Part shown: piece after piece, positions 1 to 64,000 of the stretch
Layout: each line of letters opens with the position of its first letter
Numbering within the stretch: the first letter of the stretch is position 1
Source of the DNA: an uncultured Campylobacterales bacterium
GTDB taxonomy: Bacteria > Campylobacterota > Campylobacteria > Campylobacterales > Sulfurimonadaceae
DNA length: 64,000 bases
Direction: 5' to 3'
NCBI GenBank assembly: GCA_903892995.1
Contig: CAITKP010000024.1
Span: forward strand, 1 to 64,000
Notes under the pieces: generated by a model
What the model saw: only the letters and a program-made list of their open reading frames with translations
Told to the model about the DNA's origin: nothing
Databases searched by the model: none
Program-made: the position numbers and the translations under genes

Positions 1-543
1 GCCTTCGAGGGCTTTCAGAGCGGAACCTTTGATGATTGGAATATCGTCGCCGGGGAAGTCATAGCTGGAGAGCAGTTCACGCACTTCAAGCTCAACGAGC
101 TCAAGCAGTTCTTCGTCATCAACCATGTCAGCCTTGTTAAGGAATACAACCATATATGGTACGCCAACCTGACGAGCAAGCAGGATGTGCTCACGAGTCT
201 GCGGCATAGGGCCGTCAGCTGCGGAAACAACCAGGATTGCGCCGTCCATCTGGGCAGCACCGGTGATCATGTTCTTGACGTAGTCGGCATGGCCGGGGCA
301 GTCAACATGAGCATAGTGGCGTTTGTCTGTTTCGTATTCAACATGAGCGGTTGCGATGGTAATACCGCGCTCGCGCTCTTCAGGAGCGTTGTCAATCTGG
401 TCAAATGCCTTGTACTCAGCCTGGCCTTTACCAGCCAGAACCTTTGTGATTGCAGCGGTCAAGGTTGTCTTGCCGTGGTCGACGTGGCCGATTGTACCAA
501 TGTTTACGTGAGTTTTATTACGTTCGAATTTTGCCTTCGCCAT
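1..543 (-). CDS. tuf: Elongation factor Tu, N-terminal part (cut by window edge)
   Basis: EF-Tu delivers aminoacyl-tRNA to the ribosome. The reverse strand from 543 reads [14 protein letters not shown] and continues with the GTPase motifs GHVDHGKT (P-loop), the switch region around [15 protein letters not shown] (G3) and NKADMVDD (G4); about 181 codons are present and the 3' end lies left of the window. A strong Shine-Dalgarno, CAGGAGGGC, precedes the ATG. The tRNA genes immediately upstream match the classic Thr-Tyr-Gly-Thr-tuf order. Oddity: wording such as [24 protein letters not shown], in pieces such as ITKVLA and FDQIDNAP, resembles Geobacter/Desulfuromonas EF-Tu rather than the MAKEKFSRNKPHVN type of Campylobacterota, and the DNA is clearly more GC-rich (two lines I counted: 55% and 47%) than the rest (about 37%). 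Confidence 0.95.
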
Positions 544-603
544 GAGAAAGGCCCTCCTGAGTTTAGATGCATTTGGTTTTTGTTTTGTTTGACAGCAATA
601 AAG

Positions 604-678
<75 letters not shown>

Positions 679-760
679 AGGGTTTTAATTTTAGAATTTT
701 TCTAAAGTTATCTTTTGATTTTATATTTTATTTTGGGTATTTTTTAAATTAGTAGATAAG

Positions 761-837
761 TGGAGCGGGTGAAGGGACTCGAACCCTCGACCCTCAGCTT
801 GGAAGGCTGACGCTCTAGCCAACTGAGCTACGCCCGC
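761..837 (-). tRNA. tRNA-Gly (anticodon TCC)
   Basis: Reverse-strand cloverleaf with acceptor GCGGGCG pairing CACCCGC, D arm GCTC...GAGC, anticodon loop CTTCCAA (TCC), T arm AGGGTTCGAGTCCCT and encoded CCA. Second of four tRNAs between tuf and the phosphodiesterase gene. Confidence 0.95.
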
Positions 838-850
838 ATCCTATCTTTTG

Positions 851-935
851 TGGTGGTGAGAAGAGGAGTCGAACCTCTGAACCCGTAGGGAGCGGATTTA
901 CAGTCCGCCGTCGTTGGCCACTTGACTATCTCACC
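851..935 (-). tRNA. tRNA-Tyr (anticodon GTA)
   Basis: Reverse-strand class II tRNA of 85 nt with a long variable arm, acceptor GGTGAGA/TCTCACC, anticodon loop CTGTAAA (GTA), T arm GAGGTTCGACTCCTC and encoded ACCA. Its position between tRNA-Gly and tRNA-Thr(TGT) keeps the conserved Thr-Tyr-Gly-Thr-tuf arrangement. Confidence 0.95.
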
Positions 936-958
936 AGTCTTATTGTTTCAAAATTCAA

Positions 959-1035
959 TGGTGCCGGCACGAGGACTTGAACCCCGGGCCTGCTGATTAC
1001 AAATCAGCTGCTCTAGCCAACTGAGCTATGCCGGC
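959..1035 (-). tRNA. tRNA-Thr (anticodon TGT)
   Basis: Reverse-strand cloverleaf with perfect acceptor stem GCCGGCA/TGCCGGC, D arm GCTC...GAGC, anticodon loop TTTGTAA (TGT), T arm CGGGGTTCAAGTCCTCG and encoded ACCA. It is the promoter-proximal tRNA of the tRNA-tuf cluster. Confidence 0.95.
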
Positions 1036-1091
1036 TTTGAATTTGAGCCAGAATTATAGACAAATTCGTTTTCAATGTCAAGCTTTTTGTA

Positions 1092-1868
1092 TTAAAAGTT
1101 TATTTTTTCTCCATCTTTTAATATTTTCACTCTAAATTCCCCTTGATATAGGGCTATTTCTTTTCTCATCTCTTCTAAAAAAAGTGGTTTTATATGGTTG
1201 ATATAAATATCAATATTACTTTTTTTCATCACTTTTAGCTTTTCAAATAGAAGTTTTGGTGTCAAATGTTTCGAATCATAAGCCAATTGTTGCATTCTAG
1301 ATGGGAATGAACACTCCACTACCAATGTTTGTATATCTTCTCTTGAGTCTATATTTTCAATCGTGCTATCTAAGCTATATGTATCTAAAGAAATAATAAC
1401 TGATCTGTCATTTTTTGTCACAATATACCCACAACTTGCAACTGTATGATCCGTCTTATATGCTTGGAGATATGTACTTTCTCCTATTTTATATCGCTTG
1501 TTTGGCTCTATCTCTTCATACACAACACTCATTTCATCAGAATGCAAAAGTTTTATTGCTGAAAAATCTGGCCATATTCTATTGTTTAAAAAATCCTCTT
1601 TTATTGAGAGTAACGTCTCTTTTAGTCCCAATATTTTCAATGGTTTTTTACGTGCAGCAAAATAACTATCAAGTATATATGCAATATCAATAATATGATC
1701 CAAATGCGAGTGAGAGAGCCAAACGGATTCTATTTCAGCTGATTTTTTTCCTAGTGGGACAAGAAGATTTCCAGCATCAATGACATTTCTCTCATCAATA
1801 TAAAACGCACTCGTTCCCACATTCACGCCCTTAGTCCCGTATGCACCCAAAATAGTTATCTCATTCAT
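1092..1868 (-). CDS. Class II 3',5'-cyclic-nucleotide phosphodiesterase (metallo-beta-lactamase fold)
   Basis: About 258 residues with the metallo-beta-lactamase signature SHSHLDH near residue 55, a later TDHT metal-ligand region and an ISLDT segment typical of the PDE1/CpdP class II cAMP phosphodiesterase family (PF02112). These enzymes hydrolyse cAMP or cGMP to the 5'-monophosphate. I prefer the ATG at 1868, which overlaps the stop of the upstream HD-GYP gene, over a TTG two codons earlier. It is the last gene of an apparent operon that starts with a FecR protein and an adenylate cyclase, so its likely job is to degrade the cyclase product. Function is inferred from motifs and neighbours; other MBL hydrolase roles cannot be excluded. 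Confidence 0.8.
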   Translation of the reverse strand: MNEITILGAYGTKGVNVGTSAFYIDERNVIDAGNLLVPLGKKSAEIESVWLSHSHLDHIIDIAYILDSYFAARKKPLKILGLKETLLSIKEDFLNNRIWPDFSAIKLLHSDEMSVVYEEIEPNKRYKIGESTYLQAYKTDHTVASCGYIVTKNDRSVIISLDTYSLDSTIENIDSREDIQTLVVECSFPSRMQQLAYDSKHLTPKLLFEKLKVMKKSNIDIYINHIKPLFLEEMRKEIALYQGEFRVKILKDGEKINF

Positions 1869-2979
1869 GATCAAACCTATCTGTAAATTTTTCTCTTACA
1901 TGTAAGAACTTATCAAGGTGTTCAAAAAAAAGGTCAACAAGTTTTGGATCAAAATGTTTTCCTCTTTCTTTATGGATAAGCTCAAATATTTTCTCATCTT
2001 CCCAAGCTTTTTTATAAACTCTATCGCTTCCAAGTGCATCAAAGACATCTGCCATCGCTGTAATGCGACCATAAATATGAATATTTTCACCTGCAAGCCT
2101 ACGCGGATACCCTGAACCATCCCATTTTTCATGATGCTCATAAGCAACTGTTGCGGCTGCTTTTAAAAGTGCTCTGCTTGAAGATTTAAGCATATCATAT
2201 CCGAGTTCTGCGTGTGTATTCATAACAAGACGTTCCTCTATATTGAAACTTCCTGGTTTATTGAGAATTGCATCAGGAATAGCGACTTTTCCAATATCAT
2301 GCATCGGAGATGCCTCTTTTAGCCGTAGGGATTCCACTTCGCTGAGTCCATAAAGCTTCGCTAAAATATAAGAATACTCAGCAACTCTTTTTACATGATT
2401 TCCTGTCTCTTTTGATCTGCTCTCTCCAATGGCACCCATTGTAAAGACGACCTCTTTTTGCGTCTGCTCGATCTCATCAAGTAAAATAGATGTTGTCACA
2501 GTCTCAGCTGCATAAGTTGAGGCTAGCATGATGTATCTCAAATCATCTTGAGTAAATAGTTTTCCATCCAGTTTATTGACCACCTGAAAAGCGCCTATGA
2601 TCTCACCCTCTGTATTATGCATAGGAATAACAAGCAAAGTTTTTGTTTTGTATCCTGTTTGCTTATCAACTTCAGGGTTAAATCTTGCATCACTGTAAGC
2701 ATCATCAATGATCAAGCTTTTATTGTGCATTACTGCTTCTCCGACAATGCCTGAATCTATAGGAATCTGAATATGTTCAACTCCATGTGCGACTTGTGTC
2801 CAAAGATGTTTTTTATCTTTAGACACAACCCAAACTGTACATCTATCAGCACGTACAAGCTGTCTTCCCATATCTGCAAGCAACATTAAAATATCATCCG
2901 CAAAACGTTCTGCAGATATCTGAGTTATGTAGGAAAATATGATCTCTATAAACTCTTTTGATTCCATATCGTTTTGCAT
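1861..2979 (-). CDS. GAF domain / HD-GYP phosphodiesterase
   Basis: 372 residues. An N-terminal GAF-type sensor (about residues 15-165, with TVWVVSKDKKHLWTQVAHG and ALVIPMHN-like segments) is followed by an HD-GYP domain: GNHVKRVAEYS, HDIGKVAIPD, the HHEKWDGSGYP signature and MADVFDALGSDRVYKK. HD-GYP proteins hydrolyse cyclic di-GMP; a few act on other cyclic dinucleotides. The GAF domain could bind a cyclic nucleotide made by the neighbouring cyclase. No membrane segment is visible. The gene starts 8 nt after the cyclase stop and overlaps the phosphodiesterase start, so the three are probably co-translated. Confidence 0.88.
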   Translation of the reverse strand: MQNDMESKEFIEIIFSYITQISAERFADDILMLLADMGRQLVRADRCTVWVVSKDKKHLWTQVAHGVEHIQIPIDSGIVGEAVMHNKSLIIDDAYSDARFNPEVDKQTGYKTKTLLVIPMHNTEGEIIGAFQVVNKLDGKLFTQDDLRYIMLASTYAAETVTTSILLDEIEQTQKEVVFTMGAIGESRSKETGNHVKRVAEYSYILAKLYGLSEVESLRLKEASPMHDIGKVAIPDAILNKPGSFNIEERLVMNTHAELGYDMLKSSSRALLKAAATVAYEHHEKWDGSGYPRRLAGENIHIYGRITAMADVFDALGSDRVYKKAWEDEKIFELIHKERGKHFDPKLVDLFFEHLDKFLHVREKFTDRFDHE

Positions 2980-2986
2980 ATTGAAC

Positions 2987-5032
2987 CTACTTTGTCATCA
3001 TTTTATGAACGCCCCATGGATGTTTCTCTTTTACCAATGGAAGAAAATATGCTGAAACACTATCATTATAATCTTGAACCAAAACTTCAAAAATCTCAGT
3101 AGCTTTTTCAAATTTAGAATTTTTATAAAATTCCATCGCTTTGTCATAAAGCTTTTTGATCTGCTGATTTGTCTCGCTTTTTTTCATCAGTTCGTAAAGA
3201 AGTACAGCCTCATCTTTACCTTTTACTTTCACTGGCTCTATTGCCCTTATCAAAAAATCATCTTTTAAATGCGTAACTGTAAACTCTGTGATGAGAATAT
3301 TGACACCATAATTTTTTGTAAGCCCCTCAACGCGTGATGCAAGATTTACCCCATCACCAATAACTGTATAGTTAAAACGAGTGTTTGAACCCATATTGCC
3401 TACAACGACATCATCAGTATTGATGCCAATTCCAATATGGATAGGATTAATCCCCTCGATACTTAACTGATGATTTAGTATTTCAAGTCGCTCTATCATG
3501 ACTAAAGCAGTCTTACATGTAGCATCTGCATGGTTGGCAACATCAACAGGTGCATTAAAAAAAGCCATAACAGCATCACCGATATACTTATCAAGCATTC
3601 CGCCATTTTCAAGCACAGCATCGGTCATCGGCGTAAAATATCTATTTAGCAGTTTGATGAGAGATACAGGATCCATCGATTCGGATATACTTGTAAATCC
3701 TCGAATATCGCTAAACAAAATAGTCAGCTCTTTTTTCTCTCCGCCAAGTGCCAAAGCCTCGGGATTTTTTATAAGCTGGTTGAGCAGATCTGCTGAAAGA
3801 TAGCTTGAAAAAGCATTGCGTAAAAAACGGCTTCCCCTTTCTTGGATCGTAAAAGCCAAAATCTCAATAGCAATCGCACTCAGTAAAAACGCCACAAGAG
3901 GATAAAAAGCATCACTGTAAATATTGTATTTTACAAAGATAAAACGCACAAAAAGGTACACAAAAAGATAGCCGATAATATCGATAATCACCCTAGAAGT
4001 AATTTTTTTGACAAACAAAAAAAGAACAAATGGTAAAAGCACCATCAATACGATTAAAATAGGAGTGATATAAAAAGGCTCGCTTATAAGATGGTCTGAG
4101 AGTACATTTGATAAAAATGTATAGTGCAACAATGGCCCAAACATAAGTCCCATAGGTGTTGTAGCCACATCTCCTGAACCAACATCTGTAATGCCCAAAA
4201 TAACAATTTTACCTTTGAAATAATCTGGTTTTATTTTTCCCTGCGCAACATCTAAAAAAGAGACTATATTGTATTGATCAGGAGAGTAATAGTTTAAGCG
4301 AACAAAACCTCGCTCGTTTAGATCCATTTTATATTTACCAAGGCTTACATGTAAGGCATCGATTCGTTTTAAATCCTCATTTAAAACAAGACGCAGACCC
4401 TGCACACCAAGTGATGGGAAAAGTAAATTATTAAAATAAACAGCCACTGGATAGGAGCGAAGAAGATGGTCAGATTCGCTCAAAGTGGAGAAACTTCCAC
4501 TCATGCTACAGCTCTCTAAAACAGGAAGGATATTCATCTCTGCAAACTCAGCTGAGACAAATTTTGGATCTTTGTATGTAGCAATTTGAGATTGAAGCAG
4601 ATCAAGCGTAGAACCACTGAGCGCATCTTCTTGCTCTTGAGTGATATTTTGAGTAGAGTCATGACGCAGAAAAAATCCGCACACACTGTTTTGAAGTCCT
4701 CCAAGCGAAGAAGCAAGTGCTGCATCTTTCTCCTCTGTGGTGTTCTCAGAAAAGATCATATCCATCAAAACAACATCTGCCTGATTTAATTTTGAGATCC
4801 CGCCTGCAATAATATCTCTATCCCAAGGCCATCGCCCATAATTATTGACACTTTTTTCATCCACTGCCACAAAGACAATTTTGTCACTTGGCGTTTTCTT
4901 TTGGAGTGCAAAATTTATATCATTAAAACGTAAAGAAAAGCTCTCAAAAGGCTCGACTTTATAATGATATAGCGACAAACTTAGCGCTAAAATTGGAATG
5001 ATTACAAGTAAATAGTAAAGTTTTTGTTTCAT
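2987..5032 (-). CDS. CHASE2-domain adenylate/guanylate cyclase (class III)
   Basis: 681 residues: one N-terminal membrane helix (about 5-22), an extracytoplasmic CHASE2 sensor (about 24-305), a cluster of three hydrophobic helices (about 318-400) and a class III cyclase domain (about 435-610). Metal-binding aspartates are D442 in FSDIRGFT and D486 in YIGDAVMAF; the base-specifying lysine K482 in LDKYIGD and the threonine in YTVIGD fit an adenylate cyclase, and the VNLASR motif supplies the transition-state Asn and Arg. A short TPR-like tail follows. The start codon overlaps the stop of the FecR gene (ATGA). It likely senses an envelope signal and makes cAMP in the cytoplasm. Confidence 0.9.
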   Translation of the reverse strand: MKQKLYYLLVIIPILALSLSLYHYKVEPFESFSLRFNDINFALQKKTPSDKIVFVAVDEKSVNNYGRWPWDRDIIAGGISKLNQADVVLMDMIFSENTTEEKDAALASSLGGLQNSVCGFFLRHDSTQNITQEQEDALSGSTLDLLQSQIATYKDPKFVSAEFAEMNILPVLESCSMSGSFSTLSESDHLLRSYPVAVYFNNLLFPSLGVQGLRLVLNEDLKRIDALHVSLGKYKMDLNERGFVRLNYYSPDQYNIVSFLDVAQGKIKPDYFKGKIVILGITDVGSGDVATTPMGLMFGPLLHYTFLSNVLSDHLISEPFYITPILIVLMVLLPFVLFLFVKKITSRVIIDIIGYLFVYLFVRFIFVKYNIYSDAFYPLVAFLLSAIAIEILAFTIQERGSRFLRNAFSSYLSADLLNQLIKNPEALALGGEKKELTILFSDIRGFTSISESMDPVSLIKLLNRYFTPMTDAVLENGGMLDKYIGDAVMAFFNAPVDVANHADATCKTALVMIERLEILNHQLSIEGINPIHIGIGINTDDVVVGNMGSNTRFNYTVIGDGVNLASRVEGLTKNYGVNILITEFTVTHLKDDFLIRAIEPVKVKGKDEAVLLYELMKKSETNQQIKKLYDKAMEFYKNSKFEKATEIFEVLVQDYNDSVSAYFLPLVKEKHPWGVHKMMTK

Positions 5033-5736
5033 TTCATTGATTTTATTATCTCTTCAAAATGATTAAATGAACTGTTTGTGTCTTTGTTAAAAGAGCTCTC
5101 AACAACTTTTTTATCATCAAAAGAGACTTTATTACCAGCATCTAAATCAAACTCTTTAACGATTTGAGGCTTATTCCCAGCAAGTTCTTGGAGATACTGC
5201 TCATACGCTGCAAATTGTTGCTTTTTATAGTTACCAAACTCTTCAAGCACTTTTTTTCTATAGAGTTCAAACTCCTCTTTCATACTTGAAATACCGATTT
5301 TCCCCTCTTGCAAAGCGATAGATTTATCTTTTTCATCAGAATTTACAATAAAAGTCGTTCCCTTGATCCCAATAATAGCAAATGGAGTTTTAACATCTAA
5401 AGAGTTGTTTGCTGTTCTTGAAGTGATTTTATAATATACAGAACCACTTTTTTGTTCTGCTTGATTGAGATTTGCAAAAAAGATTGATGAAGATTTATCC
5501 AAAACAACATTTGAACCATCGATGAGTTTTAAAACTGCAGTCGCACTTGAAGTTGTTGTGACCATATCCCCTTTTTCAATCTTTGTTCCCTTTGTCGCAT
5601 TAATCTTTTTAATGCTTCCTTCATGGGAAATCTTCACCATTCCTTTGAGTCCATCCACTGTTCCAACAATCTTTACATCCGCTGAGATTGCAAAAGAAAA
5701 CATCGCACTTATAATCAAAAACATAATAAAACGCAT
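5029..5736 (-). CDS. Exported FecR-domain protein
   Basis: 235 residues with a signal peptide (MRFIMFLIISAMFSFAISA) followed by a FecR domain: TVDGLKGMVKI, a KGDMVTT segment, GSNVVLDKSSS and TPFAIIGIKGTTF. The C-terminal third is charged and probably helical. FecR-domain proteins of this periplasmic kind are often encoded next to CHASE2 cyclases, where they may modulate the CHASE2 sensor. Start supported by AGGGAGAG upstream. It is the first gene of the cyclic-nucleotide operon and lies divergent from yaaA with an 89-bp promoter region between them. Confidence 0.85.
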   Translation of the reverse strand: MRFIMFLIISAMFSFAISADVKIVGTVDGLKGMVKISHEGSIKKINATKGTKIEKGDMVTTTSSATAVLKLIDGSNVVLDKSSSIFFANLNQAEQKSGSVYYKITSRTANNSLDVKTPFAIIGIKGTTFIVNSDEKDKSIALQEGKIGISSMKEEFELYRKKVLEEFGNYKKQQFAAYEQYLQELAGNKPQIVKEFDLDAGNKVSFDDKKVVESSFNKDTNSSFNHFEEIIKSMK

Positions 5737-5825
5737 ATCATCTCTCCCTATTTATATGGTTCGATTATAACAAGAATATCGATATAATTATATAAATTTA
5801 AAGAATTTTTTTTAAAGGTAATATC

Positions 5826-6554
5826 TTGCTAACAATCCTATTTTCTCCATCAGAGGGTAAAAACAAAGGTGGAAATGAAACAAAAAAAGAGCTCTTTGGC
5901 TCAGATAAAGCCAGAGATGAGATCCTCAACGCCTACAATCAGCTCATTACAAAAAAAGATACCAATGAACTAGAAAAACTCTTTGGCATCAAAAATAAAA
6001 ATGAGTATGAGCCTTATCTTAGCGGTTTGGACAACTCTCAGCTGATGTGCGCCATTGAGCGATACAGCGGAGTTGCGTATGAATATCTTGCCTTTGAAAC
6101 ACTCGATAAAGATGCTCAAACATATCTTAGAAAAAATGTTCTCATCTTCTCAAACCTTTATGGGCCTCTCCTTGGCGGAGATACAATTGCTAACTATAAA
6201 GTGCATCAAGGGGTAGCCATCGCAGATATCGCGCCTGAGAAATACTATAAAGATCGTTTTTCTTATCAGCTTGATCTCTATCTATCAGACAAAGAGATTC
6301 TCGATCTGCGCGCTGGATATTATGAAAAATTTTATAAAACTGACAAACCCTTTACAACACTCAAGTTTTTAAAAGATGGAAAAACAGTGAGCCACTGGGC
6401 AAAAGCATATCGCGGGATCGTGCTTCGTGAGATTGCAAAACACAATATCTGTTCACTTGAGGAGTTTCATAAATTAGATATACAAGGCTTACATGTAAAA
6501 GAGATACTCAGCATAAAAAACAAAACAGAAATAGTTTTCAATATAGGAGAATAA
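5826..6554 (+). CDS. yaaA: YaaA/DUF328 peroxide-resistance family protein
   Basis: 242 residues. The N-terminal ILFSPSEGKNKGG, the LFSNLYGPLLGGDTIANYKV region and the YRGIVLREIAKH region are typical of YaaA, a DNA-binding protein that limits intracellular iron and oxidative damage in E. coli. The start is a TTG at 5826, supported by AAAGGTA eight bases upstream and by the family N-terminus. The next gene, a small thioredoxin-like protein, begins one base after the stop, so the two are probably one transcript, both plausible in redox stress. Confidence 0.85.
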   Translation: MLTILFSPSEGKNKGGNETKKELFGSDKARDEILNAYNQLITKKDTNELEKLFGIKNKNEYEPYLSGLDNSQLMCAIERYSGVAYEYLAFETLDKDAQTYLRKNVLIFSNLYGPLLGGDTIANYKVHQGVAIADIAPEKYYKDRFSYQLDLYLSDKEILDLRAGYYEKFYKTDKPFTTLKFLKDGKTVSHWAKAYRGIVLREIAKHNICSLEEFHKLDIQGLHVKEILSIKNKTEIVFNIGE

Positions 6555-6555
6555 A

Positions 6556-6876
6556 ATGCAAACAGCAGAAACAATCAATCAAACAATTAAAGAAAATCCA
6601 GCGGTGATGCTCTACTTTAGCGCGCCTACATGTAACGTTTGCCACGCACTCAAACCAAAACTTCTCGAAGCGATAAATGAAAATTTTAAAACTTTTGAGA
6701 TCGTGAGTATCGATGTCTCAACCGATGCCGAGATAGCCGCACATTTTAGCGTTTTTGCGATCCCGACTGTTTTAGTCTTTTTAGATGGAAGAGAGTTTTT
6801 ACGCAAAAGCCGCCATATGAGCGTTGGCGAAGTGATAAGTGAGATCAAACGCCCTTATGAGATTATGTTTTCATAA
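6556..6876 (+). CDS. Small thioredoxin-fold protein
   Basis: 106 residues with a thioredoxin fold: YFSAPTCNVCHALKP (active site CNVC, unlike the WCGPC of canonical thioredoxin), IDVSTDAEIAAHFSVFAIPTVLVF with the cis-proline, and a C-terminal helix. Cytosolic, no signal peptide. It follows yaaA by one base. A thiol-disulfide exchange role is likely but the substrate is unknown; the absence of the usual tryptophan before the active site suggests it is a specialised thioredoxin. Confidence 0.8.
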   Translation: MQTAETINQTIKENPAVMLYFSAPTCNVCHALKPKLLEAINENFKTFEIVSIDVSTDAEIAAHFSVFAIPTVLVFLDGREFLRKSRHMSVGEVISEIKRPYEIMFS

Positions 6877-6911
6877 AAAAACAAATACTCAAACTTTACT
6901 TTGCCAATGTG

Positions 6912-7583
6912 CTACATTGCACTTCCGCATTTTCCAGTTTGTGCTTTCATAATAGTCATCTCTATCTTATAGTTTCTCGCTTCTATTAGATAGTAAGTCG
7001 TTGCACTAATCGCAACGACACTCAAAACTATAATTGCTATTTGCAGCAATGAAAACTTTTGGACTTCCTCTTTTGCTCTTATCTCACAAACACCGCCAGC
7101 GCAATATTTTGCACTATTTTTATAGATGTAATTGTAAAGTTTGCAACCAAGACAGATGCCAAAAGCAGATTCAAAAAAGAGCAATCCCAGACACAAAACG
7201 CAAATAGCAATCTTCAGAGGTGTCATAATGGCAAAAACTACGATAACAAAAAACATAATCACCGCAAGCGTCAAACCAATACTCCATGCTGCTCTCTTTT
7301 GAGGAGCACCGACATATTCAGGTTTTTGATTTTGTACCATTACTCTTCCAAGAAGTAAAGAGGGGGAAAACTTTGGATTGATAAAAATTCGGATCATAAA
7401 ATCAAGCATAAATACAGTGACAAAAATCTGAGTAAAAAGAAAATCTCGAAGCAAATAGGAGTTCATAAAAGAGATGAAAGCAAACAAAAAAAGTATTCCC
7501 GCTCCTGCTCTAGCCTCTCGCTCATTTAAAACTCTCACCTCATAACCATCTACAACTTCACCAAAATATAGATACTTCTTCAT
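6912..7583 (-). CDS. DUF4395-like integral membrane protein
   Basis: About 224 residues with roughly four hydrophobic helices and two cysteine-containing stretches, GICLGCKL and KYCAGGVCEI. The N-terminal GEVVDGYEVRVLNEREARAGAG and the NPKFSPSLLLGRV segment match the DUF4395 family of unknown function. I chose the ATG at 7583 because TCAGGAGTTACT precedes it; the reading frame opens nine codons earlier without a ribosome site. DUF4395 proteins are often encoded near thioredoxin-like genes, and here it converges on one, so a redox role at the membrane is possible but unproven. Confidence 0.7.
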   Translation of the reverse strand: MKKYLYFGEVVDGYEVRVLNEREARAGAGILFLFAFISFMNSYLLRDFLFTQIFVTVFMLDFMIRIFINPKFSPSLLLGRVMVQNQKPEYVGAPQKRAAWSIGLTLAVIMFFVIVVFAIMTPLKIAICVLCLGLLFFESAFGICLGCKLYNYIYKNSAKYCAGGVCEIRAKEEVQKFSLLQIAIIVLSVVAISATTYYLIEARNYKIEMTIMKAQTGKCGSAM

Positions 7584-7641
7584 AGTAACTCCTGACATTT
7601 CAAACATCATAGCACTTTTGAGATAATAACCTCAAAATTTC

Positions 7642-9420
7642 TTATTTTATAGTTTCAAGAAGCTCCAAAAAACGCTCGCCATAGCGTTCAAACTTCACTT
7701 CGCCCACACCGCTTACATGTAACATCTCTTCTTTATTTTTTGGCAAAGATTTTGCCATCTCTTTGAGCGTTTTATCTCCAAAGATGATGTAGGCTGGTTT
7801 GCTCTCCTCTTTGGCGATCTCGCCTCGAAGGGCTCTTAGTTGTTCAAAAACTTCTGAGTTTACATCTTCCTCTTTATGAACGACAAACTCTTTTTTCACC
7901 TTTACATCTAAGCGTTCCTCTTTGATGGAAACTTTGAGCTCATTTTTTAAGATCCGCATCCCTGCAACATCAAGCACCAAAGAGCGAAACTCTCCACGTT
8001 TTAAAGCGCCAAGCTCCATCAAACGCTCGCTCACACGCTCCCAATAGGTTTTTGATTTTTCTATACCGATCCCATAAACAGAAAGAGCATTATGATTATT
8101 ATCGAGTATCTTTTGCATAGAACTTCCACGAAGAACATCGATCACATAAGCCTGTCCAAAACTCTGATTTGTGCGATACACGCATGACAAAAACTTCTGC
8201 GCATCGAGAGTAATATCTGTTTTTTCACCCGCTTCTTCGGTACAGTTATCACACGCAGTAAGACAATTTTCGATCTCATCTTCAAAATAGGCTGCGATAA
8301 AATGATGACGGCACTCTTCCATACTCGCGTAACGGCTCATCTGCTCTATTTTATTGAAAGCATTTTGTTTATAGGGCGATTCTTCAAGCTGATCTATAAA
8401 CTCTCGCTGCATCACCGCATCAGCCCCGCTATACAAAAGCAGCACATCAGATTCCAATCCATCACGCCCCGCACGCCCGATCTCTTGATAATAATTTTCT
8501 ATCGTCTTTGGCAGATTCATGTGAACAACAAAACGGATATTGCTTTTATCGATTCCCATCCCAAAAGCGATGGTTGCGACCACCACTTGTATCTCATCTC
8601 GCACAAAAGCTTTAAAAGTATTTTCCTTTACATGTACGGGCAATCCTGCATGAAAAGCTCTAGCTTTGATGCCATTTGCGTGTAAAAAGACAGCCAAAGA
8701 TTCCGTCTGTTTTCTTGAAAAAGCATACACAATCCCGCTCTCATTTTTAAAGTTTTTCAAAAAATCAAGCAACTGTTTTTTGCCATCTTTTTCTCTTGAT
8801 TCCACGCTGATATGCAGATTTTTTCTAAATATTTTTCCACGCACTTCTAGGGGCTCGTTTAAACGAAGAGCGTATTTTATATCTTGTGCGACTTTTGGAG
8901 TCGCAGTTGCGGTAAAAGCAGCGATGGAAGTGCTGGGAAAATTTTCACGCAAAAGATTTAATTTTCTATAATCAACTCGAAACTCATGTCCCCATTCACT
9001 CACACAGTGCGCTTCATCGATAACAAAAAAATTGATTTTTATAGATTTTAAAAAGTTCACAAACTCAAAAGATGCAAAGCGCTCGGGTGCGACATAAAGC
9101 AGTTTGAGTTCGCCCTCAATAAGGCTTTGATAAATGCTAAAAATCTCCTCCTCGTTTTGCATCGAAGAGATCATCTGGGCTTTGATGCCGTTTGCTTTGA
9201 GTGCGCTTACTTGATCGTACATAAGAGCTAAAAGAGGAGAGACAACGACAGTTACTCCATCCATAAGCAATGAGGGAAGTTGATAACATAAAGATTTTCC
9301 TCCGCCTGTGGGGAGAATCATCAAAAGGTCTTGATTTGAGAGTATGGCATCGATCGCCTTCTCTTGAAGCGGGCGAAAAGTGTCATACCCAAAATAGGAT
9401 TTTAATACCTTGTGTTTGAT
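7642..9420 (-). CDS. recQ: ATP-dependent DNA helicase RecQ, probable ATC start
   Basis: 3'-5' helicase of recombination repair. The frame encodes the RecQ N-terminal motif YFGYDTFRPLQEKAI, Walker A LPTGGGKS, VIDEAHCVSEWGHEFR, helicase motifs IAFGMGIDKS and QEIGRAGRDG, the zinc-binding cysteines CRHHF...CLTACDNC, the RQC region and a C-terminal HRDC domain. There is no ATG, GTG or TTG between the in-frame stop of trxC (9430-9432) and TTG at 9324, which would remove the conserved FGYDTFRP motif. An ATC at 9420 has AAAGG six bases upstream, so a non-canonical start there is the best fit. Alternatives are a TTG start giving a defective protein, or a sequencing error. Confidence 0.85.
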   Translation of the reverse strand: MKHKVLKSYFGYDTFRPLQEKAIDAILSNQDLLMILPTGGGKSLCYQLPSLLMDGVTVVVSPLLALMYDQVSALKANGIKAQMISSMQNEEEIFSIYQSLIEGELKLLYVAPERFASFEFVNFLKSIKINFFVIDEAHCVSEWGHEFRVDYRKLNLLRENFPSTSIAAFTATATPKVAQDIKYALRLNEPLEVRGKIFRKNLHISVESREKDGKKQLLDFLKNFKNESGIVYAFSRKQTESLAVFLHANGIKARAFHAGLPVHVKENTFKAFVRDEIQVVVATIAFGMGIDKSNIRFVVHMNLPKTIENYYQEIGRAGRDGLESDVLLLYSGADAVMQREFIDQLEESPYKQNAFNKIEQMSRYASMEECRHHFIAAYFEDEIENCLTACDNCTEEAGEKTDITLDAQKFLSCVYRTNQSFGQAYVIDVLRGSSMQKILDNNHNALSVYGIGIEKSKTYWERVSERLMELGALKRGEFRSLVLDVAGMRILKNELKVSIKEERLDVKVKKEFVVHKEEDVNSEVFEQLRALRGEIAKEESKPAYIIFGDKTLKEMAKSLPKNKEEMLHVSGVGEVKFERYGERFLELLETIK

Positions 9421-9429
9421 AAAAAGCCT

Positions 9430-9852
9430 TTAGATAAATTGTGAAACAAGATTAGTCAAACTTCTCTCATCCAAAGCGCCTGAGACTCTATGCACCTCTT
9501 TGCCACCTTTGAAGATGATAAGTGTAGGAATACTTCGTATGCCAAAACGCGAGCCTAAATGCTGTTCGCTTTCTGTATTTACTTTTGCAAACACCGTTTT
9601 GAGCGGATAGGAGGTCGCCACTTTTTCAAAAGTCGGTCCCATCATCTTACAAGGTCCACACCAAGGAGCCCAAAAATCGACGATAACGGGGATGTCGCTA
9701 TTGACAATGAGTTCATCAAAATGAGCCGCTGTGAGCGTGATTGGATGCGTGTTTAGTAAAGAGTTTTTACACTTTCCACAATTGGCTTTTGTGTAGGAAT
9801 CTTTTAAAGGTACATTATTAACTGCAAAGCAGTGTGGACAGACGATACGCAT
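9430..9852 (-). CDS. trxC: Thioredoxin 2 (TrxC type) with N-terminal zinc finger
   Basis: 140 residues. An N-terminal zinc ribbon (CPHC and CGKC) precedes a thioredoxin domain with the canonical WCGPC active site in VDFWAPWCGPCKMM and the cis-proline in RSIPTL. TrxC reduces cytosolic disulfides, and in E. coli responds to oxidative stress. I chose the ATG at 9852, which has AAAGGAGAAATT upstream and gives the family N-terminus MRIVCPHC; the frame opens 13 codons earlier. recQ follows in the same frame directly after the stop codon, which may couple their translation. Confidence 0.93.
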   Translation of the reverse strand: MRIVCPHCFAVNNVPLKDSYTKANCGKCKNSLLNTHPITLTAAHFDELIVNSDIPVIVDFWAPWCGPCKMMGPTFEKVATSYPLKTVFAKVNTESEQHLGSRFGIRSIPTLIIFKGGKEVHRVSGALDERSLTNLVSQFI

Positions 9853-9948
9853 AATTTCTCCTTTTACATTAATTCTCTTTGAGAAAGTCACTCAATCTTG
9901 CCTCTTTTGAGGCAAAATAATTTCGATATTTCATTTACTAATTATATA

Positions 9949-10704
9949 TTATCTCGGTAAAAAACTAATTAGTGCTGCTGTGATGGCTACGTTTAGGGAT
10001 TCTACGCCTCTATTCATCGGGATTTTTACAGAAGAGTTACAGAGATTTTGCACCTCTTTAGAGATGCCATCGCTCTCATTTCCTAAAATAAAAACAGATT
10101 TTTTGCTTACATGTACGCTGTTCAAATCATCTTTTGCGTAAGAGCTCAGTGCAAAAATTTCAGATTCATTTTTAATCTTTTTTAAAATATCTTCTAGGGC
10201 GTTGCAGTAAAAAATGGGGATTTTAAAAAGTGTTCCCGCACTCGCTTTGATGACAAGCGGAGAGATTTTTGCACTATTTTTTTTCGGCAAGATGATGCCA
10301 TCTATATTTCCAGCTGCAGCACTTCGGATAATCATCCCTAAATTTTGCGGATTTTGAACGCCATCAAGTGCTAAAAGTCTGTACTCTTTTAGCTTCATTA
10401 TCTCATCAGCACTTTTATAGGTTTGAGCGATAATATCAGCACAAACGCCTTGATCTTGCTTTGCATTTTTAGAGATGCGTGAAAGTGCATTTTTATCATG
10501 ATACGCAACTTCTACGCCTCTTTTTTTTGCCAAAGAGAGGATTGTAGTGATGATACCATCTGTCTTGTTTGAATCTGCAAGATGGAGTTTGTGGATAGTC
10601 ACATTTTCATCTTCTAACATCTCAACGACTACATTTCTGCCATAAACAGTGATTACTCTCTCATAAAACGCTTTTTTGTCTAAATACTCTTTTGAATCAT
10701 TCAT
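9949..10704 (-). CDS. SpoU-family RNA 2'-O-methyltransferase (RlmB-like)
   Basis: 251 residues with an N-terminal substrate-binding region and the three SPOUT motifs: LDGVQNPQNLGMIIRSAA, FILGNESDGIS and IPMNRGVESLNVAITAAL, which form the trefoil-knot S-adenosylmethionine site. The family methylates ribose 2'-OH in 23S rRNA or tRNA; RlmB (G2251 of 23S rRNA) is the nearest well-known relative but the target cannot be read from sequence. The start overlaps the hemD stop by four bases (ATGA), so guaA, hemD and this gene form a likely transcription unit. Confidence 0.88.
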   Translation of the reverse strand: MNDSKEYLDKKAFYERVITVYGRNVVVEMLEDENVTIHKLHLADSNKTDGIITTILSLAKKRGVEVAYHDKNALSRISKNAKQDQGVCADIIAQTYKSADEIMKLKEYRLLALDGVQNPQNLGMIIRSAAAGNIDGIILPKKNSAKISPLVIKASAGTLFKIPIFYCNALEDILKKIKNESEIFALSSYAKDDLNSVHVSKKSVFILGNESDGISKEVQNLCNSSVKIPMNRGVESLNVAITAALISFLPR

Positions 10705-11330
10705 TCTTGTGCCTTTTGTATGCAGCTTTGCATGGTTGGTTGGGAGGCTATTTTATAGCTTACTCCATGGGGAATCGCCCTTGCCGTTGTTGTGCCGATA
10801 ACGATAATATTTTGTGTCTCTTTAAAATCGTGATGCTTTAAAAAACACTCCACACTTGAGGGCGATGTAAAGATAAGCGTGGCATCATCTTCAACTCTTA
10901 CATGTAAGCACTCTTTTGAACATGAAGTTTCATAAACAATCACTTCATCTATCTTGTATCCATTTTGCTTACATGTAAGAGCAAAATCACTTGCGACCTC
11001 TTTAGCTCGGAGGTAAAGCCATCTTTTTTCTTTATCGTACGAAGCGATAATGGCACTTAAATTGTCTCCATAACCGCTTCCATACTCTAAGATAGTTCCA
11101 CCCGCTTTTTTGACCGCTTCTGCTGTGGGTTTTGCCACTGCCAAAACAGCTAAATCTTTCCAACTCTCATCATAATTTTTTAACGCTTCTAAAACCTGCT
11201 TCGAAGTGATGATAAGATAATCATAATTTTTAAAATTTATTTTTGGCGTAAAAAAGCTTACATGTAAGGAGTTTATATGATTGACTCCTTTGTAAGGAGT
11301 GAGTGAAAAAAGATAGATATTTTTTTGCAT
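10701..11330 (-). CDS. hemD: Uroporphyrinogen-III synthase
   Basis: About 209 residues. The pattern YDYLIITSKQVLEAL, LAVAKPTAEAVKKAG, GDNLSAII, EVIVYETS and LIFTSPSSVECF is that of HemD, which cyclises hydroxymethylbilane to uroporphyrinogen III for haem and sirohaem. The frame opens at 11393 inside guaA, but the ATG at 11330 gives the family N-terminus MQKNIYLFSL and I prefer it. Two palindromes TTACATGTAA interrupt the gene, encoding the tripeptide LHV or LTCK. It overlaps the downstream methyltransferase by four bases. Confidence 0.85.
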   Translation of the reverse strand: MQKNIYLFSLTPYKGVNHINSLHVSFFTPKINFKNYDYLIITSKQVLEALKNYDESWKDLAVLAVAKPTAEAVKKAGGTILEYGSGYGDNLSAIIASYDKEKRWLYLRAKEVASDFALTCKQNGYKIDEVIVYETSCSKECLHVRVEDDATLIFTSPSSVECFLKHHDFKETQNIIVIGTTTARAIPHGVSYKIASQPTMQSCIQKAQE

Positions 11331-11349
11331 TGAGGGAAAAGCCTTTGGC

Positions 11350-12900
11350 TTATTCCCATTCGATTGTTGCTGGTGGTTTTGAGCTAATGTCATAAACTAC
11401 GCGGTTTATACCATCAACTTCATTGATGATACGGCGTGAGATTCTCTCTAAAAGATCATGCGGAAGGTGTGCGAAAGTCGCTGTCATTCCATCTACTGCT
11501 TCAACAACGCGAACACAAACTGTGTTGTCGTAAGTTCTGTTATCACCCATTACGCCGACTGATTTTACGTTGAGTAAAACGGCAAATGCTTGCCAAGTTT
11601 TTGCATAATATCCGCTTGCTTTGAGTTCATCAAGCAAGATAACATCCGCTTCACGTAAAAGCTCTAAATCTGGTTTGTTTACATCACCCATGATTCTTAT
11701 CGCAAGTCCTGGTCCAGGGAATGGATGACGGTTGATCATACCCTCTGGAAGTCCAAGCTCTAAACCGATTTTGCGCACCTCATCTTTAAAAAGTTCGCGC
11801 AATGGTTCGATAAGTTCAAAATCCATCCAATCAGGCAATCCGCCAACATTGTGGTGAGATTTGATAACTTCTGATGGACCATTTACAGAGATAGACTCGA
11901 TAACGTCAGGGTAAAGTGTACCTTGAGCCAAAAATTTGATGCCATCATGTTTTTTTGCTTCCGCTTCAAAAACTTCTATAAATGTATGCCCGATGATTTT
12001 ACGTTTTTGCTCAGGATCGCTGATACCAGCTAAACGACCTAAAAACAGCTCGCTTGCATCTGCAACAACTAAAGGCGCTTTAAGGTTGATTCTAAAAATC
12101 TCTTCTACTTGAGCACGCTCACCTTTTCTCAAAAGTCCATTATCAACAAACACAGGGATGAGCTGATCGCCGATCGCTTCATAAAGCATCGCAGCAACGA
12201 CAGAACTATCAACTCCGCCTGAGAGACCACAAAGGACTTTACCAGTCCCCACTTTCTCACGGATCATCTTAATCTGCTCTTTTAAGAAGTGTTCCATCTT
12301 CCATTTTTCTTCGATGCCACAGATATTTCTTGCGAAATTACGAAGCATCAAATAACCCTCTTCTGAGTGTTGTACTTCTGGGTGAAACTGCATCGCATAA
12401 ACACGTTTTTCCTCATTTGCAATCGCTGCATAAGGAGAGTTTGCAGAAACTGCGATTGGAGAAAATCCCTCAGGTAAAACATCAACTTTATCGCTGTGGC
12501 TCATCCAAACAACACGATCACTGTCACAGTTATCAAGAAGTGGAGAGATTTTTCCATCATTTTCTAAAATAGTAAGCTCTGCTTTGCCATACTCATGGTG
12601 AGAACTTCTTACAACTGAACCGCCAAAATCAACAGCGATTCTTTGCATTCCATAACAGATTCCAAGCACTGGGATTCCCATCGTGTAAACACCCTGATCG
12701 ACTGTATAAGCATTTTCATTATAAACAGACGATGGACCACCGCTGAGGATCACACCCTTTGGATTTTTTGCTTTGATCTCTTCGACTTTTGTATAGTACG
12801 GAAGGATTTCACAATAAACTTTCTCTTCGCGTAAACGGCGAGCGATAAGCTGAGTATATTGTGACCCAAAATCTAGCACGATGATACTGACATTTTTCAT
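11350..12900 (-). CDS. guaA: GMP synthase (glutamine-hydrolysing)
   Basis: 516 residues, full length. N-terminal class I glutamine amidotransferase (about 1-195) with the nucleophile in GICYGMQ and the HPEV triad residue, then an ATP pyrophosphatase domain with the P-loop [10 protein letters not shown] and a C-terminal dimerisation domain ([21 protein letters not shown]). It converts XMP to GMP with glutamine and ATP. First gene of the guaA-hemD-SpoU unit; its upstream region (12901-13073) is shared with the divergently transcribed antiporter. Confidence 0.97.
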
Positions 12901-13073
12901 TTTAAAAACCTTTTATAAGAATATTTTGAAGTGTGCCGAAAATGGCTAGAAGAAAGGATATATCCCTTCTATTGTTAAAAGAATACTATAAACTTAATTA
13001 AGAATCTCTTTTTTTGATGCAAAGGATAATGTCAACTTTTTTAAGTTACAATCAACCAAAAAAGGTCTCTTTG

Positions 13074-14396
13074 ATGGAACTCGAAACAACGCGCATCTTC
13101 CTATATTTGCTTATTATAATTCTAGGTTCTCTTTGGGCATCTAAAAAAACAGGAATTGCTGATGTTCTTTTTTATCTTATTGGTGGATTTATCGTTGTAA
13201 ATCTTAATCTCCTCTCTCCAGAATCCCAAGCTATAGAGATATTTGCATTTATAGGTGTTCTCTTTTTATTCTTCTATCTAGGCTTGGAAGAGAATCTGCA
13301 AGGGTTTACAGAGGGCATAAAAAAAGGATGGAAAATCGCAATAGCAGGTGTTATTTTGCCTTTTACTTTAATCTATTTTACAGAGTATGCTCTTTCTCAT
13401 AATGTAATTAAATCTATTGTTTTTGCAATGGCATTTACTCCGACTTCAATCGGGATCGCTTTTTTAACTCTCAATACACTTTCATTTAGTGCCAAAGCAA
13501 AGCTGCAACCTATCATTGTAGCTGCCGCTTTGACTGATGATGTTCTATCACTGATTTTATGGGGAGTTCTTGGTGGGATTCTTGTTTCAATGCAAGCATC
13601 TACTTCCACTGGAATTACGCTTGATGCAGTTGCAGCATTAGCCCTAACCCCTCTTTCAAATTTTTTCCTCTTTAGTGGAGTTATGAGTATTATTGCCTAT
13701 ATCTTTTTCCAGTTCCATCCAACAGCATCACTTCAAAAAAACAGTATGCTACTCTCTTTTATTTCTAAAACTAAAAACAGTATCTATGCACGTGCTGGCG
13801 CTTCTGTTTTTCTTGGCAGACAAGAGATAAATGTAGCGATTGTCATTATGATTTTCTTAGCTTTTGTAGGCGCATATATCGCAGAATATTTTGCTACAAG
13901 CGTTGCCTTGGGTGCATATTTTATGGGATTAATTATCAACGAAGAGCATTTTAGCAAACAACACCGTGACACACTTTTTCATGATGCGATAGAAAAACTT
14001 CGCTTCCTTACGCTTTACTTTTTTGCTCCGATCTTCTTTATCAGTATTGGTTTACAGATGAAAATTGAGAGTTTATCTCTTCTTTTAACTGTTCTGTCTA
14101 GTGCTTTATTTTTAGCAGCTGTTTTATTTATAGCACAATTTTTTGCGGCTTCACTGACAGCACGTTATATCAATGCTCTACCATGGCGTTCAGCGATCCT
14201 TATTGGTATTGCAATGCAAGGACGAGCAGAGGTGACTTTTTTAGTTGCGATGGCAGCACTTTCTATGAAGCTGATTACAAGTGCTGATCTTCTTTTAATC
14301 TCAATCAGCGCTTTTATTTTAAATCTAAGCGTTCCATTCCTTCTCAAAATGGCTGCTAACTATCATGAAAAACAAGATCATTCTGAAATGATATAA
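13074..14396 (+). CDS. CPA2-type cation:proton antiporter
   Basis: 440 residues from the ATG at 13074, which has AAAAGG eight bases upstream; the frame opens 20 codons earlier but that extension is hydrophilic and poorly supported. About 12 hydrophobic helices; AALTDDVLSLILWG carries the Asp-Asp pair typical of CPA2 exchangers, and FAPIFFISIGLQM and GRAEVTFLVA match KefB/NhaS family helices. No C-terminal TrkA-N domain is present. Probable Na+ or K+/H+ exchange in the inner membrane; the ion is unknown. Its 3' end overlaps the convergent nadB by 19 bases. Confidence 0.85.
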   Translation: MELETTRIFLYLLIIILGSLWASKKTGIADVLFYLIGGFIVVNLNLLSPESQAIEIFAFIGVLFLFFYLGLEENLQGFTEGIKKGWKIAIAGVILPFTLIYFTEYALSHNVIKSIVFAMAFTPTSIGIAFLTLNTLSFSAKAKLQPIIVAAALTDDVLSLILWGVLGGILVSMQASTSTGITLDAVAALALTPLSNFFLFSGVMSIIAYIFFQFHPTASLQKNSMLLSFISKTKNSIYARAGASVFLGRQEINVAIVIMIFLAFVGAYIAEYFATSVALGAYFMGLIINEEHFSKQHRDTLFHDAIEKLRFLTLYFFAPIFFISIGLQMKIESLSLLLTVLSSALFLAAVLFIAQFFAASLTARYINALPWRSAILIGIAMQGRAEVTFLVAMAALSMKLITSADLLLISISAFILNLSVPFLLKMAANYHEKQDHSEMI

Positions 14397-15823
14397 TGAA
14401 CTCCGATTGACTCTTCTCTCTTTAGAGCAGAGACTACAATCTCTTTTGCGCTTAAAAGACGGAACTTTAAAAGTCTCCCGATCTTTTGATCTAAAAGCTC
14501 ATTGATCTGCTCAAGAGCACTATTTAAACCCGCTTTTGTTCTTACTATTGATACATTATCCCACATGATGCGACGAAGAAGATTTTTCTTCTCTTTATCC
14601 TCTTTATAGCTCATAACATCATTACATGTAGAAAAAAACAGAGCCTCTTTTTGTGTTGTTTGCGACAAAATATCATCCACTGCACGTTTTGCAAATACAA
14701 TCCCCTCAAGCAGTGAATTTGAAGCGAGTCTGTTTGCTCCATGCACGCCAGTTGAAGCCACTTCACCAATTGCATACAATGAGCCAACACCCGCAACTCT
14801 TGCATGTAAATCTGTTTTAATACCACCAATAGCATAATGAAAAGCAGGAGAGATCGGCACTCTGTCATATGGCAAGTTATAACCAAAATCTTTCATACTT
14901 TTATAAATATTTGGAAACCTTTTTACAAAATATTCATGAGTAAAATTTTTCATACAAAGGTAGATCTCTGATCCTGTTTTTTGTTTATAATCATAAATCG
15001 CTTTACTCACGATATCTCGAGAAGCAAGCTCTCCGCGAGGGTCATAATCAAAAAGGAATCTTCTTCCATTCCCATCTTCGACTGTTGCGCCCTCACCCCT
15101 GAGTGCCTCAGTTAAAAGGAGTTTTTGAGCCCCATCATTTCCAACAAATACTGTCGGATGAAACTGCATCATCTCCATCATTTCTAAGGGAATCCCTTTT
15201 AAGACACAAAGCCCTTGCATATCGCCACTGATGGTTGGAGCATTTGTGTGAAACTCATAGAGTGAGCCCACGCCACCACTTGCGATAATGACTTTGTCGG
15301 CATAAAGATTTCTAAGCTCTCTATGATCGAGCACAGTCACGCCGTAACACTCTCCATCTTTTATAAGAAGATCCACAACCCTAGAATCACAAAGCATTGG
15401 ATGTGGATTATGCTCTAAAAGAAAAAGGTGAACATACCTTCCAGTTGCATCACCGCCAGCATGTAAGATTCGCTCTCTTGAATGCGCTGCCTCTTTTGTA
15501 TAGAGGAGTTTTCCATCTTTATCTTTATCAAACTCAAATCCCATATCTATGAGATTATCAATCACTAACCTCGAGTTTTCACTCAATACATCAACAGCTG
15601 ATTTATCACAAAGTCCATCACCAGCACTCAGAGTATCCTCTACATGTAAGGGAATATCTGCTTCATCTACAGCGAGTGCAATCCCGCCTTGTGCATAAAA
15701 ACTATTGCATTTAAAAGTCTCACGCTTATTGATAATAAGCACTTTTTTCTCTTTTGGTAGGTTCATAGCAGCGTATAATCCAGCTATCCCCGCACCAACT
15801 ATTATGACATCATATTTTATCAT
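14378..15823 (-). CDS. nadB: L-aspartate oxidase
   Basis: 481 residues with the FAD dinucleotide fold VIIVGAGIAGLYAAM, the active-site segment SFYAQGGIALA, HSRERILHAGGDATGR, GGVGSLYEFHTN, MQFHPTVF, LLTEALRGEG and GANRLASNSLLEG. NadB oxidises aspartate to iminoaspartate for quinolinate and NAD synthesis. The length is slightly shorter than E. coli NadB, with a compact C-terminal helical domain. nadA and nadC are not in the window. Tail-to-tail overlap with the antiporter gene implies no dedicated terminator between them. Confidence 0.94.
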   Translation of the reverse strand: MIKYDVIIVGAGIAGLYAAMNLPKEKKVLIINKRETFKCNSFYAQGGIALAVDEADIPLHVEDTLSAGDGLCDKSAVDVLSENSRLVIDNLIDMGFEFDKDKDGKLLYTKEAAHSRERILHAGGDATGRYVHLFLLEHNPHPMLCDSRVVDLLIKDGECYGVTVLDHRELRNLYADKVIIASGGVGSLYEFHTNAPTISGDMQGLCVLKGIPLEMMEMMQFHPTVFVGNDGAQKLLLTEALRGEGATVEDGNGRRFLFDYDPRGELASRDIVSKAIYDYKQKTGSEIYLCMKNFTHEYFVKRFPNIYKSMKDFGYNLPYDRVPISPAFHYAIGGIKTDLHARVAGVGSLYAIGEVASTGVHGANRLASNSLLEGIVFAKRAVDDILSQTTQKEALFFSTCNDVMSYKEDKEKKNLLRRIMWDNVSIVRTKAGLNSALEQINELLDQKIGRLLKFRLLSAKEIVVSALKREESIGVHYIISE

Positions 15824-15930
15824 TTACTACTTGCTTTCGTTTGATTGTTTTCTTGCGCACCAATATAATATGGTGCTCCTTTATAACCGCATCCAAATAG
15901 ATTTAATGAGAGGAGTGTTATAATGACGAC

Positions 15931-16377
15931 ATGAAAAATGCCAATCAGATTCTTTCTTCTTTGCAAAATAAACCTCAATTTTCAAAATTATCTCAATTTC
16001 GCTGTATCCAAAAAATTCAAGAACTTTTTCCCCTCCATCTTCAAAATATGATCCTCTATGGATATTTTAAAAACGGTGTTCTCAATTTTGTTCTTAGCCA
16101 TCCTTGGGCTAAACAGGAGTTCGATATTATAATACAATCTATTAAAACACCTTTAAGACAACTACCTCCTCAAAACTGCTCTGCTATAAATATCACAGAT
16201 ATTAGAGCCTACGTCTCTTTCAAACCTCACAAAGAAGATACTCTGCACACTGGTTGCAGCAGTAATGAACGCTACAAAGAAAGAGCAAATGCAGAGTTTA
16301 TAAATAATATAGAAGATACAAAACTTCACACTATTGTAGAAGATATCCGAAAGATTCTCCATGATAAACACGATTAA
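15931..16377 (+). CDS. DUF721/DciA-like protein
   Basis: 148 residues. The segment [21 protein letters not shown] resembles the core of DUF721, the family of DciA, the ancestral loader of the DnaB replicative helicase. The C-terminal half is charged and diverged. A four-codon frame, ATG ACG ACA TGA at 15923, sits between the ribosome site GAGAGGAG and this start and overlaps it (ATGA), which suggests translational coupling through a mini-leader. The stop overlaps the start of uvrC by 17 bases. Assignment to DUF721 is by motif only and moderately sure; a helicase-loading function is inference. Confidence 0.65.
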
Positions 16378-18157
16378 ATCCCTTCCCCAAACTGCAGGAA
16401 TCTACCAGTATTTTGATGCAAAAGGACAGCTTCTTTATATAGGAAAAGCAAAAAATTTAAAAAATCGTGTCAAAAGCTACTGGGTATTTACGCCCTCTTT
16501 ACATCCAAATCAATCACAGAGTCAAAGAATAATCAAAATGCTTCTAGAAACAGCTTCGATGCACTATATCGTAGTTAACTCAGAGCATGATGCGCTGATT
16601 TTGGAAAATTCTCTTATCAAACAGCTCAAACCAAAATACAATATTTTACTTCGCGATGATAAGACATATCCCTATATTTACATCGATTATACGCAAAAAT
16701 ACCCCCGTTTTGAGATCACAAGAAAAGTGATAGATTCTAAAAACGTGAAATATTTTGGTCCCTACTCTGTTGGTGCAAAAGAGCTTCTTGATTCTGTCTA
16801 TGAACTCACACAACTTGTTCAAAAAAAAAGTTGTGTGAACGGCAAAAAAGCCTGTTTGTATTATCAATTAAAAAAGTGTTTAGCTCCCTGTGAATTTAAT
16901 GTAAGTGATCTAGTTTATAAGCAAGAGATAGAAAAAGCGATCAACTATATCGAAAACAAAAAAGAGCTTTTAAAACAGCTCCAAATCAAGATGTTTTATT
17001 ATGCCGATGAGCTCCGTTTTGAAGAAGCAAATGAGATCAAAGAGAGAATTCAAAAGATAAAAAAATCTCAAATATCCTCGCAAATCGATCTTGCTACAAA
17101 TGAAAACTATGATATTTTTGCTATCTCTCACAGAGAAAACCGTGCCGTTGTTGTAAGAATATTTATGAGAAATGGAAAAATCATTTCATCTTCTCATGAC
17201 TTTATCTCTCTCAATGAAGGGTTTGATAAAGATGAACTTTACTATCGAGTAATTTTAGAATACTATGGAAAAGAGGCTCCACCTATTATCGCGCCAATCC
17301 TTGTTGCAGAAAGATTTGAATCACAAAAACTTTTAGAAGAGTATCTCTCAACTCTCTTTGGAAAAAAAGCGCAACTCGATGCTCCACAAAGAGGTGATAA
17401 AAAACAACTTATTGATTTGGCACTACTCAACGCTACAGAATTGCTCAATAAAACAAAAAATGAGACTTACGATGCAATCGCTTTTACGATCCAAGAACTC
17501 TATGAGCTCCAAAGAGTTCCTCTTCGCATAGAAATTTTTGACAATTCTCATCTAAGTGGTCAAGCAACTGTCGGGGCTATGGCTGTTTACGAAAATGGAG
17601 AGTTTGATAAAAAATCTTATCGTAATTATCACCTCACTTCACGAGATGAATACTCACAAATGAGGGAGATGCTTACAAAAAGAATTGAAAGTTTTGAGAA
17701 AAACACACCTCCTGATCTTTGGATACTTGATGGTGGTGAAACACTCCTCAAACTTGCAATTGAACTTTTAAATTCAAATGGTGTTTTTTTGGATGTGATA
17801 GCAATCTCTAAAGAAAAAATTGATGCAAAAAGTCATAGAGCCAAAGGTGAGGCCAAAGATATTGTCCATACAAAAGAGAAAACTTTTCATCTTCAGACAA
17901 GTGATAAAAGGCTTCAGTTTGTACAAAAACTTCGTGATGAAGCCCATAGACTCGCTATCACTTTTCATAAAAAAACAAAATTAAAACTTGACCAAGAGAG
18001 TCAACTCTTATCCCTGCAAGGAATCTCAAAAGCAAAAATACAAAAACTCTTAAACTATTTTGGCACCTTTGAAGCGATCAAAAATAGTAGTGAAGAAGAA
18101 ATCGCAACTTTATTAAACCATAAGGATGCAAAAAAAATCAAAGAAAGTTATAAATAA
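16361..18157 (+). CDS. uvrC: UvrABC excinuclease subunit C
   Basis: 598 residues, normal length. N-terminal GIY-YIG nuclease (AGIYQYF and [13 protein letters not shown]), a UvrB-interacting UVR helix pair around residue 200 ([16 protein letters not shown]), an RNase H-like second nuclease ([36 protein letters not shown]) and a C-terminal helix-hairpin-helix ([17 protein letters not shown]). It makes the dual incisions in nucleotide excision repair. It overlaps the DciA-like gene, so replication and repair genes share a transcript. Confidence 0.96.
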
Positions 18158-18215
18158 GTATTTTTTAGCAAAATATATGCTATATTATCCGCAACTTAGA
18201 TTTTAAGGTTTTTAT

Positions 18216-18629
18216 ATGCATCAACCAGATGTAATTGATGAAGAGTACCATTTTGAAGGAAGAGCTATTGTAAGTGAGACTGACACAAAGGGTATCATCA
18301 CATTTGCAAATAGAAAATTTTGTGAAATTTCTGGGTATGATAAGGATGAATTAATTGGAAAACCACACAATATCATAAGACATCCAGATATGCCTAAAGC
18401 CGCATTTGCTCAAATGTGGAGAGAGGTTCAATCTGGTCATAATTGGCACGGTTTTGTAAAAAACCTCCGCAAAGATGGTTTATATTATTGGGTAGAAACT
18501 GAAATTTCACCTATCCTTGATACTAATGAAACAATCACAGGCTATATTGCCGCTCGTAAACCAGCTAGTAGAAAAAATATAGAAGAAGCTGAAATTTTAT
18601 ATAAAAAAATGTTAGAAAACGAAAAATAA
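18216..18629 (+). CDS. Single-domain PAS sensor protein (Aer-like)
   Basis: 137 residues, essentially one PAS domain: SETDTKGIITFANRKFCEISGY, the Aer-like segment IIRHPDMPKAAFAQMW and NLRKDGLYYWVE. The PDMP motif is characteristic of FAD-binding redox PAS domains of aerotaxis receptors. There is no membrane segment or output domain, so it should act by protein contact. It is the first gene of a phosphorelay operon with the double-Hpt protein 9 bases downstream. A short inverted repeat (TAGCA...TGCTA) and AT-rich promoter-like sequence lie upstream in 18170-18200. Confidence 0.85.
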   Translation: MHQPDVIDEEYHFEGRAIVSETDTKGIITFANRKFCEISGYDKDELIGKPHNIIRHPDMPKAAFAQMWREVQSGHNWHGFVKNLRKDGLYYWVETEISPILDTNETITGYIAARKPASRKNIEEAEILYKKMLENEK

Positions 18630-18638
18630 GGGATTTGG

Positions 18639-20105
18639 ATGATTATTTACAGTCATAATCAAGAGTTTATAGGAATTGATGAGAGGGATCTAAAAAGTCT
18701 TGGATTTAAAAACTTGGCAGATCTACAAAATGAGTGTAAAGATTTTGCAGATCTCTTTATCAAGAGACCAACTTATATTCATAACTTTAAAAACTTTAAC
18801 TGGATTTACTATATTCTAAATTCAGATTTAGGTGAAGCAAAAGTTATTATTGGTGCTAAAAACAGAGAGTTTAGTGCTACACTCGAAATAGAAACTTTTT
18901 ATCTCACAAATGCTCCAGCACAAGTCGCATACGCCGTTAGTTTAACAAAATTAAAAGCCCTTGATGGCAAAGAGATTGAACAAAGTAAGATAGAACGTCC
19001 AGAAGCGCCAACGCCAAAACCTACACCTCAAGAAGAGTACTTACCAAATTTTGAAGATGAAAAGGCAATAGTGCTCAGCGAGCCTGATCTTTTTGAAACA
19101 CCACAAACAAACATCATAAATGATCCATATAACTTTGATTTTAATGCTCCTCTGGAAATAGAAGATATTTATTCTCCAGATCAAGTACTTGAAGAGAGTC
19201 TTAATCTAGATGATCATTACGACTTTGAAAGTGTCATGGATGAAACTCCTCAGGTTCTCAAAACAAAACCTATGCTTGAAGATTATACAGCGCCTTCTTA
19301 TAGCGAATATATAAATAATCTACATGTAAGCAAAGATTATATCTTCGATCCAAAAGTTGCTTCTGATGAGTTGGGTTTACCAGTTGATCTTATAGAGGAG
19401 TTTATTAGTGACTTTATTCAGCAATCATATGATTTCAAAGATGAACTTTATAACCATTTTGCCAACAATGAATTGAATGAATTAAAAATATTATCACATA
19501 AGCTCAAAGGTGTGGCCGCAAATTTAAGAATTGAAGACGCTTTTGAAGTTCTAAATATTATTAATAGCTCATCAAATTTGGATGAGATCAAAGCAACGCT
19601 AGACCATTTTTACAAGATTATCGCAAAACTTGAGGGAAAAAAATCTTCTCTCGAACCAGTCCAAGAAGATGATATCTATAATCTTGATTTAAAATATGAT
19701 GACGATGAACCGCAAATAGCATCTAAATCTACAACTCCAATCGAGATAGAAGAGGAGTTTTATAAGATACCAGATATGCCAAAAGAGAGCGAAGCAATTA
19801 TTGATCCCCTAGATTATAATAAATCCGCAGCTGTCAATGAACTTGGTCTTCCCCAAGATCTTATTGAAGAACTTTTAGGTGATTTTAAAGAGCAGGCTCA
19901 ATCGCTTATGGAAAATTTAAAAAAAGTAGTAGAGAGTGATGATCAAGTTGCTCTTCATAACATCGTTATGAATATTAAAGGTACTGCTGATAATCTTCGC
20001 ATAACTAACATTTCAACAATTTTAGAAAATCTTTTATCAGTAAACAGCTTACAAGAATCAAGAGCGCTACTCACTCGTTTACAAAACTATATAAATCAAC
20101 TATAA
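18639..20105 (+). CDS. Double Hpt-domain phosphotransfer protein
   Basis: 488 residues: an N-terminal domain I do not recognise (about 1-115), a long acidic, proline-containing linker (about 120-235), a first Hpt domain with SHKLKGVAANL carrying H287, a second acidic linker, and a second Hpt-like repeat. Both repeats start with a similar segment (DELGLPVDLIEEF and NELGLPQDLIEEL) and are clearly duplicates. In the second repeat the phospho-accepting histidine is replaced by M444 (VMNIKGTADNL), so only the first can accept phosphate. It lies between a PAS protein and a hybrid kinase and is the likely relay partner of that kinase. Confidence 0.85.
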   Translation: MIIYSHNQEFIGIDERDLKSLGFKNLADLQNECKDFADLFIKRPTYIHNFKNFNWIYYILNSDLGEAKVIIGAKNREFSATLEIETFYLTNAPAQVAYAVSLTKLKALDGKEIEQSKIERPEAPTPKPTPQEEYLPNFEDEKAIVLSEPDLFETPQTNIINDPYNFDFNAPLEIEDIYSPDQVLEESLNLDDHYDFESVMDETPQVLKTKPMLEDYTAPSYSEYINNLHVSKDYIFDPKVASDELGLPVDLIEEFISDFIQQSYDFKDELYNHFANNELNELKILSHKLKGVAANLRIEDAFEVLNIINSSSNLDEIKATLDHFYKIIAKLEGKKSSLEPVQEDDIYNLDLKYDDDEPQIASKSTTPIEIEEEFYKIPDMPKESEAIIDPLDYNKSAAVNELGLPQDLIEELLGDFKEQAQSLMENLKKVVESDDQVALHNIVMNIKGTADNLRITNISTILENLLSVNSLQESRALLTRLQNYINQL

Positions 20106-20117
20106 GGACGTAAGATT

Positions 20118-23100
20118 ATGCAGATAGGACTTAAAAACAGACTAAGACTAATAAGTTTATTTCCAATTATTATTCTTTTCTCACTGGCTTCATATTATGT
20201 TTATAATGCATACGATAGCTACAAAGGTGCTACAAAGTTGCAAGCGAAATTGCAAGAAAATAAGTACTTAACAAAATTGCTTGATAATATATCACGTGAA
20301 CGTGGTATGACGATTATGTATCTAGGAAATGATTCTATAACGACTCATAACTCTCTTGTAGCGCAGCGCAACCTAGTAAATATAAGTTCTCAAGAGTATT
20401 TTTCCAACATTGATGCCCTCGCGAATCTTCATGACCATTCTAAGGAAACAGAAGAGTGTCAGGCATGCAAAAACAGTATAGCTATTAAGAGTATTCTTCA
20501 AGATATTATCAAAGTCAGAGCTCTCGTTGATGCACAAAAAATTGATTTTGATGCTATTTTCTATACAACATATGGTAAAGCGCAAGATAATATATTAACT
20601 AAAATTGAAAACATTGCACTTATTCATGTTGATGAAAAGATCTCTTCTTTAGCTACTGCTTATCTTTCTCTTGTACATGCACAAGAATCAACCGCAGCAG
20701 AGAGAGATTATATATCTTATACGCTTTCACGTTCAACACCACTTGAAACAGAGCAGATGAATAAATGGCTCACTTTTATTGGTAAAGCTGATGCAATTAA
20801 CTATGCAGAAGTCGATAAAGGGATTGCAGAAAAGTTAAATGCACTTTTTAAAAGTAATGATAGTACTGAGCTTAGTAATGATATAACAGAAGAGCGTTCA
20901 AATATTCTAGAAGTTGCAAAAAGCGGTGAGTATGACACGGAATCTGGTATCTGGTTTACGATGCTTTCAGAAAAAGAAAATGTTATCACAACTGGAAAAG
21001 ATCTTATTATTAATGAGATGGATGCTAGAGCAAAAGTAGTTCAAGAGAATGCTATTCAAATCCTTATCATAGCTATTTTTATCTGGGCAATTTCTATCAT
21101 CATTGGGTTGCTTGGTTATTTACTTTCTAATGACATCGCAAAAAACATTAATAATCTTGAGTCAGTATTAAAACGTGTTGCAATAGATACAGGTGAGGGA
21201 GATGAAAATAGAAATATTAATCTTGATACAGCATCTGGTACAGCACAAGCATACCAACTTCTCGAAAATATCATCGAACAGACTCGACATGATAAAGAGT
21301 ATGCGATGGGAGCAAGTGAAGCTAAATCTATGTTCCTTGCGAATATGTCTCATGAAATTCGTACACCGCTTAACGGAATTGTTGGTTTTACAGAGCTATT
21401 AAAAGATACTGATCTTTCACAGGAACAAAAAGAGTTTATCGATATTATTGAAAAATCATCTGAAAATCTTCTTGAAATTATTAATAATATTCTTGACCTT
21501 TCTAAAATTGAAAGCAATAAGCTTGAGATCGAAGAGATCGTATTTAATCCGATCGCTGAGTTTGAAAGTGCTGTTGAAGTTTATTCTGTTCGTGCATCAG
21601 AGAAACATATTGACCTTGGTTGTTATATTGATCCTAGCTTTGAGCGTCCTCTTAAGGGGGATCCTACAAAAATCAAAGAGGTTGTTATCAACCTGCTCTC
21701 CAATGCAGTTAAATTTACAAATAGCGGTGGAACTATCAATGTCAATATCCGCCGTTTACCATCAGAAAATGCAGGTAAAATCAAAGTCAAATTTGAAGTA
21801 CAAGATAGTGGGATTGGAGTTACAAGTGAACAGAAATCTCGAATCTTTGAAGCGTTTAGTCAGGCAGATACATCTATTACACGTAAATATGGTGGAACAG
21901 GTCTAGGTCTTACTATTTCAAGCAGTTTTGTTGAGCTTATGGGTGGTACACTTGATATTGAGAGTGAAGTTGGTCATGGAACAACTTTCTTTTTCACTTT
22001 AGAGTTTGATGAGATTGAAACACTCAATAATAGTATAAAAGGAACATTTTCAAACATAAACGCTCTTATTCTTGATTCTACCATTAAAGAGAAATCCCAA
22101 TCACTCTATTTACGTGAATATTTAGATTACTATGGTGTAAGCTATACCTCTTTTAAAGATTTTGAGGAACTCAATCGTCTTGTGCAACAGATTGATTATG
22201 ATCTCATATTTATTGATTATGACTTTACGAATGAAGAAGATGATCTCTCAAACTTTAGTAAATTACCAGAAGCGATGATTTTGATTACAAAATCATACTA
22301 TATGAAAAAAATCGAGACACTCGGTCTCAATATATTTAAAACGCTTTACGAACCATTAAATGCAACAAAGCTAAAAGCAGTTCTTGAAAACTATGATGCT
22401 TCATCTTTCAATGAACAAAAAAGTAAAAGAGCTCGTAAAAAACAGTTCGATGACAAGAACTCTAAATTCGCCGCACATGCGCTTGTTGCTGAAGATAATG
22501 TGATCAATCAAAAACTGATCAAAAGAACCTTAGAAGACTTAGGACTTACAGTTACATTAGCAAATAATGGACTTGAAGCGTTTCAAAAACGTAAAAGTAG
22601 CAAATTTGATATTGTCTTTATGGATATTCAAATGCCTGTTCTTGATGGTGTAGAAGCTACACAAGAGATACTTGATTATGAAGAGGATTTCAATCTTCCT
22701 CACGTACCAATCATCGCACTCACTGCCAATGCATTAAAAGGTGATAAAGAAAGATTTTTAAATGATGGTTTGGATGAATATACAACAAAACCTTTGGTGC
22801 GTTCGGAGATTGTATCTATCTTAAATCAATTCTTGAGTGATTTTATAGTTGAAACCAATGAAAAAGCCCTTGAAAATGAAATAAAAGCTACAGAAGCACC
22901 AATTATCCAAGAGATAGTAAAGATACAAGAGGAGAATATAAGCACTCCTAAAGAGCCAATCATCAAAGAGTATAAAGCTGATATTTTATTGACCAAGAAA
23001 AATAAGATTGAAACAAAACTTTTTTCACGAGTTTTAGATGAACTGAAATATAGTTATGAAATTGCTGAAAATGCCACTGACATGGAAGCAAAACTAGTAC

Positions 23101-23321
23101 AAAATAGATACAAACTTGCACTTTTTGATAAAGAACTAACTGCATTAGATCTTGAAAGCCTTGCAAATATCGTAAAAGGCTTAGATTCTGAACTTTATCT
23201 TGTTATGATGATCGATCCAGCAAGTAAAGCAAGTGAAAGTGATAGCATGTATGTTCATGAGATAATTAAAAATATCGTCAATAAAGATCTGCTACGTTTA
23301 GTATTTGAAAAATTTGTTTAA
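20118..23321 (+). CDS. NIT-domain hybrid sensor histidine kinase
   Basis: 1067 residues. N-terminal membrane helix (about 11-29), a periplasmic NIT-like helical sensor with the NISRERGMTIMYL signature (about 50-290), a second membrane helix (about 313-337), HisKA with phospho-acceptor H412 in SHEIRTPLNG, HATPase (NLLSNAVKFT, DSGIGV, GGTGLGLTI), a degenerate receiver, a true receiver with D836 in FMDIQMPVLDG and TKPL, and a last degenerate receiver-like region (about 955-1065). NIT domains sense nitrate or nitrite in known members. It probably passes phosphate to the Hpt protein upstream and the CheY-like protein downstream. Confidence 0.9.
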   Translation: MQIGLKNRLRLISLFPIIILFSLASYYVYNAYDSYKGATKLQAKLQENKYLTKLLDNISRERGMTIMYLGNDSITTHNSLVAQRNLVNISSQEYFSNIDALANLHDHSKETEECQACKNSIAIKSILQDIIKVRALVDAQKIDFDAIFYTTYGKAQDNILTKIENIALIHVDEKISSLATAYLSLVHAQESTAAERDYISYTLSRSTPLETEQMNKWLTFIGKADAINYAEVDKGIAEKLNALFKSNDSTELSNDITEERSNILEVAKSGEYDTESGIWFTMLSEKENVITTGKDLIINEMDARAKVVQENAIQILIIAIFIWAISIIIGLLGYLLSNDIAKNINNLESVLKRVAIDTGEGDENRNINLDTASGTAQAYQLLENIIEQTRHDKEYAMGASEAKSMFLANMSHEIRTPLNGIVGFTELLKDTDLSQEQKEFIDIIEKSSENLLEIINNILDLSKIESNKLEIEEIVFNPIAEFESAVEVYSVRASEKHIDLGCYIDPSFERPLKGDPTKIKEVVINLLSNAVKFTNSGGTINVNIRRLPSENAGKIKVKFEVQDSGIGVTSEQKSRIFEAFSQADTSITRKYGGTGLGLTISSSFVELMGGTLDIESEVGHGTTFFFTLEFDEIETLNNSIKGTFSNINALILDSTIKEKSQSLYLREYLDYYGVSYTSFKDFEELNRLVQQIDYDLIFIDYDFTNEEDDLSNFSKLPEAMILITKSYYMKKIETLGLNIFKTLYEPLNATKLKAVLENYDASSFNEQKSKRARKKQFDDKNSKFAAHALVAEDNVINQKLIKRTLEDLGLTVTLANNGLEAFQKRKSSKFDIVFMDIQMPVLDGVEATQEILDYEEDFNLPHVPIIALTANALKGDKERFLNDGLDEYTTKPLVRSEIVSILNQFLSDFIVETNEKALENEIKATEAPIIQEIVKIQEENISTPKEPIIKEYKADILLTKKNKIETKLFSRVLDELKYSYEIAENATDMEAKLVQNRYKLALFDKELTALDLESLANIVKGLDSELYLVMMIDPASKASESDSMYVHEIIKNIVNKDLLRLVFEKFV

Positions 23322-23335
23322 CTAAGGATTAAAAA

Positions 23336-23713
23336 ATGTCAGATAAAAAATTAAAAATTTTAGCAGTTGATGATGATATGATCAATCTAAAACTGCTCAA
23401 ATCTATGCTAACAAAGCACGATAATATCTCCGAAGTTTTAGAAGCAAGAAATGGTGCTGATGCGATTGGTATCTTGAAATCTATTCATGATATAGATATC
23501 ATCCTACTCGATATTATTATGCCAGTTATGGGCGGATTAGAGATGTTAAAAGTAGTCCGTGCAGATGAAAATCTCAGACAGATGCCAGTCATTATGCTTA
23601 CAACAGATGAAACAAAAAAAGGGGAAGCTCTTGAAAGTGGTGCAAATGGATTTTTAATGAAGCCTGTGCGTGCTCACGACCTTACAGAACAAATCAGCAG
23701 ACTCTCTATCTAA
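23336..23713 (+). CDS. CheY-like single-domain response regulator
   Basis: 125 residues, receiver only: acidic pair in VDDDMIN, phospho-acceptor D59 in LLDIIMP, threonine in MLTTD and lysine in LMKPV. No output domain, so it acts by binding a target such as a motor or enzyme. It starts 14 bases after the hybrid kinase and is the last gene of the phosphorelay operon, probably the terminal receiver. lon converges on it with 15 bases between the stops. Confidence 0.93.
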   Translation: MSDKKLKILAVDDDMINLKLLKSMLTKHDNISEVLEARNGADAIGILKSIHDIDIILLDIIMPVMGGLEMLKVVRADENLRQMPVIMLTTDETKKGEALESGANGFLMKPVRAHDLTEQISRLSI

Positions 23714-23728
23714 TAGCGGCCTGAGGCG

Positions 23729-26149
23729 CTATTTGATAAGTGCTAAGTTTAGCACCTCTTCAATTCGTTTAACTCCGATAATCTCAATATCATCTTGAAC
23801 CTCTTTTGGAATATCAATAAGGTCTCTCTCATAATTTTTTTGAGGAATAACAGCCATAGTCATACCTGCTTTATGGGCTGCAATCAATTTTTCTTTTAAG
23901 CCGCCGATTGGTAAAACATCTCCACGAAGTGAAACTTCTCCAGTCATCGCCAAATCTGAACGTACTTTTTTTGAACTCAAAATAGAAGCCATCACCGTTG
24001 CCATAGCAATACCCGCACTTGGGCCATCTTTTGGTGTCGCACCATCTGGAACGTGTACATGTAAGTCATATCTTTTATATACTTCGCTTGCATCGAGTTT
24101 AAGATTTTTCTCTTGCTCCTCAAATGTAAGGGGAATATTATCTGCAGATATTTCAAGTTTATGCTCATCTATTAAGGTCTTCACGACACTCATTGCGATT
24201 CTTGCAGATTCCTTCATTACATCGCCCAAGCTTCCAGTAATCTGCATATTTCCTTTACCTTTAATACGGATAGTCTCTATTTTTAAAACATCTCCGCCAA
24301 CACTTGTCCATGCCAGACCATTGACAATTCCAATAACAGGAACTTTATCAGTTTTTTCAATCTCAAAAACAGTTTTATCAAAAAAATCTTTTAAATTTTT
24401 TACAGAAACAGAGACTTTGTTAAGCTCGCTGTTTTGTAGCAACAGCTTTGCCGCTTTTCTTGTCAAATCTGCAATGCGACGACGAAGATTTCTCACTCCA
24501 GCTTCACGAGTATATTTGTGAATGATCTCTTGCAATGCTGGTTTTGAAACAGCAAGTTCTGCATTTTTTAATCCATGTTTTTTTATCTCCTGTGGAAGCA
24601 GATAACGTTTTGCAATCTCAAATTTTTCTTGAGGCGTATAACTACTTACTGTTATAAACTCCATTCTATCTCTAAGAGGAGCTGGAATGCTGCCAACATC
24701 ATTTGCAGTTGCTATAAATATTACATCTCTGAGATCTATATTGAAATTTAGATAGTAATCTCTAAACTCTTTATTCTGCTCAGGATCAAGTATCTCTAAA
24801 AGTACAGCTGTTGGATCACCACGCTGAGAGCGTGCCACTTTGTCTATCTCATCAAGAACGATGACAGGATTCATCTTTTTAGCATCAATGAGCCCTTGAA
24901 CAATACGTCCAGGCATAGCACCTATGTAAGTTCTTCTGTGTCCCCGAAGTTCATTAACATCTTCGAGTCCACCCAAGGCAATACGCACTAAGGGACGTTG
25001 CAATGCTTTTGCAATAGAGTTTGCCAAAGATGTTTTACCAACACCGGGAGGTCCATTAAAACAGAGTATTGCTCCAGCACTTTTTTCCTCTTTTTTACCT
25101 CGAAGCTCTAAAAGCTCTTTGACGGCAAAATATTCAACAATGCGCTCTTTTGGTTTTTTGAGTGAAAAATGATCCTCATCAAGTTGCTTTTCGACATTCT
25201 CAATCTTGAGAGCTTTTTTTGCCAAATCGCCAAATGGAAGATCAAGTGTCCACTCCAAATAACTCTGAATCATTCCAGAATCTGCTGAATCTGGATGCAT
25301 CCTCGCATAGCGCTCAATCTGCTTATGAATCTCTTTATAAGCATCTTCAGCCATCTTATCTTTTTTAGCTACTAACTTTTTACGGTACTCTTCAATCTCC
25401 TCTTCGCGCTGAGAATCGACACCAAGTTCTCTTTGTATCTGTTTGAGCTGTTCTTTTAAAAAATACTCTTTATTGACTTTTTCTATTTTGCTGTGAACTT
25501 TACTTCGTATCTCTTTTTGAAGCTTATTCGCTTCGATCTCTTCAATGAGATAATCAATTAAAATTAAAAACCTACTTTCGACATTTGTTTCACAAAACAG
25601 CTTATACGCTTGCTCTTTTTTGAGCTTGATACTACTACAGATAAGATCTACAATACGGTTGTATTCATGATTATCTTCTATCGTGCGTAACAAATCAGGG
25701 GGAAAGTAGTTACTTACTTGTGAAAGTGCGCGTACTTTTTCTCTTACAACTTCTAAAACAGCGTCCATTCTCAACTCATTTGCCACGCTTGATTTAAGGA
25801 CATTTACACTTGCTAAAAGCGGTGAATCGCTTACATGTAAGAGCAGTTCTCCACGAGCAAGCCCTTGAAAAAGAACTTTTACTCTTCCATCTGGCAGAGC
25901 AACTTTTCTCATAATAGAGCCTATCACTCCGACTTTATAAAGTGAATCAAAATCTCTTTTTCCCTCATGTTCTGGTTTTGTAGAACAAACCATTACTAAG
26001 GTATTTTCATCCATTGCTTTATTCGCAGCAGCGATATTTTTCTCATCACTTAGAAAAAGCGGAGAGATCATAAACGGATATAAAAATATCTCATCTTCTG
26101 CAATTATAGGAAGTGTTGTAGGAAATTCACTGTAGTTACTTAACTGCAT
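23729..26149 (-). CDS. lon: ATP-dependent protease Lon
   Basis: 806 residues. N-terminal substrate-binding domain starting FPTTLPIIAEDEIFLYPFMISPLFLS, coiled coil, AAA+ module with Walker A FNGPPGVGKTS and Walker B PVIVLDEID, and a C-terminal serine protease domain with the catalytic serine in DGPSAGIAM and the lysine in GGLKEKLIAAHKAG. It degrades misfolded and regulatory proteins in the cytosol. The start overlaps the bamD stop by 14 bases. Two TACATGTA palindromes in the gene encode LHV tripeptides. Confidence 0.97.
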   Translation of the reverse strand: MQLSNYSEFPTTLPIIAEDEIFLYPFMISPLFLSDEKNIAAANKAMDENTLVMVCSTKPEHEGKRDFDSLYKVGVIGSIMRKVALPDGRVKVLFQGLARGELLLHVSDSPLLASVNVLKSSVANELRMDAVLEVVREKVRALSQVSNYFPPDLLRTIEDNHEYNRIVDLICSSIKLKKEQAYKLFCETNVESRFLILIDYLIEEIEANKLQKEIRSKVHSKIEKVNKEYFLKEQLKQIQRELGVDSQREEEIEEYRKKLVAKKDKMAEDAYKEIHKQIERYARMHPDSADSGMIQSYLEWTLDLPFGDLAKKALKIENVEKQLDEDHFSLKKPKERIVEYFAVKELLELRGKKEEKSAGAILCFNGPPGVGKTSLANSIAKALQRPLVRIALGGLEDVNELRGHRRTYIGAMPGRIVQGLIDAKKMNPVIVLDEIDKVARSQRGDPTAVLLEILDPEQNKEFRDYYLNFNIDLRDVIFIATANDVGSIPAPLRDRMEFITVSSYTPQEKFEIAKRYLLPQEIKKHGLKNAELAVSKPALQEIIHKYTREAGVRNLRRRIADLTRKAAKLLLQNSELNKVSVSVKNLKDFFDKTVFEIEKTDKVPVIGIVNGLAWTSVGGDVLKIETIRIKGKGNMQITGSLGDVMKESARIAMSVVKTLIDEHKLEISADNIPLTFEEQEKNLKLDASEVYKRYDLHVHVPDGATPKDGPSAGIAMATVMASILSSKKVRSDLAMTGEVSLRGDVLPIGGLKEKLIAAHKAGMTMAVIPQKNYERDLIDIPKEVQDDIEIIGVKRIEEVLNLALIK

Positions 26150-26897
26150 TTTCTTTTTTCTCCATCGTTACATTTTCATCAGATTGGATGCTGTTTCTTG
26201 ATACAACACTCTGTGTTTTTGGTATCATAAACGCATACCAGCTTGAAGTTCCATCTCCCTCAAACCACTCTCTATACCATGAACTTTTTTCAGGATTGAT
26301 CTCATTGTATTTTATCCATGGCTCTTTTTGAAGCTCTCTGTAATATTTTGCACTTTTTACTTTATCAACGCGATCATAAAGCGATGCGATACTTTCATTG
26401 AGTGCTGCTCTTGCAATATACTGCTTTGTCAACATCGTATCTACCATAGGAGAATAAACAGAGTTTGGATATTTTGCCTTAAACGCTTTGGCGTATGTGA
26501 TAGCTTCATCGATTGCAGCTTGATCACGACGAGGATGCGGAAGTGCTAAATATTTTGCTTTGACAGACATATATTCGGAATACTCTTTTTCATTAGGATT
26601 TGCATATCTTTTAATGTACTCATCCAAAAAATGATCCGCTAAAATATACTCATCATTTTGCATATGGGCAACCGCTAAAATAAGTGTAGCTTCTCGAAGT
26701 AAAGGAGACCCAATATGTTCCCCTTGAAGCGAACTGTAATAATTATCTGCTTTATCAAGATTTCCTATAGATACATTTTCTACGATCTTTGAGTACCAAT
26801 ACATTGCTGGTTTGTTATATTCCTCATCATCTTTAGCACATCCTGTAAAAATAATAAAAATTAACAATAATAGAAGTAGTGTTTTTGCTTTTATCAA
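26136..26897 (-). CDS. bamD: Outer-membrane assembly lipoprotein BamD
   Basis: 253 residues with a lipoprotein signal peptide ending in the lipobox FTGC, then tetratricopeptide-type helices (DKADNYYSSLQ, EYILADHFLDEYIKRY, AITYAKAFKAKYPNSVYSP). BamD is the lipoprotein scaffold of the beta-barrel assembly machine in the periplasm. The C-terminus ends in a charged low-complexity tail. Pairing with lon by a 14-base overlap may link envelope assembly to protein quality control. The divergent fliW promoter region lies upstream (26898-27020). Confidence 0.88.
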   Translation of the reverse strand: MIKAKTLLLLLLIFIIFTGCAKDDEEYNKPAMYWYSKIVENVSIGNLDKADNYYSSLQGEHIGSPLLREATLILAVAHMQNDEYILADHFLDEYIKRYANPNEKEYSEYMSVKAKYLALPHPRRDQAAIDEAITYAKAFKAKYPNSVYSPMVDTMLTKQYIARAALNESIASLYDRVDKVKSAKYYRELQKEPWIKYNEINPEKSSWYREWFEGDGTSSWYAFMIPKTQSVVSRNSIQSDENVTMEKKENAVK

Positions 26898-27020
26898 TGG
26901 TTATCCTTCTGTTTTAGAGGCATATTTTATCGAAAATAATTGTTACCCTACATTAAGTGGCTTCTAAATTAAAGCAAATGTGCTACAATATTAGCAATGT
27001 TCATTTAAAGAGGTTGGCTA

Positions 27021-27404
27021 ATGATATTTGAGTTAAAAAGTCCATTGTTAGGTTTTGAAAATATAACTAAAATGGAGTTAAAAAAGATTGATGACGTATT
27101 TGCGAGGCTTCAAGTTTTAGATGCGAACGAGCCATCTTTTACACTTATAAACCCTTTTGTACTTCGTGAATATAATTTCGAAATCCCGACTTCTATTCAA
27201 GAGCTTTTAGAGATCAATGATGAAACAAACTTTCTTATTTATAATATGCTCATCGTGGCATCGCCACTTGAAGAATCTCATGTAAACTTTGTCGGTCCCC
27301 TTATATTTAACACTGACAACAATACAATGCTCCAAATAATCTTAGCAGACAACTCTCCGTATGGAGTTTCTGAAAAACTTTCCAATTTTTTGCATAAAGA
27401 CTAA
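27021..27404 (+). CDS. fliW: Flagellar assembly factor FliW
   Basis: 127 residues matching FliW: PLLGFENITKMEL, SFTLINPFVLREYNFEIP, NFLIYNMLIV and VNFVGPLIFN. FliW binds flagellin and the CsrA regulator, so that flagellin export relieves CsrA repression of flagellin mRNA. Start at 27021 is supported by AGAGGTTGG. proC begins four bases after the stop; the fliW-proC neighbourhood is also found in Campylobacter. It shows that the organism is motile or descends from a motile ancestor. Confidence 0.9.
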   Translation: MIFELKSPLLGFENITKMELKKIDDVFARLQVLDANEPSFTLINPFVLREYNFEIPTSIQELLEINDETNFLIYNMLIVASPLEESHVNFVGPLIFNTDNNTMLQIILADNSPYGVSEKLSNFLHKD

Positions 27405-27407
27405 AAG

Positions 27408-28169
27408 ATGAAAGAGAAAATCACTCTTTTAGGCAATGGGAATATGGCGTATGCGCTAGCCTCAGGACTTGTTTTGCATTACGATGTAGAGATCGTCGGG
27501 CGTGATAAAGAAAAGCTTCAGCTCTTTGAAGAAAAACTGCAAACACAGATTACAAAAACACTCTATTCTGATTTTAATGCAACTAATAAAACAGTTATTT
27601 TATGCGTAAAACCTGCAAATATCACAGCTATGAAAACACTTATATCAGGTGAAGCAAAAACTCTTTACTCTGTTCTCGCTGGAACTTCAATAGAAAAATT
27701 AAAACTCAATATCCAAGCAAAAAACTATGTCAGAGCTATGCCAAACCTTGCTGCTAACATTGGTAAGTCTATGACAACGCTTACGGGGGAAATAACTTGC
27801 AAAGATGAAGCGATCGCAATTTTTAGTGCTATTGGTGCGACACTTTGGGTCTCTTCACAAAAAGAGCTTGATATTGCAACCGCACTTGCGGGGAGTGGAC
27901 CTGCTTACCTTGCACTCATCGCAGAAGCATTTGCAGATGGAGCCGTCAAACAGGGTCTTAAACGTGATGATGCTATGACTTTAATGCGTGGATTATTTTT
28001 AGGTTTTGGTGAGATTATCCAAAAGACACATCCTGCACTTTTAAAAGATGCTGTGATGAGCCCAGGTGGAACCACAGCGGCTGGATATAGTGCAATGGAA
28101 GAAAATGGCGTAAGATTTGGATGTATGAAAGCGATTGAAGCCGCTTATAAAAGAGCGACAGAATTATAA
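27408..28169 (+). CDS. proC: Pyrroline-5-carboxylate reductase
   Basis: 253 residues. N-terminal NAD(P) fold LLGNGNMAYALASGL, the VKPANITAM segment, RAMPNLAANIGKSMT, and the ProC signature ALAGSGPAYLALIAEAFADGAVKQGL through SPGGTTAAGYSAMEENGVR. It catalyses the last step of proline synthesis. The pair fliW-proC is followed by a strong hairpin (28193-28239) that separates it from the convergent pckA. Confidence 0.95.
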   Translation: MKEKITLLGNGNMAYALASGLVLHYDVEIVGRDKEKLQLFEEKLQTQITKTLYSDFNATNKTVILCVKPANITAMKTLISGEAKTLYSVLAGTSIEKLKLNIQAKNYVRAMPNLAANIGKSMTTLTGEITCKDEAIAIFSAIGATLWVSSQKELDIATALAGSGPAYLALIAEAFADGAVKQGLKRDDAMTLMRGLFLGFGEIIQKTHPALLKDAVMSPGGTTAAGYSAMEENGVRFGCMKAIEAAYKRATEL

Positions 28170-28192
28170 TTTTTTAGAGAAATTCCTATCCA

Positions 28193-28239
28193 AAGAGTGC
28201 TTTACATGTAAAAATTTTACTTACATGTAAAGCACTCTT
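28193..28239. terminator. Perfect 19-bp inverted repeat, bidirectional terminator
   Basis: The arms at 28193-28211 and 28221-28239 are perfect reverse complements, separated by nine bases (AAATTTTAC). Each arm contains one TTACATGTAA palindrome next to AAGAGTGC or its complement. The hairpin lies between the convergent stops of proC and pckA, where a terminator is expected, though there is no long T-run on either side. It may equally be a binding site for whatever reads the palindrome. Confidence 0.75.
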
Positions 28240-28263
28240 CCTCAAGTCTAAAGCAAAAGCTAT

Positions 28264-29847
28264 TTAAAGCTTTGGACCTGCTTCTGAGTAGTCAAATGCG
28301 CTATCTGCACTCTGATATTTTTGAAAGTTCTTGATAAACATAGATGCAAGCTTAGTCGTTGTAGCATCATACGCCACTTTATTTTCCCATGCATTACGAG
28401 GATTTAAGACATTAGGATTGATTTCGCCTAAAGTTTTTGGAACTTGAAGGCCAAACACATCTGTTGTATCAAAATCACAGTTGTTGATACTTCCATCTAA
28501 AATAGCATTGATACAAGCACGAGTATCTTTAATACTCATACGTTTGCCCTCGCCATAACCGCCGCCGCTCCAGCCAGTATTTACAAGATAAACATTTACT
28601 CCATGCTTATCTATTTTTTCACCTAACAGCTTCGCATATACTGTTGGATGCAATGGTAAAAACGCTTCACCAAAACATGCACTAAATGTCGCGACAGGCT
28701 CAGTGATACCGCGCTCTGTTCCTGCTACTTTTGCTGTGTAACCACTTAAGAAGTAGTACATCGCTTGTTCTTTACTTAGCTTGCTCACTGGAGGAAGTAC
28801 GCCAAAAGCATCCGCTGTTAGAAAAATAATATTTTTCGCATGACCACCCATAAGCGAAGCTTCATGATTTTCAATATGTTCAATCGGGTAAGAGACACGA
28901 GTATTCTCAGTTTTAATACAACTTGCATAATCAATAGCACCTTCGCAATCAATCACAACATTTTCTAAAAGAGCGCCTCTTCTGATCGCTGCATAAATCT
29001 CAGGTTCGCTTGAAGGATCTAAATTGATTACTTTTGCGTAACAGCCACCCTCGAAGTTAAACACACCTACATCATCCCAGCCATGTTCATCATCACCGAT
29101 AAGACGACGTTCAGGATCGGTTGAAAGTGTAGTTTTTCCTGTCCCGCTAAGTCCAAAGAAGAGTGCAGTATCTCCATCTTTGCCAATATTTGCAGAACAG
29201 TGCATAGAGAGTTTACCCTCTAATGGCAACCAGTAGTTCATCATAGAGAAGATACCTTTTTTAAGCTCTCCTCCATACCAAGTGCCACCGATAATCGCCA
29301 TATTTTCTTCAATATTGAAAAGGACGAATACTTCAGAATTGAGTCCATGCTCTTGCCATTTTTCATTTACAGCTTTACATGCATTAAACACTGTAAAATC
29401 AGATTTAAAACCTTTGAGTTCCTCTTTTGTAGGACGAATAAACATATTTGTTACAAAATGAGATTGCCATGCAATCTCTGTGATAAAGCGGATAGAGCGT
29501 TTACTCGCAGGACTAGCTCCCGTATAAACATCAGTAACGTAAAGATCTTTGTGAGAGAGTTGAGATTTTGAAAGTTCGAAAAGTTCATCAAAGATCTCTT
29601 TATCGATCTTTTGATTTACATCTCCCCATGCAATATATTTGTTTGATGGTTCTTGATTGACAAAATATTTATCCTTAGGACTACGGCCCGTAAAAACACC
29701 TGTATCTACAGTTGTTGCTCCACTGTCAGTCATACTACATTCGCCGTTATCAAGTTCATGTTGAATCAACTCGTCATAACTAAGGTTATGATATATTTTA
29801 TTTATATTTTCCAGTCCAAGTTGTTCTAAATGCGTAGAATCGATCAT
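28264..29847 (-). CDS. pckA: Phosphoenolpyruvate carboxykinase (ATP)
   Basis: 527 residues, full length. [23 protein letters not shown] at the N-terminal side, the kinase-1a P-loop [11 protein letters not shown] followed by [14 protein letters not shown] (metal site), NFEGGCYAK and RVSYPIEHI are those of ATP-type PckA. It interconverts oxaloacetate and PEP; in autotrophic or organic-acid-using Campylobacterota it serves gluconeogenesis or anaplerosis. A 128-bp AT-rich leader separates it from the next gene upstream; I see no riboswitch in it. Confidence 0.97.
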
Positions 29848-29975
29848 ATTTTGCCTTCATTGTTTTTGCAATGTTTATAAAAACATTTTGAGTCTGAAAT
29901 TATACACTTTCAATACCTAAATTAAAAGTAAAAAAATAAATTTCATAAATATTTACAAGATGTGAAAAAGAGAAA

Positions 29976-31148
29976 TTAAAAAGAGTACGACTTAGCTCTG
30001 CTCATTTTTATGATATCTCTAGCACAGACAACTCCACTGCTAAATGCCCACTGAAAGTTGTACCCGCCTAGCTCTCCCGTCACATCAACAACTTCACCTA
30101 TAAAATAGAGTTCAGGCACTTTTTTACTCATAAGAGAGCCCTTATATAAGCCCTCGCTTTTGACACCGCCACGACTTACTTCTGCTTTTGTAAAGCCAAA
30201 ATTTCCAGCAGGAGCAAAGGGGTATTTTAAAATCGCTTGGAGATTTTGCAGATCCTCTTTTGTGAGCTTATTGCAAGGTTTATCCTCTACATGTAAGGCT
30301 TCAAGCAGAGATTTTGAGAGGCGTTTTGAAAGGTTTAAAACTGAAGAGATATTTTTTTTAGAGTTTTTTGTAAGTAGATTGATATCAAAATCAGGCAAAA
30401 AATTAATAAACATATTTCCCTTTTTCCAATAAAGTGAAGCACTCAAAACTGCTGGTCCGCTGATACCTCGATGCGCAAAAAGCATCTCTTCTCGCAATTT
30501 TTTTCCCTCAACTTCTATCTCTACCTCAGCGCTGATTCCACTGAGCTCTTTCATCCAAAACTGCTCTTTTTGTAAAGTCAAACCCACAAGTGCGGGAGTA
30601 AACTCTATGACTTCATGTCCAAATTGCTTTGCGATCTCAATGCCGATATCACTTGCATTTAAAGTTTTATAACTGACTCCGCCTGTTGCAATAACAAGCT
30701 TTTTTGTTGTGTACTGCGCTTGTGATGTCTTTACTAAAAAGCCATCCTCTTGTTTGCTTACATGTAAGATATTTTCACCCAGAAAATAGTGCGTCTCTTT
30801 TGTCAAACGGCGAAAAATAGAGATAATCTCATCACTGCTTTTTTCACAAAAATAGTATCGATTTTTTCGTATAACAGGTTTGAGACCATTTACATGTAAA
30901 AACGCTAAAAGCTCCTCTTTGCTAAAAGCGCCAAGCACCGAAGCGATAAAATGCTCATCACCGAGGTAGTTTTTTTCACTCACTTGCGTAGAAGTGATAT
31001 TACATTTACCGCCACCTGATATCTTTATCTTTGCGCCTACATGGGAGTTTGCATCGATCACGCCAACTTTTAAATCCTTACATGCTGAGAGCTCACTAGC
31101 GCACATAAGTCCGCTTGCTCCCGCACCTAGTATCAAAACATCAAACAT
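29976..31148 (-). CDS. BaiN/HI0933-family flavoprotein
   Basis: 390 residues. N-terminal FAD site DVLILGAGASGLMCA, the family segment AKIKISGGGKCNITS, VIATGGVSYK, the FTPALVGLTL region and the C-terminal GGVKSEGLY...GELGGYNFQWAFSSG, which is the HI0933/BaiN/RdsA signature. Members are NAD(P)/FAD-dependent oxidoreductases or putative flavoprotein methyl or rRNA-modification enzymes; the substrate here is unknown. It lies two bases from the upstream membrane-protein gene and is likely co-transcribed. Three TACATGTA palindromes fall within it. Confidence 0.88.
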   Translation of the reverse strand: MFDVLILGAGASGLMCASELSACKDLKVGVIDANSHVGAKIKISGGGKCNITSTQVSEKNYLGDEHFIASVLGAFSKEELLAFLHVNGLKPVIRKNRYYFCEKSSDEIISIFRRLTKETHYFLGENILHVSKQEDGFLVKTSQAQYTTKKLVIATGGVSYKTLNASDIGIEIAKQFGHEVIEFTPALVGLTLQKEQFWMKELSGISAEVEIEVEGKKLREEMLFAHRGISGPAVLSASLYWKKGNMFINFLPDFDINLLTKNSKKNISSVLNLSKRLSKSLLEALHVEDKPCNKLTKEDLQNLQAILKYPFAPAGNFGFTKAEVSRGGVKSEGLYKGSLMSKKVPELYFIGEVVDVTGELGGYNFQWAFSSGVVCARDIIKMSRAKSYSF

Positions 31149-31149
31149 C

Positions 31150-31752
31150 TTAGCGTTTTAAAAGTCGAAATGACAAGAGCGAAGAGATAATGGCAACATA
31201 GATGAGTACATCATTTTCAAGCTCTTTTTGAGATAATAAAAAGTGCATCATTACAAGCACCATCGCAAAGTAAAAAAGCTTATGCCATGAGGAAAAACGC
31301 TTAAATAAAAATGGTATGGAGGTAAAAGCCATCATGAAAAATATCAAAAATGCGCCCAAACCAAACCATAAAAAGAGATGTTCCTGCATCGCTGCACTGA
31401 TTGCATCAAATTGAAAATGGTTTTTTACCCCAACAAAAACGCTTACATGTAAGAGCAGATAAAAAAATCCAAAAAGCCCTATCATCTTTCTATAACGCAA
31501 AAAATTGATCGTCAGCAACTTATAAAGTGGCTTCAGGGCAAGCGTAACAATAAAAAGATTTAAGGCTGTTTTGGCGCTTACATGTAAGACAAATTTCCAA
31601 AAATCAGCAGGAAATCCACCGATCTCATAATGAAGATGTTCTTTCACAAAAGTCGCCAAAACAAGCGGCCAATGCCAACCAAGAGAGAAGGAGTAGCGTA
31701 GTGATATATAAAAAAGAGGCAGCATTGCCAAGAAAGTAATCAATGTTTTCAT
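31150..31752 (-). CDS. MsrQ-like ferric-reductase-type membrane protein
   Basis: 200 residues with about six membrane helices. The RYRKMIGLFGFFYLLLHVSVFVG segment and histidines in later helices (SSWHKLFYFAMVLVMMHFLLS) match the ferric-reductase-like transmembrane family that contains MsrQ, the haem-binding electron donor for the periplasmic methionine sulfoxide reductase MsrP. msrP is not adjacent, so the partner is unclear. Two TTACATGTAAG copies within it encode LHVS. Confidence 0.75.
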   Translation of the reverse strand: MKTLITFLAMLPLFYISLRYSFSLGWHWPLVLATFVKEHLHYEIGGFPADFWKFVLHVSAKTALNLFIVTLALKPLYKLLTINFLRYRKMIGLFGFFYLLLHVSVFVGVKNHFQFDAISAAMQEHLFLWFGLGAFLIFFMMAFTSIPFLFKRFSSWHKLFYFAMVLVMMHFLLSQKELENDVLIYVAIISSLLSFRLLKR

Positions 31753-31769
31753 AGCGCAATTATAGAGTA

Positions 31770-32528
31770 TTATTTTAAAAATCTATTGATTTTCTCATAG
31801 TTGATCTCAAAAACTAAAGCCAAGAGTAAGGCACCTGCAAAAAACGCCGACGAACCAACTGTTCCAAGATCAACTCCGCCATGCTCATGCGATTTTGTAA
31901 GCAAATCTCCAAAAGTCGCTCCAAAAGGACGGGTGAGTACAAAGGCAAACCAAAACAGAAAGATTTTCGATATCTTCGTATAATAATGTAAGAGCAATAA
32001 ACCCAAAAGAAGCATCAAAATAAGAGTCGCACTTTGCATAAATCCTATCTCTAAATCATCTGCTAAAAAATCTCCTGCTGCCGTACCAAGCGTATTTGCA
32101 ATCAAAAAAGCGATCCAATAAAAAAGCTCTGAAGAGGTCGTATATATCTTTTCCACCGAAAGTGTTCCATCTTTTTTCTGCCAAAAATACAAAACGACTC
32201 CAAGCAAAGTGACAAGGATGAATGAACCTAGCGCATACCCAAGTCCAAGCGTTCTATCAATAAAATCCGATATCGCCGTGCCAACAATGGCAGTAGCTGT
32301 AAAGGTAAGCCAATAGCTCAGTGGTTCATACCGTTTGAGTGAAAGTTTGACGCCCAATAAGAGTAAAAAAGTTACCATAAATATAAAGATAGTTGTGGCA
32401 TATCCAAGATGAAAGGTCATAGAAAACATATCTGCACCCGTTTCCCCAAGCGTCGTCGAAGCGATCTTAATAATCCAATATAGCGCAATGATTTGAGGAA
32501 CACGTGTAGCGATAATCTCTTGTTTCAT
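31770..32528 (-). CDS. COG4705-type multi-pass membrane protein
   Basis: About 252 residues from the ATG at 32528 (AAAAGG upstream); the frame opens 31 codons earlier. Four internal repeats of two helices each carry a similar acidic motif: TTLGETGADMFS, GTAISDFIDRTLGLGY, TLGTAAGDFLADDLEIGF and PFGATFGDLLTK. This matches the uncharacterised COG4705 family of membrane-anchored proteins. The repeated small-residue/acidic pattern suggests a metal or cation transporter, but no function is established. It is divergent from rimO. Confidence 0.7.
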   Translation of the reverse strand: MKQEIIATRVPQIIALYWIIKIASTTLGETGADMFSMTFHLGYATTIFIFMVTFLLLLGVKLSLKRYEPLSYWLTFTATAIVGTAISDFIDRTLGLGYALGSFILVTLLGVVLYFWQKKDGTLSVEKIYTTSSELFYWIAFLIANTLGTAAGDFLADDLEIGFMQSATLILMLLLGLLLLHYYTKISKIFLFWFAFVLTRPFGATFGDLLTKSHEHGGVDLGTVGSSAFFAGALLLALVFEINYEKINRFLK

Positions 32529-32647
32529 AAAATATGCCTTTTCTTTAGATGGCCTTATTCTATAAAAACTAAGCCAATCATCAGACAACATCGAGATGAA
32601 TTGGATATAATTTCGCTTCAATTAACCCACAATAAAAGCGAAAAATT

Positions 32648-33961
32648 ATGAGCAAAAAATTACACATCGTCTCTTTGGGATGTACAAAAAATCTTGTTGA
32701 CACTGAAGTGATGATGGGACGACTTCAAAACTATACCCTCACGCAAGATCAAAGTGATGCGGATGTTATCATCGTCAACACTTGTGGCTTTATCGACGCG
32801 GCAAAAGAGGAATCAATCAACACTGTTTTAAATCTTCATGATGCAAGAAAAGAGGATTCGCTTCTTGTTATGGCTGGCTGTTTGAGTGAACGCTACAAAG
32901 CGGAACTAGCAGCTGATATGCCAGAGGTTGATCTCTTTACAGGTGTGGGCGATTATGAACGTATCGATGAGCTACTCGCTAATAAAAAGTCTCAGTTTTC
33001 TGAGGAAGTGTATCTTATCGATGGTGCAGAGCGCGTTGTAACGGGTTCTACTTACCACGCATATATCAAACTCTCAGAGGGTTGTAACCAAACATGTAGT
33101 TTTTGTGCGATTCCCTCTTTTAAAGGCAAACTCAACTCTCGCTCACTTGACTCAGTGGCAAGAGAAGTTGAGGGCTTGGTAAAAAAAGGGTATTACGATT
33201 TTAGCTTTGTTTCTCAAGATAGCTCTTCATACCTAAGAGACAAAAAAACACTCGATGGGCTCTCACTTCTCATCAGCCGTATAGAGCTTATCGAGGGTGT
33301 AAAAAGCGCGAGAATCCTCTATCTTTACCCATCAACCACTTCACTCAAACTCATCCAAAACATTGGAAAATCTAAAATTTTTCATAACTATTTTGATATG
33401 CCGATCCAACACATCAATGATGAGATGCTTCGCATGATGAAACGCGGATTTGGTAAAGAAAAAACGATAGAGCTACTTGATGCGATGAAGGCGCTTCCAA
33501 ACTCATTTGTACGCACAAGCTTCATCGTCGGGCATCCAAACGAAACTCAGGCGATGTTTGATGAGATGTGTGATTTCGCTGCTAATTTTGGATTTGACCG
33601 TATCAATGTCTTTAGCTATTCGGATGAAGAAACAACTCCAGCCTATGAAATGAGCGATAAAATAGATAAAAAAACGATTCAAAAACGCGCAAAAATTCTT
33701 GGAAAAATCGCTTCTGAGTGTGAGATAAAAAGTCTTGAAAAAGAGATCGGCAAAAGAGTTTCTATCGTGATTGATGGTGAAAGCGAAGAGAGTGAATACA
33801 TCTTGAGCGCAAAAGAGCTTGCATGGGCGCCTGAGATCGACGGGGAACTTTTTGTCAATGACAGAGAACTCAATGCTGACTTAGAGTTTGGAAAAATTTA
33901 TGAAGCGACCATCACATCTCTTGCAGGGTCAAAACTTCTCTGTACTGTGAACAATGCTTAA
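32648..33961 (+). CDS. rimO: Ribosomal protein S12 methylthiotransferase RimO
   Basis: 437 residues. N-terminal MTTase domain (HIVSLGCTKNLVDTE, NTCGFIDAAKEES, VMAGCLSERY), radical-SAM cluster motif CNQTCSFCAIP followed by SFKGK, which distinguishes RimO from MiaB, and a C-terminal TRAM domain (YILSAKELAWAPEIDGE...). It adds a methylthio group to an aspartate of ribosomal protein S12. tilS starts inside its last codons (8-base overlap). Confidence 0.95.
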   Translation: MSKKLHIVSLGCTKNLVDTEVMMGRLQNYTLTQDQSDADVIIVNTCGFIDAAKEESINTVLNLHDARKEDSLLVMAGCLSERYKAELAADMPEVDLFTGVGDYERIDELLANKKSQFSEEVYLIDGAERVVTGSTYHAYIKLSEGCNQTCSFCAIPSFKGKLNSRSLDSVAREVEGLVKKGYYDFSFVSQDSSSYLRDKKTLDGLSLLISRIELIEGVKSARILYLYPSTTSLKLIQNIGKSKIFHNYFDMPIQHINDEMLRMMKRGFGKEKTIELLDAMKALPNSFVRTSFIVGHPNETQAMFDEMCDFAANFGFDRINVFSYSDEETTPAYEMSDKIDKKTIQKRAKILGKIASECEIKSLEKEIGKRVSIVIDGESEESEYILSAKELAWAPEIDGELFVNDRELNADLEFGKIYEATITSLAGSKLLCTVNNA

Positions 33962-34943
33962 ACCCCAAGATATCTCCCTTTTAAAGAGTTCTAAAAACCT
34001 GCTCGCCTTTTCTGGCGGGGCAGATTCTACCGCACTTTTTTTTCTTTTACTCGAAAATGATATCCCTTTTGATATTGCCATTGTTGATTATGCTATTCGC
34101 GAGCAAAGCAAAGAGGAGCTCCTATTTGCGCAGGAGTTGGCACACAAATACAAAAAATCATGCCACTATCTGCAAGCACCAAAAATAGAGAGTAACTTTG
34201 AAGCGAGTGCGAGAAAGATACGTTATGATTTTTTTGAGGAACTTATCCTTACATGTAAGTATGAAACCCTTCTCACAGCCCATCATTTAGGCGATAGACT
34301 TGAATGGTTTTTTATGCAAATGTGTAAAGGTGCAGGCTGCACTGAGCTCAACTCCCTTGCAAAAATAACCCAAAAAAAGGGTTATAAACTCATTCGTCCT
34401 CTCTTACATGTAAGCAAATCTGAGCTGATTGAGTATCTCAAAGCAGATGATAGAAAATGGTTTGAAGATGCAACAAATCAAGATATGAGTATTAAAAGAA
34501 ATGAGTTTCGCCACCTCTATGTAAACCCTCTTTTGGAGAAATATAGTGATGGAATCAAAAAAAGTTTTAGCTATATGGATGAGGATAATGAGTCGCTTAT
34601 TGCTGAGATTGAACTCTTACATGTAAGCGATCTTTTTAGATTTACAAAAACGCCAAACGCTAAAAATGATCTCTATCACATAGATAAAATCTTAAAGCGT
34701 TTAGGCGTTATGATAAGTGCAAAAGTGCGCCAAGAGATAGGGCAAAAAGATGAGATTGTAATTTCCAGAAAATTTGTCGTAGCTAAAACACAAAAACAGA
34801 TATTTATTGCGCCATATTGCTTACATGTAAACATGGACAAAGAGTTTAAAGAGCGATGCAGAGTTTTATCTATTCCAAGTAAACTGCGTCCCTATCTCTT
34901 TTTGAACCAGCATCTACTTGAGATTTTCACTCATGATGCGTAG
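33954..34943 (+). CDS. tilS: tRNA(Ile)-lysidine synthetase
   Basis: 329 residues. The PP-loop LLAFSGGADSTALFFLL, AIVDYAIRE, ARKIRYDFFEEL, TAHHLGDRLEWFFMQMCKGAG and LIRPLLHVSKSELIEYL identify TilS, which converts the wobble cytidine of tRNA-Ile(CAU) to lysidine. It is a short form, with only a reduced C-terminal part. Four TTACATGTAA copies lie within it, the densest gene in the window; they read as LHV or LTCK. The 3' end overlaps the convergent PilO-like gene by 17 bases. Confidence 0.93.
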   Translation: MLKPQDISLLKSSKNLLAFSGGADSTALFFLLLENDIPFDIAIVDYAIREQSKEELLFAQELAHKYKKSCHYLQAPKIESNFEASARKIRYDFFEELILTCKYETLLTAHHLGDRLEWFFMQMCKGAGCTELNSLAKITQKKGYKLIRPLLHVSKSELIEYLKADDRKWFEDATNQDMSIKRNEFRHLYVNPLLEKYSDGIKKSFSYMDEDNESLIAEIELLHVSDLFRFTKTPNAKNDLYHIDKILKRLGVMISAKVRQEIGQKDEIVISRKFVVAKTQKQIFIAPYCLHVNMDKEFKERCRVLSIPSKLRPYLFLNQHLLEIFTHDA

Positions 34944-35532
34944 AGTGTGCCTCTGGAGCATGAGAGGGTGCTGAATGCTCCTCTTTTGCAGGTGTATTTT
35001 CCTTTTCATCTTCATGAAGATTATAAACACGCATAGTAAAAGAGGAGATAATAAACTCGCCCTCTTTTTGAAAATGGATAGGAAAGTTCACTCCAATAAC
35101 CCAACTTCCTCTGTTGAGAGAGTCTAAAAAGTCGTAAAAAACTACGGGTGAATCGATCTTTGAGGTTGCATTTACTTCATAAAGATCAAAAGGAGATTGT
35201 CTATCTACTTTTGCAATCTTCGTTAAGGTAAGGTTTTGAAAATATTTTCTATTTTCAGTTGTAAAGTTTTTTGGATTAAACTTATTATCAAAAGCTTTGA
35301 TAACATTTTTATGCTTCTCTTGAAGTCCACTCAGCTCTTTTTGCGTTTCTTCATTCACTTGTTCAAATTGGTTTAACTCGCTAGTATGCTTATTTGCGAC
35401 ACTGCGAGCGTTTCTATATTCTTGCCCTGATGGAATCAAAACAAAAAAAGCAAAAACTAAAACAAAAATAAGCAAACTGATCGTAATAAACAGTAAATAA
35501 ACAGTTTGACGAGACATCTTCATCGATTTCAT
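34927..35532 (-). CDS. PilO-like membrane-anchored protein
   Basis: 201 residues: an N-terminal membrane helix (about 11-33), a coiled-coil stretch (about 37-75), a small alpha/beta region (YEVNATSKIDSPVVFYDFLDSL) and a histidine-rich tail (EEHSAPSHAPEAHSTHHE). The architecture and position after a similar short protein and an acidic actin-fold-like protein suggest the PilO member of a PilM-PilN-PilO alignment complex of a type IV pilus, type II secretion or DNA-uptake machine. The assignment is architectural; no diagnostic motif was seen. Confidence 0.55.
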   Translation of the reverse strand: MKSMKMSRQTVYLLFITISLLIFVLVFAFFVLIPSGQEYRNARSVANKHTSELNQFEQVNEETQKELSGLQEKHKNVIKAFDNKFNPKNFTTENRKYFQNLTLTKIAKVDRQSPFDLYEVNATSKIDSPVVFYDFLDSLNRGSWVIGVNFPIHFQKEGEFIISSFTMRVYNLHEDEKENTPAKEEHSAPSHAPEAHSTHHE

Positions 35533-36047
35533 TTGAGCACTTCTTCATCATCTATAGTATTTGTCGAAACAAAGTTAAGCCAGCCATTTTCTGCTTGATA
35601 AAAACTTGTATAAGTGTTATTAAATATCGAGCGCAGAGGAGCTTGGAGCAAAAACTCATACACATCTTTACTCGGCGTCGTGCCTTTTAAGATAAGTGAA
35701 TTTTTATCTAATTCAACCTGAGAGAGTATGATACGATCAGGCACAAGATCAAAAAGATTTCTAATACTCTCTTTTAAAACACTGTTTTCTGTCACTACCT
35801 TCTCCACTCTGTCGCTTTCTTGAAGGATAATATGGATCTGGTGTTGCATATTGTCTATATTGTGTTTGAGCTCCACTTTTTTGGATTCTATCCTTGTGAT
35901 GCTCTCTTGAAAGGTGTATATTTTTAATTTTAAAAAGCCATATGTCAAAAATAGCATCACTATTGAGATCGTAAAAAAGAGGAGTACGAGTTGCATCTCA
36001 TCTGATAGAAGCTGTTTTGACCTTGGCTTGAGATAACTTTTACTCAT
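35529..36047 (-). CDS. PilN-like membrane-anchored protein
   Basis: 172 residues with one N-terminal membrane helix (about 20-42), a coiled coil (about 48-85) and a C-terminal ferredoxin-like region (DRIILSQVELDKNSLILKGTTP) that resembles PilN/GspL-C fold wording. Starts and ends overlap both neighbours by four bases (ATGA), so the three genes are a tight unit. In Campylobacterota such proteins (Cts system) serve natural transformation. Role inferred from architecture and context. Confidence 0.55.
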   Translation of the reverse strand: MSKSYLKPRSKQLLSDEMQLVLLFFTISIVMLFLTYGFLKLKIYTFQESITRIESKKVELKHNIDNMQHQIHIILQESDRVEKVVTENSVLKESIRNLFDLVPDRIILSQVELDKNSLILKGTTPSKDVYEFLLQAPLRSIFNNTYTSFYQAENGWLNFVSTNTIDDEEVLK

Positions 36048-37066
36048 ATCTTTTCTCTCTTAGCCAAGTCAAAAACTTCTGTTGTAATCTCCACTTGACG
36101 CACAAATACTTTTAAAAAGAGTTCCTCTTCAAGATAGTTTTTCAAAGAGTGATCAAGATCACATGCAGAGGCGATATAGATCGATTCTATAAAGCTATTT
36201 TCATATTTTTCATCTGTGTAATATGTTTTTAGCGCATTTTTAATTGCACTAAAGCGTCTATAATCCTCATTGAATCCAGCATTTTCATGTTCTTCCTCTC
36301 TAAGATGCTGTTCTTGTTTTATCTCTTTTTCATTTACACTGACATCTGTAAAATCTTCAAAATCATCTATAGAGTCAAGATCTTCTATATCTGCAAAATC
36401 ATCAAGTTCATTAAATCCCTCATCAATATCGATATCTTCAAGATTGACCGAGAGCTGATCTTCATCAAAAGAGAGATCATTTTTTTCCTCTTCTTGTGTC
36501 ATGATGCTATGTTCAAATTTTGTATTATCAATATTTAAAAACTCTCCATATTTGAGCTTTGAATGTTCAAAGATAGCAATAGTTATATTATCCTCTTGCA
36601 CGAGTGCATAAAGAGTCGCTGCTGCTTCGATCTTATCTTTGAAGAAATTTTCCAAAATAGAAAATGGAGAAAAAACAAAATCCAGACCAATAGAAGCATA
36701 TTTTTTCTCTAACTTGCTCAAATCAACAATAGAGGTATAACTACTCCATCCATCATAACAGATAGTTTTATATGTCTCATTCCCATTAACTTCTAAAAAC
36801 TCTTCAAGCTTACATGTAGGCAATGCGCCTTGGTGTGAAGAGTTATCTAAATAGGAAACATAGTAAAAAGGAGATTCTGAGATGTATGTGTCGATAAAAG
36901 AGATCATTCTTTGTGAAACTTCTTCGCCCTCGAAGTTCTCTATACGAAGATCTTTTACCTTACTTCCCTTTAGTGTGTGAACACTCACATAAGTTTGGGT
37001 GTTGGATGTAACAATACTAATATATATCTTCAAATACATGCTTTGCATTATTTTAGAAAGTATCAT
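36044..37066 (-). CDS. PilM/GspL-like acidic protein
   Basis: 340 residues, no membrane segment. An N-terminal half of alternating strands (YVSVHTLKGSKVKDLRI, YYVSYLDNSS, TSIVDLSKLEKKYASIGLDFVFSPFSI) could be an actin-like PilM/GspL fold; a very acidic linker follows (about residues 195-245, rich in Asp and Glu), then a helical tail. It precedes two short membrane proteins with ATGA overlaps. The start is uncertain: the frame's ATG at 37066 overlaps the recombinase stop, and another ATG lies at 37039. Function is a guess from operon architecture. Confidence 0.5.
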   Translation of the reverse strand: MILSKIMQSMYLKIYISIVTSNTQTYVSVHTLKGSKVKDLRIENFEGEEVSQRMISFIDTYISESPFYYVSYLDNSSHQGALPTCKLEEFLEVNGNETYKTICYDGWSSYTSIVDLSKLEKKYASIGLDFVFSPFSILENFFKDKIEAAATLYALVQEDNITIAIFEHSKLKYGEFLNIDNTKFEHSIMTQEEEKNDLSFDEDQLSVNLEDIDIDEGFNELDDFADIEDLDSIDDFEDFTDVSVNEKEIKQEQHLREEEHENAGFNEDYRRFSAIKNALKTYYTDEKYENSFIESIYIASACDLDHSLKNYLEEELFLKVFVRQVEITTEVFDLAKREKI

Positions 37067-37922
37067 TCATCTCCTTACACAACGGGTGAGCCTTGTTGTA
37101 ATTTTGCATCTTTAACGTGCTTGCTAGCTTTGTATATATCTGTGTTGTCGCCATAGATGAATGACCTAAAAGCTCACTAACATCAACGATTCTTGCATTA
37201 TTATTTAAAAGTACTGTCGCATAAGAATGGCGCAACTGGTGAGGAGTCACTTTTAGAGCAACCCGCTCAAACACCTTAGTAATCGTATATCTTAAACTAT
37301 TTTCGCTTAATTTTTGGCTATTTTTTTCAAAAAGGTATTTTTTGGGATTATGATCGCTGAGATAGAGCTTTAAAAGCTTAGATGTTGAAGATAAAAGCGG
37401 GATATCCCTTTGTTTATTACCCTTACCTACTACACGTATCCACTCATCTGTTATATCGTTGAGTTTTAAACTACTAAGCTCCGAGATACGCAATCCAAGT
37501 GTATAAAGCATAGTCACAACCAACCGTTCCTCTTGATCTGCATGACCCAGAGCCTCCATAATGTGCTCATGAGAAATAGGTTTTGGAAGTGTTTTTGGTA
37601 CCTTTATGCTCTCATCTGCTCTCAAAACTACAGGCTCACCCTGCGTGATTAAGAATTCACTAAATGAACGAATTGCACTCAATTTTTTAGCGATTGTTTT
37701 TTGTTTAAGTGAAGCGATAGCGATGCGATAGGGCATAAGATTTAGGTAAAGTACAGAAGTATCATCTTGTATCTCTATGAGAGTTAAGGCTTCATTTAAC
37801 ACTTCATCATACGTTTTTAGTGTCAAATCAGAATACCCTCTTACCTTCTCTAAATAGATCAAAAAATCTTTTTTATAGTGAAGTAATGGCTTTTGCATCT
37901 CTTTACTGACTCTGCGACTCAA
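37053..37922 (-). CDS. Tyrosine recombinase (Xer-like)
   Basis: 289 residues. A SAM-like N-terminal core-binding domain (YLEKVRGYSDLTLKTY) and a catalytic domain with Arg in TLGLRISELSSL, Lys in VVGKGNKQRDIPL, HQLRHSYAT, His in LLGHSSM and Tyr in TTQIYTKL: all catalytic residues are present. Size and wording are those of chromosomal XerC/XerD-type recombinases rather than phage integrases. Campylobacterota usually use XerH with difH for dimer resolution; whether this is the dimer resolvase here is unknown. It overlaps the acyltransferase-like gene upstream by four bases. Confidence 0.85.
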   Translation of the reverse strand: MSRRVSKEMQKPLLHYKKDFLIYLEKVRGYSDLTLKTYDEVLNEALTLIEIQDDTSVLYLNLMPYRIAIASLKQKTIAKKLSAIRSFSEFLITQGEPVVLRADESIKVPKTLPKPISHEHIMEALGHADQEERLVVTMLYTLGLRISELSSLKLNDITDEWIRVVGKGNKQRDIPLLSSTSKLLKLYLSDHNPKKYLFEKNSQKLSENSLRYTITKVFERVALKVTPHQLRHSYATVLLNNNARIVDVSELLGHSSMATTQIYTKLASTLKMQNYNKAHPLCKEMNDTF

Positions 37923-38542
37923 AGCGCATGCAACATCATTTTGTCAAAAAGTAGTTTTTTTGCATCCGCTAACTCTAGACCTGTAAGATCGACAGGCTCA
38001 CTTGAAAAAAACTCCAAGGTTCCAAAGGGCTTTGGTATAACAAACTTATCCCAACTGCCTAGTTGCCAATATTTTGTTGGCTTACAATTGTAAACAATCA
38101 CCTTAGCCCCCGTTTTTTGCGCCATTATCACGATCCCATCACTGACACTGTAACGAGGCCCTTTTGGACCATCAGGTGTGATACCGATATCAGTACCAGT
38201 TTTGAGAGTTTTGATCGCCTCTCTTAGCACTCTAGCTGCATTTCTATTTGTTGAACCCGCAATCGTTCCAAGTTTGAAATAGCCCATGGTTTTTGAGATC
38301 AATGAACCATCAAAATGATCACTTATAAGAACATTTGCCTTAGGAATTTTTCGAAATTGATAATACAAATAGGGTTGCATCAAAAGATCGCCATGCCAAA
38401 AAGCAAAAATAACAGGATCAGTAGGAATATTATTTGAAAGATGAAATATTTTTTTGTTTGTAAGATAGATCAAGCGCATCAAAAGCATCCCAAGAAATGG
38501 GACAATAAATAAGGCTAATGCCCGAAGTATGCGCTTTTTCAT
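37919..38542 (-). CDS. DUF374 lysophospholipid-acyltransferase-like protein
   Basis: 207 residues. N-terminal membrane helix, then FAFWHGDLLMQPYLYY, LISDHFDGSLISKTMGYFKLGTIAGSTNR, and ITPDGPKGPRYSVSDGIVIMAQKTGAKVIV, the DUF374 signature related to lipid-A lauroyl and glycerolipid acyltransferases (an HxxxD-like pattern is H-G-D here). It probably modifies an envelope lipid at the inner membrane. It lies between miaB and the Xer-like gene in a tightly packed operon. Confidence 0.82.
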   Translation of the reverse strand: MKKRILRALALFIVPFLGMLLMRLIYLTNKKIFHLSNNIPTDPVIFAFWHGDLLMQPYLYYQFRKIPKANVLISDHFDGSLISKTMGYFKLGTIAGSTNRNAARVLREAIKTLKTGTDIGITPDGPKGPRYSVSDGIVIMAQKTGAKVIVYNCKPTKYWQLGSWDKFVIPKPFGTLEFFSSEPVDLTGLELADAKKLLFDKMMLHAL

Positions 38543-38548
38543 AAGAGT

Positions 38549-39847
38549 TTAAAGTATCTCGCCGACTAAAGAGGCTCTGCCGACTTTCGTGATCTTTACA
38601 TCTGCCAAAGTTCCTAAAAGCTCTTCGCTTCCTTTAACCTTTACCAGATAATTGTTGTCACTTCTTCCAGCTACATATCCATCAGCACGTAACTCTTCAA
38701 AATAGACCTCATAAACACGTCCAAGTTGCTCTTGGACTTTTTGATCAAGTATTTCATTATGCAACTCTTGCAAAGCAAAAAGTCTCTCTGATCCGATCTC
38801 TTCATCCACAACATTTGTAAATTCTGCAGCTTCTGTAAGCGGACGAGGCGAGTATTTGAAACTAAAAATCTGTTCAAATCCAACTTTGCGTACGACATCC
38901 ATCGTATCTGCAAAATCCTCATCGCTCTCTCCAGGAAAAGCAACAATAATATCGGTACTAAGTCCAACATCAGGGATCATCGATTTGAGTTTTTCAACAC
39001 GATTTAAAAACCACTCTTTCGTGTAGCCTCTCTTCATCTCTTTGAGCACTTTAGATGAGCCGCTTTGAAGAGGCATATGCATCGATTTACAGATTTTAGG
39101 ATTACTTGCAAACTCCTCTAAAAACTCATCATCCATATGAAATGGGTGTGGAGAAGTAAAGCGGATACGATGTAAACCCTCGATTTTAGAGATACGGCGA
39201 AGAAGTTCTGTAAAGTTTACTTTTTCATGTTCACCACTAAAGCGGCGACCATAGTTGTTGACATTTTGTCCAAGTAAAAAGAGCTCTTTTGCACCGCTCT
39301 CAACAGCTTTTTGGCACTCTTTTAAGATCAGATCTGTGGGAATAGAGATCTCATCGCCTCTTGTCTTTGGAACGATACAAAAAGTACAAGATTTATCACA
39401 ACCGATGGAGATATTTATGTAAGCTTTATAAGCTGAAGAGCGAAAATCTTTAAAAGCAAAATCTGATTCATCATAATTGATATCGATCTCAACTGCTTTA
39501 TCTTTGTGGAGGACTTCGCTTATCTTAGAGACATTTCTTGCACCCAAAACAAAATTGACATAAGGTGCACGTTTGATAATCTCTTTACCTAAATGAGAAG
39601 CCGTACAACCGCAAACACCGATTTTGGCACCCTCTTTTTTAGATTTATTGAACACGCCAAGCTCTGAAAAAAGTTTTTGAACAGGCTTTTCACGCACAGA
39701 ACAAGTATTGATGAGAATGAGATCAGCTTCTTTTGAATCTGTTGTTAGAACATAATCATCTTTCTCATTTAACTCTGCGATCATATGTTCAGAGTCGCGA
39801 ACATTCATCGCACAGCCAAGAGTCTCGATATAGAGTTTTTTACTCAA
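38549..39847 (-). CDS. miaB: tRNA-2-methylthio-N6-dimethylallyladenosine synthase
   Basis: 432 residues. MTTase domain with [30 protein letters not shown] and [11 protein letters not shown]; radical-SAM motif [15 protein letters not shown] followed by [13 protein letters not shown]-terminal TRAM domain. MiaB adds the 2-methylthio group to i6A37 of tRNAs reading UNN codons. The window thus carries both methylthiotransferases, RimO and MiaB, about 5 kb apart. Confidence 0.95.
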
Positions 39848-39856
39848 TTCTCTGCC

Positions 39857-40102
39857 TTACGCGAGAATATGAACTTCGTACATGTACTCGCTATCCGCAA
39901 GACCATACTTCACTTCACGCATATAAAAGCTTTTTCCGCTTGCTTCGATATGGTCTTGAAGTGCTAAAAGATCTTTGTGTGAATTTTCACGATCAAAATA
40001 AAATATGACCGATCCATCTTTTGCTGCACTCTCTTCAATCTTTTTAAGATCTATCTTTTTTGGTTTTTGGTCGATTTCAACACGAGCTAGTTTTAGTTCC
40101 AT
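39857..40102 (-). CDS. HP0268-family small protein
   Basis: 81 residues. The wording FYFDRENSHKDLLALQDHIEASGK and YMYEVHIL matches the Helicobacter pylori HP0268 family, for which nicking endonuclease and ribonuclease activity has been reported. The family is essentially confined to Campylobacterota and is a good taxonomic marker. It starts after a good ribosome site (GAGGGAAAATC) and precedes miaB by 9 bases. Confidence 0.85.
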   Translation of the reverse strand: MELKLARVEIDQKPKKIDLKKIEESAAKDGSVIFYFDRENSHKDLLALQDHIEASGKSFYMREVKYGLADSEYMYEVHILA

Positions 40103-40287
40103 GATTTTCCCTCATTTGTTATAATTGTCTGCATTATATAAAAAGTTCAATAAATATTCGATTAAGCACACCTAGACTTAAAACAATTTTTAAATTTGTT
40201 TTTGCTACAATTACACTCTTCATAAAAAGAAACCCCACATTTTAAATTTACTATTTTTATGAAAGCAACCTCAATCAAGGGATACTT

Positions 40288-41427
40288 ATGGAAAAAATTT
40301 TAGATATCGTAGATGCTATCGCTCATGAAAAAGGGCTCCAAAGTGCAAATGTACTTGAAGCACTTAAAACAGCTTTTGTACAAACTGCTAAACGTGTTAT
40401 AAATAACAACTTTACTTTTGAAGCAGATATAGACAACAAAACAAAAAAAATGCACCTCTTTCAAACGATCATCGTTGTAAAAGATGATGATAAAAGACTC
40501 GAAGATGAAGAGCTTAGCGGTGGATATATAGCTTTAAGCGATGCGCTTAAACTTGATGAAGATGCAGAGCTTGAAGATCAGCTTCAAATCGATCATAACT
40601 TAGAAGATTACGGCAGAACTGCTGCTGGAAAACTTCACAATGAGATCGAATACCATATTCAAAGACTTGTAGAAAATGAGCTTTATAGCAAATACAACTC
40701 TAAAATTGGAACGATTGTCACAGGTCGTGTAACACTTGTAGATTCTGACCAAAACACTTATATAGAAGTAGATGAAGTGCGTGCTATCCTTCCAATGAAA
40801 AGCCGTATAAAAGGGGAAAAATTTAAAGTTGGTGATCTGCTTAAAGCGCTAGTTCGTCGTGTAAATATCGATAAAGCAAATGGAATCCAAATAGAACTTT
40901 CTCGCACATCTCCAAAATTTTTAGAACAACTCTTAGCTATGGAAGTTCCTGAAATTGCTGATGGAATCGTTATCGTTGAAAAATCAGCTCGCATCCCAGG
41001 AGACAGAGCAAAAATCGCTCTTATCAGTACGCATCCTCAAGTTGATGCTGTTGGTGCAACTGTCGGTGTTAGAGGTGTTCGTATCAATGCTGTGAGCGAA
41101 GAACTCGTAGGCGAAAATATCGACTGTATCGAATACACAAATATCCCTGAACTTTTCGTAGCTCGTGTTATGAGTCCTGCGATTATCTCTCATATTGAGA
41201 TCATAAGAGATGAAAAAGGGGATGCAGAAAAAGCGATCATCACGCTTCCTGCGGATCAAAAAAGTAAAGCTATCGGAAAAAGCGGTATCAATATTCGTTT
41301 AGCTTCGATGCTTACTGGTATGGCGATTGAGCTTGTAGAACAAAAAGGTTCATCTGCGCAAGGTGATTCTCCTGCAGAGAGCGAACAAAAAGATGGAGTG
41401 GATGCACTTCAGGCGTTATTTAGCTAG
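40288..41427 (+). CDS. nusA: Transcription termination/antitermination protein NusA
   Basis: 379 residues: N-terminal RNA-polymerase-binding domain (about 1-125), S1 domain (GTIVTGRVTLVDSDQNTYIEV), KH1 and KH2 domains (DPVGATVGVRG-like DAVGATVGVRGVRI, and DQKSKAIGKSGINIRLASMLTG). It lacks the C-terminal acidic repeats of E. coli NusA, as usual outside gammaproteobacteria. The 185-bp upstream region separates it from the divergent HP0268 gene. Confidence 0.95.
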   Translation: MEKILDIVDAIAHEKGLQSANVLEALKTAFVQTAKRVINNNFTFEADIDNKTKKMHLFQTIIVVKDDDKRLEDEELSGGYIALSDALKLDEDAELEDQLQIDHNLEDYGRTAAGKLHNEIEYHIQRLVENELYSKYNSKIGTIVTGRVTLVDSDQNTYIEVDEVRAILPMKSRIKGEKFKVGDLLKALVRRVNIDKANGIQIELSRTSPKFLEQLLAMEVPEIADGIVIVEKSARIPGDRAKIALISTHPQVDAVGATVGVRGVRINAVSEELVGENIDCIEYTNIPELFVARVMSPAIISHIEIIRDEKGDAEKAIITLPADQKSKAIGKSGINIRLASMLTGMAIELVEQKGSSAQGDSPAESEQKDGVDALQALFS

Positions 41428-41457
41428 TAACACACAAAGACGAATGTCTCCGTATTT

Positions 41458-41483
41458 GTAGCAGGGACATCTGTCCCTACTAC
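41458..41483. terminator. Hairpin between convergent nusA and permease genes
   Basis: GTAG-C-AGGGACA / TGTCCCT-A-CTAC forms an 11-pair stem with one C/A mismatch and a two-base loop, immediately preceded by a second small hairpin (AGACGAATGTCT). It covers the stop codon of the permease gene and lies 31 bases after nusA. A T-run is missing, so it is a weak or bidirectional terminator, or a repetitive extragenic palindrome. Confidence 0.55.
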
Positions 41484-42439
41484 CCTCGCTTTGCATAAGG
41501 GTTGAGTTTGAGTAAAACCATATCTGCAATCATATTTCCAAGAAGTGTTAAAAAAGCCGTAATCATTAAAATCCCCATAATTGTTGGATAATCCCGACTC
41601 ATCGCACTTAAATAAAAAAATCTTCCCATTCCATCTATACCAAATATCGATTCCAAGATGACACTTCCACCGATAAGCCCTGGCAAAGAGAGTCCTAAAA
41701 GTGTCACAACAGGCGGTAAAAGGTTTGGCAAGATTGTGTATCGCAGTATCACTTTTTCACTCAAACCGCGTGCTTTTGCAAAGAAATAATAATCACTTTT
41801 AAGTATCTCAAGCGTTAACGAGCGAATATAAATAACCATACTCCCCACACCCACAAAAACCATAACAGCTATAGGTAGTGTCAGATGCCACGCCATATCA
41901 AGATAGTTAGAAAAACCCTCTTTTGACTCTAAAGAATGTAGTCCTGAAAAAGGAAACCATCCCAAGTTGAGACTAAAAAAGATTATAAACAAAAGTGCAA
42001 GATAAAAAGATGGCATAGAAAATGAGATCAAAGAGAGTTGCGTGATAAGATAATCACTTTTTTGATCATGGCGCAAAGCGGCCTTGATACCAAAATATAA
42101 AGAGAGCAAAAAGACTAAAATCATGGAAACAAAGTTCATCGCAAGTGTAACTCCAAGACGTTTAGCGATCTCAGCACTCACCTCTTCTCCGCTTACAAAG
42201 GAGATTCCGAAGTTACATGTAAGCATATTTTTCATCCACTCTGTGTACTGCGTTATAAGAGGTTTATCCAATCCATAAACAGCTTTGAGTTTTGCGATTG
42301 CCTCGGGAGTCATATTTGGATTGAGATCGCCTCCACTAAAAAAACTGTTTGGTGCGATATGAATCGCACCAAAAGAAACAATAGAAATAAGGAGGAGCAT
42401 AAGAGCTAAATATGCCAATTTTTTCATCAAGATAATCAT
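41480..42439 (-). CDS. Oligopeptide/dipeptide-type ABC transporter permease (DppB/OppB family)
   Basis: 319 residues, six membrane helices. The N-terminal LLLISIVSFGAIHIAP, the YGLDKPLITQYTEWMKNML segment typical of OppB/DppB, and the EAA loop in KARGLSEKVILRYTILPNLLPPVVTLLG identify the family. It forms half of the inner-membrane channel for peptides or nickel. The partner permease, ATPases and binding protein are not downstream in the window (nusA converges), so it is either the last gene of an operon split elsewhere or an orphan. The first or the fifth codon could be the start. Confidence 0.88.
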   Translation of the reverse strand: MIILMKKLAYLALMLLLISIVSFGAIHIAPNSFFSGGDLNPNMTPEAIAKLKAVYGLDKPLITQYTEWMKNMLTCNFGISFVSGEEVSAEIAKRLGVTLAMNFVSMILVFLLSLYFGIKAALRHDQKSDYLITQLSLISFSMPSFYLALLFIIFFSLNLGWFPFSGLHSLESKEGFSNYLDMAWHLTLPIAVMVFVGVGSMVIYIRSLTLEILKSDYYFFAKARGLSEKVILRYTILPNLLPPVVTLLGLSLPGLIGGSVILESIFGIDGMGRFFYLSAMSRDYPTIMGILMITAFLTLLGNMIADMVLLKLNPYAKRG

Positions 42440-42489
42440 AAAAATATTATACTACATTCGTTACAATTAAAGAAAAAGATTGAGGTGCG

Positions 42490-43422
42490 ATGCTTTTAGA
42501 ACAGTTTAGATCATTTTACGCAAGACACTATCCAGATGATATGGAAAAACAGATTGAGTATTTTTCCATCTTTGGAGGACTTGGTAAAGAGATAGATATC
42601 GACAAACCTCTCGAAGAGCTGATCGTGAGCGAGATACTTGATAATTATGGTCAACTGCATAATGCTCTCTGGGGACTTCTACTCGATGAATCCCAATATG
42701 CACGTCTTTTATATGTTCTTGCCACTGGAGACAGACGCTTGTTTAAGGCTTTTAACCGAGCTGGATTCAACAACAAAAATGGCGGAGTTGCGATCGATTT
42801 TCTTCAAAACAATCATATTTTAGAGATACAGCACTCTAGAGAAAAAAATCCAAGAGAGACTCATCCAAACCAAAAACTCAAGCGTGAAGACGCGCGTCAT
42901 CGTATCTCCCATAAAATGCGCTTTACAAAACCTTTTATCAGATTTTGGTTTTATTTTATCTACCCTCACGCAAGAGAGATCGAGCAAGGGATCTATGAAA
43001 ATGTGATCAAAAGATTTCAAATGCATCAGCACAGTTATACAAGCCTTGTATTTGAAGAGCTCTCGGAGTTGTTGCTTGATTATTACACAAGAGATGAGGA
43101 GATACTTACTAGTGGAAGCTACTGGGATGCAAATGTAGAGATCGACCTGCTTGCTATCACAAAAACTCAAAAAATCTACGTCGGCGAATGCAAATGGACA
43201 AATCACAAAATCAACAAAAAAGAGTTACACAAACTTTATGATAAATGTACGCGCCTTGAGATATCACCTACTAAAATCCTCTTCTTTTCAAAACGTGGAT
43301 TTTCAAAAGAGCTTCTTGGGATGCAAAGCCCTACACTTTCACTTTACAGTGCTGAGGATTTTTCTATTTTACTCAAAAACATCTCTTCTGCAGATATCAA
43401 AGAGGGATTTTTGACTCTCTAA
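42490..43422 (+). CDS. Stand-alone DUF234-type nuclease-like protein
   Basis: 310 residues. The middle (RFTKPFIRFWFYFIYPHAREIEQG) and C-terminal part (SLVFEELSELLL, NVEIDLLAITKTQKIYVGECKWTNHKI) match DUF234, which in archaeal-type ATPases is the C-terminal PD-(D/E)xK-like domain. The acidic residue of VEIDLL and the GECKW motif are the putative nuclease residues. No ATPase domain precedes it here. The start at 42490 has GAGGTG five bases upstream. Function unknown; a DNA-processing or defence role is possible. Confidence 0.7.
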   Translation: MLLEQFRSFYARHYPDDMEKQIEYFSIFGGLGKEIDIDKPLEELIVSEILDNYGQLHNALWGLLLDESQYARLLYVLATGDRRLFKAFNRAGFNNKNGGVAIDFLQNNHILEIQHSREKNPRETHPNQKLKREDARHRISHKMRFTKPFIRFWFYFIYPHAREIEQGIYENVIKRFQMHQHSYTSLVFEELSELLLDYYTRDEEILTSGSYWDANVEIDLLAITKTQKIYVGECKWTNHKINKKELHKLYDKCTRLEISPTKILFFSKRGFSKELLGMQSPTLSLYSAEDFSILLKNISSADIKEGFLTL

Positions 43423-44222
43423 CTGACATGTTTTAAAACGCTGTAAGCCTCTTGGATCAACTGAAATCTCTGCGTATAATGGCTCACCATATTTGGTTTT
43501 ATATGGTAGATACGATCTGGATGATAGACTCGTGCAAGCTGTCTATAGTTTTGTTTTAAAAGCTCTTTTGGAGCACCAACAGGACAGCGAAGCACCGTAT
43601 AAAAACCAATAAGTCGCTCTATCTTTTCATCTTCATGCTCGCCATCATCAAACACTTCAATGCTTCCATAAAGACGCTCAATAAAATGTGCATCATAGCG
43701 GTACTGAATCTCATAGTGCATCAAAGAGCGTTTGTTGATCGCCGCTTCAAGTCGTCTTCTTGCTTTTTCATCACTGACATCTACAACAAGTGAGCTATCT
43801 GTTGACTCCAAAATAAAGCCTCTAAACTGATTTTTCAAATAGCTCATAATCCAAGAGTTTGGATAAAAAAGAGAGATATCTATCGTAAAAGCGTCTCTTG
43901 CATAAAGTTCAACACTCACTCGTTGAACCTCTTGCGCACTTGTCAGCTCTATTTTAATAGGAATATTTGAAACTTTGAGCAGTGATTTTTTAAAAAACAT
44001 CTCGCAAAAATCGTTCATCTGCGCATGAAAAGTGCCAACTGTATCCAAAAACCGAACTCGCGAATCTGCAAGAGATTGATTTTTAAATATAAGCACAGAG
44101 CGAGGCAAAAAGAGCATATTGCTCGAGTGAAGTGTTAAAAACTCCCGCATCCACGTCTGATTGAGCGTTCTAAAATTGGTACGAATCAAAATAAGGTTGT
44201 TACGCAGTACAACGTTCATCAT
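43419..44222 (-). CDS. J-domain protein with C-terminal DnaJ domain
   Basis: 267 residues. The last 60 residues form a J domain with HPD in YRQLARVYHPDRIYHI and the following QEAYSVL helix; the first 200 residues are a region I do not recognise. C-terminal J domains recruit DnaK to a specific client. No membrane segment or zinc-finger region is present, so it is a specialised co-chaperone, not DnaJ. The stop overlaps the stop of the convergent DUF234 gene by four bases. Confidence 0.8.
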   Translation of the reverse strand: MMNVVLRNNLILIRTNFRTLNQTWMREFLTLHSSNMLFLPRSVLIFKNQSLADSRVRFLDTVGTFHAQMNDFCEMFFKKSLLKVSNIPIKIELTSAQEVQRVSVELYARDAFTIDISLFYPNSWIMSYLKNQFRGFILESTDSSLVVDVSDEKARRRLEAAINKRSLMHYEIQYRYDAHFIERLYGSIEVFDDGEHEDEKIERLIGFYTVLRCPVGAPKELLKQNYRQLARVYHPDRIYHIKPNMVSHYTQRFQLIQEAYSVLKHVS

Positions 44223-44374
44223 TCCCCCTGTTTAGGTTTATTAAAAAAGAATAGCAAAAAGAGTTCCATCCTGTTTGGGCTTACATGTAAAACAAAAACA
44301 GATAGATAACCGTAACCATTATGTAATTTTGTCTCTTTAAAATGTCGGCAACAAAAACAGGAGAACATAACCAA

Positions 44375-45625
44375 ATGAAAAAAATCGTAATTTCTACGCT
44401 TGCTGCGTTATCAATCGCTACAGTTGCATCTGCTAGTTCATCATCTACTGGTGCTGATACATTTTACAAAGACGCTAACGGTCAAGTATTTACCACTGAG
44501 GGTGAAGGACGTACTCCAGTTAATATGACTTCATTAACTTCTAAAACTAGTAAAATTGATTTAAGTATGCTAGCTTACCTTGGTTATGTAAACCAAGATT
44601 TTAGAGATGCTACAAAAGTTGATACAAACCGTTTCGAAGCTAGACGTATGTACTTCCAAGCGAAAGCATTTATGGATGATAACAAGAAAAACTATTTCCG
44701 TTTAACTTATGATGTATTTGATACTGGTTCAGTAAGTCAAAGTGGTACTGCAACTGCTTCAAACGGTGACTATTACGCTGCACAAGTAAAATATGCATAC
44801 CTTTACTTAGATCAAATTCTTCCATATACAGATATCGAAATCGGTCAAGCACATACGACTTTACTCGATTACGAAGAGGGCCATGCTTGGGATTACCGCT
44901 GTTTAGAGAAAGTATTTACAGAACAAGGTAACGGACCAAAATTCCACCAATCAGCTGGTAGAGGTATCGATCTTAAAACAAATACTAAATATTTTTCAAG
45001 TGAAGTAGGTGTATACAACAATGCTGGTTACCACGATGCTGAAAATACATATAGTAACAATGGAATGGGTATGGATTACGAGGGACGTTTTACAGCTCAC
45101 GTACTAGGAACTGGAACAGATTACAATACTGCACATACTTACTTTGATGTTTCTTTACTTGCAAAAACTGTTAAAGAATTTAAAAATGGTGCTGCGAACA
45201 ATACAAACAATGCAAATGATCTAACTTTTGTTGGTGTACATTCAGTTTTCAATACAAAACCATTACTTGTAGCAGCTCAATACATCTCTTCTCAAGATAC
45301 TGATAAAACAGCAGCAAAATCAACGTACGCTGGTTCAGGTTACAGTGCAAACTTTGATGCACGTGCTGGTGAAAAAGATCAATACCATGTGTTTGGGCGT
45401 GTTGACTCTTTCACATTTGATCAATTGGCTTCTACAGCTACTGAAAAATCTACTAAACGTACTTACATCGGTGGTATGGCTTGGGATATGAACAAAAATG
45501 TTAAGTTGCTGGCGAACTTCGAAACTATAGATAACAACAGCAATAAAATTACAGATTCTACAAAAACTAATAATAACGCTGGAAACGTTACTAACTATAT
45601 GCTAACTGCACAAGTACAATTCTAA
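44375..45625 (+). CDS. Outer-membrane porin-like protein
   Basis: 416 residues. A signal peptide (MKKIVISTLAALSIATVASA) is followed by alternating aromatic and polar strands (IDLSMLAYLGYVNQDF, NRFEARRMYFQAKAFM, NYFRLTYDVFD, KYAYLYLDQILPYTDIEIGQAH), ending in an aromatic C-terminal strand LTAQVQF, the outer-membrane insertion signal. I chose the ATG at 44375, 11 codons inside the open frame, because it begins the signal peptide and follows AGGAG. Monocistronic, with a strong terminator after it; likely abundantly expressed. The solute is unknown. Confidence 0.88.
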   Translation: MKKIVISTLAALSIATVASASSSSTGADTFYKDANGQVFTTEGEGRTPVNMTSLTSKTSKIDLSMLAYLGYVNQDFRDATKVDTNRFEARRMYFQAKAFMDDNKKNYFRLTYDVFDTGSVSQSGTATASNGDYYAAQVKYAYLYLDQILPYTDIEIGQAHTTLLDYEEGHAWDYRCLEKVFTEQGNGPKFHQSAGRGIDLKTNTKYFSSEVGVYNNAGYHDAENTYSNNGMGMDYEGRFTAHVLGTGTDYNTAHTYFDVSLLAKTVKEFKNGAANNTNNANDLTFVGVHSVFNTKPLLVAAQYISSQDTDKTAAKSTYAGSGYSANFDARAGEKDQYHVFGRVDSFTFDQLASTATEKSTKRTYIGGMAWDMNKNVKLLANFETIDNNSNKITDSTKTNNNAGNVTNYMLTAQVQF

Positions 45626-45636
45626 TATTATCCTTC

Positions 45637-45672
45637 TCAAATGTGACACCCGTCACATTTGAACCCTCTTTT
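45637..45672 (+). terminator. Rho-independent terminator of the porin gene
   Basis: A perfect 11-bp stem TCAAATGTGAC / GTCACATTTGA with a four-base loop (ACCC), 11 bases after the stop, followed by ACCCTCTTTTTTT. This is the clearest intrinsic terminator in the window. Confidence 0.92.
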
Positions 45673-45790
45673 TTTCCACTTTTTTCTTTTCAAAAACAGT
45701 TGTATCCTCTTTCCAAAAACTCTTACATGTAAGCAGATTTATAAACAATAAAAAGTCCCCTTTGCCAAAAGACAAAGAGAAAAAAGGAAG

Positions 45791-46636
45791 TTATTTTACA
45801 AGCTCGCCATAGCACTCAGGACGGCGGTCTCGTATGAGTCCCCAGTAGTGTTGAAACTCTCTATTTTTTTCAAAGTCATACTCAGCGTAAAGTATCTCCT
45901 CTTTATCGCGTGAAGCTTCTGCTATTTTCTCGCCCGAAGCGTCAGTCATAAAAGAGCTTCCAAAAAAGTTCAAGCTACAACTTTCACCATCCTCTTTTCC
46001 TATTCTGTTTGCGGCGATCACTGGCACAATGTTCGTACTTGCATGTCCCATCTGCACTCTTTGCCAGTGATCTTTTGAGTCTACATGTATCTCTGGTTCG
46101 CTACCGATTGCTGTTGGATAGAAAATAAGCTCCGCACCCATAAGTGTTAAAGCACGCGCCGTCTCACAAAACCATTGATCCCAGCAGATACCAGCTCCGA
46201 TGCGTCCAAATGCTGTATCCCACACTTTAAAGCCTGTATCACCTGGTTTAAAATAAAACTTCTCCTCATACCCAGGGCCATCTGGAATATGCGTTTTACG
46301 GTAGTTTTCAAGTTCACGCCCATCTGCGTCCATAACCACAAGCGAGTTAAAATACTCACTCCCGCTTTTTTCAAAATAACTCACTAAAATGACCGTTTGA
46401 AGCTCTTTTGCTAGGGCTGAAAAAGTTTTTAAAAGCGGATGTCCTTCACGCTCTTGCGCCCAAGAAAAATATTTTTCATCCATATCTTTACAAAAATACA
46501 AGCCTTCAAAAAGCTCAGGCAATAAAATAATATTTGCTCCATTTGTCGCAGCATCTCTTGTTAAACGAATCGCTTTTTTTATATTTTCATTTTTATCTTC
46601 ACTCATACTCATCTGAATAGCAGCTACTTTAACCAT
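45791..46636 (-). CDS. aguB: N-carbamoylputrescine amidase
   Basis: 281 residues from the ATG at 46636 (GAGGAG upstream), giving MVKVAAIQMSM; the frame opens 13 codons earlier. Nitrilase-fold catalytic triad: Glu in LLPELFEG, Lys in NYRKTHIPDGPGY and Cys in GAGICWDQWFCE. The YEEKFYFKPGDTGF and HASTNIVPVIAANRIG segments are typical of AguB, which hydrolyses N-carbamoylputrescine to putrescine. The agmatine deiminase partner is not in the window. It is the last clear core gene before the accessory region. Confidence 0.92.
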   Translation of the reverse strand: MVKVAAIQMSMSEDKNENIKKAIRLTRDAATNGANIILLPELFEGLYFCKDMDEKYFSWAQEREGHPLLKTFSALAKELQTVILVSYFEKSGSEYFNSLVVMDADGRELENYRKTHIPDGPGYEEKFYFKPGDTGFKVWDTAFGRIGAGICWDQWFCETARALTLMGAELIFYPTAIGSEPEIHVDSKDHWQRVQMGHASTNIVPVIAANRIGKEDGESCSLNFFGSSFMTDASGEKIAEASRDKEEILYAEYDFEKNREFQHYWGLIRDRRPECYGELVK

Positions 46637-46739
46637 GGAAAACTCCTCTACATGTAGGGTATATTTAATACACAAAATAATATTATAAAAAAGCTATCAT
46701 ATCAGTTAAATAGGTGTGATTAAAAGAGGTTTTAAAATG

Positions 46740-46754
46740 GGTGGTGGCCAATCT
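46740..46754. repeat. 15-bp copy of the tRNA-Phe 3' end (possible old attachment site)
   Basis: GGTGGTGGCCAATCT is identical to 47528-47542, the acceptor-end part of the tRNA-Phe fragment, and both are preceded by a similar TTAAAA stretch. The similarity stops after the acceptor strand. The copy marks an earlier insertion at, or deletion of, the same tRNA end. Confidence 0.65.
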
Positions 46755-46858
46755 GATTTTAATTTAAATGATTATTTATATAATCTGTATATTGAGCATT
46801 TACACTTTGCATCATCAATATTATTATCATTATAATTTTCATTTACGTCCTTTTTTCA

Positions 46859-47173
46859 TTACGCCGTAACTTTTGCTACTACTAAAATCACTACAATAGC
46901 AAAAATCCAAGGAATAAAAGAAAAACTTTTCTCATGTACTTTATTTTCTTGTTTTAAATTTTCTCTTCTTGAACGTGATCTATTTTTATATCTTCTAATT
47001 TCATCATGATCGATCTTTGTTTTTGATATCTTATTCTCTTTTTGAAAATTACTATTTCGATCCGATTGTAAATATTGCGTTTCAGCTAATTCAACTTCAC
47101 CCTTTTGTTCATTAAATTTAGTTTGAAACTGAATATCCTTTTGTGACTTGCGCTTACTATAATCTCTATCCAT
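46859..47173 (-). CDS. Small protein with C-terminal membrane helix, unknown
   Basis: About 104 residues; very hydrophilic and charged (many Lys, Arg, Gln, Glu) except for a single C-terminal membrane helix (FIPWIFAIVVILVVA). I do not recognise it. The ATG at 47173 is preferred to an in-frame GTG at 47182. It lies between the two copies of the tRNA-Phe end, so it is probably part of an older accessory insertion. Its tail-anchored layout resembles small toxins or phage membrane proteins, but that is speculation. Confidence 0.5.
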   Translation of the reverse strand: MDRDYSKRKSQKDIQFQTKFNEQKGEVELAETQYLQSDRNSNFQKENKISKTKIDHDEIRRYKNRSRSRRENLKQENKVHEKSFSFIPWIFAIVVILVVAKVTA

Positions 47174-47304
47174 AATTCCCACTAGACACCACCAATTAAT
47201 ATAAAGTATTTAAAAATATTAATTTTTATTCTACTGAACAAATAATAAAAACTTTCTTTAAATGTATAAATACATATTGGCTTCAATGAAAAAATAGTTT
47301 GTAA

Positions 47305-47504
47305 GAAGTCAAAGCATACAAAACTGTAAAAGAATTTCAGGAGATAACAAATAAGCAAATTGGGGACGTTCAAAACAAACTCAACAACAGACCAAGAAAA
47401 ATACTGGGATATAAGACACCAGCAGAAGTGTTCTTTGATACAATTACAAAATCTTATTCTATAGCTTAACGGTCTGGTGCACTTACTATTTAAATTGGCG
47501 AAAG
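47305..47504 (+). mobile_element. IS30-family remnant (transposase C-terminus and right end)
   Basis: The frame 47305-47469 ends the transposase: EFQEITNKQIGDVQNKLNN followed by RPRKILGYKTPAEVFFDTI, the typical IS30 C-terminal motif N-x-RPRK-LGYKTP-EVF. It opens after an in-frame stop at 47302-47304, so about 55 codons remain of a roughly 300-codon gene. The 34 bases after the stop (GGTCTGGTGCACTTACTATT...) resemble an IS30 right inverted repeat. No left end was found. Confidence 0.85.
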
Positions 47505-47529
47505 TTAAATTAATTGTAGAGTTAAAAGG

Positions 47530-47579
47530 TGGTGGCCAATCTCGGAATCGAACCAAGGACACAGTGATTTTCAGTCACT
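47530..47579 (-). pseudogene. 3' half of tRNA-Phe (GAA): island attachment-site fragment
   Basis: The reverse strand gives the complete anticodon arm AGTGACTGAAAATCACT (anticodon GAA), variable region, T arm CTTGGTTCGATTCCGAG, acceptor 3' strand ATTGGCC and encoded ACCA, but the D arm and 5' acceptor strand are missing and replaced by unrelated AT-rich sequence. A 3' tRNA half that ends at the anticodon arm is the usual scar of integration by a tyrosine integrase. An integrase gene lies 1.9 kb to the right. The functional tRNA-Phe would be at the other island end, not in this window. Confidence 0.88.
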
Positions 47580-47900
47580 TTTTGATTGTTTTTTAATAAA
47601 GCTTAATTGTTTATATATGTACATAAAATTACCTATTTTATGGACTTAAAGCCTAGTATTTGTTTTTTATTTACTTTTATACTATTGTACTCTTTTTTAA
47701 ATTTTGTAGTAAAAAATGTAGTAAAAAAATGTACAATTTTCAAACAAAAATTGAAAATAATATTTGGAAAGAATGATATAGTTTATATGTCATATGATGT
47801 ATAAATTATGCACTATTATTAAATATATTTAAGCTTTAATGTGCTAAAAAAGCATATTTAATACTTTTTCTATATAAATTACACTTAATTTAAATTAGTA
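47580..47900. other. AT-rich region upstream of abiE, with an inverted repeat
   Basis: About 320 bases without a convincing gene. It contains a perfect 10-bp inverted repeat, TATTAAATAT at 47817-47826 and ATATTTAATA at 47854-47863, located 38-84 bases before the AbiEi start. AbiEi antitoxins are known to repress their own promoter by binding inverted repeats, so this is a candidate operator. Only a short 65-codon frame with poor composition (47607-47804) is otherwise present. Confidence 0.45.
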
Positions 47901-48566
47901 ATGTATAATACTCCTATGAATATATATCAACTAAAAAAACTGATCAGATTAAATGTCTTTACAACTGAGATGATAAAACCTATCTTGGAACAAGAGTATC
48001 AAGAACCTATCAAAAAAATCAATAATATGGTTAAAAAAGGGGAATTGATACGCTTAAAAAGAGGTGTATATATTTTAGGAACAGAGTATAGAGACTATTC
48101 TCTGAATATGGTCACTATAGCCAATATGCTTCATAAACCCTCTTATGTATCCTATGAATATGCATTATCCTATCATGGTTTGATACCTGAGAGAGTATAT
48201 ACAGTTACTTCAGCTACTACATATCGCCCTGAAATATATACTACAGAAGTAGGTACATTTAGTTACAAAAAAATCCCATCTAAAGTGTACTCTTTAGGAA
48301 TTGACTGGAAATTTGATGAACATGATGGTGGCTATATGATCGCAACTGCTGAAAAAGCGTTATGCGATCTGGTTTACGCTGATCAAAGGATAGTTGGCAT
48401 AGATAAAGATGATATGTTAGAGTACCTCGAAGATGACCTCCGTATAGAATGGGAAGAACTGGAAAAATTAGATACAACTCTTCTTTGGAAAATCTCTATG
48501 GCATACTCATCTTCGAGATTACGAAATATGGCAGCAAGTATTAAAAAAAGGCAAAAAAATGGCTGA
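47901..48566 (+). CDS. AbiEi-type antitoxin and autorepressor
   Basis: 221 residues: N-terminal winged helix (VFTTEMIKPILEQEYQEPIKKINNMVKKGELIRLKRGVYIL split into helix and wing) and a central segment SYVSYEYALSYHGLIPERVYTVTSAT typical of the AbiEi family. C-terminal helices probably neutralise the toxin. It overlaps the toxin gene by eight bases. AbiE is a type IV toxin-antitoxin system that gives abortive phage resistance. An ATG five codons downstream is an alternative start. Confidence 0.88.
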   Translation: MYNTPMNIYQLKKLIRLNVFTTEMIKPILEQEYQEPIKKINNMVKKGELIRLKRGVYILGTEYRDYSLNMVTIANMLHKPSYVSYEYALSYHGLIPERVYTVTSATTYRPEIYTTEVGTFSYKKIPSKVYSLGIDWKFDEHDGGYMIATAEKALCDLVYADQRIVGIDKDDMLEYLEDDLRIEWEELEKLDTTLLWKISMAYSSSRLRNMAASIKKRQKNG

Positions 48567-49455
48567 TACACATCCACATATTACAGCAATGCTTCAAAAA
48601 TATGATCTTACTAAAGATGATCCATATGAAGCACTAAGAGAGATATTGCAAGAAATAGTTTTATATGCACTCAGTGATGCAGGTTTTTTTAACCATGCCG
48701 TATTTTATGGTGGTACAGCACTTAGAATATTATATGGTCTTCCAAGATTTTCCGAAGATCTTGATTTTTCACTACTAAAGCCAGATCCATCATTTGATCT
48801 TAGTAAATATGAAAAAGCGGTATTGGACACACTTTACACTTATGGATTTGAAGCTCAGGTTGAAACAAAGATCAAAGATCAGAGTGCAATACAATCAGCA
48901 TTTATAAAAGGTAATACAATAAAGCATCTTCTTGCTATTAACGCTCCTGAAGATATTGTAAAGAGTTTTAATGCAGGTAAAATATTAAAAATAAAATTTG
49001 AAGTAGATACCGAGCCTCCTATCAACTTTGAAGAGGAGCAAAAGCTACATTTAACTCCTGCACCATTTATGGTAAGAAGTATGAAACCCTCTTCATTGTT
49101 TGCAGGTAAGCTCCATGCAGTTTTATGTCGTGGATGGAAAACTAGACCAAAAGGGCGTGATTGGTATGATATGGTTTGGTATGTACAAAATGGGTATCAA
49201 GTCAATTTAACGCATCTTGCCACTCGGCTACTACAAAGCTGTAAAGCTCTAGAAGAAGCAGAGATAGAGTTGCCAAACACACTTGAGCAATATAATCAGA
49301 AAATAGTAGTTGGTTTACTTCAACAAAGAGTTGAGTCATTAGACATTGAATTGGCAAAGAAAGATGTCCGCCGTTTTATCTATGATGAAAAAGAGTTAGA
49401 AATATGGAGTAAGGATTTTTTCTCAAGCTTAATTCAAATGATCAAGTTTCAATAA
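48559..49455 (+). CDS. AbiEii-type nucleotidyltransferase toxin
   Basis: 298 residues. The nucleotidyltransferase motif FYGGTALRILYGLPRFSEDLDFSL (read as GGTALR and RFSEDLDF), the lysine in SSLFAGKLHAVLCR and the GRDWYDMVWY motif are the four AbiEii signature elements; all key residues are present. AbiEii-type toxins transfer nucleotides to tRNA ends or other targets and halt growth. It is the second gene of the abiE pair, 13 bases upstream of the integrase gene. Confidence 0.9.
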   Translation: MADTHPHITAMLQKYDLTKDDPYEALREILQEIVLYALSDAGFFNHAVFYGGTALRILYGLPRFSEDLDFSLLKPDPSFDLSKYEKAVLDTLYTYGFEAQVETKIKDQSAIQSAFIKGNTIKHLLAINAPEDIVKSFNAGKILKIKFEVDTEPPINFEEEQKLHLTPAPFMVRSMKPSSLFAGKLHAVLCRGWKTRPKGRDWYDMVWYVQNGYQVNLTHLATRLLQSCKALEEAEIELPNTLEQYNQKIVVGLLQQRVESLDIELAKKDVRRFIYDEKELEIWSKDFFSSLIQMIKFQ

Positions 49456-49468
49456 AAGGTTTCTAATT

Positions 49469-50575
49469 ATGGCACTAAAACCAGCTGGTGGAAAATATGA
49501 TGGTGTGTGGGTCAATGAACTCAAAAATGGCAATACAGCATATTATATAAACTACCGTGATGAAAATGGAAAACCCGTTAAGAAAAAAGTCGGAGTTAAA
49601 ACAAAGCAGTCCAATTTTACAGTTAAAGATGCTTATGATCGTCTCATACAAACTAAGCATTATTTATCAACTGGACAAGAAACTCCTTTCCAATCACAAC
49701 GCTCAAAAAAATTTACTTTTGCAGATTCATGGGAATCTTATTTTTTATGGGCTAAAGCCAACAAAAAAACTTATATGAAAGATGAAGAATATTATCGTCT
49801 TCATATTTCACCCGTTTTTGCCAACAAGGAAGTCAAAAAAATCAAGTCGAGTGATATTGAAACCTTCAAACAGTCCTATCTTGAAAGAGGCTTTGCCAAC
49901 CAATCAACCAAACATTATATTGGTCTTATCCGCCATGTAATAAATCATGCTATCAAGAATGATCTTATCTCCAACTATACTAACCCAATAAGCGCTGGCA
50001 AAGTCAAACTTCCAACAATTGATAATGCTCGACAAGCATTTCTCACTAAAGAGCAAGCAGAAGCTATTTTAAGTGAATTGAGCCAATACGATAATGATTT
50101 ACTATATCAGATTACCATCATGCTCCTATATACAGGAGCAAGGTTTGGAGAGATCGTTGATTTAACATGGAGCAATATCAATTTTGAAACCAATATGATC
50201 TATTTTAAATCCACAAAAAATGGAAATGCGCGATGGATCAGTATGCATAAACTTGTTAGAAAGGTTGTGCTTGAGCTTATAAAACAGAAAAAAAGTAATT
50301 TTATATTTCTAAATACTTTAGGAGAAAAACTAAATCGTCTTTCAAAAACTTGGCAAATCGTTGTGGATAATGTCATAGATGGAAATATTAATGCTGATCC
50401 AAAACAAAGAATTACTATTCATAGCTTGCGCCACACACATGCGAGTTGGCTTGCGATGAGAGGACTTGATATTTTACATATCAAAGAACAACTTGGACAT
50501 AAAACATTGGATATGACAATGCGATATGCTCACCTTATTCCAAACAAACGGCATGAAGCAACAGAACTGCTTTAA
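49469..50575 (+). CDS. Tyrosine integrase of the island
   Basis: 368 residues. N-terminal arm-binding domain (GGKYDGVWVNELKNGNTAYYINYRD in two strands), a SAM-like core-binding domain and a catalytic domain with Arg in YTGARFGEIV, Lys in STKNGNAR, HSLRHTHAS, His in LGHKTL and Tyr in MRYAHL; all catalytic residues are intact. The type is that of phage and genomic-island integrases that use tRNA genes. It lies 1.9 kb from the tRNA-Phe fragment and probably inserted this island. No excisionase gene was recognised next to it. Confidence 0.93.
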   Translation: MALKPAGGKYDGVWVNELKNGNTAYYINYRDENGKPVKKKVGVKTKQSNFTVKDAYDRLIQTKHYLSTGQETPFQSQRSKKFTFADSWESYFLWAKANKKTYMKDEEYYRLHISPVFANKEVKKIKSSDIETFKQSYLERGFANQSTKHYIGLIRHVINHAIKNDLISNYTNPISAGKVKLPTIDNARQAFLTKEQAEAILSELSQYDNDLLYQITIMLLYTGARFGEIVDLTWSNINFETNMIYFKSTKNGNARWISMHKLVRKVVLELIKQKKSNFIFLNTLGEKLNRLSKTWQIVVDNVIDGNINADPKQRITIHSLRHTHASWLAMRGLDILHIKEQLGHKTLDMTMRYAHLIPNKRHEATELL

Positions 50576-50737
50576 ATAAAAAAAGTGATATTTTTTTACT
50601 CAACTAATTTTTATTTTTAAGGGAAAAAACCGCTTCTTCCCAATTTGTTCTACTTATTAATGATATTTTTTTTTATATTTTATTAAATATTACCTTTTTT
50701 CAAATCAGGCAAAAAATTTTCAAAACCATTATACTTT

Positions 50738-50860
50738 CCCCATGATTATTCAACGGGGTACCAAGTGCGTTTAAACACTCCCGAAAAGGAATACAGTCTC
50801 TTTGACTGTCGGATGCCTCCCGGCATCCCGTTGAGTAATTTCACGGGAACACTTGGTGCC
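50738..50860 (+). ncRNA. Candidate structured RNA or folded DNA site
   Basis: A GC-richer block in AT-rich surroundings, full of nested inverted repeats: CCCC/GGGG (50738-50758), an outer 11-bp stem GGTACCAAGTG (50757-50767) with CACTTGGTGCC (50850-50860, one G-T pair), and inside it ACAGTC/GACTGT (50793-50809), GGATGCC/GGCATCC (50811-50828) and CCCG/CGGG (50827-50847). The layout is a closed multi-branch fold. I do not recognise the family. A short frame (50765-50971) overlaps it but looks incidental. It could be a non-coding RNA starting a transcript that ends at 51339, or an origin of transfer. Confidence 0.5.
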
Positions 50861-51300
50861 TGCTTCCCTTTACTCTTCTTACCATTGTTAAAAAATGATA
50901 GGCGTGTCATTAAGCGTCTGGTGATAGTATATATCTTAATCATGTTCATCATAATCTCTGCTCATGATTAGTACCAAGGATATAGAAAAAATAGTAGAAA
51001 TTAATGCAGTTGCGGCTGACTCTCACATGGAAACAAAAAGGGGGATCGACTACACGTAGATATTCGTGTCAAAGAAGAACTTTGATATAACGGGCGCTGT
51101 AGTATGAAGTTATGCACTCATCACCTTCCCACATCACGACCTAAATCCAAGACTCTCACATATTGGACAAGGAACAAGCTGTACAGTACAACCGACAGTT
51201 GATTAGATGTGCTCTAACCGAGCGTGTAAAAGGCAAAGAGGCAGTTCGACGAGCAATCGAAACGACGGAATTATAACATAAATTGAAAAGTTATAAAACC
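50861..51300 (+). other. Hairpin-rich tract with decayed or unrecognised coding content
   Basis: No intact gene. Short hairpins: TAATCATG/CATGATTA (50937-50970), ACACG/CGTGT (about 51052-51069), TCAAAG/CTTTGA (51069-51085) and TTATAAC/GTTATAA (about 51272-51297). Three frames have protein-like stretches that are not continuous: one from ATG 50966 reading MISTKDIEKIVEINAVAADS and SKKNFDITGAVV with an internal stop, one reading YALITFPHHDLNPRLS, and one reading AVQYNRQLIRCALTERV to a stop near 51275. They may be pieces of one broken gene or chance. I cannot name it. Confidence 0.35.
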
Positions 51301-51315
51301 CGATATCCCCGAAGT

Positions 51316-51339
51316 ATGCCCAATTTTTTGGGTATTTTT
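51316..51339 (+). terminator. Rho-independent terminator
   Basis: ATGCCCAA TTTT TTGGGTAT forms an eight-pair stem (one G-T) with a four-base loop followed by TTTT. It would end a plus-strand transcript through the structured region, and its complement has A/T content that may also serve the minus-strand ygjP operon before the resolvase unit was inserted. Confidence 0.7.
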
Positions 51340-51344
51340 CAGCC

Positions 51345-51381
51345 CTTCTCTCAGCCACTCCTCGCTACTCACTCTGGAATT
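51345..51381. repeat. Left copy of a 37-bp direct repeat flanking the serine recombinase
   Basis: CTTCTCTCAGCCACTCCTCG... matches 52353-52389 over 37 bases with one mismatch (G versus C in CTC[G/C]CTACTCAC). It directly follows the terminator at 51316-51339. Together the two copies bracket about 970 bp containing the recombinase gene. Confidence 0.88.
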
Positions 51382-51400
51382 CTTATATTTTTTCAAGCAC

Positions 51401-51444
51401 TTCTCATGACACAACCTTCAATATTAAAAGCTCTGTCATGAGAA
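51401..51444. repeat. 11-bp perfect inverted repeat
   Basis: TTCTCATGACA at 51401-51411 and TGTCATGAGAA at 51434-51444 are perfect reverse complements separated by 22 bases. It lies just inside the left 37-bp repeat, downstream of the serine recombinase. It could be a recombination site, an operator or part of a terminator; no T-run follows. Confidence 0.6.
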
Positions 51445-51563
51445 AATTCTTTTTTATGTTTTACACTGCGTATTTGAAGATTAATTTCTTGACGAAACGA
51501 CTTTTAAATCGACAGATCTCTTTTCATGAATTACTCCTAAATCTTGAATTAAAAATTGTAGTA

Positions 51564-52118
51564 CTATATGCGTTTGAGCGTATCAATCAATGTCGATCTC
51601 TTCACACCAAACGTTCTACAAACAGCAGCTTTGCTCATACCACCAGATAACGCCTCTTGAATTATCAATAGTTTTTCATCATCAATCGCTTTTGGTCTAC
51701 CACCAATCTTACCTCTTGCTCTTGCAGAATCTAAACCGGCTTTTACACGTTGCTGTATCAAACTTCTTTCAAATTGGGCTAATGCACCAAAGATATGAAA
51801 AAATAGTTCACCACTCGGTGTGCTTGTATCCATCCCCTCAGTTAGTGATACAAATGAAATACCTCTTTCTTTTAAAGTGTTGATGATTGAAATTAAGTGA
51901 GCAAGACTTCTTCCAAGACGATCAAGTTTCCAAACAACAAGCGTATCTCCAGTTTGCAAAAAATCTAAGGCTTGCGATAAACCCTCTCTTGTATCTTTAG
52001 AGCCAGAGATTTGATCTTCAAAAATATTTCTGCTATCAATCCCATAAGATAAAAGAGCATCTTTTTGTAATTGAGTTGATTGTTCTTCAGTGGAAACGCG
52101 CATATATCCAATTAGCAT
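51564..52118 (-). CDS. Serine recombinase (resolvase/invertase family)
   Basis: 184 residues. Catalytic Ser in IGYMRVSTEEQ, conserved Arg residues in VVWKLDRLGRS, the long E-helix segment GALAQFERSLIQQRVKAGLDSARARGKIGGRP and a C-terminal helix-turn-helix (SGGMSKAAVCRTFGVKRSTL). Size and order are those of Hin/Pin/Tn3-resolvase small serine recombinases. It lies alone inside a unit bounded by 37-bp direct repeats; palindromic sequences that could be its recombination sites lie upstream at 52134-52250. Confidence 0.93.
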   Translation of the reverse strand: MLIGYMRVSTEEQSTQLQKDALLSYGIDSRNIFEDQISGSKDTREGLSQALDFLQTGDTLVVWKLDRLGRSLAHLISIINTLKERGISFVSLTEGMDTSTPSGELFFHIFGALAQFERSLIQQRVKAGLDSARARGKIGGRPKAIDDEKLLIIQEALSGGMSKAAVCRTFGVKRSTLIDTLKRI

Positions 52119-52133
52119 ACGGAAAACCTCTAT

Positions 52134-52250
52134 TATAATGTTTTCGTATTATATCATATTCCGACATAGTTTTTCGTCTATTTTATGAGGTTGTTTTTGA
52201 AGTTTTTAATCATGAAAGCTTATGTGTCGGAAAACAAATGTTTTTCGGCA
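52134..52250. promoter_or_regulatory. Candidate res-like recombination site/promoter region of the serine recombinase
   Basis: Upstream of the recombinase start lie TTCCGACA (about 52161) and TGTCGGAA (about 52223), a perfect 8-bp inverted pair about 55 bp apart, together with AT-rich half-sites such as TTTTCGTATTATATCA. Small serine recombinases commonly bind several such dyads next to their own gene and regulate it. The assignment is by position and symmetry only. Confidence 0.45.
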
Positions 52251-52352
52251 TGCAGTTTTTGTAAATAATCGAAGAACTTGCTCAAACACTAATGAATTTT
52301 TCAGCCATATACGACTAATCTAAATTTGCTCGGCGATTTTTCTGAAAGCACA

Positions 52353-52389
52353 CTTCTCTCAGCCACTCCTCCCTACTCACTCTGGAATT
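52353..52389. repeat. Right copy of the 37-bp direct repeat
   Basis: Same 37 bases as 51345-51381 with one mismatch. It begins three bases beyond the stop codon of the ygjP-like gene, so the original downstream end of the defence operon was probably split here by the recombinase unit. Confidence 0.88.
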
Positions 52390-52392
52390 TAT

Positions 52393-53088
52393 TTAGACCA
52401 TCTTTTCCAATTTCATTTTACGTCGTTCCCAATCTGGCATCTTTCGTTGCAACAGATCGTAGAAAGCTTTGCTATGATCATGAAAAAGCAGATGGCACAG
52501 TTCATGTGTCATAACGTAATCAATGCACGCTTTAGGCGCTTTAATAAGATTAATATTGAGTGTGAGCGTCCCTGATTTTGCTAAGCTTCCCCACCTTTTT
52601 TCAAGTTTCTTAACAACAATTTTCGGTGGTATAAGTCTCAACTCTTCAAACATTTTCCAGCACCGTTGAAAACTCTGATTAAAATGTTCGGTAGCTTTTT
52701 GCCGATACCACCGTTCCAACATGTTTCGCACCTTGGTCGTATCCGAATCACGAATAGATACAATCAGGTTGCCTCCATTTATTTTAACCCCTTTCCCCTC
52801 ACTGATAACTCGTAAACGGTACCTTCGACCTAGATAGAGATGCGATTCTCCTCCGATGTATTGTCGAGAAGCTTCTTTTGGATGATACTGTGCAAAAAAA
52901 TCTTGTTGTTTTGATATCCATCGTACTCTTTTGAGGACTTTTTTATTGATTGCTTCGATTGATGTTTCAAGTGGTGCTTTGACAACAACTTTCATATCGG
53001 GATGTACAGATATAGCCATAGTTCTTCTCTGCACATACTCCACATCATAAGTGATACATCGCTCACCATAACAAACCGTCTGCATCAA
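52393..53088 (-). CDS. YgjP/DUF45-type zinc metallopeptidase
   Basis: 231 residues. The C-terminal half has the zinc motif MTHELCHLLFHDHS (HExxH) and the preceding KRWGSLAKSGTLTLNINLIKAP segment that defines the YgjP-like (DUF45, SprT-like) family; the N-terminal part is a beta-rich region (RTMAISVHPDMKVVVKAP). Such genes are frequent companions of type I hsdR genes, with unknown role. The start overlaps the hsdR stop by four bases, making it the last gene of the defence operon. Confidence 0.88.
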   Translation of the reverse strand: MMQTVCYGERCITYDVEYVQRRTMAISVHPDMKVVVKAPLETSIEAINKKVLKRVRWISKQQDFFAQYHPKEASRQYIGGESHLYLGRRYRLRVISEGKGVKINGGNLIVSIRDSDTTKVRNMLERWYRQKATEHFNQSFQRCWKMFEELRLIPPKIVVKKLEKRWGSLAKSGTLTLNINLIKAPKACIDYVMTHELCHLLFHDHSKAFYDLLQRKMPDWERRKMKLEKMV

Positions 53089-56000
53089 GGCATCCTGTGT
53101 TTAGCAACTTGCATCGTTTTTTCGATAATAGTGTCCATTTGCTCGGTTGATAAATCAATATTTTTTGCTTCTTTGACTTCATCAAAAAGGTAGTCATCAA
53201 TTTCATTGATTGCTTTATTAACAGCATTTGTATCATCCCAAAACTGCACTTTGTAATGTTTATTGATTATGGCGTCAATCCATAATGCAGTATCGGCTGC
53301 AACTACATCATCACCAATAAACGTTTTAATCACACCGAAGTATGCGGCTGCGTTGTCATTACCCTCAATATTAACTGGGATTCCCTCATGTTTTTTAGTC
53401 GCAACAGTATCACGTAAATCCATCACCTTCCCGAGGTATTCCAGATCTGATATCCGTTTAGCTTTGAATGCATCGATAGCTTCTTGTATCAGCTTAGAAA
53501 ACTTCTCGTAAAACGCTGGATCTTCTTCCATTTTTTCGATTACTGTTTTAATGGTGGCATGCGCGATCATATCCGCTTTTGCCGCAGTGGTTTTTGCATT
53601 GTGGATACCACGTCCCTCTTTCATCTCATTAAACATCTGCTCATCGAAGATATTGACAGGCTCATTGAGTTGAATCACTTCATTAGCCTGAATCTGCGTA
53701 TCGAGAAGCTTTTTAATACGTGGTTCATACTCACGATAGTTGATTGTTTCAGCATATCGAAGCTTTACGCTCTTTTTGAGATTTTCAAATCGTCTCAAAT
53801 CATCTTTATACATACGAATTCGATGTTCTGGAGTTTCCATAACAAATTTTTCACTGGATAATGCAATCGCAAGTGTTTTAGCAAATTCATTCAAACAATC
53901 ATAGAATTTATCCCGCTTAGTTACATCTCCCAATAGTTGCTCATATGCTTCTTCATCTTTAGAGTTTTTGACCTCTTTAAAGATATCCCAGAGATTTGAA
54001 TGATGCTGAGGAAGCTTGGCAACTTCTTCATTGATAGACGTCAGAGTTCCAGCCAAATCTTGTGCATCAAATCCATCTAATCCAGCATCTTTATACATCG
54101 TAAGCGCCTGATCGAGTTCACCAAGGACGCTTACATAATCAACGATATATCCAAAGTCTTTACCGTCTGCAAGACGATTAACACGAGCGATTGCTTGCAG
54201 AAGTGTATGTTCACGCAATATCCGACATAGATAAAGAACAGCATTGTTTGGTGCATCAAATCCAGTGAGGAGTTTATCGACGACGATCAGGATTTCAGGA
54301 CTCTCACCGTTTTTAAACTGATTGATAATCTGTTTTGTATACTCTTCCTCACTACCGTATCGCTTCATCATTTTTTGCCAAAATTTGACTACTTCGTCGG
54401 TTGGTTCATCATCGACACTTTCAAACCCCTCACGCATGTCAGGACCGGAAATAATCACTCCAGATGTAACCACACCCAGTTCATTTAAATACTCTTGATA
54501 TTTGAGAGCGGCTACTTTTCCCGGAGCAACTAATTGCGCTTTAAATCCGCTCCCCTGCCAATTAGCACGATAGTGTTCACTAATGTCAAAAGAGCGCATA
54601 TATATTACTTGATTTGTTTTATTGAGCATTTCTGCACGGGCATATTTACGTTTTAGATCGGCCTTTTGTTCTTTAGTAAGCCCCTCTGTATGACGTTCAA
54701 ACCACAGATCAATAGCTGCTTTGTTTTGCTCCATCTCGACATGCCGTCCCTCATAAAGCAGCGGTACGACAGCACCGTCTTCAACTGCCTGCGTAATAGA
54801 GTAATGAGGATCAATCAGAGAACCGAATTTATTAAAATTGTTTTTCTCTTTTTTGAGTAATGGAGTTCCCGTAAATCCGAGATAACAGGCGTTAGGAAAC
54901 ATCTGTCGCATACGTGCCGCGAATGATCCAAAGTTTGAGCGGTGACTTTCATCGATCAGCATAAAAATATCAGGTGAATCATCTTGAATTTTTTTAACAT
55001 TGAGCGCTTTATCAAACTTGTGGATCAGCGTCGTCACAATGCCGGCTTGTTTTTCTGCAACGAGTTCGAGAAGATTTCGGCCCGATGTCGCGCGGGAAGC
55101 ATCCAGTCCACATGCCACAAAAGTATTAGAGAGTTGTTTGTCCAAATCGTCACGGTCGGTAATCAAAATGATACGTGGGTTGGGAATGCCTTGCTCCATT
55201 ACGAGCGATCTGGCTAACATCACCATTGTGAGCGATTTCCCTGATCCTTGCGTATGCCAGATGACACCACCCTCTCGTTTACCATCATGGATATTTTTAA
55301 CCCGTTGTAACGTCGATTTTATGACGAAATACTGCTGATACCGAGCAATCTTCTTAATCCCTCCATCAAAGAGGGTAAAACGATATGCCAGATCCAACAA
55401 CCGCTCAGGTGAACAAAGGGCATGAATAGTACGATCCTGTTCCGTAACAGCTCTTTCCCCTTCGCCCTCCAGTGCATCGAAATAACCCCGAGCTTTTTCA
55501 AAATCTCCCGAAAACAACACCGATTTTTCACTCTCTATAAGTTGAGTATTAACTATCTTTGATACTGTTTCATCAGTAAATATCTGTTCTTTCCATACCG
55601 CCCAGAATTTTTTTGGTGTTCCGGTCGTTGCATAAAGAGCACTGTTTTTATTGACTGCCAATACCATTTGTACTGTAGTAAAGAGTTTAGGGATGTAGTC
55701 ATCATTTTGGTTCCGGATATTTTGGCTAATAGCCTGATCGACTTCGACTTTAGGCGATTTGCACTCGATGACGCACAATGGTATTCCATTGACAAACAAA
55801 ACGATATCAGGACGTGCGGTTTCAGTAGAACGATTACGTTCTACACTGTATTCAGCCGTAACATGGTAGGTATTGTTCTGCGGATTTTTCCAGTCGATAT
55901 ACTGCAACGTAAAACTCTTACTGTCACCCTCGATATTCTGCTCTAATGCCGTCCCCAATGTCAGCAAATCATAAACCGATTCATTGGTTTTTAACAAACC

Positions 56001-56270
56001 ATCATATTTGATATTTTTGAGTTTTTGGACAGCAGCTTGAATGTTTTCTTCACTAAAGAGATAAATTCCACCTTTGTAATTGATTCGATTCATCCGCTTT
56101 AGACTCTCTCGGAGGATGTTTTCGAGCAGAACATTTGATGTCTTCCCCTGTCGCTCACGCGAAGCATCTTCAGGGCTCAAATAAGTATACCCTAGCGTAA
56201 TAAGCTGTTGAAGAGCGGGGATTTGAGAAAGGTATTCTTCATTGAAAGCAAAGGCAATATTTATAGACAT
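53085..56270 (-). CDS. hsdR: Type I restriction endonuclease subunit R
   Basis: 1061 residues, full length. PD-(D/E)xK nuclease in RPDIVLFVNGIPLCVIECKSP (Asp, then ECK), superfamily 2 translocase with Walker A HTQGSGKSLTM, DExH-type LIDESHRSN, LGFTGTPLL and LTGFDAPN...LLQAIARVNR, and a helical C-terminus that docks on the methylase. HsdR translocates and cuts unmethylated DNA in the HsdR2M2S complex. It overlaps the SLATT gene by ten bases and ygjP by four. Confidence 0.95.
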   Translation of the reverse strand: MSINIAFAFNEEYLSQIPALQQLITLGYTYLSPEDASRERQGKTSNVLLENILRESLKRMNRINYKGGIYLFSEENIQAAVQKLKNIKYDGLLKTNESVYDLLTLGTALEQNIEGDSKSFTLQYIDWKNPQNNTYHVTAEYSVERNRSTETARPDIVLFVNGIPLCVIECKSPKVEVDQAISQNIRNQNDDYIPKLFTTVQMVLAVNKNSALYATTGTPKKFWAVWKEQIFTDETVSKIVNTQLIESEKSVLFSGDFEKARGYFDALEGEGERAVTEQDRTIHALCSPERLLDLAYRFTLFDGGIKKIARYQQYFVIKSTLQRVKNIHDGKREGGVIWHTQGSGKSLTMVMLARSLVMEQGIPNPRIILITDRDDLDKQLSNTFVACGLDASRATSGRNLLELVAEKQAGIVTTLIHKFDKALNVKKIQDDSPDIFMLIDESHRSNFGSFAARMRQMFPNACYLGFTGTPLLKKEKNNFNKFGSLIDPHYSITQAVEDGAVVPLLYEGRHVEMEQNKAAIDLWFERHTEGLTKEQKADLKRKYARAEMLNKTNQVIYMRSFDISEHYRANWQGSGFKAQLVAPGKVAALKYQEYLNELGVVTSGVIISGPDMREGFESVDDEPTDEVVKFWQKMMKRYGSEEEYTKQIINQFKNGESPEILIVVDKLLTGFDAPNNAVLYLCRILREHTLLQAIARVNRLADGKDFGYIVDYVSVLGELDQALTMYKDAGLDGFDAQDLAGTLTSINEEVAKLPQHHSNLWDIFKEVKNSKDEEAYEQLLGDVTKRDKFYDCLNEFAKTLAIALSSEKFVMETPEHRIRMYKDDLRRFENLKKSVKLRYAETINYREYEPRIKKLLDTQIQANEVIQLNEPVNIFDEQMFNEMKEGRGIHNAKTTAAKADMIAHATIKTVIEKMEEDPAFYEKFSKLIQEAIDAFKAKRISDLEYLGKVMDLRDTVATKKHEGIPVNIEGNDNAAAYFGVIKTFIGDDVVAADTALWIDAIINKHYKVQFWDDTNAVNKAINEIDDYLFDEVKEAKNIDLSTEQMDTIIEKTMQVAKHRMP

Positions 56271-56851
56271 GGCACAACCTCCTTGATTACATAAACTATG
56301 ACGGTGATTACAATAATTCCAAACGCTACATAGGCACTAAAAGGGATTTTGTCTCGCCATAATTTGAAATGTTTTTGTTCATCTATCCAATCAATCTGAT
56401 GTTGCCAAAAAAACTTCATATGAGCATACCAATCACTAAACATGATTTGTTTTGTAATTGCATTTGCATAATATCTACTTTCAATACTTTGAAGCTCTTG
56501 TTGCTCTTGGCTCAAATCATTTCCATTAAAAGCTTTTACACGATAATAAAGTGTTTTGAGCTCATTAAACAGTTGAGTTAAGAGTATGCCTTTTTCTTTA
56601 TACTGTTTTTTTTCACTGTTGTACATTGATATGTACATTCCGATAACGCCGAACACGGCTAAAAGTGCTGAAACGGTTTTGCTGCTCAAAGAATCAAGAT
56701 AGAGTGCAAAAATCCCTATTGCCATCGAAATAAATCCGATGAGGCCAGGAATTTTTTCTACGATGTCATAAGTCGCAAAATGTTTTTTTGCCCCAAACCC
56801 TACATTGTATGCAGTGTCCGTAATCGATTTAAGTAAATCTTGTTTGTTCAT
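56261..56851 (-). CDS. SLATT-domain membrane protein (predicted CBASS effector)
   Basis: 196 residues. Two close hydrophobic helices (about 34-50 and 58-76: GLIGFISMAIGIFALYL and SALLAVFGVIGMYISMY), a long amphipathic helical region and one more C-terminal helix (YVAFGIIVITVIVYVI). This is the SLATT architecture (SMODS- and SLOG-associating 2TM effector), thought to form membrane pores when triggered by a nucleotide signal. It lies 15 bases after the CD-NTase gene. Assignment from architecture and neighbour; strong in combination. Confidence 0.8.
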   Translation of the reverse strand: MNKQDLLKSITDTAYNVGFGAKKHFATYDIVEKIPGLIGFISMAIGIFALYLDSLSSKTVSALLAVFGVIGMYISMYNSEKKQYKEKGILLTQLFNELKTLYYRVKAFNGNDLSQEQQELQSIESRYYANAITKQIMFSDWYAHMKFFWQHQIDWIDEQKHFKLWRDKIPFSAYVAFGIIVITVIVYVIKEVVPCL

Positions 56852-56866
56852 GTCTTTTTTCCTTAC

Positions 56867-58165
56867 TTACTGAATTGGTACTTCAATGGTATCTCTTGCA
56901 ACAACAACATCATTTTTAACTACATAACACTCGACTATATGTTCACCTCTGAATAATGTACTCTCATCTTTTTGCTGTTTTCCCATATCTCTAATAATTT
57001 GACCCCGAATCTGGTCTCTTTGTCTTGCCATTTCACCAACATTCAATACTTTCCAAAATACTTCATATGGCTCAGCTACATCTATTTTTTCTACCTTGAA
57101 TACAAGTTGTTTGTTCGGAGAAAGTCTAATTCCTCTTAATAACATGTTGGCCAGGGTATTTTCTCTAAATCCGTTTTGTGTAATCTCACAATCTATTTCG
57201 AGGTTATAGCGAATATCAACAGGATATTTATCTTCTATAAACTCTTCTGTATTTTTCCAAGATTGTGCAGCTTTTGTTACACTATCTTGTGCAACTGTAG
57301 ATACAGAAGATGGGAAAGGTCTTCCAAAGATTTTTTTCCATTTCGTATTAACACTTTGAAGATTTTCTGCTGCAATAGCCTCCAAAGATAAATCATAGGC
57401 TTTTTTTGCTTTTTTCTGAAATTTCTTTTTCACTTTGACATGTTGTCTACTGCCAGGTGCTAAATAATAGTCTTGATTAGGCTGGCTTGAAGCATAAAGA
57501 AAAAAATCTCTAACCATCCAATCATAATAAGTATAGCTTTTATCATCATATTCAGTAGTTGAATTCAAAAAATTATAGGCAAGAGTATCAATCAGCATTC
57601 CACTCATAGCAACACCATGTTTATTTTTCCATGCACGAATCATTTTACATAAAGGTCGTAAATTTCCATTTTTCGCCTTATCCATGTCAGATACTGCCTT
57701 AATCTCTAAACGAGGCTTTGTAATTGGCCAACTGCCACCATTATTGGTATCAGGATATTTAAAACTACCATCACTTTGTTCAAATGCAGGCAATACCTCT
57801 ATATCATGACTTGTAAAAGAAATCACAACTACTTGACCATCTCCCCATATTTCCGTTCGGGAAAAGTGTCCTATATCTTTGAGTGTATTTTTTATTTCTT
57901 GAAGTAAAGCAGATTGCTTGTCATCTTTGAACTTCTCCCATTGATTTGACGGTAACATATAAATCATATCTAGATCTGAAATGTTTTTTATAGCTGTATA
58001 TCTGCCGTATGAGCCAACTTGCAACGTATTAGCTGTTTCAGATTCTGAATTTCTATATTTTAGATTTAGTGCTTTTGTAATTTTCCCATATTGATCAGCG
58101 ATCTGTCTTTTATTGTCTATCTCGAGATTGCCAATAAACTGTTTAAACATGTCAGAAATACTCAT
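56867..58165 (-). CDS. CD-NTase with C-terminal AGS-C sensor (SMODS, CBASS-like)
   Basis: 432 residues from the ATG at 58165, which overlaps the hsdS stop (ATGA); the frame opens five codons earlier. Nucleotidyltransferase motif GSYGRYTAI at G51-S52, catalytic Asp residues D64 and D66 in SDLDMIYML and D121 in SHDIEVLPAF. The last 125 residues match AGS-C: FWKVLNVGEMARQRDQIRG and STLFRGEHIVECYVV. CD-NTases with AGS-C make cyclic oligonucleotides on phage infection and activate a partner effector, here most likely the SLATT protein. No Cap2/Cap3 or HORMA/TRIP13 genes are present. Confidence 0.9.
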   Translation of the reverse strand: MSISDMFKQFIGNLEIDNKRQIADQYGKITKALNLKYRNSESETANTLQVGSYGRYTAIKNISDLDMIYMLPSNQWEKFKDDKQSALLQEIKNTLKDIGHFSRTEIWGDGQVVVISFTSHDIEVLPAFEQSDGSFKYPDTNNGGSWPITKPRLEIKAVSDMDKAKNGNLRPLCKMIRAWKNKHGVAMSGMLIDTLAYNFLNSTTEYDDKSYTYYDWMVRDFFLYASSQPNQDYYLAPGSRQHVKVKKKFQKKAKKAYDLSLEAIAAENLQSVNTKWKKIFGRPFPSSVSTVAQDSVTKAAQSWKNTEEFIEDKYPVDIRYNLEIDCEITQNGFRENTLANMLLRGIRLSPNKQLVFKVEKIDVAEPYEVFWKVLNVGEMARQRDQIRGQIIRDMGKQQKDESTLFRGEHIVECYVVKNDVVVARDTIEVPIQ

Positions 58166-59298
58166 CCCGCTACCCGCCATTCCCCGTTTAAAAGTTTCTG
58201 CATAAGTCCCCGTTTTTGAACACGATACGATGCGACAAGCTTTTTAAGTAGATCAATTTCTCGTTTAGCTGTATTAAGAATTTCAGCAATTTTGCTTTGC
58301 TGTACTTCATCCTTTGGGTATCTTATATGAAAATTCCCAAGAGCTTTTTTTTGTATATTGGGTAGTCCTGAGCCAACTCGAAGAGACATAATCGCTTTTT
58401 CATTAGCCTTGAGGTAATGGTAGAGATACTCTTGGTTAATTTGAACTTGTTTTAGCGCATAACAATGACCACCGCACCAAAAGTTTTGGGTCAGGTAACT
58501 GACGAAACCACATGAATTACCGCCTTCACTGATCGTAATAGTGTTTGCGTCTGTATTCCATTCATCAGTGTATCCAGATGCTTGTATACCGCCATTCAAT
58601 ACTGGATATATCGCATTTTCAATCATATCTGATCTACTAAGCTGCACGCCTTTACTAATGTCGCATACAGTTCCTAATTTGACTTCATTCCAGTTGTCGC
58701 TCTTTTGAAGACTCAAGAGCTTTTTACTTATTTCTTTAAAATACCGCTCTTTTGCCTCAATCAGCCGTTCAGTTGTAGCTATAGTTTGATTCATATTTTT
58801 CCCCACATTGGAAATAAATACCTGAATTTCATAAGATGGCAACCAAACTGGTATTTTTTCTACCGTAGTCTTAGTAATTTTAACCATAGTTGAACTTGTG
58901 CCTGAAGCTGACGCTTGTAAATACTTAATAGCTTTTGGTGAACGAAGATAAAATTCTAAATATTCAGAATAAATTTTTGTTTCATCTACCCGAAATTTCA
59001 TCATCAAATCGGGATAAGAACAATTTTCAATTTCACCTCTATATAATATAGAACGACCAACCTTATCCAAAGTATTAGAACGACTAATTAAAAAATCTCC
59101 GTGTTTTAAAAGAAATCTTTCTACTGTTTTGTCATTTAAAGGAGCTGGCTTTTTTCCATCCGTATTAATTCCATTATCCGTAAGAGCTCCAAGTCCTAGG
59201 ATCCACACACCGTTTGGTTCATCAGGGCAAATTGGTGAGTAGCCATTTTGTATTGAAGTTGAAAGTAAAGTTTTAAGTTTAACTTCTCGGTTACTCAT
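58162..59298 (-). CDS. hsdS: Type I restriction-modification specificity subunit S
   Basis: 378 residues from the ATG at 59298 (the frame opens 16 codons earlier in the RhuM gene). Two target-recognition domains, each followed by a helical spacer: the first region LLSTSIQNGYSP...TTVEKIPVWLPSYEIQVF with a spacer at about 175-200 (TERLIEAKERYFKEISKKLL), the second NEVKLGTVCDISKG...KALGNFHIRYPKDEVQQSKIAEIL ending in a spacer and RVQKRGLMQKLLNGEWRVAG. It sets the DNA target of the HsdM2S methylase and HsdR complex. Confidence 0.92.
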   Translation of the reverse strand: MSNREVKLKTLLSTSIQNGYSPICPDEPNGVWILGLGALTDNGINTDGKKPAPLNDKTVERFLLKHGDFLISRSNTLDKVGRSILYRGEIENCSYPDLMMKFRVDETKIYSEYLEFYLRSPKAIKYLQASASGTSSTMVKITKTTVEKIPVWLPSYEIQVFISNVGKNMNQTIATTERLIEAKERYFKEISKKLLSLQKSDNWNEVKLGTVCDISKGVQLSRSDMIENAIYPVLNGGIQASGYTDEWNTDANTITISEGGNSCGFVSYLTQNFWCGGHCYALKQVQINQEYLYHYLKANEKAIMSLRVGSGLPNIQKKALGNFHIRYPKDEVQQSKIAEILNTAKREIDLLKKLVASYRVQKRGLMQKLLNGEWRVAG

Positions 59299-60319
59299 TG
59301 CCGCCACCTTTCTTCGGAAGTTTTGACAACTGTGCTTCCAGTTCATGGATTACTTCAGCATCTTCTATATCAGCAGTAATTTGCGCTACTTTACGTCGGT
59401 TGGCATCAAAAACATCATAACGCTCCAACGCAAGCCGCTCAGCAACATCGGCGCGAAGTTTTCCGGCATGTGTCAAAATTTCTCGTTCGTTAAAACGTAA
59501 GAATGCATCGAGTTTTTCTTCCCATTCGTTCATTGTTACCGTCTTGCGGCGTTTTGCCTGATCTTCTGCATACTCCAGATACATCGTGACGACGCGATTA
59601 AGTTCATCAAGCTCATCAGCATCAAGGTAGTTTTTTGAGATCGCAACATCTCCACGGCGAACTACTGCACCCTTCCAGCTTGTTAAGCCCATATTTGGTA
59701 ATGATGGGTCGGCACGCAGGTTAACCAGTTCAGCGGCTGTATGTCCTGTCACTGCCCAAATCATCTTATTCTGAACTTTTTTGAAAAAGAGTTGTGCCGA
59801 TTTAGACGTTTTGTCATAATCGACAGCCGTGGTATAAATATCTTTGATTTTTTGGTAAAACCGTTTTTCGCTGCTGCGAATATCACGGATTCTCTCTAAC
59901 AATTCATCGAAATAGTCCACACCACCGCCCGGCTCTTTGAGCCGAGCATCATCCATCGCGAAACCTTTTATCAGGTACTCTTTCAGCGTACTACCAGCCC
60001 ATTGCCGGAACTGTACCCCGCGATGTGAACGTACTCTAAATCCGATAGCCATAATCATGTCTAAATTATAATATTCGATATTCCGATTAACAGAGCGTTT
60101 GCCCTCTTGGCGAACTGTCAAGTGATACTTGACAGTTGCCTCTTTTATCAATTCGTTTTCGTCATATATTTTTTGGATATGAGAACTGATATTTTGTTTT
60201 GTGGTCTGAAATAATTCGGCTATGTCAATCTGATTCAGCCAAACACTCCCATCTTCCGCCCTTAACGAAACTTTTGATCCACCGTCTTCGGTCGTGTATA
60301 AAATGATTTCACTACTCAT
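59291..60319 (-). CDS. RhuM/virulence-family protein encoded within the hsd operon
   Basis: 342 residues. N-terminal winged-helix-like segment SVWLNQIDIAELFQTTKQNIS, then EGKRSVNRNIEYYNLDMIMAIGFRVRSHRGVQFRQWA, which is the RhuM family signature, and a C-terminal helical domain. RhuM genes are frequent passengers in type I restriction loci and pathogenicity islands; the function is unknown. It overlaps hsdM by four bases and hsdS by eight, so it is an integral part of the operon. Confidence 0.9.
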   Translation of the reverse strand: MSSEIILYTTEDGGSKVSLRAEDGSVWLNQIDIAELFQTTKQNISSHIQKIYDENELIKEATVKYHLTVRQEGKRSVNRNIEYYNLDMIMAIGFRVRSHRGVQFRQWAGSTLKEYLIKGFAMDDARLKEPGGGVDYFDELLERIRDIRSSEKRFYQKIKDIYTTAVDYDKTSKSAQLFFKKVQNKMIWAVTGHTAAELVNLRADPSLPNMGLTSWKGAVVRRGDVAISKNYLDADELDELNRVVTMYLEYAEDQAKRRKTVTMNEWEEKLDAFLRFNEREILTHAGKLRADVAERLALERYDVFDANRRKVAQITADIEDAEVIHELEAQLSKLPKKGGGNE

Positions 60320-61869
60320 AATCCCAATTCCTTGAGATGCTCTGCCATTTTTGCTCGTACTGCTACAAGTTCATTTTCGAGTACATCGATCTCAGATTGT
60401 ACGACTGCAATATCGATCGGAGCTTCCTCTTCGAAAGTATCGACATAACGAGATATATTGAGATTGTAGTCATTTTCAGCGATCTCTTCCATAGTCGCGA
60501 GATGGCTGTATTTATTAATTACTTCACGGTTTTTGTACGTGCTAACGATTTTGTCCAGATGCTCTTCGGTAAGGGTATTTTGGTTTTTACCACTTTGATA
60601 CTCACTACTCGCATCGATAAAAATAACATCTTTACGCATGTCATTCACTCCGCCACGTTCACGGCTTTTGTCAAAGATGAGAATAGCCACAGGAATAGAT
60701 GTCGATGGGAAAAGACCCGATGGCAATCCGATCACCGCATCAAGGAGATTATCTTCGATCATTTTTTGGCGTATTCGTCCTTCTGCTGCACCACGAAAGA
60801 GAACCCCATGTGGTACAACAACAGCAATACGCCCTTCTTTTTCAATCGCCGCCTCAACCATATGACTGATAAATGCAAAATCTCCCTTACTCTTAGGGGG
60901 AATACCACGCCAATAACGGTTAAATCGATCACTTTCTGCCTCTTCTGCACCCCACTTATCGAGCGAGAATGGAGGATTGGCAACTACAATGTCAAACTTC
61001 ATAAGTTTGTCTTGTTCTACCAATGCTGGCGACGTAAGCGTGTTACACCACTCAATACGTGCTGAGTCAAAACTATGCAAGAACATATTCATACGAGCCA
61101 ATGCCCATGTTGAACCATTCACCTCCATTCCAAAAAGAGCGAAATCATTTCCATCGATCTGACGTGCCGCTTCGATCAGCAATCCCGCTGATCCGCATGC
61201 TGGGTCACAAATACGATCTCCCGCTTTTGGGTTTGCCAATTTGGCAACCAGCTCAGAGACCTTATGTGGCGTGTAGAACTCTCCTGCCTTTTTACCTGCA
61301 TCGGCACCAAATCGTTCTATAAGATAGATATACGTGTTACCTATGACATCTTCACTGACACGATGTGGGCGAAGATCAAGCTGAGGCTTGTTGAAATCTT
61401 CCAAAAGCTGTTTAAGACGGCGATTACGGTCTTTTGCCTTACCGAGATTCGATTCGCTGTTGAAATCGATGTTGCGAAATACCCCTTCAAGTTTGAGTTT
61501 ATTCGCTTCTTCGATTGCATCGAGGACGATGTTGATGAGCTCACCGATATTGTTTTCATTTCGACGCTCAAGCAAACTGTAGTAGTTGGCTACAAATTTT
61601 TCGGTAACTTCACCCTCATCATCTTTTAGCTCAATGTAAGGGAGTAAGAATCGTTCACGTTCCAGTTTGCGACGGATACGGACATCATCATCCCCATATT
61701 GTTTTTGATACGTTTCATAATGGTCATTCCATACATCTGAAATGTATTTTAAAAAGAGCATAACTAGGATATAGTCTTTGTATTGAGAAGGGTCAACTGC
61801 ACCTCGAAAGGTATCGCATGCCGCCCATGCCGCATTATTAATGTCTTGTTGATGTAATTTTTCACTCAT
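60316..61869 (-). CDS. hsdM: Type I restriction-modification methyltransferase subunit M
   Basis: 517 residues. N-terminal helical HsdM domain (INNAAWAACDTFRGAVDPSQYKDYIL read in pieces), S-adenosylmethionine site DPACGSAGLLIEAA preceded by AGEFYTPHKVSELVA, and catalytic NPPFSLDKWG (NPPF) for N6-adenine methylation. C-terminal coiled helix. Together with HsdS it protects the host target sites. First full-length gene after the half-HsdS in the operon. Confidence 0.96.
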   Translation of the reverse strand: MSEKLHQQDINNAAWAACDTFRGAVDPSQYKDYILVMLFLKYISDVWNDHYETYQKQYGDDDVRIRRKLERERFLLPYIELKDDEGEVTEKFVANYYSLLERRNENNIGELINIVLDAIEEANKLKLEGVFRNIDFNSESNLGKAKDRNRRLKQLLEDFNKPQLDLRPHRVSEDVIGNTYIYLIERFGADAGKKAGEFYTPHKVSELVAKLANPKAGDRICDPACGSAGLLIEAARQIDGNDFALFGMEVNGSTWALARMNMFLHSFDSARIEWCNTLTSPALVEQDKLMKFDIVVANPPFSLDKWGAEEAESDRFNRYWRGIPPKSKGDFAFISHMVEAAIEKEGRIAVVVPHGVLFRGAAEGRIRQKMIEDNLLDAVIGLPSGLFPSTSIPVAILIFDKSRERGGVNDMRKDVIFIDASSEYQSGKNQNTLTEEHLDKIVSTYKNREVINKYSHLATMEEIAENDYNLNISRYVDTFEEEAPIDIAVVQSEIDVLENELVAVRAKMAEHLKELGL

Positions 61870-61955
61870 TGGTAAAAATCCTTTGTTTTTTATGTATAAT
61901 TTTGAACACTTTTTTTAAACCCGATTGGGAGAGTTGGCGCTTTCTCAATCCTTCT

Positions 61956-62525
61956 TTAGCTTTTTTCCTTTTGAAACACCCCCTCTAATAAGATTTGACG
62001 TTTAGATACAATTTGATTCATCAGCACTTTTTCTTTTTGGATAAATCGATTTAGCTCAATGACATTTTTTTGATCACTGATACTTTTTAATGGTATCATC
62101 AAATTTTCAAGCGTCTCTTTATCGATCATACGAATATTCGAGCCCTGTGAAGCACGAGAAAAGTAACGCTGTGATGCAGAGTGATTAATTACTAACTGGA
62201 TGTATTCTGGCAGGAACTGGTTTGTGTCGAGTCGAATAATAAGTAGAGGTGAGGCGATAACACAGTTCTCATCAATGATATCATTTACAAAAGATGCTCT
62301 AGTGGAGGTACCGCGAGAGCGAAAAAGGATATCACCACTCTTGGCGAGAAATTTAGAGTTCAGACTTTCAAGCTTAGTTTTTAAAAGCCCATCAAATTGT
62401 ATTTGATCATCTTCGCCAAAATCTTTGACTTGAATAACAAAATAATTTCCATTTAGATCTTCATCGATACGAGACCGAAACGTATGACCACTGGATATTA
62501 TAGCAATATCTCCCAATTTCTTCAA
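61956..62525 (-). CDS. Half-size HsdS-like protein (single target-recognition domain)
   Basis: 189 residues: one target-recognition domain, KKLGDIAIISSGHTFRSRI through GDILFRSRGTSTRASFV and a YSRASQGSNIRMIDKETLENLMIPL-type end (split), followed by a single spacer helix (DQKNVIELNRFIQKEKVLMNQIV). Full HsdS has two such domains; the second half is missing. It opens the operon, 86 bases upstream of hsdM. It may dimerise like natural half-S subunits, compete with HsdS, or be a leftover of a specificity exchange. Confidence 0.8.
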   Translation of the reverse strand: MKKLGDIAIISSGHTFRSRIDEDLNGNYFVIQVKDFGEDDQIQFDGLLKTKLESLNSKFLAKSGDILFRSRGTSTRASFVNDIIDENCVIASPLLIIRLDTNQFLPEYIQLVINHSASQRYFSRASQGSNIRMIDKETLENLMIPLKSISDQKNVIELNRFIQKEKVLMNQIVSKRQILLEGVFQKEKS

Positions 62526-62547
62526 ATTTTTATCCTCTATTTTTCAT

Positions 62548-62615
62548 TTACAGCATTATATCTTTATATATTCGTACATGTCAAGTATATATAACTGTAT
62601 TTAGATTACAGCATT
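62548..62615. promoter_or_regulatory. Pair of 10-bp direct repeats flanking the defence promoter (candidate operator)
   Basis: TTACAGCATT occurs at 62548-62557 and 62606-62615, overlapping the -10 box and lying upstream of the -35 box. The upstream copy is part of a CTGTA...TACAG inverted pair. Spacing and symmetry are those of an operator, but no controller gene adjacent to it was identified. Confidence 0.5.
62555..62584 (-). promoter_or_regulatory. Near-consensus sigma-70 promoter of the defence operon
   Basis: On the reverse strand TTGACA (62584-62579) and TATAAT (62560-62555) are separated by 18 bases, both boxes perfect. Transcription would start about 62546 and read through half-hsdS and the following seven genes. 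It is the best consensus promoter that I saw in the window. Confidence 0.85.
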
Positions 62616-62815
62616 TAAAATATAAATATATAGTTTTGTTTAATTATGTCGAGTATCTATTTTTTTTGAATACACTTTACAACATACCTGACACACCAAA
62701 TAAAAAAGGGTAATCAAAGTTGTTACAAATAGTAAAAAAATTAAGTGACTAATAGATGATTTTGTTGTAGCGATCATTTTGGCTGATGCTTTGCTTCCTT
62801 GAAAAACATTTGAAC

Positions 62816-63202
62816 CTAATTTTCAATATTCTTATCTATCTTGCTTTGAACATGATCGATTATTAATTTTGTAGCCTTTGTTTTGCGATAGCTAGCTCTA
62901 TTGTCAGTAACATTTGAATATGGTACAGGCCGATTGAGATCAGTATACTGTTCTACCGTTGGATCAATAATTTCATCATTGAGACTTACGACCCAATAAT
63001 GAGTAATACCTTTTTCATCTATCGCTTTTTGTAATTTGTAACCTTCTTCTTTTCCACCAAGTAAATTGTATATTGCAAGACTTGCATGATGACAGTGTCC
63101 ACAAAATTTACTATCTACGAGTCTTCTGTATGCTTGTGGGATAAGTTCATCAGTTAATTCAGCTCGGACAAGATTAAAAATAGTCTGCTCTTTCTTATTC
63201 AT
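62816..63202 (-). CDS. Uncharacterised protein with a possible papain-like Cys-His-Asp core
   Basis: 128 residues, all soluble. The order CGHCHHASLAIYNLLGG, ITHYWVV and NDEIIDPTVEQYT is the C-H-D arrangement of papain-like (NlpC/transglutaminase-related) folds, but no family is recognised with certainty. A cluster of two Cys and three His residues might alternatively bind zinc. It lies 290 bases upstream of the defence operon on the same strand, and 84 bases downstream of the HNH-like gene. Confidence 0.6.
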   Translation of the reverse strand: MNKKEQTIFNLVRAELTDELIPQAYRRLVDSKFCGHCHHASLAIYNLLGGKEEGYKLQKAIDEKGITHYWVVSLNDEIIDPTVEQYTDLNRPVPYSNVTDNRASYRKTKATKLIIDHVQSKIDKNIEN

Positions 63203-63286
63203 GGATTATATTCCTAACGTTTAAAATAGGTGGTAAGCAAAACACCTTGTGTTTGACTAATTGGTCATATATAAATTTGTGCCTGC

Positions 63287-63943
63287 TCAATAAAGGGTAT
63301 TTAACTCAGGTTCGTTGGCTTCATCACCATCAGGAATCATCCATATTTCAAATCCCTCATAGAATCTCATTCTCAATATTTGATTGTTGATATTACCATC
63401 TGTTTCCATGAAAGCATATTGAAAAGCTTCAGGGTTATTTCCTTCATAAGCAGGAGTGTGCTTATTTTGCAACTCTTCTATCATATCACCTAAATCATCA
63501 TTCTCTAAATTTGGGATTTTCAAATAAGTTGTTGCCGTAATAAGTTTTCGAAGCCACCTTTGACTATATTTATGATAAAAAACTGCATAAGCTATTTTTC
63601 GCATAACAACATCTACTCTATCTCTGTCAATCTCAATCGCTTTTGTGTCAACTCCATTATAATTAACTGGATGCCATTTTTCTGTAGTGCTTTTTAATAA
63701 TGCAGGGCTTCTTGAAAATGATTTAATTGATTTTGTTAAAAAGTGATCATATGCTATAGAGCTTCCCTGTATCATCATTGTTATAATATTTCTAACGTAT
63801 TCATCATCAAGTGATGTGTCCTGATTATGGACTTTACATGAATTTACAGTGATTAAACTGTTCCTCTTACCTTTTGGGAAAAAGCTTTTAGGAGGTGCGT
63901 GTTCTACAGATTCTTTTTCTTTGCCACAAATATAACAACTCAT
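63287..63943 (-). CDS. HNH-nuclease-like protein
   Basis: 218 residues. N-terminal CYICGKEKESVEHAPPKSFFP followed by CKVHNQ: a zinc knuckle CxxC and a His-rich EHAPP/HN arrangement that resembles HNH endonucleases and 5-methylcytosine restriction proteins. The rest is mainly helical and unrecognised. No signal peptide. Its start is about 57 bases from the window edge, and it may be the first gene of a pair with the downstream papain-like protein. Confidence 0.6.
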   Translation of the reverse strand: MSCYICGKEKESVEHAPPKSFFPKGKRNSLITVNSCKVHNQDTSLDDEYVRNIITMMIQGSSIAYDHFLTKSIKSFSRSPALLKSTTEKWHPVNYNGVDTKAIEIDRDRVDVVMRKIAYAVFYHKYSQRWLRKLITATTYLKIPNLENDDLGDMIEELQNKHTPAYEGNNPEAFQYAFMETDGNINNQILRMRFYEGFEIWMIPDGDEANEPELNTLY

Positions 63944-64000
63944 AAAGTCAATACTCCTCTAATATTCTTTGTTTGATATATAACTATTTCTTCATATTCA

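Follow-up and report, generated by a model that had tools for sequence, protein, structure and literature searches.

Island setting and cargo of the locus

In the window, i.e. the whole stretch of 64,000 nucleotides analysed here, a 24-kb island begins at 47.5 kb (47527). It ends beyond the window, at 71.7 kb of the contig (71772), and is bounded by a 54-bp 3' half of tRNA-Phe and by whole tRNA-Phe genes. Within this island lies the predicted RNA described below, in the following surroundings.

47527-47580, - strand: tRNA-Phe 3' half, left island boundary; the identical 54 bp occur at contig 71719-71772 in a whole tRNA-Phe gene
47901-49455, + strand: AbiEi-AbiEii pair, cargo of the same island (PADLOC, AbiEi 9e-65, AbiEii 5e-105)
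49469-50575, + strand: gene of a 368-aa tyrosine integrase, immediately 5' of the RNA (Pfam Phage_integrase, 2.8e-28)
51345-51381, + strand: 37-bp last part of the RNA unit, repeated at 52353-52389 with 97% identity
51564-52118, - strand: gene of a 184-aa serine recombinase, flanked by the two 37-bp copies (Pfam Resolvase, 1e-47)
52353-52389, + strand: second copy of the 37-bp RNA 3' end, a direct repeat beyond the serine recombinase gene

The sequence-only reading had placed the region on an island beside an integrase, and this was confirmed by the tyrosine integrase at 49469-50575 and the tRNA-Phe repeats that bound the 24-kb island; the region is also not a known insertion-sequence end, the finding that would have spoken against that reading. 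Other genes of the island encode a type I restriction-modification system (HsdR 53085-56270, HsdM 60316-61869) and a CBASS-like cyclase (56867-58180) with a 2TM effector (56261-56851). The RNA 3' end was also considered as a general att site and rejected, as the 37-bp repeat was seen at the window locus only and at no other locus.

Conservation and predicted fold

The conserved non-coding unit, 50730-51381 on the + strand, was found across dozens of Sulfurimonadaceae genomes and in Sulfurospirillum, with RNA lengths of approximately 540 to 640 letters and 68-76% identity of the homologues to the window unit, many over about 600 bp. The region first delimited (50738-51339) is a real unit, but its limits shift slightly outward and extend past 51339. 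Its parts are listed here in order.

50730-50735, + strand: -10-like box TATACT, about 10 nt 5' of the fold, with TATNAT at the aligned place in homologues; putative promoter element
50745-50755, + strand: stem A, 5' arm ATTATTCAACG, partner of 50829-50839; in A3, 99.5% of cells pair
50757-50767, + strand: stem B, 5' arm GGTACCAAGTG, pairing with 50850-50860
50793-50809, + strand: extra hairpin ACAGTC/GACTGT inside the pseudoknot, in the window copy only, an insertion relative to homologues
50811-50828, + strand: inner hairpin D, GGATGCC/GGCATCC, directly 5' of the stem A 3' arm
50829-50839, + strand: stem A, 3' arm CGTTGAGTAAT, partner of 50745-50755
50850-50860, + strand: stem B, 3' arm CACTTGGTGCC, partner of 50757-50767
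50895-51275, + strand: RNA body, about 12 further conserved predicted helices with 28 two-sided pairs
51013-51206, + strand: most conserved core, basis of covariance model R1 (window match 152.9 bits, E 3e-39)
51300-51381, + strand: conserved 3' domain with CTCACTCTGGAATT at its end, the limit of homology; hairpin with a T-rich loop

Searched at the DNA level, the window's own family (228 genomes) gave matches in 34 genomes, many of them over about 600 bp with 69-76% identity and a few short and partial. R1 matched 25 of the 228 in a patchy distribution, as well as genomes of another family within the order. Named records among the matches belong to Sulfurimonas, Sulfuricurvum and Sulfurospirillum (S. 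cavolei UCH003), together with Campylobacterales bins. Laboratory strains with the RNA are S. cavolei UCH003 and Sulfurimonas indica NW8N. One further family of the order was gained when the 5' domain was added to the search, and a broader 5' model run on a sample of the phylum found no members outside the families already known to carry it. A Sulfurospirillum copy, from another family, shares 84% identity with a Sulfurimonas copy; no copy exceeds 77% identity to that of the window. Collections of plasmid and phage records gave no DNA match to the RNA.

The cluster of hairpins noticed in the letters alone proved real: 50738-50870 (133 nt) folds to -46.4 kcal/mol, compared with -32.2 +/- 3.9 for shuffles (z -3.6), and none of 200 shuffles was as good. 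The whole 603 nt folded alone are mildly unusual (z -1.9), and because this single-sequence signal is mild the case rests on the homologues. For 19 of these RNAalifold gave -75.3 kcal/mol vs. -39.5 +/- 5.3 for column shuffles, of which none of 40 was as good (best -52.4 kcal/mol), with two-sided compensatory changes in 34 of 107 predicted pairs, a number that reached at most 11 in shuffles. In a set of 90 chosen pairs, 97.6% of cells were paired vs. 34-43% with partners slid by 1-3 columns, and 32 pairs changed on both sides (0 of 500 shuffles as good). Pairing support is weak over the 3' 80 bp. The complement of the alignment folds to -59.9 kcal/mol, compared with -75.3 for the + strand; G-U cells in the named helices outnumber A-C cells by 159 to 8, which also favours a + strand RNA but serves as supporting evidence only, because the helices were chosen by a folding program that allows G-U. 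Homologues with abundant compensating substitutions, proposed earlier as the check, were thus found, and 50730-51381 is, as judged from these alignments, a folded RNA conserved on the + strand.

An H-type pseudoknot of two interlocked 11-bp stems, with inner hairpins in addition, is predicted for the "perfect hairpins" at 50745-50860. What had been described as a long outer stem enclosing a three-branch fold is replaced by these two interlocked stems, both of which covary: across 15 divergent members two-sided changes were seen in 3 of 11 pairs of stem A and in 8 of 10 pairs of stem B. The arms of stem B are fully rebuilt in genomes G104, G188 and G195, in G104 as GGTACTAATCAATC/GATTGATTAGTACC; stem A carries a C-G to U-A change in G680, and in G188 stems A and B are both rebuilt.

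No reading frame is conserved between homologues, and 250 of 272 indels among them are not multiples of three. The largest open reading frames inside the window unit are 68 aa long and lie in frames not common to the homologues, in agreement with the earlier statement that no intact gene is present. Four closely related copies do contain open frames of 115-116 aa, which could be taken for a degraded protein gene or a small-protein gene, but the frames differ from copy to copy and the indels break them, and we regard this explanation as extremely improbable; a coding reading of the window unit was rejected on the same disagreeing frames and frame-breaking indels.

The intrinsic terminator proposed at 51316 was not called by a scan; the hairpin and its T-rich loop are retained in homologues, mostly without a following T run, and no conserved terminator for the RNA was found among them. 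On the minus strand, a promoter-like site at 51297-51270 (TATAAT with a TG extension) reads antisense into the RNA. Its sequence is kept in most homologues, though the -10 is not intact in all, and just upstream there are AT-rich palindromes whose sequence varies.

Carriage by integrative elements and a phage region

The five-tRNA operon Pro-His-Arg-Arg-Leu was present in all of the 20 neighbourhoods first fetched, and in nearly all of them tRNA-Leu(UAG) is followed, after about 200-320 bp, by the RNA on the same strand. Other tRNA targets were tRNA-Leu(CAA) and tRNA-Asn, once each. The tRNA-Leu 3' half is repeated further downstream in G217, G084 and G088, where the elements so delimited, with the RNA inside, measure 5.6, 9.6 and 4.0 kb, respectively; in G194 tRNA-Leu and a repeat flank a first element, and a second one begins with the RNA. 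The S. cavolei RNA is likewise located downstream of a tRNA-Leu 3' remnant. In 12 genomes tested as lacking the RNA, the tRNA operon is present without it. Short direct repeats between tRNA and RNA resemble integrase arm sites. In most relatives the RNA is thus situated at the att end of integrative islands.

The window copy departs from this pattern. The tRNA-Leu site of its own genome is without the RNA, which instead is displaced from the att end and lies inside the tRNA-Phe defence island, its orientation being the reverse of that in G217, whose integrase faces the RNA 3' end. That the adjacent serine recombinase might have inverted the RNA was considered and discarded, no convincing inverted repeats being seen.

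No protein family is universal beside the RNA in the 22 neighbourhoods compared. Of the families downstream of it, type I restriction-modification is seen most often (7 loci), followed by a divergent tyrosine integrase (6) and another integrase (5). As to a possible retron, no gene family is common to all neighbourhoods, whose proteins were in part searched against family libraries. The integrase MRGSVYYQ was rejected as an obligate partner since many genomes have it but lack the RNA, and only part of the RNA loci contain it; co-transcription with a fixed downstream operon was rejected as well. The RNA might also be a cis-acting leader that regulates downstream genes of the element, such as an excisionase-like gene or the integrase, and in G226 a small ORF heading an X-Y-Z-integrase series indeed starts about 110 bp behind it. 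The next gene, however, varies between elements and is often on the opposite strand, which makes a leader function quite unlikely.

A copy in G144 (locus L144, about 7686-8241, minus strand) has a P22-like portal gene on one side and P22-like genes for scaffold and coat on the other, and is antisense to the late genes of this phage region. Viral contigs contained no exact-pattern match to the core, and a gapped pseudoknot pattern gave 46 chance-like matches there, none accepted as having both stems; the phage link of the RNA rests on this one genome.

At a second locus of G195 (contig 13, L142 5644-6640) the same 5' pseudoknot precedes a different body of about 900 nt, flanked by a tyrosine integrase and a TrwC relaxase. 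The earlier remark that no relaxase lies beside the region holds for the window, but not for this relative of the 5' domain, which is carried on a relaxase element. Relatives of the second body in G188 and G113 also begin with the pseudoknot; the loci with this second large RNA body are L142, L146 and L148. As the same 5' pseudoknot is found on different RNA bodies, the 5' domain behaves as a module. It is a tentative suggestion that the module is reusable and, occurring on at least two unrelated large bodies in islands, in a phage region and on a relaxase element, marks out a superfamily of RNA machines of mobile elements whose common function (e.g. assembly, host-factor capture or protection) is known from no other system.

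The location at att ends, the 5' domain on a relaxase element and the 37-bp repeat of the 3' end around the serine recombinase in the window would also suit a site acting at the DNA level, in transfer origin, recombination or packaging, with the hairpins formed in single-stranded DNA. Against such a site stand about 540 nt of elaborate covarying structure on one strand, with G-U but hardly any A-C pairs, and the -10 box conserved upstream, and we consider it very unlikely.

Relation to known RNAs and possible role

The Rfam search suggested from the letters alone returned no family for the window or its homologues: cmscan at E<=1 found nothing in window 48000-54000, and in 16 homologue loci it found tRNAs and weak chance matches only. 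No ROOL match was obtained at the same threshold in window 48000-54000 and 20 homologue loci. Transfer-messenger RNA, which has a tRNA-like domain and a tag frame, and RNase P RNA are likewise long, pseudoknotted RNAs with genes of their own, and islands commonly target tmRNA genes. Both were rejected as identities of the unit, since ARAGORN finds no tmRNA in the window, the genome's tmRNA being on another contig (C99), and RF00010 matches elsewhere in these genomes but not at this RNA. No paper on this large island RNA was found in the literature.

Large folded bacterial RNAs without known function, such as ROOL, GOLLD and OLE, are a standing puzzle, and characteristic of ROOL is an RNA-only octameric nanocage. 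ROOL (rumen-originating, ornate, large), of which one example has 659 nt, many helices and a pseudoknot, occurs on phages and prophages, often near tRNAs, and neither its protein partner nor its function is known (PMC12286853). GOLLD is a large structured RNA of phages and of prophages near tRNA islands, likewise of unknown function, and both ROOL and GOLLD form RNA-only complexes (PMC12286853). The island RNA resembles ROOL in being large, many-helixed, pseudoknotted and on mobile DNA near tRNAs; it differs in having no Rfam match, an unrelated sequence and a location mostly on Campylobacterota integrative islands. With GOLLD it shares large size, structure, mobility and proximity to tRNAs, but no Rfam family; GOLLD keeps its 3' region and varies the 5' part, whereas the island RNA shares the 5' pseudoknot and varies the body. 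We consider it comparable to these RNAs and not a member of either family; it may work in a similar way.

The main rival explanation concerns replication. The RNA II of ColE1 is a long structured RNA of a mobile replicon that primes replication at its 3' end and has an antisense RNA I. The island RNA is also long, structured and on mobile DNA, with a possible antisense partner, and it could prime or regulate plasmid-like replication of the excised element, an antisense RNA arising from the opposite-strand TATAAT near 51270. ParA-type genes adjoin the RNA in several elements, and in G085 (L098) the same att leader at tRNA-Leu is followed, in the place of the RNA, by a protein gene read as Rep-like, albeit by eye and not by family search. 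The promoter-like site of the minus strand fits an antisense RNA and is kept in most homologues, but its -10 is not intact in all. No homology to RNA II and no ori-like evidence were found, the 3' end is C/T-rich and not G-rich, and the RNA occurs in a phage region too. A role in replication or copy control therefore appears unlikely.

The reading we prefer, with a probability of roughly 0.6, is that window 50730-51381 is the gene of a large structured RNA that stands alone and resides on integrative mobile elements. It is in accordance with the sequence-only reading of an unrecognised structured, probably non-coding island RNA, now supported by homologues, compensating substitutions and the negative Rfam search. 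As for large structured RNAs of mobile elements in general, there is conserved covarying structure without a conserved frame, and carriage is seen in att repeats, several tRNA targets and a phage region. On our best reading the RNA would represent a new family of this kind, present in no RNA catalogue. It would be transcribed from its own sigma-70-like promoter in the integrated state of the element, as the conserved -10 box suggests, and the folded RNA itself would act for the element. It might serve as a scaffold or form an assembly, a role conceivable for ROOL and GOLLD in phages, or it might bind a host factor. Action via a partner protein is not expected because no protein gene accompanies the RNA everywhere.

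To the puzzle of the large RNAs this candidate family adds a tested consensus fold, a host range, and occurrence in a phage region as well as on integrative islands, and the 5' pseudoknot common to different bodies offers a handle for finding function. The RNA also marks att ends of islands, many with defence genes, in Campylobacterota that are sulfur-oxidising. At three loci (L033 8975-10150, L041 10808-11958, L122 1808-3209) a conserved run of small ORFs, family unassigned, lies between the RNA and the divergent tyrosine integrase.
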